A stretch of DNA of 38,465 nt from a bacterium (GTDB taxonomy: Bacteria; Sumerlaeota; Sumerlaeia; MVZB01), in contig JAJFUE010000006.1 of the NCBI GenBank assembly GCA_021372575.1, forward strand, positions 1-38,465, read 5' to 3'. Under the pieces are notes generated by a model. The model made no database searches, had not been told where the DNA came from, and saw nothing but the letters and a program-made list of their open reading frames with translations. Made by a program: the position numbers and the translations under genes. Below, piece by piece: positions 1-38,465 of the stretch (its first letter is position 1; each line of letters begins with the position of its first letter).

Positions 1-95
1 TGTCGCCCCTGCCGGGGCTTGGAAGGGAAATAAAATGCCATCCAACCCAGCGCTTACGCGCTGGGCTAACTTATGTCGCCCCTGCCGGGGCTTGG
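1..95. repeat. REP-like hairpin repeat, two copies
   Basis: The 22-nt string TGTCGCCCCTGCCGGGGCTT plus GG occurs at 1-22 and again at about 74-95. Each copy holds the self-complementary CCCCTGCCGGGG. Between them, at about 46-65, lies a second hairpin (CCCAGCGC, loop TTAC, GCGCTGGG). Alternating GC-rich hairpins in non-coding DNA are typical of REP/BIME-type elements. No RAYT transposase is seen in the window. The array may extend past the left edge. Confidence 0.6.
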
Positions 96-197
96 CTGCA
101 ACCCGAATCGATACAGGCAGAACTTTTGTCAACAGCTCTAAAATTGGCCGCGGGCTGGATCGCACAAGCGGCGACTCATCCCGCGGCCCTGGAAGTC

Positions 198-215
198 GAA
201 CCGCGGACGCGGTTC
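198..215. repeat. Small hairpin after the 220-822 gene
   Basis: GAACCGC, loop GGAC, GCGGTTC: a perfect 7-bp stem 5 nt beyond the stop codon of the minus-strand gene. There is no T-tract, so a simple intrinsic terminator is unlikely. The same stem GAACCGC/GCGGTTC recurs at 13140-13156 and, with one change, at 15227-15247, so it belongs to a dispersed hairpin family. Confidence 0.5.
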
Positions 216-219
216 CCGA

Positions 220-822
220 TTATTGCGAGTCTTTCGACAACGCGCTCGTCAGCTGCGCGTTCAAGTCATCGAACAGGCTCTTGAGCAGCGAGCGGATGTC
301 GGTTTCCGAATCGGTCTCGGTGGTCGAATTATCGGTGGAATCGCCCGAGCCATCGGAGCCGGCGGCGTCAGGCGGCGGGCCGGCGGGCGGCGGGCCCTGC
401 GGTCCCATCATCTCGCTCATCATCTTGCCGTCGGAGTTGCTTTCGGCGGCATAGACCTGCATGCCTCCGCTCGGCGGCTTCGGCGGCTCGAGCTCGGAGA
501 TGTCGCCGCCGTTGGCGACGCTCGAGAACTTCTCGGCCATCGTCGTGAGCATCTTCTTGTCGCGCTCGTTCGTCGCCGAATCGGCCGCGTCCTTGAGCTT
601 GTCGGCCATGTTCTGGAGCAATTCCTTGAATGCCTCGGGGTCTTCGGTCTGGAGTTGCTGAAGCTTGCTCAGGAACTCGGCCGGGCCGGAGATCTGCGTT
701 GAATCGGAGCTGCTGCCGGTCGTCGTGGTGGACTGCGTGGCAGACGTGCTTGACTTCATCGACTGCAAAATGGCGTTCAGGCCGCTGGCGGCCGTGCTGC
801 CGGAAATACCCGTTACGCTCAT
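220..822 (-). CDS. Small Ser/Thr/Ala-rich hypothetical protein
   Basis: 200 aa, family not recognised. Residues 1-45 are rich in Ser, Thr and Ala. Residues 47-103 look like two charged amphipathic helices (LSKLQQLQTEDPEAF, then KMLTTMAEKFS). Residues 112-155 are Pro/Gly-rich (EPPKPPSGG, GPQGPPPAGPPP). Residues 156-175 are acidic with Ser/Thr, and a final helix (DIRSLLKSLFDDLNAQL) ends the protein. No signal peptide or membrane segment is seen. Two ATGs lie side by side (825 and 822). AGGAGG is 7 nt from the second and only 4 nt from the first, so 822 is chosen; a longer upstream frame has no ribosome site. The gene stands alone, just past the 3' end of the subtilase gene on the same strand. 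A scaffold or secreted effector role would be speculation. Confidence 0.65.
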   Translation of the reverse strand: MSVTGISGSTAASGLNAILQSMKSSTSATQSTTTTGSSSDSTQISGPAEFLSKLQQLQTEDPEAFKELLQNMADKLKDAADSATNERDKKMLTTMAEKFSSVANGGDISELEPPKPPSGGMQVYAAESNSDGKMMSEMMGPQGPPPAGPPPDAAGSDGSGDSTDNSTTETDSETDIRSLLKSLFDDLNAQLTSALSKDSQ

Positions 823-951
823 CATTGTGCCTCCTGACGGGTGTGTCTGAGCGTTCCCAACTGGAAACGACACACAAAGTATCGACCCGCCGGGGATCAA
901 CAAACAGTGAACAGATCATGAACAAACGTTTATCCACGGCTGGAGCCGGGT

Positions 952-2808
952 TTATTCGTAATCGGCAAATTCCGCGGCGGTGGGCAGGACGAGTTTGCCC
1001 ATGCGCGCGGTCGCGGAGAAACTTTTGAGCGTGCCGGAGTCGGCGGCGGCAGTGTCGCGGATCTTGATTGTCCACGTCCCTTGCGGATTTTCGCCCCAGA
1101 AGGCGTTGCTGAGTAGCGTCCAGCCGAGGTTTTTCGTGTTGTCGCGGGTGTTCTTCTCCATCATCCGGCAGGTCGTGCCGCGCGGCGACGTGAGATAAAG
1201 ATCCAGGTCCCCGATGTAGGTGTGCGTGATGTCGATCGTCAGCAGCATTTCCTCGAGCGGCGTCGTCGCATTGATCTTGAACGTGGTCGTGACGCCGGTC
1301 TGGTTGTTGTCGGGGATCGCGAGATTCGGCGAGATCGTCTCCGTGTTCTCGGTCTGAAGCGTCGTGACGCCCGTGCACAGCTTCGCCAGCGCGACAAGCC
1401 GCTTGGCATTGACCAGCCCGAACCCGTAATTCTGATTGAACTTGAGGCCGGCCTTGTTCGTGATCCACCCGCCACCGCTCTCGGTGGAGGTGTCGCCGGA
1501 ATCGATCTGGTCCGAACAGCGCGCCAGCAGATGCTTGGCGAAGCGCACGTCAAGCTTGGGCTGGGCCTGCTTGACGAGCGCCAGGACGCCGGCCGCCAGC
1601 GGCGAGCTGAACGAGGTCCCTTCGGCCCCGTCATAATAGTCGTCGTCGGGATACGATCCCGAGCCGCCGGCATTATAGCCGCTCGTCCCGGTCCTGTCGG
1701 TCGAAAGCACCCCCGAGGGCGCCGACGCAAACACGCACGCGCCGTAGCTGCTGTAGTATTTGTATTTGCCGTATTGATCGACGGCGGCGACGGCGATCAC
1801 GTCGGGGTTGCTTTGATACATCGCCTTGCCCGCGTCCTCGGTGATATCGGGGCTCGTTGCGCTGCGGCCGTTGCCGGCGGCGAAGACGTGGATCGTCCCG
1901 GCCGCGGCGGACGTCGCCAATGCGCTCTTTTCCAGCGGGATATCGACCCACGGCTCGGTATAACCGTAGCTGTGGTTCTTGATCTTGATCGACTTGTTCG
2001 AGCCGCTGCTGTGATACAGGTCGGCGTCGGCAACAATGGCGTCGGTCAAGGAATTGAAGTCGAGCCTGAGGCACGCCAGCGAGGCCATCGGCGCGGCGCC
2101 GCAAACGCCGATGCTGTTGCCGCCGACCGCGCCGGCGACGCCGGTCACCACCGTGCCGTGATCGTCGTCGGAGCCCGGCGTCGGCGTGGCGGTGTTGTTG
2201 CCGAAATTCCAGCTGTCGGCGGAATCGTAATGCGCGCTCACGTCGGGGTGATTGATCTGGAGCCCGTCATCGACGGCCGCCAGCACGACGCCGCTGCCGG
2301 TGATTCCGGCGCTCCACACGTCCTGCACGCGGACGTCGATCCCGGTCCCCAGCTCGTTGATCAGGTGCCAGTCGCCGTAGTAGCCGGACGACGGCGTGTT
2401 GCGATGAAAGTAAGGATCGTTGGGCGTGAATCCGAATTTCACGATTTTCGCGCGGTGGTTGACGAATGCCTTGCGCACGCGCTTGTCCGATTCGAACCGC
2501 GCCTTCTTCTCTTCCTGCGTGAGCGTGGGTGAAGTCGATTGGGCGGTGTTGAAGACGTAGCCGTCGGGGTCGCTCAGCATTTGCCGCACAAGCGTGAGGC
2601 CGTTTTCCTTCGCAAACCGGGCGGGGTCGGCGGCCGGGTCGAGGAACACGACGATTTCGGGCCGCTCGACCGCGGCGAGCCGCTCTTTCTGCGTCGGCCT
2701 GGCGCCGGCGATCTTCTGCGCGGCCGGCGCATTCGCCGCGGCAAGGCATAAGAATAAAATAAATATCAAATAATCATAATGAATGATGTTTTTATCGGTC
2801 CATTTCAT
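952..2808 (-). CDS. Secreted kexin-type subtilase (S8 peptidase) with P domain
   Basis: 618 aa serine protease. A hydrophobic N-terminus (residues 13-30) followed by AAA/APAA fits a Sec signal peptide. Residues 50-120 resemble an S8 propeptide. The catalytic domain spans about 130-475: Asp180 in VDDG, His217 in DDDHGT, oxyanion Asn313 in AAGNG and Ser399 in GTSFSSP. The VDDG and SYG motifs are of the proprotein-convertase (kexin/furin) type rather than the bacterial subtilisin type. Residues 490-602 form a P/Homo-B domain (TFKINATTPLEE, ITHTYIGDLDLYL, NPQGTWTIKIRDT), which in this family stabilises the catalytic domain. Likely role: extracellular or periplasmic proteolysis or processing. The start follows GGGGATTG by a short gap. 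The next gene upstream on the same strand is a secreted PPC-repeat protein, which may be a partner or substrate; this is inferred from adjacency only. Confidence 0.92.
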   Translation of the reverse strand: MKWTDKNIIHYDYLIFILFLCLAAANAPAAQKIAGARPTQKERLAAVERPEIVVFLDPAADPARFAKENGLTLVRQMLSDPDGYVFNTAQSTSPTLTQEEKKARFESDKRVRKAFVNHRAKIVKFGFTPNDPYFHRNTPSSGYYGDWHLINELGTGIDVRVQDVWSAGITGSGVVLAAVDDGLQINHPDVSAHYDSADSWNFGNNTATPTPGSDDDHGTVVTGVAGAVGGNSIGVCGAAPMASLACLRLDFNSLTDAIVADADLYHSSGSNKSIKIKNHSYGYTEPWVDIPLEKSALATSAAAGTIHVFAAGNGRSATSPDITEDAGKAMYQSNPDVIAVAAVDQYGKYKYYSSYGACVFASAPSGVLSTDRTGTSGYNAGGSGSYPDDDYYDGAEGTSFSSPLAAGVLALVKQAQPKLDVRFAKHLLARCSDQIDSGDTSTESGGGWITNKAGLKFNQNYGFGLVNAKRLVALAKLCTGVTTLQTENTETISPNLAIPDNNQTGVTTTFKINATTPLEEMLLTIDITHTYIGDLDLYLTSPRGTTCRMMEKNTRDNTKNLGWTLLSNAFWGENPQGTWTIKIRDTAAADSGTLKSFSATARMGKLVLPTAAEFADYE

Positions 2809-2969
2809 GATTCAATCCCCAAGATATCGGTGATCCATCCTCTTCCCAAGGTCTTGAGTGTGTTTCGATGTTTTTTCGGACGGAACGGATACAACTCGCG
2901 CGGGGGCCGCGGACTGCTTCAACCGGGGAATTCAAACATCCAAAAATGCCGTTGATTCGTTTCCCCCCG

Positions 2970-4124
2970 TTATTGGTAAGACATCCAGCTTCGAACCGAA
3001 TTTTTAACGGTCACAATGCTATAAGTTAATTGATAGCTTCCGGAGCCGCCGTAAGCCCGTGCCGCGACGTAATATTTCCCCGACTTGCCGGCCGGAACCG
3101 TGTAGGCGATCGTCTCGGGATAAGACGTCTTGAACGAGCCCGCGACCTGTTCGCCGGCCGCGGAATCCACCGTTCCGGGAGGAAACAGCAGCAGGTCGAA
3201 ATCCGTTCCGGACGCGCCGGTCAGGCTCACGCTGATTTTCTGGCCCTGATAGAGATTCACCGCGTGGAGGTCCTGGTAATCCGAATCGATGTTCAGGCTC
3301 CCCGACACCGGCGACGGGCCGAGGGCGATCCCGGGGAACACGTCGTCGGCCCCGCCGGCCACGATCTTGTATGTGATCGTGTACGAACCGGTTCCGGCGG
3401 CGCAGTAGGTGTCCAGGTAATAGTTCCCGGACAATCCCGACGGGACCGTATATCGCAGCAGGAACGGATAGCTCTCCCGGAAATCGATCGCGACGGTCTG
3501 GTCCGAGTTCACGTCGGTCGCGGTCGGCGGGAACAGGAAAACATCGAACAGCGTGTCCGTCGTGCCCGTGATCGACGCGTAGAGGACCTGACCCGCCGTG
3601 AGGCTGATCCTGTAGATATCGTCGATGTCCTTGTTCTCGTCGAGCTTTCCGGTCACCGGCGAACTCCCAATCGAGACTCCCGGGATCGTGTCGTCGCTCG
3701 AGGCGGTCACAATCGAATACGTGATCACGTAAGCGCCCGTGCCGCTTTCGCAATACGCGTCCAGGTAATACGTCCCGGCGGCGTTGGCCGGGACAACATA
3801 GCAGAACCGGTTCGGGTAATACTGCTGCTCGGCATAGGCCACGAACGGGTCGGAGAATTTCGTGCTACCCGGCGGATACAGATACAGGTCGTATTGCGAG
3901 TTGGTTGGACCCGTAATCGCGGCGATCAGCATCTGGCCGGCCTTGAGGTTCACGGAATAGACGTCGTCGTAGTCGGAGGCCTGGTTGAGCGAACCGGAAA
4001 CGGGAGAAGACGGCAGGCTGACGCCCGGAATCGTGTCGTCGGTCGCGGCCCACGCCGCCCGCCCCGCCAGTCCGATGATGACAACCCAGAACAGGAACCG
4101 ATTCGGTGTGCGTGAATGAGCCAT
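2970..4124 (-). CDS. Secreted protein of three PPC-like repeats
   Basis: 384 aa. A signal peptide (hydrophobic residues 10-26, cleavage near AWA-A) is followed by three tandem beta-rich repeats starting at about residues 29, 144 and 260, a period of about 115. Each opens with DD(T/V)(I/F)PG, then SPV(S/T)G, a (Y/I)xDx(Y/H) core and a Y-L-Y/F-P-P strand, and ends near GxYxxTY. This matches the bacterial pre-peptidase C-terminal (PPC) domain, normally an appendage of secreted proteases and often removed on maturation. Here there is no catalytic domain. GGAG lies 7 nt before the ATG. The gene is followed after about 160 nt by a kexin-type subtilase on the same strand, so the two may be expressed together. 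It lies divergent from the response-regulator gene. Function is unknown; an adhesin or matrix role is possible. Confidence 0.8.
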   Translation of the reverse strand: MAHSRTPNRFLFWVVIIGLAGRAAWAATDDTIPGVSLPSSPVSGSLNQASDYDDVYSVNLKAGQMLIAAITGPTNSQYDLYLYPPGSTKFSDPFVAYAEQQYYPNRFCYVVPANAAGTYYLDAYCESGTGAYVITYSIVTASSDDTIPGVSIGSSPVTGKLDENKDIDDIYRISLTAGQVLYASITGTTDTLFDVFLFPPTATDVNSDQTVAIDFRESYPFLLRYTVPSGLSGNYYLDTYCAAGTGSYTITYKIVAGGADDVFPGIALGPSPVSGSLNIDSDYQDLHAVNLYQGQKISVSLTGASGTDFDLLLFPPGTVDSAAGEQVAGSFKTSYPETIAYTVPAGKSGKYYVAARAYGGSGSYQLTYSIVTVKNSVRSWMSYQ

Positions 4125-4424
4125 CTGGAAACTCCGCCGTTCTTATCTTACGAAAGGCGCCCACCCCAAACGAGCGAAAAACACAGTGGGTCGTAATTCC
4201 TTTCGACAGACAATCGGGTCTTTTTGTTCCATTTCACCAGGCCGCGGCGACGGCGACGATGCTCCTCCTTTCCTTGTTCAACCTCTTTTTCAACACGCCC
4301 CCTTCTCCTGAAGGTATAGCGCGCCAACGTGAATCCCCCACACAGTTTCCGATTAAAAAATATTAATGATTTACGGGCCGAATCGCGCTTGACCGGATCC
4401 GCCGGGGTATTGCCAAATAGGGCC
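4125..4424. other. Divergent intergenic region
   Basis: 300 nt between the PPC-repeat gene (leftward) and the response regulator (rightward). It must hold promoters for both. An AT-rich patch (TTAAAAAATATTAATGAT) lies at about 4350-4370 and a TTGACC -35-like hexamer at 4389-4394, but I see no convincing -10 at proper spacing. Short ORFs across it are not supported. No tandem array of the kind found elsewhere in the window occurs here. Confidence 0.5.
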
Positions 4425-5111
4425 ATGAAGATCCTAGTCGTCGAAGACGAAACCAGAATCGCCCAGTTTATCGAGATGGGCCTGCGCGAGCAGGGATGGC
4501 AGGTCGATGTGCAGCACCGCGGCGACGAGGCGATGGCCGCGCTGCAAAACCGCGTCTATGACCTCGCCATCCTCGACATCATGCTGCCCGGCCGCGACGG
4601 GCTCAGCATCCTGCGCCAGCTGCGCGAGCAGGCCAACCACGTGCCGGTGATCCTGCTCACGGCGCGCACCACGCTGAACGAGCGGATCGAGGGGCTTCAG
4701 CTTGGCGCGGACGACTACGTCACCAAGCCGTTCTACGTCGAGGAACTGATCGCGCGCATCCAGGCCGTGATGCGGCGCTCGAGCGGGCACGAACAGTCGC
4801 AGCGGCAGGTCGGGCCGCTCGTGCTAAACCTGCCGCGCCGCGAAGTGCGCGTGAACGGGCGCGAAATCGAGATGACCGCGCGCGAGTTCAACCTGCTCGA
4901 ATACCTGACGCGTTCGCCCGGCCGCGTCTATACGCGCACACAGATCCTGGAGCGCGTGTGGGACCTGCACTTCGACCCGAGCACGAACATCGTCGATGTC
5001 TATATCCAGCGGCTGCGCAAGAAAATCGGTCCCGAAGAATCGCTGATCGAGACCGTGCGCGGCGTCGGCTACCGAATCCGGACCGACGCCGCCGAGGAAC
5101 TCCCGCAATGA
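4425..5111 (+). CDS. OmpR/PhoB-family response regulator
   Basis: 228 aa two-component response regulator. The receiver domain (1-118) has the full active site: acidic pair Glu7/Asp8, phospho-acceptor Asp51 (LAILDIMLPG), Thr79 and Lys101 (VTKPF). A winged-helix DNA-binding domain (about 127-225) carries the family signature (EFNLLEYLTRSPGRVYTR, TNIVDVYIQRLRKKIG and VRGVGYR). The ATG at 4425 begins MKILVVEDE, the usual N-terminus; an upstream in-frame extension to 4329 is not conserved-looking. The stop overlaps the start of the sensor kinase by 4 nt (ATGA), so the two are translationally coupled and form a cognate pair. The signal is not evident. Similarity to CusR/CopR-type regulators is possible. 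Confidence 0.93.
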   Translation: MKILVVEDETRIAQFIEMGLREQGWQVDVQHRGDEAMAALQNRVYDLAILDIMLPGRDGLSILRQLREQANHVPVILLTARTTLNERIEGLQLGADDYVTKPFYVEELIARIQAVMRRSSGHEQSQRQVGPLVLNLPRREVRVNGREIEMTAREFNLLEYLTRSPGRVYTRTQILERVWDLHFDPSTNIVDVYIQRLRKKIGPEESLIETVRGVGYRIRTDAAEELPQ

Positions 5112-6613
5112 GGACCAGGTCCTTTCGCGTCCGGATCGCCCTGCTTTCGGTGCTGTGCTCGAGCCTCGTCCTTCTCGGATCGGCCCTCTATACCGGAACA
5201 AACCTGTGGAAAACCGAGCTGACCCGCGTGGATGCGTTCATTGCGAGCTTCGTGCGGCAGGAGCTAAACCGCATGCCCCGGCCGCCGAAACTTCACGGCC
5301 CCGGCGGGCCGGCCGGGTTCGGCCATGATTTTCCGCGCCCCGAGCCCCCTCCCGATGAATTTCCGCCCGGCCCCGGCCCGGGTGGCCACGGTCCGGATCG
5401 CGGGCCGTGGAATGAACCGCCATGGCGGCGCGGCCCGGGGGTCCGCGATGACGTCCTGACCGCCCCTGCCACCGTTTATGTATTCAAAGATCTGCAAATG
5501 GGGTTCGTGCGGCGGTCCGGAAACTGGCCCAAGACACTGAACGAAAATGACCTGATCAAGACGACCGATTCGACGATCGCTTACACGACGCTGTCGGCCG
5601 GCGGGCGCCTGTGGCGCATTGCGGCCGGCGCCAACGCGCAGCACGTCGGCGTGTTCGGCGTCGATCTGGAGCCGTCCGTGGCGGCCGTCAAGCAGCTCGC
5701 GAGCGCGTTCCTGCTGAGCATTCCGGTGGCGTTGGCGCTGATCGCGTTTGGCGCGATCTTCATGGCGAACCGCGCGCTGCGACCCGTCGATGACCTGGCG
5801 CGGCTTGTGGAGCGCATCACGGCGAGCGGCCTCAGCGAGCGCATCCAGTCGCCCGTCCGTGACGCCGAGTTCGAAAAGCTGATCCTCGTGTTCAACCAGA
5901 TGCTGGACCGGCTCGAGCGCAGCTTCACGCAGGCCAACCGGTTCAGCGCCGACGCCGCGCACGAGTTGAGAACGCCGCTGACGATCCTGCAGGGTTACGT
6001 CGAGCGCATGCTGCACGAGGCCGAGCCCGGATCCAGGATGCAGCAGCAGCTCGGCGAGATGGTCGATGAGATCCACCGCATCAAATCCATCCTGGAGAAG
6101 CTGCTGCTGCTGGCGCGCATGGACGCGGGGCAGGTCCGGCTCAACATGTCGCCGCTCGACCTGAGCACCACGGTGCGCGGGATCGCCGAGGACATCCAGG
6201 CGCTGTCGCCGAAGATTGTGGTCGAGACGGAGATCGAGCCGGGCATCCGGGTCAACGCCGACGCGGCCCTGCTCGAGACCGCGATCCAGAACCTTGCCGG
6301 CAACGCCGCCAAATACAACCGGGAGCACGACGGCAGGATCCTGATTCAGCTTTCAAACGGGCATGGCGAGGCCGTCCTGACGATCGCCAACACCGGGCCG
6401 AAAATTCAGGCGGGCGATGGCGAAAAGATTTTCGAGCGTTTTTACCGCGCCGACAAGTCGCGCTCGCGCGACGTGGATGGGCTGGGATTGGGCCTGAGCC
6501 TCGCGCGTGAAATCGTCGAGGCGCACCACGGCCGGCTCGAACTCGCCGACGGGGGCGACGACATGAACCGCTTCGTCATGCGCCTGCCGCTGAATGAGAA
6601 CGCTTGCCGATAG
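5108..6613 (+). CDS. Two-component sensor histidine kinase with Pro/Gly-rich sensor region
   Basis: 501 aa inner-membrane kinase. TM1 is about residues 8-28 and TM2 about 198-220, enclosing a periplasmic domain. Residues 57-112 of that domain are unusually rich in Pro, Gly, His and Arg (RPPKLHGPGG, PPPDEFPPGPGPGG), which might bind metal or simply be flexible. A HAMP linker (about 220-275) leads to the dimerisation domain with His285 (ADAAHELRTPL). The ATPase domain has an N-box around Asn395-Asn399 (QNLAGNAAKYN), an F-box IFERFYRADKSR and a G2 box GLGLGLSLA. The G1 box reads NTGPKI instead of D-x-G-x-G, a pattern also seen in some active HisKA kinases. The start ATG overlaps the regulator's stop codon by 4 nt. 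Convergent with the next gene. Confidence 0.92.
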   Translation: MRTRSFRVRIALLSVLCSSLVLLGSALYTGTNLWKTELTRVDAFIASFVRQELNRMPRPPKLHGPGGPAGFGHDFPRPEPPPDEFPPGPGPGGHGPDRGPWNEPPWRRGPGVRDDVLTAPATVYVFKDLQMGFVRRSGNWPKTLNENDLIKTTDSTIAYTTLSAGGRLWRIAAGANAQHVGVFGVDLEPSVAAVKQLASAFLLSIPVALALIAFGAIFMANRALRPVDDLARLVERITASGLSERIQSPVRDAEFEKLILVFNQMLDRLERSFTQANRFSADAAHELRTPLTILQGYVERMLHEAEPGSRMQQQLGEMVDEIHRIKSILEKLLLLARMDAGQVRLNMSPLDLSTTVRGIAEDIQALSPKIVVETEIEPGIRVNADAALLETAIQNLAGNAAKYNREHDGRILIQLSNGHGEAVLTIANTGPKIQAGDGEKIFERFYRADKSRSRDVDGLGLGLSLAREIVEAHHGRLELADGGDDMNRFVMRLPLNENACR

Positions 6614-6639
6614 TTGTCCGTTCGTGCGTATCTTCGAGA

Positions 6640-8292
6640 TTATTTTGCCTTCACGAAAACGTTCAGTTCGTCGCCGGCGGATGTTTCCTTGAACAGCAGC
6701 CGATACCCGGCCTTGTCCAGAATCGGCGCAATGTGTTTCAACTCACCGGGGGCGACGATGAGCAATTCGCTGAGCGGCGCGTGCATCGGCAACTTGCCGC
6801 GCAACTGGTCCTCCTCGAACCGCCTCGCCGGGAAATGGCCGTAAATATAATACTCGGCCTTCGCGGCCTGCTCGACGCCGCCGAGGGCGCTCAATCCGCG
6901 CTCGCGCATGACCTGATCGACATGCGCCGCGAACGGCCGCGTCGAGGCATAAGCATTCTGCGCGGGATTGAGGCACATGAACGTCGATAAATGGAACAAC
7001 AGGATCGCGGCGGTGACCGCCGCGAAAAGCTTCGGCAGCGTCGCCTGCCTCGCGATCAGCCACGCGCCCGAAATGACAATGGCAATTCCTATTAGAATTG
7101 AGATCGCCAGGATGGAGGCCGTCGGCATGAGGTGCGTCTTGTCGGCGAGCTTCGGCGAGAGGCGCGCGGCGAAATACAGCGCCGGCACCGCCAGACCCAG
7201 GACGATCAGCAGGCCCGCCGCCCAGGGCCGAATCCACTTCGGCGCGCGGCTTTTCGAAAGCCGCGGCGCGAGCCACCACCCGACCAGCAGCGCCAGCGGC
7301 GGCATGAGCGGCAACAGATAGACCTGGCGCTTGCCGCTCGCGATCGACAGGATGACGAACGGGATCACAAACCACGCCACCACCGGCCGCAGCGGCTGGG
7401 GGATGCTGCGCCGGCGCCAGAAATCAATTCCAATGGGAATCAACAACAACGACCACGGGGCGAACACGCCGATCACGCGCGGCGGATAAAACCAGAACGG
7501 CGCCGCGTGATCGCCGTGGAAGAAACGCTGGAGCGTCTGCTCCTGAATCTGCGTGCCGACGAATCCGCCGCCGACAACGGACCGCTGAAGCCAATACCAG
7601 CCGCCGATGAGAATCACGATAAACGCAAGGCCCGCGGGCGCTTTCGCCTGATTGAACACGCCCCACGAGCGCGCGGCGCGCGCGTCCCAACCGATCACCG
7701 AAAGAAGGATCAGGATCGCCAGCGGGCCCTTGTAGAAGAACGCGGCCGCGAGCGCGCACCACATCAGCGCCGCCGCGGGCCACGACAGAGGCCGCGCGCC
7801 GTCGCGCATCAGCCACGGCGCCAGCGACAGCGTCACGAAACACGAAAAGATCATGTCCAGCTTGGCTTCGGGTGCGTTCTCGATGAAGAGCGGCGTCGCC
7901 ATCAGGATCCAGGCGGAGATCCAGCCGGCGCGCCAGCCGTAACGCCGGCGTCCGATCAGGTAGGTCATGCACACGGTCGCGATCGCGGCCAACACGGCCG
8001 GCAGCCGAACCAGCCACGCGGACGGCTCGCCGCCGTTGAGCTTGAGCATGCCGGCCAGAACCCAGAACGGCGGCGGCAGTTTCTCGTCGTATAGATCGCC
8101 GCCGACGGTCAGCTTCAGCCAGTTGCCCCGGCCGAGGAGTTCCTTGGCGACCTGCACGTAGCGGCCTTCGTCGGGCCCCTGCAGATCCCAAAGCCCGCAC
8201 GTCGCCGCCCACAGCAGCAATCCGGCGACGATCAGAATCAAAAGGTGCCAAACCGGCGAAGGCTCGGCGTGGATGCGATTTTCTGAATCCAT
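6640..8292 (-). CDS. ArnT/PMT-type lipid-linked glycosyltransferase (GT39/GT83-like)
   Basis: 550 aa polytopic membrane protein with about 12 hydrophobic segments. The first extracytoplasmic loop has the acidic catalytic pair Asp41-Glu42 (GPDEGRY), followed by DEKLPPPFW near residue 69, the pattern of enzymes that use polyprenyl-phosphate-linked sugars. E. coli ArnT, which adds aminoarabinose to lipid A, has the same length. Whether the sugar here is aminoarabinose cannot be told; no arn synthesis genes are in the window. AGGAG lies 5 nt before the ATG at 8292. An alternative upstream start at 8349 lacks such a site. lpxA nearby shows lipid A is made, so lipid A or an envelope glycan is a sensible acceptor (inference). 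Divergent from the STAS gene. Confidence 0.85.
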   Translation of the reverse strand: MDSENRIHAEPSPVWHLLILIVAGLLLWAATCGLWDLQGPDEGRYVQVAKELLGRGNWLKLTVGGDLYDEKLPPPFWVLAGMLKLNGGEPSAWLVRLPAVLAAIATVCMTYLIGRRRYGWRAGWISAWILMATPLFIENAPEAKLDMIFSCFVTLSLAPWLMRDGARPLSWPAAALMWCALAAAFFYKGPLAILILLSVIGWDARAARSWGVFNQAKAPAGLAFIVILIGGWYWLQRSVVGGGFVGTQIQEQTLQRFFHGDHAAPFWFYPPRVIGVFAPWSLLLIPIGIDFWRRRSIPQPLRPVVAWFVIPFVILSIASGKRQVYLLPLMPPLALLVGWWLAPRLSKSRAPKWIRPWAAGLLIVLGLAVPALYFAARLSPKLADKTHLMPTASILAISILIGIAIVISGAWLIARQATLPKLFAAVTAAILLFHLSTFMCLNPAQNAYASTRPFAAHVDQVMRERGLSALGGVEQAAKAEYYIYGHFPARRFEEDQLRGKLPMHAPLSELLIVAPGELKHIAPILDKAGYRLLFKETSAGDELNVFVKAK

Positions 8293-8411
8293 GACAGCTC
8301 CTATGCCGCATTCGGCAGTGACGCGCGCCGGGCACACTTTAACAAACATCGCCCCCGATCAACAACCGCGCATCAGCCGAGCAAAAGGCATCCAGAAGGT
8401 CAACTTTATAT

Positions 8412-8423
8412 TCGACATGTCGA
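8412..8423. promoter_or_regulatory. Palindrome in divergent promoter region
   Basis: TCGACATGTCGA is a perfect 12-nt palindrome in the 198-nt gap between the ArnT-like gene and the STAS gene. A second ACATGT lies shortly after. It could be an operator for either gene, but six-fold symmetry of this size arises by chance easily. Confidence 0.25.
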
Positions 8424-8490
8424 TAAGCATACATGTGAAGCGGCGATGCAAGCCGCACCGCCCTGGAAGTACGTCTTGAAAGAGCCCGTG

Positions 8491-8928
8491 ATGAGCATTC
8501 AGTTGTCGATCCGGTCGGTGGATTACGGACCCCTGCGTGTGTTCAATCTCAAAGGATACCTGGCGCAGCTCGAGATCTATCGGTTCAAGCGCGCGGTCGA
8601 ACAGGCGCTGTTCGACGGCAAACGCATCATCATCGCCAACCTGAAAGACCTCGAGTTCATGGACAGCTCCGGGATCGCGTCGCTGATTTACCTGACCAAG
8701 CAGGCGACCAAGTTCGATTCCCAATCGCTGGTCGTTTCGCCGCCGAAATCGGGCGTGAGCCGGGTGCTCGAAGCGGCCAGCCTCGGCCAATTCATCCAGA
8801 TTTATCCCTCGTTGGAAGAAGCGCTGGAATCGCGCGGCATCGCCCGGACGCAGGAGCCGGATCAGCCCGCCGACCTCGTAACACAGGCCGATCTCGACAA
8901 GACCGGCGATTTGAGGCGGATCCAGTAA
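8491..8928 (+). CDS. STAS-domain protein, anti-sigma-factor-antagonist-like
   Basis: 145 aa. Residues 1-110 form a STAS fold. The key loop reads FMDSSGIASLIYL, with Ser59-Ser60. In SpoIIAA/RsbV-type antagonists the second Ser of DSSG is phosphorylated by an anti-sigma kinase to switch partner binding. Residues 111-145 are a polar tail (EPDQPADLVTQADLDKTGDL) with no domain recognised. No kinase/anti-sigma or PP2C partner gene lies next to it, so it may act with a distant partner or in membrane-lipid or polysaccharide regulation. The ATG at 8491 is preceded by AAAGAG; an in-frame ATG at 8446 would add 15 residues that do not look like part of the domain. Confidence 0.85.
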   Translation: MSIQLSIRSVDYGPLRVFNLKGYLAQLEIYRFKRAVEQALFDGKRIIIANLKDLEFMDSSGIASLIYLTKQATKFDSQSLVVSPPKSGVSRVLEAASLGQFIQIYPSLEEALESRGIARTQEPDQPADLVTQADLDKTGDLRRIQ

Positions 8929-8933
8929 CGCGA

Positions 8934-9746
8934 TTATTCCGCGTCGTCCGATGATGCGGAGCCGCGGCCGAGCGGGATGACGCCGCGCTTGCTGGTCTTG
9001 AAGAATTCGACCAGCTCGCGGCCCTCGGGGCTGAGGCTTTCAACGTCGATCGCCGCCAGCGCCTCGGTGCGCGTCATGTCTTTCCGATAAATCTCGTGCA
9101 ACAGGCGCTTGAGTTCAGAGCGCACCGCCGCACCGATCCCAGCGCGGCGCAGGCCGACCAGGTTCAGCCCGTGCACACAGGCCTGATAGCCCGTCGTAAG
9201 CGTAAATGGCGGGACGTCCTGCGTGAGTCGGCTCAATCCGCCCGCCATCACCAAACGCCCGATGCGGCAGAATTGATGAATCGCCGCGTTGCCTGAAATG
9301 AACGAGCGGTCGCCGACGGTGACGTGCCCGGCAAGCAGCGCGCCGTTGGCCATGATCACGTTGTTGCCGACCTGGCAGTCGTGCGCGATGTGCGACGACC
9401 CCATGAAGAAACAGTCGTCGCCGATGCGGGTCGTGTGCTCCATGTCGAGCGCGCGGTGGATGCTGACGTATTCGCGGATGTGGTTGCGCGCGCCGATGAC
9501 CAGTTTCGTCGGTTCGCCCTTGAATCCCAGGTATTGCGGCGGAAAGCCGAGCGTCGCGCCGGTATAGACGACGTTGTCCGGTCCCATTTCGGTCGAGCCC
9601 TGGATGTGCACCATCGGGCCGATTTTCGTGCGGTCGCCGATGCGGACCAGGTCCTCGATAATCGCGTTGGGCCCGATTTCGACATCTTCGCCCAGTTCGG
9701 CCTTGGGACTCACGATGGCGGTCGGGTGAATTTTTGTTGGGCTCAT
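8934..9746 (-). CDS. lpxA: UDP-N-acetylglucosamine acyltransferase LpxA
   Basis: 270 aa, the usual length. It catalyses the first step of lipid A synthesis, transfer of 3-hydroxyacyl from ACP to UDP-GlcNAc in the cytoplasm. Hexapeptide repeats of the left-handed beta helix begin at residue 5 (IHPTAIVSPKAELGEDVEIG). The catalytic His is His122 in SHIAHDCQVG (His125 in E. coli). The LTTGYQACVHGLNLVGLRR stretch is diagnostic of LpxA against other hexapeptide transferases. A helical C-terminal domain (about 195-250) is followed by a short Ser/Asp tail. The start codon overlaps the rpiB stop by 4 nt, so the two are translationally coupled. No lpxD, fabZ or lpxC is adjacent, unlike the usual lpx cluster. 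Confidence 0.95.
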   Translation of the reverse strand: MSPTKIHPTAIVSPKAELGEDVEIGPNAIIEDLVRIGDRTKIGPMVHIQGSTEMGPDNVVYTGATLGFPPQYLGFKGEPTKLVIGARNHIREYVSIHRALDMEHTTRIGDDCFFMGSSHIAHDCQVGNNVIMANGALLAGHVTVGDRSFISGNAAIHQFCRIGRLVMAGGLSRLTQDVPPFTLTTGYQACVHGLNLVGLRRAGIGAAVRSELKRLLHEIYRKDMTRTEALAAIDVESLSPEGRELVEFFKTSKRGVIPLGRGSASSDDAE

Positions 9747-10198
9747 TTTGTGTGCTTCTGTTCGTAGGTCGTGATCTTGTCGATGCGCCGCTGGTGGCGG
9801 CCTTCGCCGGGGAAAGCTGTTTCAACGAACGCGTCGGTGATGGCGATCGCCTCGCGCTCGCTGACGTAATCGCCGCCGAGCGAAAGGACCTGCGCTCCGT
9901 TGTGCTCGCGGGCCTTCTTCGCCATCTCGACGGAGAGGCACAACGCCGCGCGAATGCCCGGCACCTTGTTGGCGGCGATCTGCTCGCCGTTGCCCGAGCG
10001 CCCGAGCACGATGCCGAGGCTGCCCGGATCGGCAACGACCGCCTCCGCCATCGGGATGATGAAATCGGGGTAGTCGTCGTCGTTGTCCATGACGGTGTTG
10101 CCCATGTCGCGCACGTCGTGGCCGGCCGCGGCCAGGTGCTGCCTGATCATTTCCTTGTAGGCAAACCCGCCGTGGTCGGAAGAAAGATAGATGCGCAT
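9743..10198 (-). CDS. rpiB: Ribose-5-phosphate isomerase B (RpiB/LacAB family)
   Basis: 151 aa. It interconverts ribose-5-phosphate and ribulose-5-phosphate in the pentose phosphate pathway. The N-terminus MRIYLSSDHGGFAYK holds the phosphate/ring-opening Asp-His. The active-site loop is GRSGNGEQIAANK with Ser68 and Glu72. This matches the actinobacterial type, in which Glu is the base, rather than the Cys-containing E. coli type. The RAALC and REHNGAQVLSLGG motifs follow the family. GAGG precedes the ATG by about 9 nt. It overlaps lpxA by 4 nt and lies 118 nt downstream of the leuB-like gene on the same strand, with two tandem arrays filling the gap. Confidence 0.93.
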   Translation of the reverse strand: MRIYLSSDHGGFAYKEMIRQHLAAAGHDVRDMGNTVMDNDDDYPDFIIPMAEAVVADPGSLGIVLGRSGNGEQIAANKVPGIRAALCLSVEMAKKAREHNGAQVLSLGGDYVSEREAIAITDAFVETAFPGEGRHQRRIDKITTYEQKHTK

Positions 10199-10222
10199 GC
10201 TTATTCGCCCTCGTGGTTTAAG

Positions 10223-10275
10223 TTCGTACTCGTGCTCGTGCTCGTGCTCGTAATCGTAATCGTAATCGTAATCGA
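10223..10275. repeat. Hexamer array, family A (minus orientation)
   Basis: Read on the minus strand this is TTCGAT, (TACGAT)x3, TACGAG, (CACGAG)x3, TACGAA: a 6-nt tandem array that changes from TACGAT units to CACGAG units along its length. Similar arrays lie at 18961-18997, 34096-34149 and 35395-35424, with a decayed one at 32698-32723. It sits between leuB and rpiB. Confidence 0.85.
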
Positions 10276-10282
10276 AATGATT

Positions 10283-10310
10283 TCACGATCCACGATTCAC
10301 GATCCACGAT
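10283..10310. repeat. Heptamer array, family B
   Basis: Four 7-nt units, TCACGAT and CCACGAT alternating, directly beside the family A array and next to the leuB stop codon. Other family B copies are at 25304-25352 and, inverted, at 27001-27028. Confidence 0.85.
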
Positions 10311-10316
10311 ATCCCC

Positions 10317-11429
10317 TCACACCCGCTCCGCGACCAAGTCTCCAACCTCTCTCGTCCCGTATCCCATCCTGCCGGCGGCGAGGCTCTTGAGCTTCGTCGC
10401 GATGACGTCCTTGACCGCGTTCTCGATGGCCTCGGCCGCGGCGGTCTCGCCGAGCGTGTCGAGCATCATCCCGCCGGCGCAGATCGCCGCGATCGGATTG
10501 ATGACGTTCTGGCCGGTGTATTTCGGCGCGGAGCCGCCGATCGGCTCGAACATCGAAACGCCACCCTTGTCCGGGTTGATGTTGCCGCCGGCGGCGACGC
10601 CCATGCCGCCCTGAATCATCGCGCCCAAGTCGGTGATGATGTCGCCGAACAGGTTGCCGGTCACGATCACGTCGAACCACTCGGGGTTCTTCACGAACCA
10701 CATCGTGGTGGCATCGACGTGCGTGTAGGCGCGCTTGATGTCGCCATATTGCGCGCCCATCTCGTGGAAGGCGCGCTCCCACAGGCCATAGACGTAGGTC
10801 AGGACGTTGGTCTTGCCGCACAACGTGAGCTGGCCGATCTGGCCGGCCTTGCGGTCGGCATCAGTCAGGCCCTTCCACGCGGACTTGGCGTGGCGCTTGC
10901 GCGTGTAATCGAACGCGTATTTCAGGGCGCGATCGACGCCGAAGCGCGTATAGACGCTCGTCTGCGTGGCGACTTCCTGCGGCGTGCCCTCGTGCATGAT
11001 CCCGCCCATGCCGGTGTAAATATCCTGGCTGTTTTCGCGGATGACGACGAAGTCGATGTCCTCGGGGCCCTTGCCCTTGAGCGGCGTCTCGACGCCCGGG
11101 TAAAGCTTGACCGGCCGCAGATTGATATACTGATCGAGCGCGAAGCGCGCCTTGAGCAGAATGCCCTTCTCCAGGATGCCGGGCTTGACGTCCGGGTGGC
11201 CGATCGCCCCCAAAAAGATCGCGTCGAATTTCTTGAGCTCTTCGATCGCCGAGTCCGGCAGCGTCTCGCCGGTGCGCAGGTAACGCGCCCCGCCGAAATC
11301 GAACGCCTGCGTCTCGATTTTGAAACCGTATTTGGACTGCGCGGCCTGAAGGACCTTGAGCCCCTCGGCCACGACTTCCGGCCCGGTGCCGTCGCCGCCG
11401 ATCACTGCGATCTTGTAAGTCTTGCCCAT
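10317..11429 (-). CDS. leuB: Isopropylmalate/isocitrate dehydrogenase family enzyme, probable LeuB
   Basis: 370 aa NAD(P)-dependent beta-decarboxylating dehydrogenase, most likely 3-isopropylmalate dehydrogenase of leucine synthesis. The start is the ATG at 11429, with GGAG 7 nt upstream; an upstream extension is not family-like. Seen: [17 protein letters not shown], substrate loop [20 protein letters not shown], catalytic Tyr in [10 protein letters not shown], Lys in CGKTNVLTY, and metal-binding Asp in [15 protein letters not shown]. The nucleotide loop reads [15 protein letters not shown]. In E. coli isocitrate dehydrogenase the same Lys-Tyr pair sets NADP preference, while classic LeuB has HGSAPDIAG, so cofactor and substrate are open. 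No leuC, leuD or leuA lies nearby. Tartrate or isocitrate dehydrogenase are the alternatives. Confidence 0.85.
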
Positions 11430-11549
11430 TGCTGCGCTCCGCCATCGTTGGTGTCTGCTCGTGTCCATACTCTGCGCCCGCATGGTATGGAACACGGCAG
11501 TTTAGTTTTATCAGGCGGGATCTTCAACAAATTACTGATTCAGCGACGG

Positions 11550-11735
11550 TCATGGTTCGGGAATTTCGAGGTCGCGGCAGATCTTGCGCGCCGTAAAGTC
11601 GAGAACATCCCTGTGCCTCGGCACCGTTGAACATTTTCGATTGGCTGGATTGAAGTAGATCGTGTGATTGCCACCTTCGCGAAGAAAGAGGCACCCATGC
11701 GCTTCGAGATGCCGGATGAGGTCCTGTCTCTTCAT
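11550..11735 (-). CDS. hicA: HicA-type toxin (mRNA interferase)
   Basis: 61 aa, the typical HicA size and dsRBD-like fold. The N-terminal KRQDLIRHLEAHGCLFLREGG leads to the catalytic His24 in GGNHTIYFN, followed by STVPRHRDV, the family's conserved PRH segment. Family members cleave mRNA in the absence of antitoxin. Its ATG shares one base with the hicB stop (TGATG), so it is translated by coupling after the antitoxin. Confidence 0.88.
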   Translation of the reverse strand: MKRQDLIRHLEAHGCLFLREGGNHTIYFNPANRKCSTVPRHRDVLDFTARKICRDLEIPEP

Positions 11736-11950
11736 CAGGCGGGCAACTCGAGGTTTTCACGAATGACGTCTTCGCCGCCGAGAGATTCTTCGGATAATTT
11801 TCGGTTGGCTTCCAGAATGAGCACGACGGCCTCGACCAGATTGGCGCGCGCTTCTTCCAACGTCGCCCCCTGGGTGTTCGCCCCCGGCAGTTCTTCCACG
11901 AACGCCGCATAGCCTTCGGGGAATTTTTTATAGACAGCGGTCAATGTCAT
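11735..11950 (-). CDS. hicB: HicB-type antitoxin
   Basis: 71 aa, with the HicB partial RNase H-like fold: EGYAAFVEELPGANTQGATLEEARANLVEAV, the core motif of the family. There is no C-terminal DNA-binding domain (the protein ends at ENLELPA), so it belongs to the short type and autoregulation may be weak. GAGG lies about 9 nt before the ATG. It is upstream of hicA, the reverse of the common hicA-hicB order. Confidence 0.88.
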   Translation of the reverse strand: MTLTAVYKKFPEGYAAFVEELPGANTQGATLEEARANLVEAVVLILEANRKLSEESLGGEDVIRENLELPA

Positions 11951-12020
11951 CGTCCGATTCCTCTAAATTGAAATTAACGCTTCCATCGCACTCGCGTCAA
12001 GCCCACGCCCATTTCATTAT

Positions 12021-12092
12021 TCCCATTCTTCCCATACTTCCCATTACTCCCATCGGTCCTTTTCGTCCTTTGGGTCCCGTTGGTCCTTTACT
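12021..12092. repeat. Nine-nt periodic array, family D
   Basis: Eight 9-nt units each starting with TCC: four TCCCAT-type units, then TCCTTT- and TCCCGT-type units. It fills the gap between hicB and the first membrane paralog and overlaps that gene's stop codon. Shorter copies are at 15307-15342 and 25038-25073. Confidence 0.75.
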
Positions 12093-13074
12093 CAACCCGA
12101 TGAAGCTCCAGTTGGTCGTCTTCTTCGGTCATGAACAGCTCCTGAAAATACGGCTCGCCATCGCCCACATACCGCACATAATATTCGTCCACGATCTCAT
12201 CCAGCTTCCGCGCCGCAAACCGGCATTCCCACACGCACGCACTGACCAGGATCACCAGCCACGGCCAGAAAAACCGCACTCCACCCAACAACACGAACGA
12301 GCACATCAGCGTCATCGGCAGCGCCAGCCACAGCTTCTCGAGCACCAGTCCCTCGCGCCGAATCCTGCTGCGGCCCGTCTGTTCGATCAGTTTCGCATAC
12401 AAATTCCTCATCCCGAGCGCGACGATGAACGTCCTCCGGCACACGACGGCGCCGATCGCCACGAAGATCACGAGAAGCCCGATATGAATCGGCCAAACAA
12501 ATTGCGGAAACCGCTGCGAGACGTACCACTTCGTGACGAACATGAAGAACGCCATCACGGCGCACAGCAGCAGCGCCAGCGCGGCCGCGTAGCGCTTCCA
12601 GTGCCGGTAATACACCACCGCGCTCGCCCCGAGCAGGTTGCTGAACCGCATCGGCGTGAGGTAAAGCTGCTCCATTTTGACCGCCGCGCGTTCCTCGAGC
12701 ACATCGATCGGCTCGGCGATCTCGCCCACCTTCTTCTTGAAGATCAGTTTGTGCAGCGCCCGCTCAATGAGGCACAACCCCAGCACGAGCAGCGACACGT
12801 AATATGGATACAGCAGCAGGAACGTGACAACGCCGCCGATCCACCCCGCGCTCCACACGAACTCCCCGACCGGAATCCGCCGCGCGCGCAATCCGCGCCG
12901 CCGCTTCATCACGAAGTAATCGGTCAACGGATGATCCGCCGCGATCGCGATCCCCGGCCACCGTTTCGCCAAAGCATCAACAGCCCCAACCGCAACCGGG
13001 TGCTCCACATACTTAACGCCCCAGGTGATTTTCGGATAATCCGCCCGTGAAATATTGAATTTTGCTCGAGCCAT
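12088..13074 (-). CDS. Unrecognised six-TM membrane protein, paralog 1
   Basis: 328 aa. It is one of three tandem diverged paralogs (with 13238-14248 and 14230-15195). Shared features: an N-terminal cytosolic motif ending WPGIAIAADHPLTDYFV; a first TM hairpin (about residues 67-105); a motif before TM3 reading MEQLYLTPMRFSNLLGA; a long second half with four more TM segments; and an acidic/aromatic C-terminus. The LYLTPMRF piece resembles the (L)LLTPLSPREI motif of ABC-2-type permeases, and six TM segments fit that fold, but no ATPase gene is adjacent. Function unknown. GGAG lies 5 nt before the ATG. This copy is the most divergent. Its stop codon lies inside a 9-nt repeat array. Confidence 0.75.
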   Translation of the reverse strand: MARAKFNISRADYPKITWGVKYVEHPVAVGAVDALAKRWPGIAIAADHPLTDYFVMKRRRGLRARRIPVGEFVWSAGWIGGVVTFLLLYPYYVSLLVLGLCLIERALHKLIFKKKVGEIAEPIDVLEERAAVKMEQLYLTPMRFSNLLGASAVVYYRHWKRYAAALALLLCAVMAFFMFVTKWYVSQRFPQFVWPIHIGLLVIFVAIGAVVCRRTFIVALGMRNLYAKLIEQTGRSRIRREGLVLEKLWLALPMTLMCSFVLLGGVRFFWPWLVILVSACVWECRFAARKLDEIVDEYYVRYVGDGEPYFQELFMTEEDDQLELHRVE

Positions 13075-13139
13075 GCTCACTCCAAAACCCGCGTGACTTC
13101 CCCGCGCCCGATCAGCCGGGAAATCATTGCGCCATATTT

Positions 13140-13246
13140 GAACCGCGAAGCGGTTCGATCTCAAAGCCGGGGGTTGGTTCGGAGAACTTGATCGACGAAC
13201 CTACCCCCGGTCGCATCCTCCACATTTCAGAACCGGTTTACCGGTT
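13140..13246. repeat. REP-like multi-hairpin element, copy 1
   Basis: Three adjacent inverted repeats: a small hairpin 13140-13156 (GAACCGC GAA GCGGTTC); a large one 13167-13210 with 15-nt arms (CCGGGGGTTGGTTCG ... CGAACCTACCCCCGG, one mismatch); and AACCGG TTTA CCGGTT at 13231-13246. The third contains the end of paralog 2 (stop at 13238-13240). A matching small plus large pair lies at 15227-15299 in the same orientation. Confidence 0.75.
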
Positions 13247-14248
13247 CGATCTTCCATCCATTCCAACTCGACATTCAAGATTGACGTCCGTATTGCGCCC
13301 AATCAGCCGGGAAACCTTTCGATCATATTCGGGAGTTTCGTCCTTGACGAAAAATGCGAATTCCCGATCCAGATCCGGCTTGTTGAACCGCCCCCATAGA
13401 TAAATCCCGACACTCAAGGCAACAAGCATGATTTCGAGAAAGATCCAGATCCATCCCCCCATAATCGGCTGAAACATGTTCCATAAATAGAATACCCAGA
13501 AAAGCAAGATCAACATAGTTCCAGCCCATTGCGCGTTGCCCTTTTGTCGGAGCCAGGACCCTGTTGCAGCCCGAGTATCAATATCGGCAACTTTAATGTC
13601 ATGCAGCCTGTTTTTGAGTAGGAATACCGGATCGCGCAGAAAGTAATAGACGCTCACGCATACGATGAGAATGCATGCCCAGACCGCCACCGCATGCCCA
13701 GCAGGTATGGAGAACGTCTTGAACACACGACCTGTTAAATAAACCAGAAACAATGCGATCACGGAGACAACCAGATTGTTCAAGTATTTTGCAGAGCTAC
13801 TCGAACGTGAACAATAGACCCATCCAAGGTAAATCCCCGCGTAATCCCGGAATCTGACGGGCGTCAACCATAACTGTTCCATCTGGGATTTGTCACCCCC
13901 GGCCGTCATCAGATGGAACGGTGAATAGATATCACGCGTTTTTACCAATCTCTTCGTTTTCTCCCATAAATAAAAAGCGCATACGACTGCAATCCAGATG
14001 AGAAAGTGAAACTGAAAGGGCGTGAAATGGAACCCCAGCCAGAGTCCGGCCATTAAAAGCGCAATACACGAAAGTTTTTTACAGTCCTCCCACAACACTC
14101 GTCGTTCCACCACCCGCCACCGCCGAACGAAAAACTCCGTCAACGGATGATCCGCCGCCTCCCCCACCGCCGGCCACCGCGATTTGAGATCGGCGATCGC
14201 GGCGGCAACTGCGGGGTCTTCGATGAAATTTATTTCTGGTCGGTGCAT
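13238..14248 (-). CDS. Unrecognised six-TM membrane protein, paralog 2
   Basis: 336 aa. Same architecture as its neighbours: N-terminal DPAVAAAIADLKSRWPAVGEAADHPLTEFFV (about residues 11-41), two TM segments (about 60-95), the motif QMEQLWLTPVRFRDYAGIYLG (about 121-141), four further TM segments, and a C-terminal LDREFAFFVKDETPEYDRKVSRLIGR that is near-colinear with paralog 3. The start overlaps the end of paralog 3 by 19 nt, so the two are probably co-translated; no strong ribosome site is seen. The last residues and stop are written by the inverted repeat AACCGG TTTA CCGGTT, which suggests that a repeat landing changed the C-terminus. Confidence 0.75.
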   Translation of the reverse strand: MHRPEINFIEDPAVAAAIADLKSRWPAVGEAADHPLTEFFVRRWRVVERRVLWEDCKKLSCIALLMAGLWLGFHFTPFQFHFLIWIAVVCAFYLWEKTKRLVKTRDIYSPFHLMTAGGDKSQMEQLWLTPVRFRDYAGIYLGWVYCSRSSSSAKYLNNLVVSVIALFLVYLTGRVFKTFSIPAGHAVAVWACILIVCVSVYYFLRDPVFLLKNRLHDIKVADIDTRAATGSWLRQKGNAQWAGTMLILLFWVFYLWNMFQPIMGGWIWIFLEIMLVALSVGIYLWGRFNKPDLDREFAFFVKDETPEYDRKVSRLIGRNTDVNLECRVGMDGRSNR

Positions 14249-15195
14249 GCGATGCCGGATTTGTCGCGATTCATGAGCCGGGAAACCAGCTCATTGTAAC
14301 TGCTCGATTCCGTTTCAACGAATTCGTTGAAATACCGGTCCAATTCCCGCGTTTGCATGCTGCGGGCCCAGCCATAAATGCTCAGGCCCGAAGCCAACAG
14401 GATGAAATCGAGCACGAACCAATACAAGGGTGCAACGAGCATGAGAATGATTGCAATGATCATCGCGCCAATTAGATACGCAACAATAACGCTGTTGCGG
14501 GAATCGAGAACGGTTTCATCAAGGAGAGCCTTCTGGCGCAGTCGCTCCACCCTGATTTGCTGCAGGGCCGAATGTAACATGAAGGCCGGTATCGATAACG
14601 AGAAACATACCGAAGCACCAAAAACGATAAGGCATATCCAGGCGGCGATCATATTTGGAACAGATGCCGATGACGAGTTGATGATCCTGTTGAACACCCA
14701 AACCAACGCGAGGATTAAACCCCAGAACACGATTCTTCTCACGATCCGAACGCGTGGATTGAAAATGTGATCGTAAATGCAGCCCAGATGAATCCCCGCG
14801 CAGTCGCGATACGTAATGGGTGTCAGCCAGAGCTGCTCGAGCTGTCCGGCGTCGCCCTCGCGTAACAACAGATGGCGCAGGTTGCGGATGTTGCTCTGCT
14901 TTCGGCGTATGATGATCCGCCTTTCGATCGCGCCGACAATGGAACCAGCCACATAAATCAATCCGTGCAAGTATCTTGGCAAAAACCAATAGAGTGTACT
15001 CAAAGCAATCAGATACACCAGGATTCTTGCAAGAAGCGCACTGTACCGTGACCAATCAGTCCTTTGCTTGTTCGATTGGTGGCGGATGAACCATTCGGTG
15101 AGCGGGTGGTCGGCCGCTTCCCCAATCGCCGGCCACCACGTCTTGAGGTCGTCAATCGCCCGCGCGATTTCAGGGTCTCCAATATATTGCGCCAC
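14230..15195 (-). CDS. Unrecognised six-TM membrane protein, paralog 3
   Basis: 321 aa, first gene of the three-paralog set. N-terminal DPEIARAIDDLKTWWPAIG then EAADHPLTEWFIR (residues 7-38); TM1-2 at about 50-88; QLEQLWLTPITYRDCAGIHLG at about 117-137; TM3-6; and C-terminal TRELDRYFNEFVETESSSYN with SRLMNRD. The repeated cytosolic motif before TM3 and the conserved N- and C-terminal acidic/aromatic motifs argue for one common function kept in all three copies, perhaps as a hetero-oligomer (inference). No enzyme active site or known domain is recognised. Confidence 0.75.
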   Translation of the reverse strand: MAQYIGDPEIARAIDDLKTWWPAIGEAADHPLTEWFIRHQSNKQRTDWSRYSALLARILVYLIALSTLYWFLPRYLHGLIYVAGSIVGAIERRIIIRRKQSNIRNLRHLLLREGDAGQLEQLWLTPITYRDCAGIHLGCIYDHIFNPRVRIVRRIVFWGLILALVWVFNRIINSSSASVPNMIAAWICLIVFGASVCFSLSIPAFMLHSALQQIRVERLRQKALLDETVLDSRNSVIVAYLIGAMIIAIILMLVAPLYWFVLDFILLASGLSIYGWARSMQTRELDRYFNEFVETESSSYNELVSRLMNRDKSGIACTDQK

Positions 15196-15226
15196 TTTGG
15201 TACTGCAATCTCATTGGACTCTCGCC

Positions 15227-15299
15227 TTGAACCGCGAAGCGGCTCAATCTCGAAACCGGGGATTGGTCCGGCGACCTTGTTCGCCAAACCAACCCCCGG
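15227..15299. repeat. REP-like double-hairpin element, copy 2
   Basis: A small hairpin 15227-15247 (TTGAACCGC GAA GCGGCTCAA, one mismatch) and a large one 15256-15299 (CCGGGGATTGGT ... ACCAACCCCCGG, one mismatch) with the same spacing and orientation as at 13140-13210. It lies between the start of paralog 3 and the end of sppA. Confidence 0.75.
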
Positions 15300-15306
15300 T
15301 ATTACA

Positions 15307-15342
15307 TCCCATCTGTCCCATAGGTCCCATCATTCCAATCTT
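15307..15342. repeat. Nine-nt periodic array, family D
   Basis: Units TCCCATCTG, TCCCATAGG, TCCCATCAT and TCCAATCTT in strict 9-nt register, close to the 3' end of sppA. Same family as 12021-12092. Confidence 0.7.
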
Positions 15343-15363
15343 TCATCTCTCATCTTGTCCCCC

Positions 15364-17184
15364 TTATCTCACCACCATCATCTCCGGCATCAGCATCATC
15401 GGCTCCTGCGTCTTCATCATCCCGATCCCGATGAGCATCTGCTTTGCGACGCGCGCCCGCTCCGGGTCGAGCTTCCCTAAGATCGCCAGCAACGATTCGC
15501 CGTCCGTCCCGATCGAGACGTCCGACGGGCGCTCGCGCCGGCCGCCGAGCTCGCTGAAGATCTGCTCGATCGGGTTGAGCGGCTCGGGGATGACGCGCAC
15601 GTCATACCTCGTCAAATTCACGCGCTTGGCCGCTGCCTCGACCGCCGCGTCCAGCCCGCCGATCTTGTCCACCAGCCCCAGTTCCAAAGCCTGCGCGCCG
15701 GTATAAACGCGCCCGGCCGCGATGTCCTCGATCGGCTTCTTGAGCTTCTTGCCGCGCCCGTCGGTCACGTGCTTCTTGAACGTGACGTAGATTTCATCGA
15801 CGAGCTGCTGCATCTTGACGCGCTCGGTTTCGCTGAACGGCGCCGCCTGGCTGAGCGCGCCGGCGTTCTGGCCGCGGCGATACGGCACCCAGTTGAAGCC
15901 GATCTTGTTCCACATCTGAGTCGTGACGAGCTTGCCCGTGAACACGCCGATCGACGCGGTCAGCGTGTGGTTGTCGGCCCAGATTTCGTCGGCGGCCATC
16001 GCGACGTAATAGCCGCCGCTGGCGGCGACGTTGCCCATCGAAACGAGGATTGGTTTCTTGCCGTGGGCCACCTGCGCCGCGTTCAGGATGACTTCGCTGG
16101 CGGTCGCCGATCCGCCCGGCGAATCGATGCGCAGCACGATCGCCTTGACCGTGGCGTCGTTCATCGCCTTCTCGATCGCGTAGCGGATCTCGCCGGCGAA
16201 CGCGCCTTCGTTGCCCGCGAACGGATTCTGGCTGCGGTAGCCGGGCATGATCGCGCCATCGATATAGATGATGCCGATCGCCGGCCGCATGGAAACGCGC
16301 TGCGGCTTGGACATCTGGCTGAACAGGCTGAACATCGCGAACGGGTTGTTCGCGTCAAGCGACATCGACTTCTTTTTTTCGGCGTAGCGGTTGTCGATGA
16401 CGACGCGGCCCTTGAATCGGTCCTTGACGCGCGCGATGAACCGGTCGCGCGGCTCGACCTTGTCGATGAGGCCCGCCTTAAGCGCCTGGTCGGCCGTGTA
16501 CGGGCCGCCATCGACGAGCTTCCGGATCTTGTCGGGCGCGGCCTTGCGCCCGTGCGCGATCCCGTCGATAAACCGGTCGTACATGCTGTCGAAGAGCCAG
16601 TTCATGTTCTGGTCGGCCTCGGGGCTCGGGCCGGTGTTGGTGAACATTTCCGCGGCCGATTTATACGGCCCGGACTTGATGAAGTCCGAACCGACGCCGA
16701 TCTTGTCGAGCATGGTCTTGATGTAGAGGCGCTCGCCGTACAGGCCCACGAGCAGCACCAGCGACGTCGGCGCCATCGAGATTTCCTCGGCGCCCGTCGC
16801 GAGCAGGTAGGACCGGTTGTCATACATGTCGGAATGGATGAAGACCGGCTTTTTCGCCTCGCGGATGCGCAGCAGCTCGCGCTGCAGCTCCTCGATCTGG
16901 CCGTAGCCGGCCGCGAGGCCGTCGAGCGTGATCATGATCGCGCCGACTTCCTTGTCGGCGCGCGCGTCCTCGAGCCGCCCGATGAGCGTCTTGAGCGAAA
17001 CCGCCTGGTCGGTGAGGAACCCGAACGGGTCCTCGACCGGCGTTTCGCTCAGTTCGCCGGCCAGGCGCAGGTGCACGACCCGCAGCGTCGGCGACGTCTC
17101 CGCCGGCAGGCCCTCGATCCCGGCGGCGCGCGACAACGGCGCAAGCCACACCAGGATCGCGATCATCACGAACGAGCGCAACAT
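15364..17184 (-). CDS. sppA: Signal peptide peptidase SppA, long (two-domain) type
   Basis: 606 aa, close to the 618-aa E. coli protease IV. Membrane-anchored serine/lysine peptidase that degrades cleaved signal peptides. Signal/anchor at residues 3-20. The N-terminal domain (about 35-255) holds the general base Lys175 in SGPYKSAAE. The C-terminal domain (about 300-520) holds the nucleophile Ser389 in SMGNVAASGGYYVAM. DSPGGSA at 354-360 matches the ClpP-like fold. The split Lys/Ser dyad across two domains is the hallmark of the long form. The start at 17184 has AGGAGG 6 nt upstream; a longer frame from 17226 has no such site. The C-terminal tail (GMMKTQEPMMLMPEMM) is Met-rich. Confidence 0.94.
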   Translation of the reverse strand: MLRSFVMIAILVWLAPLSRAAGIEGLPAETSPTLRVVHLRLAGELSETPVEDPFGFLTDQAVSLKTLIGRLEDARADKEVGAIMITLDGLAAGYGQIEELQRELLRIREAKKPVFIHSDMYDNRSYLLATGAEEISMAPTSLVLLVGLYGERLYIKTMLDKIGVGSDFIKSGPYKSAAEMFTNTGPSPEADQNMNWLFDSMYDRFIDGIAHGRKAAPDKIRKLVDGGPYTADQALKAGLIDKVEPRDRFIARVKDRFKGRVVIDNRYAEKKKSMSLDANNPFAMFSLFSQMSKPQRVSMRPAIGIIYIDGAIMPGYRSQNPFAGNEGAFAGEIRYAIEKAMNDATVKAIVLRIDSPGGSATASEVILNAAQVAHGKKPILVSMGNVAASGGYYVAMAADEIWADNHTLTASIGVFTGKLVTTQMWNKIGFNWVPYRRGQNAGALSQAAPFSETERVKMQQLVDEIYVTFKKHVTDGRGKKLKKPIEDIAAGRVYTGAQALELGLVDKIGGLDAAVEAAAKRVNLTRYDVRVIPEPLNPIEQIFSELGGRRERPSDVSIGTDGESLLAILGKLDPERARVAKQMLIGIGMMKTQEPMMLMPEMMVVR

Positions 17185-17231
17185 TGCAGTCCTCCTTGCG
17201 CGTAAACCGATGACGTTGATTTCCACCCGCT

Positions 17232-17252
17232 ATGCCTCAACGATATTGAGGC
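17232..17252. other. Hairpin upstream of sppA
   Basis: TGCCTCAA, loop CGATA, TTGAGGCA: a perfect 8-bp stem in the 144-nt gap between the GT39-like gene and sppA. There is no T-tract. It could be an attenuator, operator or chance structure. Confidence 0.3.
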
Positions 17253-17328
17253 ACAGGCGGCGGCGCTGTCAATAACCGTAAAAGGATACCCGCAAGGAGG
17301 CGCATCATGCGTTGACGGGCGCGAAAGC

Positions 17329-18813
17329 CTACCGCGAGCGGCTGAAGAAGCTGACCCAGCAGCCCCGCAGCGGATGAACCTGGACGAGCGCGTAATTCGG
17401 GGGCAGGCCGGTTCCGTCGAAGGGTTGCCGTGTTACGGTGCACAGATTCCGCGGCAGATCGCCGGCCTTGACCCGGCGGTAGTCGCCGCGCGGGACCACC
17501 ACCAGCCGAACCTGGGCGTATTCCTGCCTGCCGTGCAGCACGTAATACTGGACGCACAGGTAATCCAGCCGATCGTGACAGAACACGCTGAAATCGCCGA
17601 GGTGCTCGGGGGACACGGTCTTCTGGATCGTGCCGACCGCGTTTTTCCAGTCGATGCGCGGGACGGACGCCGAGGCGACGGCCGTCAAGGCGAAAAAATA
17701 AATTGCCAGCGCGAACCCGCACCCGCGGCGCACGGCCCGAAGCGGGATCGTGGCGATCGCGACTCCGAACATCGTAACCAAAAACGGCAGCGTTTCGATC
17801 AGGTAGCGCGGCATGAAAATGGACTTGGCCTGCGAGACCGTCAGCACGAGGTAAATGGGCGCGATCAGCATGATCGGCAGGATGCCTGCCTGCGGAAACC
17901 ACCCGTCGCCGGCGCGGCGCCTCAGCGTCGCGACCACCCCGACCGCCAGGCACGGGATGACGATATACATCATCGTGAGCGTGGGAATCGGCCCGATCAG
18001 CTCGTGCCAGTCGCCGAACACGTTGTAGTTCAGCATTTCGAGGATGTAGTGGAAGCGGGCGCCGGCGGCTTGCGTCTGGTTCACCCAGTTGTAAGTGCCC
18101 GCGGCAAGCTGTCCCGGAAGCATCACAAGGCACGGCAGGATGGCAACCGAAACTCCCGCATACACCGCAAGCCAACGCCGCCACCGGCGGATTTCACCGC
18201 GCACCAGGAGATACAGCGCGTGGCTCGCGAGCACGAAGAAGCCGAAGTAATGAATATAAATGCACGCCGCCATCGACACGGCGTAGCCCGCGGCGGCGCG
18301 TTTGGATCCCGGCCGTTCCTCCGCGACCACGAGCAACAGCGTGCTCAGGACGGTCAGCGTTTCGAGCGCGCCGTACATCCTCGCCTGCGCGGCAAACTCG
18401 CCCTGGTACGCCGAAACCGCCAGCAGCAGGCAGGACCACAACGCGGCCTTCCGATCCATCACCTTGCGGACCAGGACATAGAGCAGTGGAATCGTCGGAA
18501 GCGACAGCAGCAGCGAAAGCAGATGAACCGAATACTCGTTGACCGCGAAAACGCGCCGCCACGCCCACAACAGCAGGAAGTAGCCGGGCGGGTGCGAGTC
18601 GAGCGACAGATCGGCGAAGAGGTCGCCGATCGAGCCGTCGGTGAAATTCAGGCTGAGGATTTCGTCGAGCCCGAAACCCTTGAACGCGAACATGGTGAAA
18701 AAGACGGCGACCTGAAGCAGGATCAGGCAGGCAAGGATCCCCCGGTCGTCGGGCAAATCCTTCGATTGTTTCGCAACGGGGTGGGCCGGCTGATTTTTCC
18801 TGGAAACATCCAT
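17329..18813 (-). CDS. GT39-like polyprenyl-phosphate-sugar glycosyltransferase
   Basis: 494 aa polytopic membrane protein. The first loop has the acidic pair Asp50-Glu51 (GLDEILSL), followed by DSHPPGYFLLLW (residues 72-83), the HPP-Y-F motif common in mannosyltransferase-like membrane GTs. About 10 TM segments fill residues 25-400, followed by a soluble C-terminal domain. Likely transfers a sugar from a polyprenyl phosphate to an extracytoplasmic acceptor (protein, lipid or glycan not known). The ATG at 18813 has no clear ribosome site (a C-run precedes it). Same strand as sppA but 144 nt away. It differs clearly from the ArnT-like protein at 6640-8292. Confidence 0.8.
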   Translation of the reverse strand: MDVSRKNQPAHPVAKQSKDLPDDRGILACLILLQVAVFFTMFAFKGFGLDEILSLNFTDGSIGDLFADLSLDSHPPGYFLLLWAWRRVFAVNEYSVHLLSLLLSLPTIPLLYVLVRKVMDRKAALWSCLLLAVSAYQGEFAAQARMYGALETLTVLSTLLLVVAEERPGSKRAAAGYAVSMAACIYIHYFGFFVLASHALYLLVRGEIRRWRRWLAVYAGVSVAILPCLVMLPGQLAAGTYNWVNQTQAAGARFHYILEMLNYNVFGDWHELIGPIPTLTMMYIVIPCLAVGVVATLRRRAGDGWFPQAGILPIMLIAPIYLVLTVSQAKSIFMPRYLIETLPFLVTMFGVAIATIPLRAVRRGCGFALAIYFFALTAVASASVPRIDWKNAVGTIQKTVSPEHLGDFSVFCHDRLDYLCVQYYVLHGRQEYAQVRLVVVPRGDYRRVKAGDLPRNLCTVTRQPFDGTGLPPNYALVQVHPLRGCWVSFFSRSR

Positions 18814-18960
18814 GGGGGGTGATCTCGGTGAACGCGCGTGATGAGAATACAAGCTTCTCCAACTATTTCTATGAATACACGCCCTCTTTGTCAACCGCTA
18901 TGGCCGGCGGCCATTGGCGCAGCGCCGCGGCCCATCGGCATCCATTTGTTGATTGGTTAA

Positions 18961-18997
18961 TCGATTACGATTACGATTACGAGCACGAGCACGAACG
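18961..18997. repeat. Hexamer array, family A
   Basis: TCGAT, (TACGAT)x2, TACGAG, CACGAG, CACGAA. It ends 2 nt before the GAGGAGG ribosome site of the HIT gene, so it is probably in that gene's 5' leader. Confidence 0.85.
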
Positions 18998-19010
18998 AGG
19001 AGGCAGCACC

Positions 19011-19358
19011 GTGACCGACAATATCTTCCTGAAGATCGCGCGGCATGAAATCCCGGCCAACATCGTCTTCGAGGACGACCGCGTCGTCGCCTTCAAGGAC
19101 ATCAACCCGCAGGCCCCCGTGCACATCCTGATCATCCCGCGCACCGAGGCCATCCCGACGCTCAACGACCTCAAGCCCGAGAACAAGGACCTCGTCGGCC
19201 ACATGTTCCTGGTCGCGAAGAAACTGGCCGCGGAGTTCGGCATCGCGGAGGACGGCTACCGCTGCGTGATCAACTGCAACGAGGGCGCCGGCCAGAGCGT
19301 GTTCCAGCTCCACATGCACGTTCTCGGCGGCCGGCCGATGGGGTGGCCCCCCGGCTGA
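19011..19358 (+). CDS. HIT-family (HinT-like) purine nucleotide hydrolase/transferase
   Basis: 115 aa, the standard HinT size. IFLKIARHEIPANIVFEDD and the C-terminal MGWPPG are typical of the HinT/PKCI branch, which hydrolyses nucleoside phosphoramidates. The active-site triad, normally H-x-H-x-H, reads Gln99-Leu-His101-Met-His103. The middle His, the nucleophile in the family, is kept, but the first His is Gln. Activity may be altered or preserved. The start is GTG at 19011 with AGGAGG 7 nt upstream; the longer upstream frame runs through a hexamer repeat and is rejected. A strong terminator follows. Confidence 0.92.
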   Translation: MTDNIFLKIARHEIPANIVFEDDRVVAFKDINPQAPVHILIIPRTEAIPTLNDLKPENKDLVGHMFLVAKKLAAEFGIAEDGYRCVINCNEGAGQSVFQLHMHVLGGRPMGWPPG

Positions 19359-19383
19359 CCGATTCTCCCCGCGAAAAAACGCG

Positions 19384-19446
19384 AAACCCGCAAAAGGCGC
19401 CAAACGGGATGGCGCCGAAGATTCTTTTGCGGGTTTTGTTTTTTTG
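19384..19446 (+). terminator. Intrinsic terminator after the HIT gene
   Basis: A perfect 13-bp stem (AAACCCGCAAAAG at 19384-19396 with CTTTTGCGGGTTT at 19424-19436) and an inner GGCGCC pair in the loop, followed by TGTTTTTTT. It separates the HIT gene from hemC. Confidence 0.85.
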
Positions 19447-19502
19447 CGCTTTTGCATGGCTCTTGAAACAAAACGCCCTTTCGGTGAATGCGTTGTCGTT
19501 GT

Positions 19503-19508
19503 TATATT
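19503..19508 (+). promoter_or_regulatory. Possible -10 element for the hemCD operon
   Basis: TATATT lies 57 nt before the hemC start, after the HIT terminator. The hexamer at the right -35 distance (TTCGGT) is poor, so this is only a candidate. The terminator just upstream means that some promoter must lie in 19447-19564. Confidence 0.25.
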
Positions 19509-19564
19509 AATGTCGGCGTGCGCGCCGGGGTCAGCTGTTTCGCGCGCGCGTTTGGAGCCAATCC

Positions 19565-20500
19565 GTGACCCTGTTTCCCAAGTCCGTCCGAATCGGCACG
19601 CGCGGCAGCGAACTGGCGCGCGCGCAGGCCGCGGCCATGGCGCGCCGCATCGAGGCGCTCGGCGTCGCCGCGGAGATCGTCGTCGTGCGCACGCGCGGCG
19701 ACATCGACCAGCACACCCCCGTCAGCCGGATCGGCAGCAAGGCGATCTTCATCAAGGAACTCGAGGACGCGCTGATCGAACACCGGATCGACCTGGCCGT
19801 CCACAGCCTGAAAGACCTGCCCGTTGAACTCCCCGAATACCTCGTCCTCGCCGCGGTCCCCGAACGCGTCTCGCCGCTCGACGCGTGGGTCTGCCCAAGC
19901 GGCAAGAGCCTCGATGACACGCCGCACGGCGCGACCGTCGCCACGGGGAGCCTGCGCCGCGCCGCGCAGCTGCTGGCGCTGCGGCCCGACCTGAAAATCG
20001 TTCCCATGCGCGGCAACGTGCCGACGCGGATCGAGAAGCTCCGCGCCGGCGAGGCGTTCGCGACGGTGCTGGCGGCGGCGGGATTGCACCGGCTCGGGCT
20101 CGAATCGGAAATCGCGTACGAGCTGCCGGCCGACATCATCACGCCGGCGATGGGTCAGGGCGCGCTCGCGATCGAGGCGCGCTCCGGCGAAATGCCCGGG
20201 TTTTTCCGCGCGCTCGACGACGCGAACGCGCGCGTTGCAGTCGAGGCCGAGCGACGGTTCCTCTCGATCATCGGCGGCGGGTGCCGCACCCCGGTCGGGA
20301 TCCTTGCGCGCCAGACGCCGACCGGTTGGGAACTGATCGCGATGCTCGCGGCAAACGACGGCGCGAACATCATGCGCCGCACCGTGCGGCTTCCGGGCGC
20401 GGCCTATGCGGGTTCGGGAGCCGAGAAGCTCGCGCGCGAAATGCTCGACGAGGCACCGCCCGAGATTCTGGATACGCTCGAAGAGACCGGCAACCCATGA
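19565..20500 (+). CDS. hemC: Porphobilinogen deaminase (hydroxymethylbilane synthase)
   Basis: 311 aa. It joins four porphobilinogen units to hydroxymethylbilane in tetrapyrrole synthesis. Seen: IGTRGSELARAQA at 10-22, catalytic Asp84 in VHSLKDLP, RRAAQLLALRPDL, MRGNVPTRIEKL, and Cys240 in GGGCRTPVG, which carries the dipyrromethane cofactor. The start is GTG at 19565. The stop overlaps the hemD start by 4 nt (ATGA). Codon use is strongly GC-rich like the rest of the operon. First gene of hemC-hemD-kinase. Confidence 0.96.
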   Translation: MTLFPKSVRIGTRGSELARAQAAAMARRIEALGVAAEIVVVRTRGDIDQHTPVSRIGSKAIFIKELEDALIEHRIDLAVHSLKDLPVELPEYLVLAAVPERVSPLDAWVCPSGKSLDDTPHGATVATGSLRRAAQLLALRPDLKIVPMRGNVPTRIEKLRAGEAFATVLAAAGLHRLGLESEIAYELPADIITPAMGQGALAIEARSGEMPGFFRALDDANARVAVEAERRFLSIIGGGCRTPVGILARQTPTGWELIAMLAANDGANIMRRTVRLPGAAYAGSGAEKLAREMLDEAPPEILDTLEETGNP

Positions 20501-21321
20501 CTGATGCGAACGCCCATCGCCCGACCGACCAGACGCCCGCGCTGCCGCGCGTCGTCGCCGTGATTACGCGGCCGGCGCGCTCAGACGCGATGGCCGCTGC
20601 ATTCATCGCGGCCGGCGCGCGCGTCGAGCTGATCCCGGTCACGCGCCTCGCGGTCAACGTCGATCTCGACCTGCTCGCGATCAAGCTCGCCAAGGTCGTC
20701 TCGACCGGCGGCTGGCTGATCCTGCCCAGCCCGTCGGCGATCGAGATTCTGCTGGTCGCGGCGAAAAAAATACCGGACGGCAAGGCGACGCTGAGCCGGA
20801 TCCGGATCGCGGCGATCGGCCCGTCGAGCGCGGAACTCCTGGCACAATCGGGCCTCGCCGACGTGTTCACCCCGCCCGAGCCCAATGCCGCGTCGCTCGC
20901 GCGGACGCTGCCCGCCGGCCCCGGCGCGCACGTGCTCATCGCCGGATCGGAGCTGTCGCGCGCGGAACTTCTGGCGGAGCTCGGCGGTCGCGAAATCAGC
21001 GCCGAGAATTTCCCGCTGTATCGACCCGTTCCCGACGCGCCGCAGCTGACGCGGCTGCACAAGCTGCTGCTTGCCGCGCCCGATCCGCTCAAGCCCGTCC
21101 GCATGGTCGTGGTCACCGCGCCGTCGGCCGTCGATGCGATCGCCGGCAAGATGACCGAGACGACATGGCGGGCTGCGGGCTGGCTCGCGATCGGCCCGAC
21201 GACGATGGCGCGGCTGAAAGATCATCTTCCGGCGGTCGCGCATGCGGCGCAGGCCGAGACCCCCGACGCGGACGCGCTGGTCCGCGCCGCGTCCGGCCTG
21301 ATCGAGGGGCGCAAGCCATGA
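20497..21321 (+). CDS. hemD: Uroporphyrinogen-III synthase
   Basis: 274 aa. It closes hydroxymethylbilane to uroporphyrinogen III with inversion of ring D. HemD sequences are poorly conserved; the call rests on size, two-lobed alpha/beta layout (VVAVITRPARSDAMAAAF at 19-36, IAAIGPSSAELL, FPLYRPVPD, VVVTAPSAVDAI, WLAIGPTTMARL) and direct coupling to hemC. Residues 1-18 are a Pro/Thr-rich lead not usual in the family. The start overlaps the hemC stop by 4 nt, and the stop overlaps the downstream kinase start by 4 nt, so all three are translated as a unit. Confidence 0.9.
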   Translation: MTDANAHRPTDQTPALPRVVAVITRPARSDAMAAAFIAAGARVELIPVTRLAVNVDLDLLAIKLAKVVSTGGWLILPSPSAIEILLVAAKKIPDGKATLSRIRIAAIGPSSAELLAQSGLADVFTPPEPNAASLARTLPAGPGAHVLIAGSELSRAELLAELGGREISAENFPLYRPVPDAPQLTRLHKLLLAAPDPLKPVRMVVVTAPSAVDAIAGKMTETTWRAAGWLAIGPTTMARLKDHLPAVAHAAQAETPDADALVRAASGLIEGRKP

Positions 21322-22679
21322 GCCCGCGCATCACCACGCGTCCGCTGCCGCTGCAGGAGCAGGAATATCGCGTCGGCCTGCTGCGGCTCGAGCGCACCGC
21401 GATCATCCCGTTCAAGTTCTGCACGCTGCTCGCGACGTTCGTCCTGTGGATCAAGTTCATCGGCAGCGAGCAGCTTTCGGAGCCGGCCTTTTTCCTGTTC
21501 CTGCTGTACTTTCTTTCGATCCTCGCGCAGTGCTATTTCTTCTATGTCAGCACGGTCACGATGAACCAGATCCGGCCGTTCACGCTGATTTCATACCTCA
21601 TCGACGTGGTGTTCGTGACGCTGCTCATTTTCTTCGACACGGTCGATCTGAACACGATCGAGGGCATCCGCGCCTCGGCCAGCCTGCTGCAGCAGCAAAC
21701 CATCGAAGCCCGCGGCATCGAAACGAACCACAATTTTTATTTGCTGTATTTCCTGCTCGTGATGCGCGGATTCGCGCTGTTCAAGACGCTCAAGGAAACG
21801 ATCTTCGTCAACCTGCTGATCTCGATCATCTACATCATCACGATGTACCTGCGCACGTATGACCCGCACAACCTGTTCACGGCGTCGTTCTCGATCAGCC
21901 TCGTCCTGATCTGGCTCGTGATCATCATGAGCTGGTTCCTGGTCATGCTGATCACGAAGCAGAAGATCGAGCTGCTCGAGGTGCACGAGCGGCTGCTGCG
22001 CTCGGAGAGCCTCGTGCGCGTGGGCGAGCTCGCGGCCGGCGTGGCGCACGAAATCAACAACCCGATCGGCATCATCGCGACGACGGCCGCCTACCTCAAG
22101 CGCAGCCTGCCTGATGACAGCGAGCACGTCGAGGACATCAAGATGATCGAGGACGAGGCGATGCGCTGCAAGGAGATCGTCCAGGAGATGCTGACGTACG
22201 CCAACCCGCGCACGCTCGGCACGACCCTGCTGCAGCCGCAGGCGATCAACGACGAAGTGCTCGATTTCGTCTTCCCGCGCAAGCGCGAGAGCCGGTTCGA
22301 AGTCGTCCGCGAGTATGGCGAGGAACTGCCGCTCATGGAGGCCGACCCGAACCTGCTCAAGCAGGCGCTGCTCAACCTTTACATGAACGCGCGCCAGGCG
22401 ATCCCGGAGGAGCGCATGGGCCGCATCATCTCGCGCATCGGCGCCGACCGCCACGGCCGCACGATCACGTTCGAGATCGAGGACAACGGCGTGGGCATCG
22501 CCGCGGAGGACATCGAGCACATCTTCGAGCCGTTCTTCACGCGCAAGGCGCGCGGCACCGGCCTCGGCCTCGCCGTCACGCAGCGCATCGTCGAGAAATT
22601 CAACGGCCGCATCTCCGTCCACAACGCCGACGGCGAAGGCACGGTGTTCGCGCTCGAGTTCCCCGCCGTCAGGGCGTGA
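21318..22679 (+). CDS. Membrane histidine kinase coupled to hemCD
   Basis: 453 aa. The N-terminal half (about 28-213) has six or so TM helices with short loops, so the sensor is in or near the membrane. The kinase core follows: His244 in ELAAGVAHEINNPIG (HisKA), N-box around Asn353-Asn357 (LLNLYMNARQA), G1 DNGVGI (389-394), F-box IFEPFFT, and G2 GTGLGL (413-418). All ATPase motifs are intact. No receiver domain and no adjacent response regulator gene are present, so it is an orphan. Its start overlaps hemD's stop by 4 nt, strong evidence for a shared transcript. A tetrapyrrole- or redox-linked signal is an inference from context only. Confidence 0.9.
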   Translation: MSPRITTRPLPLQEQEYRVGLLRLERTAIIPFKFCTLLATFVLWIKFIGSEQLSEPAFFLFLLYFLSILAQCYFFYVSTVTMNQIRPFTLISYLIDVVFVTLLIFFDTVDLNTIEGIRASASLLQQQTIEARGIETNHNFYLLYFLLVMRGFALFKTLKETIFVNLLISIIYIITMYLRTYDPHNLFTASFSISLVLIWLVIIMSWFLVMLITKQKIELLEVHERLLRSESLVRVGELAAGVAHEINNPIGIIATTAAYLKRSLPDDSEHVEDIKMIEDEAMRCKEIVQEMLTYANPRTLGTTLLQPQAINDEVLDFVFPRKRESRFEVVREYGEELPLMEADPNLLKQALLNLYMNARQAIPEERMGRIISRIGADRHGRTITFEIEDNGVGIAAEDIEHIFEPFFTRKARGTGLGLAVTQRIVEKFNGRISVHNADGEGTVFALEFPAVRA

Positions 22680-22702
22680 GTTTCAACGCGCGATCGTTCC
22701 GT

Positions 22703-23737
22703 TCATTTCTTCGGTTTCAAAATCAACTTGTCCGCCTCGTGGACTTTAAACTTTCCGTCCGCGAGCAATTCGATCGGAATCAGGATCAGATCATCGTTTT
22801 TCATTTCGTATTTAAGGATCTCCGATGACTGCGCGGACATCTGTTCATTGAATTTCACGATGGTGATCGCATTTCCAAACGGCGCTTTCCATAGCCGATA
22901 GTAATCGATCACTTTTTTGTTGTTCTTATAAACAATGCGGCCCTGGTCCGAGAGCGTCCAGGAAAAAAAACCTTCACGACCAAGCTGAATTTCCTGCGTG
23001 AACACCCCGGCCACCGTATGTTCAGGCGTTTTCCCGACATAGGTTCCTTTGATGTCATTGGGCAGAAATTGATCGGGCTTGATGTACGTCCATTCGAAAT
23101 CCATCGGACCGTTCTCGAGTTCGGGCATGCGGAGGATCATTTGCTTGTCCCCGGCAGCCCGGCGAAAACCAAATTCCATGTCATCCATCCCAGGCTTGGA
23201 TATCGTGATGACATCGCCCGAGACTTTATAATGGCAGTCCATAGTTACTTTCGCCGCGGTATTCATGACCTTGACTTTTTTGTCGTAGAAAATCATGGCG
23301 TCGAAAGGCGGCGGGCAATTTGCCGGCACAGTTGACTTGTTTGTGTATGCATAACGCCACTCTCCAGTGGGCGGTTTGCTTGCTGATTTTGAGACGGGCG
23401 GCTTGGTGCCGGGTCGAATAAAAGTTAATTTCGCGTTAGGATTAATATTGACGCTGATTACGAGTCTGCCCTGACTGTCAAACGTTCCGGTCCTGTCGCC
23501 CTCCGGATTCAGGAGCGAATACTTGCTCTCGTGAACAGACCATGTGCCGGTGGCGGGATCATCCTTGGACCAGGCAAACACGATTTTGTATGTGTGGTCC
23601 TTGTTGAACACAGCCTTGGTGTCCTTGCCGAATCCAACTCCGTCCCAACTGCCAATAATCGGGTCATCGGCAGCGAATGAAACACATGAGGCAATACAGA
23701 AAATCGCCAGTGCCATGGTGATGCGCGAATGAATCAT
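22703..23737 (-). CDS. Secreted hypothetical protein
   Basis: 344 aa. A signal sequence (MALAIFCIASCVSFAADD) is present; IASC could also be a lipobox. The first mature segment (IIGSWDGVGFGKDTKAVFNKDHTYKI, then TGTWSV) resembles lipocalin/DUF-type beta domains with GxW...GTW spacing, repeated more loosely near SKPPTGEWRYAY and IKGTYVGKTPEHTV, suggesting up to three related beta units. No catalytic motif. Lys-rich C-terminus. The ATG at 23737 has AGGA 8 nt upstream; in-frame starts at 23746 and 23800 are alternatives. Base composition is less GC-rich than the neighbouring operon, with more AT-ending codons. Convergent with the kinase gene. Confidence 0.7.
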   Translation of the reverse strand: MIHSRITMALAIFCIASCVSFAADDPIIGSWDGVGFGKDTKAVFNKDHTYKIVFAWSKDDPATGTWSVHESKYSLLNPEGDRTGTFDSQGRLVISVNINPNAKLTFIRPGTKPPVSKSASKPPTGEWRYAYTNKSTVPANCPPPFDAMIFYDKKVKVMNTAAKVTMDCHYKVSGDVITISKPGMDDMEFGFRRAAGDKQMILRMPELENGPMDFEWTYIKPDQFLPNDIKGTYVGKTPEHTVAGVFTQEIQLGREGFFSWTLSDQGRIVYKNNKKVIDYYRLWKAPFGNAITIVKFNEQMSAQSSEILKYEMKNDDLILIPIELLADGKFKVHEADKLILKPKK

Positions 23738-23803
23738 GGTATTCATCCTGTACCCAAGAATTATGTTCATTACGTATGGTCTATCGTTTTCATATTCCAT
23801 ACA

Positions 23804-24625
23804 TTAGATTTTTTCCGCAGCCGCAAGATCGGGCAATAATGTGCGGTAAAATTCTCCGGGATTGAAGTGCCGTTTCGCCGCGCTCGTGAATTGCCATCCC
23901 ACCAAACTGATGTGATCGGCCGGTACGCTGCCGCGCCAGCCGCTCCATTTCGCCGACGCGAGCGAAACAAATCCGTCGTTCAACCCGCCCTCGAGCCTTT
24001 CCAATACCGCCGCCGGGACTTCCAGCAACCCGTGCAGCGCCTCGCGCGGCGGCGCTCCGGCCCACGAATGATAAACCACCCCGTCCACGTCGGGCGTGCG
24101 CGCATTAAATGCCGCGCACGAAGACGGCCGCAAATCGTGATGCGCCGCCGTCGAGCGCCGCAGCTCTTCCATCCACGTGCGCCGCCCAAGCTTGCCGACC
24201 AGCTTCAGAACCGGATTGATGAGGTCGCTCGTGAGATCGGCGAGCGAGCTGCCGCGGTGCGGCGTTGCCAGCGTCGTGAGAGAAACCACCCGTTCCGCCC
24301 CGCCGAGATGCGCGACGTAATGCCGGCTGTCGAGCCCCCCCAGGCTGTGCGCGATCAGATGAAGCTTTTCCTCACGCACGGTTTCCGCGATGAACCGCGC
24401 AAGCGTCGAAGCGCGTTCTTCGACCGATCCTCCCGGCGGCAGCGCCGCCGTATAAACCGCGGAAACGCCCGATTTCAAAAGGCAATCGGCGATCCCATTG
24501 AAATACTCGACCCGAAGTGGATAGCGGCGCATAAGCTCGATCCGGATTTGATCAAACCCGCCCAACCCATGAACGAGCACGATCGGAAGCCGGGGAATTG
24601 GATTTGACGTTTCCACGATTTCCAT
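23804..24625 (-). CDS. Pseudomonas-type (family I) lipase / alpha-beta hydrolase
   Basis: 273 aa from this ATG. Oxyanion loop PIVLVHGLGGFD and nucleophile elbow AHSLGG (Ser94 in this numbering), acid Asp217 in GLNDGFVS and His238 in ADHISLVGW. The YFNGIADCLLKSG...VY and SVEERA segments match true bacterial lipases (triacylglycerol hydrolases) more than generic esterases. No signal peptide is seen, so it may be cytosolic or exported by another route; the usual lipase foldase (Lif) gene is absent. The start is uncertain: the frame is open to a TTG at 24676, and neither start has a good ribosome site. It is divergent from the repeat-rich ORF, over a 50-100 nt AT-rich gap. Confidence 0.85.
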   Translation of the reverse strand: MEIVETSNPIPRLPIVLVHGLGGFDQIRIELMRRYPLRVEYFNGIADCLLKSGVSAVYTAALPPGGSVEERASTLARFIAETVREEKLHLIAHSLGGLDSRHYVAHLGGAERVVSLTTLATPHRGSSLADLTSDLINPVLKLVGKLGRRTWMEELRRSTAAHHDLRPSSCAAFNARTPDVDGVVYHSWAGAPPREALHGLLEVPAAVLERLEGGLNDGFVSLASAKWSGWRGSVPADHISLVGWQFTSAAKRHFNPGEFYRTLLPDLAAAEKI

Positions 24626-24728
24626 CCGAAGGAGTTCATCGCCCTCATCTATAACCGCGTTCACTCCGGCATGCAAATTTTTTAAATATTTCTCAATTTA
24701 AGGGTCGCTAAGTTTCATAAGGGTTCCT

Positions 24729-25583
24729 ATGGGAATAGACAAATCGACGCTTTCTGGTTTAGGCTCGCGATCGACTTCGGGACTCCCGAAGCACCGAACT
24801 TCGGCCGAACCGACGCCCATGCCATCCGCCGCCGAACTCACCACACTCCTTTCCAGCGCCGATTCCGCCGAGCGCCTCCTGCTCTCATGTTTCAAGGCCG
24901 CGGAAGGTAACGGCACGACCTTCTCCATGCTTCAGAAGATGGTCAATACGCTCGCCCGTCTGACATCAATCCGCAAATCACTTGTCAACCTCACCGAAAA
25001 CAAACCAAACCCCCAATCATCGGATTCACCCGATCTTTCCCAAGATTCCCATTCGTCCCATGATTCCCATTCCCCGGAAATCGCCGAGCCATCGATTCAC
25101 GAAGTCCCCTCCCTGCCCGCGATGCCGTTCGACCGTATTGCCGGCGCACTCGATGACATCACCCGCGATCTAACCGACCAACTTCGCCAATCGCCACACC
25201 GTGCGACACAGACCGATGCGGTGCCGGAGACCTCGCCGGCCGGTAATTCCGCACTCCGCGCTCCGCACCCCACACTCAATTCTGATCCGCGCTCATCCGC
25301 ATTCCACGATTCACGATCCACGATCCACGAACCACGATCCACGAATCACGTGTGGCTTGGATTCGCCACCCATGGACAAATCTCCTTCCCACTCTTCCGC
25401 AACCGGTTTTCATTAGCTCCACGCCACACCGTCGCTATCCATTCCCACCCTCACAGCCCTTGTAGAACATCCCCCTTTCAAGCCAACGAGCTCCACCGAG
25501 CGCGGCCGGGTATCCTTGTGCCCACCCCCCACCCGGTGAGAGCTCGTTTGCCATCTGAAGCGAGTATGGAACTGCAATCATAA
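24729..25583 (+). CDS. Doubtful ORF: helical N-terminus, repeat-derived remainder
   Basis: 284 aa. AAGGG lies 5 nt before the ATG. Residues 31-95 look like genuine protein (SAAELTTLLSSADSAERLLLSC and TTFSMLQKMVNTLARLTSIR are amphipathic helices). From about residue 100 the frame is built largely of tandem arrays: family D (SQDSHSSHDSHS), family C (NSALRAPHPTL) and family B (HDSRSTIHEPRST). A stretch between them (IHEVPSLPAMPFDRIAGALDDITRDLTDQL) again looks like protein. Either this is a real gene expanded by repeats, or its 3' end has decayed. The helical part might be related to small DNA-binding proteins, but I do not recognise a family. Confidence 0.4.
   Translation: MGIDKSTLSGLGSRSTSGLPKHRTSAEPTPMPSAAELTTLLSSADSAERLLLSCFKAAEGNGTTFSMLQKMVNTLARLTSIRKSLVNLTENKPNPQSSDSPDLSQDSHSSHDSHSPEIAEPSIHEVPSLPAMPFDRIAGALDDITRDLTDQLRQSPHRATQTDAVPETSPAGNSALRAPHPTLNSDPRSSAFHDSRSTIHEPRSTNHVWLGFATHGQISFPLFRNRFSLAPRHTVAIHSHPHSPCRTSPFQANELHRARPGILVPTPHPVRARLPSEASMELQS
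25038..25073. repeat. Nine-nt periodic array, family D (inside an ORF)
   Basis: TCCCAAGAT, TCCCATTCG, TCCCATGAT, TCCCATTCC. The 9-nt period keeps the reading frame of the surrounding ORF. Confidence 0.75.
25248..25281. repeat. Heptamer array, family C (inverted)
   Basis: TCCGCAC, TCCGCGC, TCCGCAC, CCCACAC, TCAATTC: the complement of the GTGCGGA/ATGCGGA units found at 34021-34079. Confidence 0.7.
25304..25352. repeat. Heptamer array, family B
   Basis: Seven 7-nt units of CCACGAT, TCACGAT and CCACGAA, ending in TCACGTG. Same family as 10283-10310. It lies 23 nt after a family C array. Confidence 0.85.
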
Positions 25584-25836
25584 GCATGGGAGGGCAAGCT
25601 GAAGCTTGAACTCCGAACTGGAATTCCATCTCCGATGCGTATGCAATGAACTGTAGTCGAGCAGGAGCGAAAAAAAGAATGGTTGTCCCTCGCTTACGCT
25701 CGGGCTACTGCATCCAAGTCGCTTCGGGCCGAAGCGACTTGCTGACAAAATGGCCGGCAAGGGCGCCGTGGCAGTTGCAAATTCGGCGGCGGAAAGGGAT
25801 GCTGAACCGGCCATTATTTGAGTATGGGAGCATGTC
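25584..25836. repeat. Intergenic region with a 25-nt perfect hairpin
   Basis: 253 nt before the methyltransferase gene. AAGTCGCTTCGG, G, CCGAAGCGACTT at 25716-25740 is a perfect inverted repeat with 12-bp arms. It is preceded by CTCGCTTACGCTCGGGCTAC, wording often seen in REP-type elements. No T-tract follows on either strand. An AGCTGAAGCTTGAACT inverted segment lies at about 25602. Confidence 0.55.
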
Positions 25837-27000
25837 ATGACGGAGCCGTTTGTCATTTCACTGTTGGGCGAGGGCGCGGAGTCCGGGCGGCCGGCGACGC
25901 TCGTCGATGGAAAAATCCTGGTGCACACGCCGCGCGGCCTGAATCCGCTCGACCGGCTCCTCGCCGAGGCCGCCGCCGAAATCCCCGCCGAGCGCATCAT
26001 GACCGTCCTCAACCCGGACGCGATCGTCGCGCTGGCCATGCGCGCGCTGCGGCCGGACGCGTCCGTCACGTTCTTCCATATCGACCTGTTTCACGTCACG
26101 CAGGCCGCGCGGCTTGCGCGGCGGCACGGCTTCACCAACCTCGATGCAACCTGCGCGCCGAACCTGCCGCGCGAAACCGAGGCGCCGCAGCTCATCCTCA
26201 TGCACGTGCGCCGCGACGACGAAGCCGGCCTCACGGTTGAGATGATCCGGCAGGCCCACGCGATCCTCGCGCACGGCGGCAAGCTCATGGCCGTCATCAA
26301 CAACCCGCACGACCAGTGGCTGCGGCGCCAGATCGAGCGCGCGTTCGGCGGGCTCACGATCGCCGCGCGCTCCAAGCACGGCCTTGTGTACCTCGCCAAG
26401 CGCGGCGGCGAGGCGATCGACACCGGGCACGAACAGCAGTTCATCAGGCATGTAACCGCCGCATGGGGCGGCGTCGAGCTCGAATGCGAGACCTGTTATG
26501 GTGTGTTTAATTCGGGCGGGCTCGATGAAGGCAGCCTCGCGCTGCTCGAGGTGATGGAGGAGCCCGCGGGCGGCGGCGCGATCTTCAATCCCGGCTGCAA
26601 CTGGGGCGCAATGGGCCTGCTCGCCGCGAAGAAGTTCGACGCGCGGCGGCTTCTGCTCGTCGATGCCAACAGCCGTTCGGTGCAAATGGCGCGGCGCAAC
26701 GGCGAGAAGAACCTGCCCGGCCGCGTCGAGGTGCGCCACGAGTTCGAGGGCGAGCACTTCCTGAACGACGAGGACTGGGGCGCGTTCGACACGGTCGTCA
26801 CCAACCCGCCCTACGCCACCGAGATGCGCGTCACCGAGATGTTCGCGCGCCTCGCCCAGCGCGCGCTCAGGCGCGGCGGCCGAATGTGGATGGTCGGCAA
26901 GAACAACATCAAGATGGTCGAGCTCGTGCACGAGATCTTCGGCGACGCGCAGACGCACAACCGGAGAGGATACTTGATCGCGAGCGCGACGAAGAAGTGA
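25837..27000 (+). CDS. RsmC/RlmG-like class I methyltransferase
   Basis: 387 aa with two methyltransferase-like domains, as in RsmC/RlmG (rRNA guanine-N2 methyltransferases). The N-terminal domain (about 1-195) is degenerate and likely binds RNA. The C-terminal domain begins with YGVFNSGGLDEGSLALLEVM (221-240), equivalent to the PGVFS..D.GT motif. Motif I is IFNPGCNWGAMG (249-260), a weak form of the usual LDLGCGxGxxG. Motif II acidic residue Asp276 (LLLVDANS) and motif IV NPPY (323-326) are intact, so catalysis on a base amino group is plausible. GGGAG lies about 6 nt before the ATG. Which RNA base is modified cannot be told from sequence. Confidence 0.85.
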   Translation: MTEPFVISLLGEGAESGRPATLVDGKILVHTPRGLNPLDRLLAEAAAEIPAERIMTVLNPDAIVALAMRALRPDASVTFFHIDLFHVTQAARLARRHGFTNLDATCAPNLPRETEAPQLILMHVRRDDEAGLTVEMIRQAHAILAHGGKLMAVINNPHDQWLRRQIERAFGGLTIAARSKHGLVYLAKRGGEAIDTGHEQQFIRHVTAAWGGVELECETCYGVFNSGGLDEGSLALLEVMEEPAGGGAIFNPGCNWGAMGLLAAKKFDARRLLLVDANSRSVQMARRNGEKNLPGRVEVRHEFEGEHFLNDEDWGAFDTVVTNPPYATEMRVTEMFARLAQRALRRGGRMWMVGKNNIKMVELVHEIFGDAQTHNRRGYLIASATKK

Positions 27001-27028
27001 ATCGTGGATCGTGAATCGTGAATCGTGA
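27001..27028. repeat. Heptamer array, family B (inverted)
   Basis: ATCGTGG then ATCGTGA three times. It starts at the first base after the methyltransferase stop codon. Confidence 0.8.
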
Positions 27029-27038
27029 AAGAATCACT

Positions 27039-27062
27039 GGCGAGGGCGCCGGCGCCCTCGCC
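27039..27062. repeat. 24-nt perfect palindrome between convergent genes
   Basis: GGCGAGGGCGCC followed by its exact complement GGCGCCCTCGCC. It lies between the methyltransferase (plus) and glycosyltransferase (minus) stop codons. There is no T-run, so it is REP-like or a factor-dependent stop for both strands. Confidence 0.6.
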
Positions 27063-27085
27063 GGCCATTCATTGTAGAATATCGA

Positions 27086-27865
27086 TTACCTCTGTTCGAT
27101 TCGTTCGGTGATGGCGAACTCGGCGAGTGTTTTTCGGGGCGGTTCGGGCTCGGTTTCATTGCGGATTGACAACGTGCGGGCGAGCAGGCGCAAGTGATCA
27201 CGGATGATTTCCCACGTCTGGCGCGGGGTTTTTCCGTAGCCGGGCTTGCCGAGCGTGAGCGGATACTCGACGATCGACGCGCCCTTGCGCGCAAGGTCGA
27301 TCAGGAGCTCGGTGTTGGCAACGTAACCGTCCGACGAAAGCGCGGCCCACGCGAGCGACTCGCGGCGATAGGCCCGGAAGAAGCAGGAATAGCAATATAT
27401 ATTCGATGAAACGATCAGGCGATAGACGCTGTTGATCGCCTTGCTGAGCATGCGCCGCGGCCGCATCAGCTTCGTCCACGGATGATACGGCGAGCCGGTG
27501 ACCACGTCGCAGCCGGTGAGGTGCATGACGTCGATCAGGCGCAGCATCTCGGCGGGATCGTAGGTCGATGCGCCGTCGAGCGTGCAGACGATCGAGCCCG
27601 TCGCCAACGCCCGGCCGATGCGCAGCGCCTCGCCGAATCCGCGCGTCGATTGCAGGATGCGGCACCGCGCGCGATCAAGCAGCCGGCCTGCTTGCAGAAG
27701 CTGCGCGAAGGTCGTGTCGTCGCTCGAGTCGTCGATCAGGATCAGTTCGGCCTGGCCGTACAGGCGAAGCCCGTCGAGCAGCCGCGACACCCCGGCGATC
27801 GTATGCGCCACGCGGTCGGCGTTGTTCTTGAAGATGACGATGATCGATATGATCGGCGTTTGCAT
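27086..27865 (-). CDS. Family 2 glycosyltransferase
   Basis: 259 aa GT-A fold enzyme. N-terminal ISIIVIFKNNADRV, nucleotide-binding DDSSDD (46-50 region), RGFGEALRIGRALATGSIVCTLDG and YDPAEMLRL follow the dolichol-phosphate mannose synthase-like pattern. The usual second Asp of D-x-D is not obvious (LDGAS), as in some members. No TM segments, so it is a soluble or peripheral enzyme on the cytosolic face, probably making a polyprenyl-linked or polymer sugar for the adjacent polysaccharide locus. Two ATGs are close; AAAGGA is 8 nt from the one at 27865 and only 2 nt from that at 27871. It lies 12 nt downstream of the sigma-54 regulator on the same strand, so they are probably co-transcribed. 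Confidence 0.88.
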   Translation of the reverse strand: MQTPIISIIVIFKNNADRVAHTIAGVSRLLDGLRLYGQAELILIDDSSDDTTFAQLLQAGRLLDRARCRILQSTRGFGEALRIGRALATGSIVCTLDGASTYDPAEMLRLIDVMHLTGCDVVTGSPYHPWTKLMRPRRMLSKAINSVYRLIVSSNIYCYSCFFRAYRRESLAWAALSSDGYVANTELLIDLARKGASIVEYPLTLGKPGYGKTPRQTWEIIRDHLRLLARTLSIRNETEPEPPRKTLAEFAITERIEQR

Positions 27866-27877
27866 TGGCATGTTCCT

Positions 27878-29323
27878 TTAAAGTCTCGCGGAGATTCTCA
27901 GTTCAAGCGAGTCACCGTCGTCGTTCGTGTTGACATTGTAGGTGGAGTGCTTTTTGAGCCCGTATTTCTCGATGCGGCGGCGCAGCGCGCTGTAGCTGAT
28001 GCCCAGCACCTTGGCGGCCTGGCGCTGGTTCCAGTGCGACTGGAGCAGGATGGACAAGACCATCTGGACTTCCTTCTTGTGCAGGAGCGAGTGCCTTGAG
28101 TCCCTAGGCTGGGCCGCCTGGCCGCCGTCGTGATTGATCGAGGCCAGGACGGACTCGGCGCTGCCGTTGAGCACGAAGCGATGGACGATCATCTCGAGCT
28201 CGCGGACGTTGCCCGGCCAGTTGTAGTGCATCATCGCCGCGAGGACGTCGTTGCTGAAGGCGGGCTTCTCGACGCCGAGCTTGCGGCTGTAGAGGTGCAG
28301 GAAATAATCGACGAGCAGCGGCAGGTCCTCCATGTGGTCGCGCAGCGGCGGCAGGTTGATCGTGAACTCGTTGATCCGGTAGAACAGGTCGGGGCGGAAC
28401 TGGCCGGCGGCCATGAGCTGCTCGAGGTTGGCGTTGGTCGCGGCGAGGAAGCGCGCGTCGACGCGGATCGGGTGCTTGCCGCCGAGATGGTAGAGTTCCT
28501 TGCGCTCGATGACCTCGAGCAGCTTGACCTGCATCGTCGTCGGGATCTCGGCGATTTCGTCGAGGAACGCCGTGCCGCCGTGGGCCATCTCGATGCGTCC
28601 CGGCTTCGTGTTGCTGGCGCCCGTGAACGCGCCCGACTCGTGCCCGAACAGCTCGGACTCCATCAGCGACTCGGGGATGGCCGGGCAATTGATCGTCACC
28701 AGGTTGTTGTCGCGGTAGCGCTGCGAGTCGTGGTGAATCATGCGCGCGACGACGCCCTTGCCGACGCCGCTTTCGCCGCGGATCAGGACCGTCATGTCGG
28801 TGTCGGCGACCTCGGCGGCCAGTTCGCGAACGCGACGGATCATGGGGGCATCCCCGATCACCTCGGGCGCCGGGGCGCGGCCGATTTTGGGGATCGCCGG
28901 CGCGGGCAGCGCGGGAACGCCGCGGATCTCGACCGGCGGCCGGCTCGCGCCACCCATTTCCGGCTCGTGCAGAACGAGGGCGATGTTTTCCGCAAGGAGC
29001 TGCATGTTGAGCGGCTTGGATTGATACTTCGCGATCTGGTCGCTGATCAGCTCGATCGTCGAAAGGCGCGTCGTGCCGTCGGTCAGGACGTAAATCGAGG
29101 CGTGGGGGTGATCGCGCCTGATCGCGCGCACGGTCTCGATGCACGATTCGCCGGGGATGGCTTCAGACAGGACAATCAAGCAGTGATCGAGAGTGATCCG
29201 CCCGGACGCGCGACGATAGTTGTCGGCAACCGCCACTTCGTAACCGCCCTGATTCAGGTGCTTGACGATCATCGAGCGGATCTTCTGATCCGGCTCAATG
29301 AGAAACAGCGACGGGTTCTGCAT
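27878..29323 (-). CDS. Sigma-54 enhancer-binding protein with degenerate receiver
   Basis: 481 aa NtrC-type activator. The N-terminal receiver-like domain (1-118) has Ser53 at the phospho-acceptor position ([10 protein letters not shown], normally LLD..MPG), although Lys103 (YQSKPL) and an acidic Glu10/Asp12 remain. The AAA+ domain (about 155-390) is complete: Walker A GESGVGKG (183-190), GAFTGA loop (231-236) that contacts sigma-54, Walker B GGTAFLDE (249-256), and the WPGNVRELE sensor II. A Fis-type helix-turn-helix follows ([26 protein letters not shown], about 431-456). It activates sigma-54 promoters. It is divergent from the exopolysaccharide operon, which has a sigma-54 element. The start at 29323 has GAGGG 7 nt upstream. 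Confidence 0.94.
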
Positions 29324-29607
29324 ATGGATACCCTCAACGGCCAACGAATATCGGCGATTCCGGCCTCAGCCATGCCCAATTTTTTCCACTCTGGGATGTA
29401 TCATATCGCATTTCGAGAATATTACCTAAAAATGGATGCAATGCTTGGTCGATTTTGGACATGGATTGACGCGGCGGCGCGGCAAGGGCCGGTTGAGCGT
29501 TAAATCATCGATTTCCCCCGATAATTATTGGTCGGAATGGCTCGGTTTGACGAAGTCCCGAAGGCGCGCCGAATCCCGGAATTCTCCGCATGCCCATCCT
29601 AATGCCA

Positions 29608-29617
29608 TTGAATTCAA
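29608..29617. promoter_or_regulatory. Palindrome, possible enhancer site
   Basis: TTGAATTCAA, perfect 10-nt palindrome, 47 nt before the -24 box. It could be part of an upstream activator site for the divergent regulator. A single short palindrome is weak evidence. Confidence 0.25.
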
Positions 29618-29663
29618 CACTTGGCGAATCGAAAGCGGGAACGCCCGGCGGGACCCATTCGCG

Positions 29664-29680
29664 TTGGTCCGTGGCTTGCT
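29664..29680 (+). promoter_or_regulatory. Sigma-54 (-24/-12) promoter of the exopolysaccharide operon
   Basis: TTGGTCCGTGGCTTGCT. Against the consensus YTGGCACGrNNNTTGCW it keeps TGG at -24, CG before the spacer and TTGCT at -12, with the required GG-N10-GC spacing. Transcription would start near 29691, about 75 nt before the first gene. A sigma-54 activator is encoded divergently next to it. Confidence 0.7.
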
Positions 29681-29765
29681 TATTGAGCGGAAAAACCATT
29701 CGCGCTGCGTATTGGCCGCGAGATGCATTGAATCGGCCATCATTGCCCAGGGGGGTGTACGCATC

Positions 29766-30257
29766 ATGCCTAAGACGGAATCGGGCAAAAGATTTGTGGA
29801 GGCCGGCTTGAATCCGACGGAAAACGAGAATTGTTACGAGCCGGCCGTCACGGATGGGGAGGGTGGGACTGCCCGGGAGCCTCGGGAGTTTCTGCGTTGG
29901 CTGTTGGATTATGAAATTCGCGGCTCGGAGCGCTACCGGCGTTTTCTGTCGCTGCTGCTGATCGCGTCCAACCACGAAGGAGACGGCGGGATCGAGCGGC
30001 TGAAGGAGACGTTCCGGCGAAGCGACGAAATCATTGCGCTGGACGAGCACCGTGCGGCGGTTTTGCTGCGCGAGACCAACGTGGATGGAACGCTCCAGGC
30101 GCTCCAGCGCTATAAATCGTTTCACAACGTGATGCACCTGCGGTTCGCCGTCGTGTGCTATCCGACCGACGGCTGGAACGCGCGTTACATACTGAATTCG
30201 GCCAGCGACCGCATCGCGCGGGCGATGCACGGGCCGGCCGGCGCGGTGGTCTGCTAG
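29766..30257 (+). CDS. GGDEF-like remnant protein, first gene of the exopolysaccharide operon
   Basis: 163 aa. Residues 1-45 are polar. Residues 46-160 follow the order of a GGDEF (diguanylate cyclase) fold: RGSERYRRFLSLLLIASNH (as in RYxRPLSLLLIDID), RRSDEIIALDEHRAAVLLRETN (as in RxSDxxARYGGDEFAVLLPETD), LRFAVVCYPTDG and a final helix DRIARAMHG. The GG(D/E)EF catalytic loop is replaced by LDEHR and the metal Asp residues are missing, so cyclase activity is not expected; the domain may bind a partner or ligand. The fold assignment is my reading, not a database hit. The start has GGGGGG about 10 nt upstream. The next gene begins 21 nt later. Confidence 0.7.
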   Translation: MPKTESGKRFVEAGLNPTENENCYEPAVTDGEGGTAREPREFLRWLLDYEIRGSERYRRFLSLLLIASNHEGDGGIERLKETFRRSDEIIALDEHRAAVLLRETNVDGTLQALQRYKSFHNVMHLRFAVVCYPTDGWNARYILNSASDRIARAMHGPAGAVVC

Positions 30258-30278
30258 GGATACAAAGGCGGCGGAATC

Positions 30279-31964
30279 ATGAGTCCTCATCGACCAGAAC
30301 AATTGCCCGATTCCGGAAGCGAGGCCGACCGGGCGCTGCTTGCGCGGAACAACCTGATGGTGCTGCGGGTCATTCCGGTCGGCGAACCGGAACAGGCGCG
30401 TGCGGCGGGGTTCGAAATGTCCCGGCGCAACCTGTTTTACGTGATCTTTCGGCATCCGGTCCGGATCGTTGCGTGCCTCGCGGCGTTTTCGATCGCGGCG
30501 GCGATTTTCGTGAGTGCGCAGCCAAACCTGTTCACGTCGGAGGCGCTGATCCGAACGCGCGGGCTGCGCAACACGGTCATGATCGATCCGGCGGCGACGG
30601 ACGGGGGCTCGCTGCTCAAGAGCGGTTATGCCGACGCCGGCATGCTCAGCGCCGAGATGGACCTGATCAACAGCGACGGCATCCTGCTCAAGGTCGTGGA
30701 CGGGCTCGGGCCGGAGAAGATCTTGGGCGATGAAGCCGTGAAGCCCAGGAAGGAGCGGTCCATGCTCGGGCGGGCGCGCGCGCGGGTCTATGAATTCCTC
30801 GATTTCGACACGACGCCGATGCAGCCGCGCCAGATGGCGCTGATGGATCTCAAGGATCATCTGGAGATGTGGGAATCGGGGGCGAACCGCGAGCTGCTGC
30901 ACGTCTCGTTCAAGTCCGGGGACCCGGCCCGCTCGCAGCTCGTCCTGAACACGATCCTGGACGAGTATCAGAATTATCATCTGGCCAGCAACCGGACGCG
31001 CTTTTCGCCGGAATTCTTCAAGGGGCGCGCCGAGGAGACCAAGAAGCAGATCGACCAGACGGCGGCCGAGCTCGACCGGCGGCGGCGCGAACTGAGCATC
31101 ATCATGCCCGACACGGAGAAGCAGTTGCTGCTGACCCAGAAAAGCAACATCGAATCGGGCATCGTCGAGGCGCAGGGGCAGTCGAGCGCCGCCCATGAAA
31201 CGATCCGGGTGCTTCAGGGATTCACGAAGCGCTACGAGGACAAGACGGGGCAGAAAATGCCGCGCGCCACGAATCCGGTCGCGATGGACATGCAGCGCAA
31301 GCTGGTGGATCTCGAGACCGAGGAGGCGCGGCTGGCGAACAAATATGCCGACAACTACCCGCAACTGGTCGATCTGCGCGCGCAGATCCGCAGCCTGAAG
31401 ACGGCCCTCAACGCGGCGCGGCAGGACAACCAGGTCGATGCGATGGCGATGGCGCTCGGGATGAGCGACCCGGTGTTCAACCTGACGCTGCGCATCGAGA
31501 CCGCGCAGGCCGACACGGCCGCGGCGTCGTCGAAAATCAAGCTGTTCAACCAGCAGAACGCGAGCATCAACCAGAGGCTGGCGAACCTGATGACGCACGA
31601 AACGGGGCTCAAGGAACTCGAACGCAAGCTCGAGACGCTGAACCTGCAGTACCGGCAGTATCAATCGAGCCAGCACGCCGCGGAGATCGCGCAGACGCTG
31701 GACAAGGACTCGATCTCGAACGTGTCGGTGGATCAAGCGGCGACGCTCCCCTTCCTCAGCACAAAGTCGCAGCGCAAGATGCTGTCGCTGCTGGCGCTGG
31801 GTGTCTTTATGGGGCTGGCGAGCGGGCTGGGTTGGGCGTTCCTGCTCGAATACGGCAACGACACGCTGCGCACCCGCGGCGACGTCGAGAACTTCCTGGA
31901 TTTACCCGTGCTGATCGCGCTTCCGGCGACCCGGCACCATCTCCCACTGATCGAGGGCAGTTAA
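30279..31964 (+). CDS. Wzz/GumC-type polysaccharide co-polymerase
   Basis: 561 aa. An unusual 50-residue cytosolic N-terminus, then TM1 (about 61-80), a long periplasmic region with coiled-coil helices (about 240-290 and 330-480), and TM2 (about 502-524) followed by a short cytosolic tail with ENFLDLPVLIALPA. Such proteins set chain length and link the polymerase to the outer-membrane exporter. A PGGxLxxxS-like Pro/Ser rich motif after TM2 is not evident. The cytosolic kinase domain of BY-kinases is not fused here; a separate ATPase gene follows with its ATG directly after this stop codon. GGCGG precedes the start. Confidence 0.88.
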   Translation: MSPHRPEQLPDSGSEADRALLARNNLMVLRVIPVGEPEQARAAGFEMSRRNLFYVIFRHPVRIVACLAAFSIAAAIFVSAQPNLFTSEALIRTRGLRNTVMIDPAATDGGSLLKSGYADAGMLSAEMDLINSDGILLKVVDGLGPEKILGDEAVKPRKERSMLGRARARVYEFLDFDTTPMQPRQMALMDLKDHLEMWESGANRELLHVSFKSGDPARSQLVLNTILDEYQNYHLASNRTRFSPEFFKGRAEETKKQIDQTAAELDRRRRELSIIMPDTEKQLLLTQKSNIESGIVEAQGQSSAAHETIRVLQGFTKRYEDKTGQKMPRATNPVAMDMQRKLVDLETEEARLANKYADNYPQLVDLRAQIRSLKTALNAARQDNQVDAMAMALGMSDPVFNLTLRIETAQADTAAASSKIKLFNQQNASINQRLANLMTHETGLKELERKLETLNLQYRQYQSSQHAAEIAQTLDKDSISNVSVDQAATLPFLSTKSQRKMLSLLALGVFMGLASGLGWAFLLEYGNDTLRTRGDVENFLDLPVLIALPATRHHLPLIEGS

Positions 31965-32645
31965 ATGTATGATCTTCAAGTTGAAAACATCCGCGAGATA
32001 TCCGACCAGTACACGATCCTGAAATGCCAGGTCGAACGCCAGCTCGGCATGGATCCCGGCCGTTGTGTCACGATCGGCGTGACGAGCTGCGAACGCGGCG
32101 AGGGGGTCAGCTCGGTCGTGCTGAACCTGGCGATGGCGTTCAGCCAGAATCCGGACAATCGCGTGCTGGTTGTCGATGCCAAGCCCAACAACATCGCGCG
32201 CACGCCGATGATGAAGCGGCTTTGGAAGGCGCGCAACAAGCCCGAGGCCGAACCGACGGACACGACCGCGGTGGAACGCTCGACCGAAAACGGAAGCAAG
32301 CTGATCCGCGCCGAGGGCAATTTCGACATCATCCTCGTGCAGGGCAAATCGAACGGCGCGAGGGGCTACTTCAAGGTCGAGGCATTCCGGCTTTTCCTGG
32401 ACAAGGCGCGCGAGCAATACAACCTGATTCTCGTCGATGCGCCGGCGATCAAGGAGAACAGCTTCACCCCACTGATCGCATCAAGCCTTGAGGGGCTGCT
32501 TCTCGTCATCGAAGCGGGGCGCGTGCGGCGCGCCGTGATCGAGCGCGCGGCCAAAGATCTCAGGAAAATGGGCGGCAACCTGCTCGGAGTGGTTCTCAAC
32601 AAGCAGCGATTCCCGATACCGGGGTTCATCTACCGGTGGATCTGA
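31965..32645 (+). CDS. BY-kinase-like (CpsD/Wzc-C) ATPase lacking the Walker A lysine
   Basis: 226 aa MinD/ParA-type P-loop fold. N-terminal EISDQYTILKCQVERQL matches the EAFRxLRTNL entry helix. The Walker A region reads SCERGEGVSSVVLNLA (41-56): the invariant Lys of GEGKST is Val48. Walker A' is VLVVDAKPN with Lys73 in place of the second Asp. Walker B is LILVDAPA with Asp158 kept. The C-terminal Tyr cluster that is autophosphorylated in BY-kinases is absent; the protein ends GFIYRWI. ATP hydrolysis and kinase activity are therefore doubtful, and it may be a structural partner of the Wzz protein encoded just upstream, with which it is co-translated (GAGG 8 nt before the ATG). No true kinase is in the window. 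Confidence 0.85.
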   Translation: MYDLQVENIREISDQYTILKCQVERQLGMDPGRCVTIGVTSCERGEGVSSVVLNLAMAFSQNPDNRVLVVDAKPNNIARTPMMKRLWKARNKPEAEPTDTTAVERSTENGSKLIRAEGNFDIILVQGKSNGARGYFKVEAFRLFLDKAREQYNLILVDAPAIKENSFTPLIASSLEGLLLVIEAGRVRRAVIERAAKDLRKMGGNLLGVVLNKQRFPIPGFIYRWI

Positions 32646-32649
32646 GGGG

Positions 32650-32680
<31 letters not shown>

Positions 32681-32697
32681 AACGGATATGTGGAGAT

Positions 32698-32723
32698 TTG
32701 ATTACGGTTACGAATGCGAGCAC
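32698..32723. repeat. Decayed hexamer array, family A
   Basis: TTGAT, TACGGT, TACGAA, TGCGAG, CAC: recognisable family A order with several base changes, inside the exopolysaccharide operon. Confidence 0.55.
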
Positions 32724-32756
32724 ATGATAGATGTTCATGAATGCGAGCGATAGACC

Positions 32757-34052
32757 ATGGATGGGCGTGAACAACAAGCCAATTTGAATGGCGCGGGATG
32801 GCTGCATCGAATGTTCTTCCGCGAGAACGGGGGGCGGGTTTGTACGAGCCGCCAGTTTCGCGAAGCGCTCGACCGCGAGATGCTGCGCGCCGAGCGTTAT
32901 AACGCGATTCTGACGCTGATGCTGATCGACGTGCGCGGCGGGGACCTGTCGGCGCGCGACCGCAAGGAGGCGATCCGGAGCCTTCAGCCGATCGCCGCCG
33001 CGGTGACGCGCCGCATCGACCAGATCGGCTGGTATGACGACGGCGGCGACTCACGGCTCGGCCTGATCCTGCCGAACACGCAACCGAGCGACACCGTTCG
33101 CATGCGGGGCGAGATCCTGAAGCGGTTCGAGGAACTGATCAACCTGCGCGGCAACGGGCGGCTTGGCCAGGTTCAACTCGTGATCGAAATTTATGGCTAC
33201 CCCGTCGATGGCCGCACCGACGAGACGCCGGACAATCACCGCCAGCTTCTCCTGTTCGAGGACGACGATCTCCTCAATCCCAACAAGGACGGCGAACCGG
33301 CCGAGACGCTGGCCGGGCACAGCAGTTACCCGGCGCTGGCGCGGCTGCACCTGGGAGGCTGGCGATCGGTTCCGCTCTGGAAACGCGTGATGGACATCGT
33401 CGGCGGCGGGCTGATCCTCGTCGCGATCTCGCCGCTGTTCATCGCGATCGCGGCGGCGGTCAAGCTGACGTCGCGCGGGCCTGTTTTTTACAAGCAGGAG
33501 CGGATCGGCCGCCGCGGGCGCGTGTTCAAGATGTGGAAATTCCGCAGCATGGCGGCCGATGACCGCGTGAACAAGGCGGCGCACGAGGAGTATCTCAAAC
33601 AACTCCTGAACCGCTCGGCCAACGGCATCAGGGGCGAGATGCCGATGCAGAAACTCGGCGCGCTCGACCGGCGCGTGACGAAAATCGGCAAGCTGCTGCG
33701 CGTGTCGAGCCTCGACGAACTGCCGCAGTTGATCAACGTCATGCGCGGCGAGATGAGCCTCGTGGGGCCGCGCCCATGCCTGCCGTACGAGGCCCGCTGC
33801 TACCCGGCGTGGTGCTACCGCCGGTTCGACGCCATGCCGGGGCTGACCGGGATCTGGCAGATCAGCGGCAAAAACCGCACGACGTTCAAGCAGATGGTGC
33901 GCATGGACATCGATTACGCGCGGCGCATGAGCCCGCTGCGCGACCTGTGGATTTTGCTCATGACCGGCCCGACGATCGCGGCCGACGTGTGGCGCGCCGT
34001 GCGGGAGAAATACGGGATGAGTGCGGAGTGCGGAATGCGGAGTGCGGAGTGA
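32757..34052 (+). CDS. Polyprenyl-phosphate sugar transferase with GGDEF-like N-terminal domain
   Basis: 431 aa. The C-terminal part (about 207-415) is a bacterial sugar transferase (WbaP/PglC-type phosphoglycosyl transferase) that starts polymer repeat-unit synthesis on undecaprenyl phosphate: WKRVMDIVGGGLIL, re-entrant helix 216-236, GPVFYKQERIGRRGRVFKMWKFRSM, catalytic Asp320-Glu321 in SSLDELPQL, NVMRGEMSLVGPRP and MPGLTGIWQISG. The N-terminal part (about 31-155) resembles a degenerate GGDEF fold (FREALDREMLRAERY, LTLMLIDVRGGD, RIDQIGWYDDGG, LGLILPNT). It replaces the usual membrane N-terminus. The last residues (about MSAECGMRSAE) and stop are encoded by a heptamer array. The start at 32757 lacks a strong ribosome site. 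Confidence 0.92.
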   Translation: MDGREQQANLNGAGWLHRMFFRENGGRVCTSRQFREALDREMLRAERYNAILTLMLIDVRGGDLSARDRKEAIRSLQPIAAAVTRRIDQIGWYDDGGDSRLGLILPNTQPSDTVRMRGEILKRFEELINLRGNGRLGQVQLVIEIYGYPVDGRTDETPDNHRQLLLFEDDDLLNPNKDGEPAETLAGHSSYPALARLHLGGWRSVPLWKRVMDIVGGGLILVAISPLFIAIAAAVKLTSRGPVFYKQERIGRRGRVFKMWKFRSMAADDRVNKAAHEEYLKQLLNRSANGIRGEMPMQKLGALDRRVTKIGKLLRVSSLDELPQLINVMRGEMSLVGPRPCLPYEARCYPAWCYRRFDAMPGLTGIWQISGKNRTTFKQMVRMDIDYARRMSPLRDLWILLMTGPTIAADVWRAVREKYGMSAECGMRSAE

Positions 34053-34079
34053 ATGCGGAATGCGGAATGCGGAATGTGA
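34021..34079. repeat. Heptamer array, family C, running over a gene end
   Basis: GTGCGGA, GTGCGGA, ATGCGGA, GTGCGGA, GTGA, then ATGCGGA three times and ATGTGAA. The stop codon of the sugar transferase gene (34050-34052) lies in the GTGA interruption. Confidence 0.85.
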
Positions 34080-34095
34080 AACCAAACGATCGGGA

Positions 34096-34149
<54 letters not shown>

Positions 34150-34243
34150 GAATTCCCACGGAATTTCGAGGGAGCACACTTTTGGACATGAGGCGCGATG
34201 GTGGGCAGGGGTGATTTGAAGAGAATGCGACAAGGGGGACAAC

Positions 34244-35317
34244 ATGGCTGGCAACAGGCTACGCGTTGGCGTTGTCGGGTGCGGCTACTGGGGACCGAAC
34301 CTGATCCGCAATTTCAGCAACCTCACGGAGGAATGCGAGGTGACGATGGTGTGCGATCAGGACACCCTGAGGCTGAACCACGTGAAAAGGCTGTATCCAT
34401 GGGTGCAAACCACGACCGAGTTCAACGACGTCGTCGGCTCGGATCAAATCGATATTGTTGTCATCGTCACGCCGGTCTCGACGCACTACGACATGGCGCG
34501 CCGAAGCCTTGAAGCCGGCAAGCACACGCTCGTCGAAAAACCGATGGCGCGCTCGACGGAGGAATGCGACCGGCTGATCCGGCTGGCCGAGGCCAAGGGG
34601 CTCGTCCTGATGGTCGATCACACGTTCATTTACTCGAGCCCGGTGCGTTACGCGCGCGAACTGATCGAGCAGGGAGCGCTGGGGAAGGTGCAATACATCA
34701 GCTCGCGGCGGCTCAACCTGGGGCTGTTCCAGAAGGACATCAACGTGGCGTGGGACCTGGCTCCGCACGACCTGTCGATCATCATGTTTCTGCTCGACGC
34801 CGAGCCGGCCGGGGTGAACTGCCAGGGTTCGTGCCACCTGAACGGCCAGGAGGACGTGATCAACATGTCGATCACATTCTCGAACGGGTCGTTCGCCACG
34901 ATCCACAACAGCTGGCTCGACCCGAACAAAATCCGCGAGATGACGATCGTCGGCAGCAAGAAGATGGTTTGCTACGACGACACGCAGCCGAACGAGAAAA
35001 TCAGGATTTACGACAAGCGCGTCGAGGCGCCGCCGCATTACGACACGTATGCGGAGTTCCATTTCTCGTATCACTACGGCGACGTTGTGACGCCCTACAT
35101 TCACCAGGCCGAACCGCTCAAGGTCGAATGCCAGCACCTGATCGAGTGCATTCGCGACGGGAAAACGCCGCTGACGGGCGGGCGCGACGGCATGAAGGTC
35201 GTCCAGATCCTCGAGGCGGCCTCGCTGTCACTGAGGCACAACGGCGGCCACGTGCTGATCGATCCTGCGGGCAACCACATGCTGGAAAGGGCGGGCCATG
35301 CGCTGCATGCCGCCTGA
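34244..35317 (+). CDS. Gfo/Idh/MocA-family sugar dehydrogenase (WlbA-like)
   Basis: 357 aa NAD(P)-dependent oxidoreductase. Rossmann motif GVVGCGYWGPN (9-19), VEKPMA with Glu98-Lys99-Pro100 (catalytic Lys), and WDLAPHDLSIIMFLL with the family His. Such enzymes oxidise C3 of UDP-GlcNAc(A) or similar sugars; the CGYWGPN and NVAWDLAPHDL stretches are close to WlbA/UDP-GlcNAcA 3-dehydrogenases. It probably makes a modified sugar for the polysaccharide. An aminotransferase and an acetyltransferase, its usual partners, are not in the window. AGGGGG lies 6 nt before the ATG. A 191-nt repeat-rich gap separates it from the sugar transferase. Confidence 0.88.
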   Translation: MAGNRLRVGVVGCGYWGPNLIRNFSNLTEECEVTMVCDQDTLRLNHVKRLYPWVQTTTEFNDVVGSDQIDIVVIVTPVSTHYDMARRSLEAGKHTLVEKPMARSTEECDRLIRLAEAKGLVLMVDHTFIYSSPVRYARELIEQGALGKVQYISSRRLNLGLFQKDINVAWDLAPHDLSIIMFLLDAEPAGVNCQGSCHLNGQEDVINMSITFSNGSFATIHNSWLDPNKIREMTIVGSKKMVCYDDTQPNEKIRIYDKRVEAPPHYDTYAEFHFSYHYGDVVTPYIHQAEPLKVECQHLIECIRDGKTPLTGGRDGMKVVQILEAASLSLRHNGGHVLIDPAGNHMLERAGHALHAA

Positions 35318-35394
35318 ACCTTGGAGCGAGTGACAAAAGTCTTGCGGCAATCGCCGTAATCGAGACGGGGCTCGGTTTCGGAGTTCGTTTGTGA

Positions 35395-35424
35395 TTCGAT
35401 TACGAGCACGAGCACGAGCACGAA
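35395..35424. repeat. Hexamer array, family A
   Basis: TTCGAT, TACGAG, (CACGAG)x2, CACGAA, between the dehydrogenase and the convergent beta-helix gene. Confidence 0.85.
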
Positions 35425-35454
35425 CCAATAACTTTCGTCAAGCGCTCTAAATGC

Positions 35455-35471
35455 CCCGCCTTCAAGGCGGG
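35455..35471. other. Hairpin in convergent gap
   Basis: CCCGCCTT, C, AAGGCGGG: 8-bp perfect stem. No T-tract; it may stop the upstream operon by a factor-dependent route. Confidence 0.35.
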
Positions 35472-35493
35472 TTGCACGGGCGGCATTGGGATT

Positions 35494-35534
35494 AAAAACC
35501 GCTCCGGTCGCTTGCCGCGGCCGGAGCGGTTTTG
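35494..35534 (-). terminator. Intrinsic terminator of the beta-helix gene
   Basis: A 13-bp stem (AAAACCGCTCCGG with CCGGAGCGGTTTT, loop of 13 nt). On the minus strand the T-run reads TTTTTAAT, so it serves the minus-strand gene 25 nt away. On the plus strand only four T follow, so it may act weakly both ways. Confidence 0.8.
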
Positions 35535-35558
35535 CGGGATGGGACGGATCGGCCGCGA

Positions 35559-38465
35559 TTACATGCCGGCCAAATCCGCATAGAACGAATACTGCCACGT
35601 CCCGGTTCCGCTGACGGCCGGGAAGGTCGATGGAAGCGCCGCGTACGACCAGCCGCTGCAATACGCATGCACGCCGCCGCTGGACTGGGCCGCGAGGACA
35701 AGCGAATTGCTGCTCGCCTCCATGCAGAGCCAGTAGTAACCGGGCTGAAGCGTGACGTCCGGGGTCGTGACCGCGGCGCTGTTCCAGCCGGCAACCGTCG
35801 TGAAGTCATTGGTCGAGGCCAGCAACGCGCCGGGCTTGCCGGAGGCGTCCGAATACAAGCCGAGGCGCATGTTGCCGCCGGCCGTCTTCGCGTAAATGTT
35901 CAGGTCGTTCAGAACGCCGGCCTGCGCAAGCGATACGCGGTACGCGACGAGGTAGCCGGCCATGTTGTAATCAGCGTCGCCAAGCACGCTCGTGTTGCCA
36001 AGGCTGATGGGGGTCGCCACCGGCGTCGGGGTCGGCGTGGGAGTCGGCGTCACGGCGCCGGAGGCGTCCAGCGTCGCATAGATCGAGAAGTTCCACGAGC
36101 CCGAGCCGCTGATCGCCGGAAAGGACGCGGGGAACACCTGATAAGTCCATTTGTTGGCATAAGCGTAAACGCCGCCGGAATTCGTGGCCGCGATCGCGAC
36201 CGTGTCGTTATCGGTCTCGAATGCCAGCCAGTAAGCGCCCGGTTGAAGCGTCAGGGTCTGGTCCGTCACCGGGGCGGTGTTCCAGCCGGCCTGCGTCGCG
36301 AAGCTGCCGGTTTGCGCAACCAGCGCGCCCGGCTTGCCGGCGTTGTCGGAGTAAGCCGCAAGCCGCATGTTGCCGCCGGCCGTCTTGATATAGACGCTCA
36401 TCTCCTTGAGCGTTGCCGCCTGCGACAGGATCGCTTTGCTCGCCAGCACGTACGTCCTGTTCTTGGAGTCGCTCTTGGCAAGCACCGTGCTGACGCCCAT
36501 CGTCACGCTGGTGGTCGGGATCGGCGTAACCGTGGGTGTCGGTGTGGGCGTGGGTGTCGCGGTCGGTGTCGGTGTCGGAGTTGCAGTCGGTGTGGGCGTG
36601 GGTGTCGCGGTCGGTGTCGGCGTCGGAGTTGCAGTCGGCGTGGGCGTGGGTGTCGCGGTCGGCGTCGGTGTCGGAGTTGCAGTCGGCGTGGGCGTTGGAG
36701 TTGGCGTTGGCGTTACCGCCGAGGCGAGCGTTGCGTAGAACGAGTAGTCCCAGGAACCGGTGCCGTTGAGCGCCGGGAACGAGGGAGGCAGGGCTTGATA
36801 CGTCCAGCTGCCCTTGTAGGCGTGGTTCCCGCCGGTCGAGTTGGCCGCGATGATCAGCGCGTCGCTGTCGGTTTCGAACGCGAGCCAATACGTGCCGGCC
36901 GACAGCGCGGTGGAACTCGTGACCGCGATCGAGTTCCACCCCGCGACCGGGGTGAATGCGTTCGTTGCCGCCTTGAGCGAGCCCGGCGAACCGGCGCCGT
37001 TGTCGCCGTAAATGCCAAGCCGCATCGAGCCGGCGGCAGTCTTGACGTTGATATTGAGCGCCGTGACCGTCGCCGCCGATCCAAGACTGACCTTGTAGGC
37101 GACAAGATATTTGCTGCACCCCGCGTCTGTCCCCGAGAGGATCGAGGTCGTGCCGAGCGTCGTCCCGGCGCCCGGGGTCGGCGTTGCGGTCGGGGTCGGG
37201 GTCGCGACGGGCGTGGCTGTTGGCGTCGCGGTGGGCGCCGGAGTCGGCGTGGGCGTCGAGCCGGAGCCGCTCACGTATTCGAGCGCGCCAACATCCCACG
37301 CGCCATCGGCGCCGCGGACGTTGCCCGCCATGTCGATGGCATCCAGTCCGCTCAATACGCGGCCGGTGTTGATCGGCTTCGTCCCGCTCATGTTCGGGTT
37401 GAGCCGAATGTCCGCGGCCGCCCAGTCGATGAACGGGTTGGACGAGCCCATCATGTCGCCCGAGCCGAGGCTGACCGATGCGCCGTTGTTGGGGAAATAC
37501 CAATTGTTGCCCCACTGGGTGGCGGTGATGCCGACGCCGGTCGGGCCGCCCTGCGGATTCTTGCCAAGCTGATACCACAGGTTGTTATAGACCTGATTGT
37601 CCGAGCCCGGGAGCGAGAACGAGGCGAACCAGCCGCGAACGCCGCAGACCGTGTTGTTATAGACGCGCCAGCCGACGGCGGTGTTGCCGTTGATCACCGC
37701 GATGACGCCGTCGCCGATGCCCCAGCCGGGCCATCCGCTGTCGGGATCGTGCTCGAAGAGGTTGCCGTAGATCTTCCAGTTGTTGTGGGCCATCCCGCCG
37801 ACCGATGACAGGACGGTGATCATGGCCGTGTTCATGATATCGACGAACTTGTTGTTGCGGATCGTCACATTCTGGCTCGCCGTGTCGCTCCAGCCTTCGC
37901 AGTGATAGCCGTCGTACGTCGGGTAGTTCGGGCCGAGCCAGCATTTCTCGACGAGCATGGTGTCGCAGCCGCGAGTGAGGATTGGGACGGCCGAGTTGCG
38001 GATCAGGCAGCTCGACATCGTGAAGTTGTTCGCGCCGGGATAGATGTTGATGCCGCGGCCGGTGACCTGGCCGAAGCCCAGGCCGGGGCCCGTCATGCCG
38101 ATGTTCCTGATCGTGACGCTGTTGACGATGCTGTTGACGAAAATCGATCCGACGAGGTCGTTGGACGCCGGGGCGGCGGAAGCGTTGATCCGGAAGCCGT
38201 AGGCGTCGATGTCTTGCCAGTTGGCCTCGTTGCGCACCGCGCCGTCGATCAGGTAGTAACCCTTGTTGATGGTGAACCCATTTGAGAAGACCGCCTGGCC
38301 GGCGTAGGCCGCCTGCCAGCCGGTGTCGGTGCCGTGGTCGGCGGCTGTGGCCTTCTTGACCGTGATCGGCGTCGAACCGCTCTCGGCATCGTTGAATTCG
38401 TGGCTGCCGTAGCTGCCGGCCGCGATGTAATAGACCGATCCGCGCTGAAGCGTGGATGGAAGCGA
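35559..38465 (-). CDS. Large secreted right-handed beta-helix protein (5' end beyond window)
   Basis: At least 968 aa; the frame stays open to the window edge, so the N-terminus and signal are not seen. Upstream part: beta-helix coils (VTIRNIGMTGPG, NVTIRNNKFVDI, WKIYGNLFEHD, WRVYNNTVCG) as in pectate-lyase or alginate-lyase-like proteins, ending in DVGALEYVSG. It then has three copies of a ~150-aa beta domain (37165-36722, 36510-36056, 36010-35562), each with VAYKVSL/ASKAIL, a G(S/N)MRLG(I/L/A)Y strand, AGWN and YWLAFETDSD/YWLCMEASSN, separated by Pro-Thr-Ala linkers. The domains may bind carbohydrate or stabilise the fold. Catalytic residues are not identifiable. An internal GTG at 38237 is not the real start. 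A terminator follows. Possible link to the polysaccharide made by the adjacent operon (inference). Confidence 0.85.
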   Translation of the reverse strand, partial: SLPSTLQRGSVYYIAAGSYGSHEFNDAESGSTPITVKKATAADHGTDTGWQAAYAGQAVFSNGFTINKGYYLIDGAVRNEANWQDIDAYGFRINASAAPASNDLVGSIFVNSIVNSVTIRNIGMTGPGLGFGQVTGRGINIYPGANNFTMSSCLIRNSAVPILTRGCDTMLVEKCWLGPNYPTYDGYHCEGWSDTASQNVTIRNNKFVDIMNTAMITVLSSVGGMAHNNWKIYGNLFEHDPDSGWPGWGIGDGVIAVINGNTAVGWRVYNNTVCGVRGWFASFSLPGSDNQVYNNLWYQLGKNPQGGPTGVGITATQWGNNWYFPNNGASVSLGSGDMMGSSNPFIDWAAADIRLNPNMSGTKPINTGRVLSGLDAIDMAGNVRGADGAWDVGALEYVSGSGSTPTPTPAPTATPTATPVATPTPTATPTPGAGTTLGTTSILSGTDAGCSKYLVAYKVSLGSAATVTALNINVKTAAGSMRLGIYGDNGAGSPGSLKAATNAFTPVAGWNSIAVTSSTALSAGTYWLAFETDSDALIIAANSTGGNHAYKGSWTYQALPPSFPALNGTGSWDYSFYATLASAVTPTPTPTPTPTATPTPTPTATPTPTPTATPTPTPTATPTPTPTATPTPTPTATPTPTPTPTVTPIPTTSVTMGVSTVLAKSDSKNRTYVLASKAILSQAATLKEMSVYIKTAGGNMRLAAYSDNAGKPGALVAQTGSFATQAGWNTAPVTDQTLTLQPGAYWLAFETDNDTVAIAATNSGGVYAYANKWTYQVFPASFPAISGSGSWNFSIYATLDASGAVTPTPTPTPTPVATPISLGNTSVLGDADYNMAGYLVAYRVSLAQAGVLNDLNIYAKTAGGNMRLGLYSDASGKPGALLASTNDFTTVAGWNSAAVTTPDVTLQPGYYWLCMEASSNSLVLAAQSSGGVHAYCSGWSYAALPSTFPAVSGTGTWQYSFYADLAGM
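36541..36684. repeat. 48-bp tandem repeat encoding Pro-Thr-Ala linker
   Basis: Three copies of 48 nt (36541-36588, 36589-36636, 36637-36684) with one to a few changes each. Each encodes two TPTPTPTA octapeptides on the minus strand, using different codons (GTCGCGGTC and GTTGCAGTC on the plus strand), which shows that the unit of amplification is 48, not 24, nt. Confidence 0.9.

What the first reader, a model, noticed from the sequence alone, without database searches (positions are those of the whole stretch)
12088..15195. Three tandem copies of an unrecognised membrane protein family with an ABC-2-like motif
All share DLKxxWPAxGEAADHPLTExF at the N-terminus, a cytosolic QLEQLWLTPxxYRDYAGI-type motif before TM3, six predicted TM segments and, in two, a C-terminal LDRxFxxFV...SRLxxR motif. 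The LTP motif recalls ABC-2 permeases, but no ATPase is present. Strong divergence with motif retention suggests distinct subunits of one complex, a possible undescribed transporter or membrane-remodelling system.
Basis: partly seen in the sequence, partly recalled or inferred. Interest (0 to 1): 0.58.

Follow-up and report, generated by a model that had tools for sequence, protein, structure and literature searches.

The report
Orphan membrane protein family, tandem arrays
Three neighbouring bacterial genes belong to a previously unnamed family of inner-membrane proteins that multiplies in tandem (up to eleven genes in a row in a related genome); despite one look-alike motif they do not appear to be ABC-2 transporter subunits, and what they do is still unknown.

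Summary
In detail: three tandem minus-strand genes (15195-14230, 14248-13238, 13074-12088) encode related polytopic membrane proteins, though the third keeps the motifs only in degraded form. They are 3 of 8 copies in this genome. Profiles built here extend the family to 12 of 40 genomes of the phylum (one weakly), including an 11-gene tandem array. No hit lay outside the class among 386 genomes. Neither Pfam nor NCBIfam describes the window proteins.

The ABC-2 reading is not supported. Against ABC-2 permeases of the same class, profile comparison gives 0.1-2.6% probability (reversed controls 0.1-1.0%), whereas family subgroups match each other at 95-99%. Architecture differs: a cytosolic TM4-TM5 loop of about 40 residues (ABC-2: 10), a long C-terminal tail, little room for re-entrant helices. 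ABC ATPases beside copies are no commoner than chance and belong to other transporters.

Conservation lies in the cytosolic N-terminal segment and TM2-TM3 loop, while membrane helices drift. I infer membrane anchors that dock a shared cytosolic partner (not shown). Rivals: immunity-type arrays like TsaI, or a permease with its ATPase in trans. The structure prediction failed (pLDDT 48), so the fold is open.

The parts
14230..15195 (-). Gene 1 (P0003), 321 aa, polytopic membrane protein of the family; GTG start
13238..14248 (-). Gene 2 (P0002), 336 aa; overlaps the end of gene 1 by 19 nt (translational coupling inferred)
12088..13074 (-). Gene 3, 328 aa from ATG 13074 (mechanical ORF starts at TTG 13164); most diverged of the three
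15088..15150 (-). Gene 1 N-terminal cytosolic motif DLKTWWPAIGEAADHPLTEWF
14129..14191 (-). Gene 2 N-terminal cytosolic motif DLKSRWPAVGEAADHPLTEFF
12913..12975 (-). Gene 3 N-terminal motif, degraded: ALAKRWPGIAIAADHPLTDYF
14794..14841 (-). Gene 1 TM2-TM3 cytosolic loop motif LEQLWLTPITYRDCAG
13835..13882 (-). Gene 2 TM2-TM3 cytosolic loop motif MEQLWLTPVRFRDYAG
12628..12675 (-). Gene 3 TM2-TM3 loop motif MEQLYLTPMRFSNLLG
13104..13138 (-). Intergenic piece matching the 3' end of gene 2 (28 of 35 bases); probable remnant of a lost fourth copy
   Evidence: 0 of 1000 shuffles reach 28
13138..13211 (.). 74-nt dispersed repeat between genes 2 and 3 (not specific to the family)
15227..15300 (.). Second copy of the 74-nt repeat (84%), just upstream of gene 1

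Best explanation
The three genes are tandem members of a class-restricted family of inner-membrane proteins with six transmembrane helices arranged as three hairpins, both ends in the cytosol. They are not ABC-2 permeases. Shown here: homology within the family, its multi-copy and tandem nature, its restriction to one class in the genomes searched, the charge-based topology, and the fact that conservation sits in the cytosolic N-terminal segment and the TM2-TM3 loop while the membrane helices drift. Inferred: the two conserved cytosolic elements form one docking surface for a partner shared by all copies, and the membrane sector mainly anchors and spaces, or carries copy-specific contacts. New copies arise by tandem duplication, diverge fast in the membrane part and keep the docking surface. 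I put about 0.85 on the identity part (new family, not ABC-2) and about 0.4 on the docking-adaptor mechanism; the partner is unknown.
For: Homology: family profile A2 finds 8 copies in this genome at E 3.6e-77 or better (all 8 were rows of the profile, so the independent evidence is the single-protein search, E 1.4e-236 to 2.5e-5). Subfamilies match each other at hhalign probability 95.4-99.3%, reversed controls between subfamilies 1-3%. Phylum: 12 of 40 genomes positive taken over; G009 has 11 genes in a row at C3:111416-123857, most of them overlapping or nearly so. Regional conservation: mean column identity of the N-tail 0.38 / 0.60 / 0.37 and of the first loop 0.25 / 0.21 / 0.31 in A2 / A4 / A5, against 0.14-0.17 in every membrane pair. 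TM to non-TM conservation ratio 0.64-0.78 in the family, 0.92-1.19 in three ABC-2 alignments of the same class. Topology: Lys+Arg per segment, median 11/1/8/1/9/1/10 in the 17 proteins with six called helices. Purifying selection: dN/dS 0.083; N-terminal block pS 0.64 against pN 0.31 over 55 pairs of the G009 array.
Against: No partner was identified: neighbours differ from locus to locus, so the docking idea rests on conservation alone. The structure model is too poor to show a surface (pLDDT 47.7). In gene 3 and in the C97 and C133 copies the loop motif is degraded. Membrane helices of any family tolerate hydrophobic swaps, so lower identity there is partly expected; the ABC-2 control answers this only in part. 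Only 17 of 40 proteins give exactly six helices by the simple scan.
Confidence: 0.45

Rival explanations
1. Degenerate ABC-2-like permeases whose TM2-TM3 loop is a coupling helix that docks on an ABC ATPase encoded elsewhere and shared by all copies.
For: Six helices, both ends in; an N-terminal cytosolic segment; a motif at the coupling-helix position, xEQLWLTPxxxRD, resembling the VREREIGTLEQLMVTPLRPVELMLGK motif of true ABC-2 exporters of the class. The best local match of A2 to the exporter profile g1 is exactly there (24 columns). ABC ATPases lie near 4 of 29 family places.
Against: Probability 2.6% at best, and the reversed exporter control aligns overlapping columns at 1.0%. TM4-TM5 loop about 40 residues against 10, C-tail 53-72 against 7, TM5-TM6 loop 19-21 against 38. 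Another subfamily reads DLWLAGAxGRExLEAxYLE, further from ABC-2. About 2 nearby ATPases are expected by density (57 in 4.63 Mb; 179 kb of flank); three of the four are Opp/Dpp-type with oligo_HPY, and the fourth is on the opposite strand beside its own ABC-2 permease. TM helices are not conserved as in transporters.
Confidence: 0.12
2. Immunity-type array: each copy protects the membrane against a variant of a membrane-active toxin, as proposed for TsaI (DUF443) in Staphylococcus aureus; constant N-terminal part for a common partner, variable rest for the toxin.
For: Close formal analogue: tandem, non-identical polytopic membrane genes, 2 to 16 copies, one conserved block at the N-terminal end, variable remainder (PMC9484751, passages read). 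Our arrays show 2, 3 and 11 copies with a conserved N-terminal block. Gene 1 has a sub-threshold hit to DUF443 (E 0.5).
Against: No toxin or secretion gene was recognised beside the arrays (not every neighbour was scanned). A dispersed copy is kept as an orthologue between two species at the same place beside tRNA pseudouridine synthase B (L074 and L082) with dN/dS 0.083, which I would not expect of a typical immunity gene.
Confidence: 0.15
3. Lineage-specific paralogues with little or no selected function of their own: copies arise by duplication, drift and decay.
For: Long terminal branches (median 1.19 changes per site); a probable remnant of a lost copy between genes 2 and 3; patchy presence (12 of 40 genomes); third-position GC of the dispersed G000 copies 0.58-0.79 against 0.8-0.9 for most neighbours.
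Against: dN/dS 0.083 in the one unsaturated orthologous pair; motifs kept over very long distances; 8 copies in G000 and 13 matches in G009, most with open frames.
Confidence: 0.13
4. Hetero-oligomeric complex in which the tandem copies are fixed, distinct subunits.
For: 19-nt overlap of genes 1 and 2, operon-like spacing in the G009 array.
Against: Copy number varies from 1 to 11; dispersed copies nest inside the window trio in the tree, and each array is its own clade (G009 array 100/100, G010 trio 97/90), so no subunit types are shared between these genomes.
Confidence: 0.1

Closest known systems
ABC-2 permeases (type V ABC transmembrane domains: Wzm, TarG; Pfam PF01061, PF12679)
   Same: Six helices, N and C termini in the cytosol, N-terminal cytosolic segment, LxxTP-like motif in the TM2-TM3 loop
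   Different: No profile similarity; loop lengths differ, with little room for re-entrant helices between TM5 and TM6 (type V definition read in passages of PMC8386196 and PMC11971408); no dedicated ATPase; membrane helices not conserved
TsaI (DUF443) immunity arrays of Staphylococcus aureus
   Same: Tandem strings of divergent polytopic membrane proteins with one conserved N-terminal block (PMC9484751, passages)
   Different: TsaI is predicted to have five helices and follows its toxin gene; here six helices, no toxin seen, and many dispersed single copies; no significant sequence match
CysZ/EI24, PIG-F, DUF1129, DUF6773, DUF3169 (weak Pfam hits)
   Same: Multi-helix membrane proteins
   Different: The window hits are all below curated cut-offs and each family is matched by 1 or 2 of 40 members only; treated as hydrophobic background

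Membership tests
ABC-2 permease (type V ABC transmembrane domain) | Sequence profile similarity to known members | tested here: not met
   hhalign 0.1-2.6% against three ABC-2 alignments; positive controls 86-99%; no ABC2 family among the 25 Pfam families shown of 42 for 40 members at E<=1
ABC-2 permease (type V ABC transmembrane domain) | Six helices, N-in and C-in | tested here: met
   Charge pattern 11/1/8/1/9/1/10 in the 17 of 40 proteins with six called helices; the other 23 gave 4, 5 or 7
ABC-2 permease (type V ABC transmembrane domain) | Re-entrant helices between TM5 and TM6; short TM4-TM5 link and short C-tail | tested here: not met
   Median 21, 44 and 72 residues in the 17 six-helix proteins, against 38, 10 and 7 in 27 ABC-2 proteins; loop lengths only, no structure
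ABC-2 permease (type V ABC transmembrane domain) | Coupling helix in the TM2-TM3 loop | tested here: inconclusive
   Motif at the right place; match of 24 columns at 2.6%, reversed control 1.0% on overlapping columns
ABC-2 permease (type V ABC transmembrane domain) | Cognate ABC ATPase encoded with it | tested here: not met
   None beside the window genes; 4 of 29 places, about 2 expected, none a recognisable ABC-2 partner on the same strand. An ATPase in trans cannot be tested
ABC-2 permease (type V ABC transmembrane domain) | Type V fold | tested here: inconclusive
   AlphaFold2 with three sequences gave pLDDT 47.7, pTM 0.40; not searched against structures because the model is unreliable
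TsaI / DUF443 immunity proteins | Match to the DUF443 model | tested here: not met
   E 0.5, 10.6 bits against a cut-off of 26.2, gene 1 only
TsaI / DUF443 immunity proteins | Toxin gene beside the array | tested here: inconclusive
   None recognised among the neighbours looked at; not every neighbour was scanned, and orphan arrays without a toxin exist (PMC9484751)

The most novel reading that the evidence does not exclude
A class-restricted system of membrane anchors in which one conserved cytosolic face (the N-terminal WP...HPLTE or FPxWxRRLDP segment plus the LWxTP / LWxAG loop) recruits a single shared machine to many diversified membrane sectors, with repertoires of up to 13 copies per genome built by tandem duplication.
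Probability: 0.3. Interest if true: 0.6.

Novelty: new variant of a known kind. Interest (0 to 1): 0.38.

Why it matters
It removes a tempting but unsupported label (ABC-2 permease) from a family that the libraries searched here do not cover, and gives profiles and motifs to annotate it. If the docking reading is right, a bacterial class diversifies membrane anchors around one constant cytosolic interface, and the partner could be found by a simple pull-down with the N-terminal segment.

Tried and rejected
ABC-2 membership: rejected on profile, loop architecture and gene neighbourhood. ATPase beside copies: at first promising for contigs C47 and C133 of this genome and G028:C24, but all three are Opp/Dpp-type ATPases with oligo_HPY; the fourth (G010:C530) lies beside an ABC-2 permease on the other strand.

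Structure: one AlphaFold2 job on the three window proteins, pLDDT 47.7; no fold search was made on so weak a model. PDB sequence searches gave only chance-level hits for A2 (best E 0.078) and anoctamin helices at E 0.009 for A5, taken as background for hydrophobic profiles.

Distribution outside the class: pattern scans of genome contigs and viral contigs, and plasmid and phage searches, found nothing; the two wide genome searches scored only 5 candidates per genome. The organism and phylum could not be named.

The 74-nt repeat as the duplication unit of the family: rejected, it has at least 40 near-full-length copies over many contigs. Literature: five searches gave no paper on this family in the listings; the strings DHPLTE, EQLWLTP and DLWLAGA occur in no held paper. 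Most subscription papers and all bioRxiv preprints are missing from that library. Three papers were read in passages only: PMC9484751, PMC11971408, PMC8386196.
Full report
Observation. The window holds three consecutive minus-strand genes for related membrane proteins. Gene 1 (15195-14230) and gene 2 (14248-13238) overlap by 19 nt; gene 3 most likely starts at ATG 13074 and ends at 12088. Identities are 32-33% (genes 1 and 2) and 22-27% (gene 3). Upstream lies a S49 peptidase gene (SppA type), downstream a HicB-like gene with a 61-aa HicA-like frame (the HicA label is my reading) and an isocitrate/isopropylmalate dehydrogenase.

Family. Searching the window's own genome (4.63 Mb, 214 contigs) with gene 2 gives 8 copies: the trio, a tandem pair on contig C47 and single copies on C6, C97 and C133. 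A profile of 11 members (A2: these 8 and three of G010) finds again G000 and G010 (three genes in tandem on C530, one on C612, and pieces on C564 and C1001 that may be one split gene) and, weakly, G009. At G009 there is an array of 11 genes, C3:111416-123857, most of them overlapping or separated by a few bases, with an N-terminal motif EPLNDLSxFPRWWRRLFPEIExLxDN and a loop motif DLW[LMQ][TA]P. A profile of seven of these (A4) finds 11 of 40 genomes of the phylum, G032 only weakly; with the window's genome, found by A2, 12 of 40. A third profile (A5, 17 rows: FPxWxRRLDPLLAAEDTNxLFEAFR and DLWLAGAxGRExLEAxYLExR) finds 9 of 386 genomes, all in the same class; A2 finds 3 of 386, all in the same class. 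If all 40 genomes of the phylum were among the 386, about 346 lie outside it. Only 5 candidates per genome were scored in these two searches, so absence elsewhere is likely, not proven. The three profiles are one family: A2-A4 96.9%, A2-A5 95.4-96.3%, A4-A5 99.3%. Gene 2 has no tblastn match in the plasmid or phage collections.

Named families. No window protein reaches a Pfam cut-off; NCBIfam gives one 20-bit hit against a cut-off of 725; PHROGs gives none. Across the 40 members of A6 no Pfam, NCBIfam or PADLOC family is matched by more than two members (for Pfam the first 25 of 42 families were shown). A6 leaves out three odd or partial members (L081, L083, L085) and the L041 piece.

ABC-2 test. 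ABC-2 permeases were taken from the same class through Pfam models PF12679 and PF01061 and aligned in three groups of 17, 10 and 11, chosen by hand from the proteins. Their motif VREREIGTLEQLMVTPLRPVELMLGK does look like MEQLWLTPVRFRDYAGI. Yet hhalign of A2, A4, A5 and A6 against the three groups gives 0.1-2.6% (reversed sequences 0.1-1.0%); the groups find each other at 86-99%. The best match, A2 to the exporter group, is the 24 columns around the motif; the reversed exporter profile aligns overlapping columns nearly as well. Loop lengths (N-tail, five loops, C-tail) are 56/6/55/7/44/21/72 in 17 family members with six called helices, against 40/135/29/13/10/38/7 in 27 ABC-2 proteins (some of the 27 are the same gene met in two searches). 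Type V transmembrane domains have, among other things, an N-terminal elbow or interface helix, a coupling helix and re-entrant helices between TM5 and TM6 (passages of PMC8386196 and PMC11971408); the 21-residue loop leaves little room for these. ABC ATPases were sought by motif within 4 kb of 29 family places: 3 found, and a fourth, missed by that motif, by Pfam. From 57 ATPase matches in 4.63 Mb and 179 kb of flank about 2 are expected (my arithmetic). Three are Opp/Dpp-type; the fourth stands on the opposite strand beside an ABC-2 permease of its own. So the protein is not shown to be an ABC-2 permease, and several defining features are not met. That it might still work with an ATPase in trans is not excluded.

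What is conserved. In all three subfamilies, independently, the N-terminal cytosolic segment (mean column identity 0.38, 0.60, 0.37) and the TM2-TM3 loop (0.25, 0.21, 0.31) stand out; all membrane pairs are at 0.14-0.17, as is the second loop, and the C-tail is at 0.16-0.22. TM to non-TM conservation is 0.64-0.78 in the family and 0.92-1.19 in the ABC-2 groups. In the N-terminal block of the G009 array synonymous differences (mean pS 0.64 over 55 pairs) exceed non-synonymous ones (0.31), so protein-level selection rather than recent gene conversion keeps it, although single pairs (d-e, pS 0.23) may be younger. Two orthologous pairs in one genus give dN/dS 0.083 and 0.182. This pattern argues for a shared cytosolic partner and a membrane sector with little fixed chemistry; the partner and its function are inference.

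History. The tree (40 rows; deep branches long and uncertain) puts the G009 array in one clade (100/100), the G010 trio in one (97/90), genes 1 and 2 as sisters (98/90) with the C6 copy next to them (96/87), and gene 3 as the first branch of six G000 copies (91/85). Copies therefore multiplied separately in each lineage, and dispersed copies nest inside the window's trio. Between genes 2 and 3 a 35-nt piece matches the 3' end of gene 2 at 28 of 35 bases (0 of 1000 shuffles of the piece reach 28), probably the remnant of a lost copy.

Analogue. Strings of TsaI membrane immunity genes in S. aureus (2 to 16 copies, one conserved block over about the first 75 residues, variable remainder; passages of PMC9484751) show the same outward pattern. 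There is no sequence match worth the name (DUF443, E 0.5), no toxin was recognised beside our arrays, and at least one single copy is a strongly conserved orthologue, so I rank this second to the docking model.

Limits. The organism and phylum are unnamed. Helix calls are simple hydropathy, with 17 of 40 giving exactly six.

Noticed in passing
13138-13211 and 15227-15300: A 74-nt repeat with an inner palindrome-like half; 46 matches in the genome, 40 of them near full length at 86-100% identity (93 candidates, 40 scored). Looks like a REP- or MITE-type dispersed element.
   Followed up: partly
11550-11950 (-): HicB-like gene (UPF0150 / HicB_lk_antitox, just under the curated cut-offs) overlapping a 61-aa HicA-like frame, directly downstream of gene 3; the HicA label is my reading of the sequence.
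   Followed up: partly
L040:17307-17999 and L079:13184-13774: Portal_Mu (Mu-like phage portal) genes lie near family members in two genomes of one family, G009 and G034. Chance or a link to a Mu-like prophage is open.
   Followed up: partly
L024 end and L041 start (G010 contigs C564 and C1001): Two family pieces end and begin at contig ends with nearly the same helix sequence; probably one gene split by the assembly, or two close copies.
   Followed up: no
L083, L084, and G036:C240, G028:C50, G030:C47: Further pairs of neighbouring family members in other genomes; not all were added to the alignments.
   Followed up: no
window ORFs 9734-10390 (+) and 18819-19358 (+): These mechanical frames translate to runs such as VLVLVLVIVIVIVI and DYDYDYEHEHE: short simple repeats between genes.
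   Followed up: no
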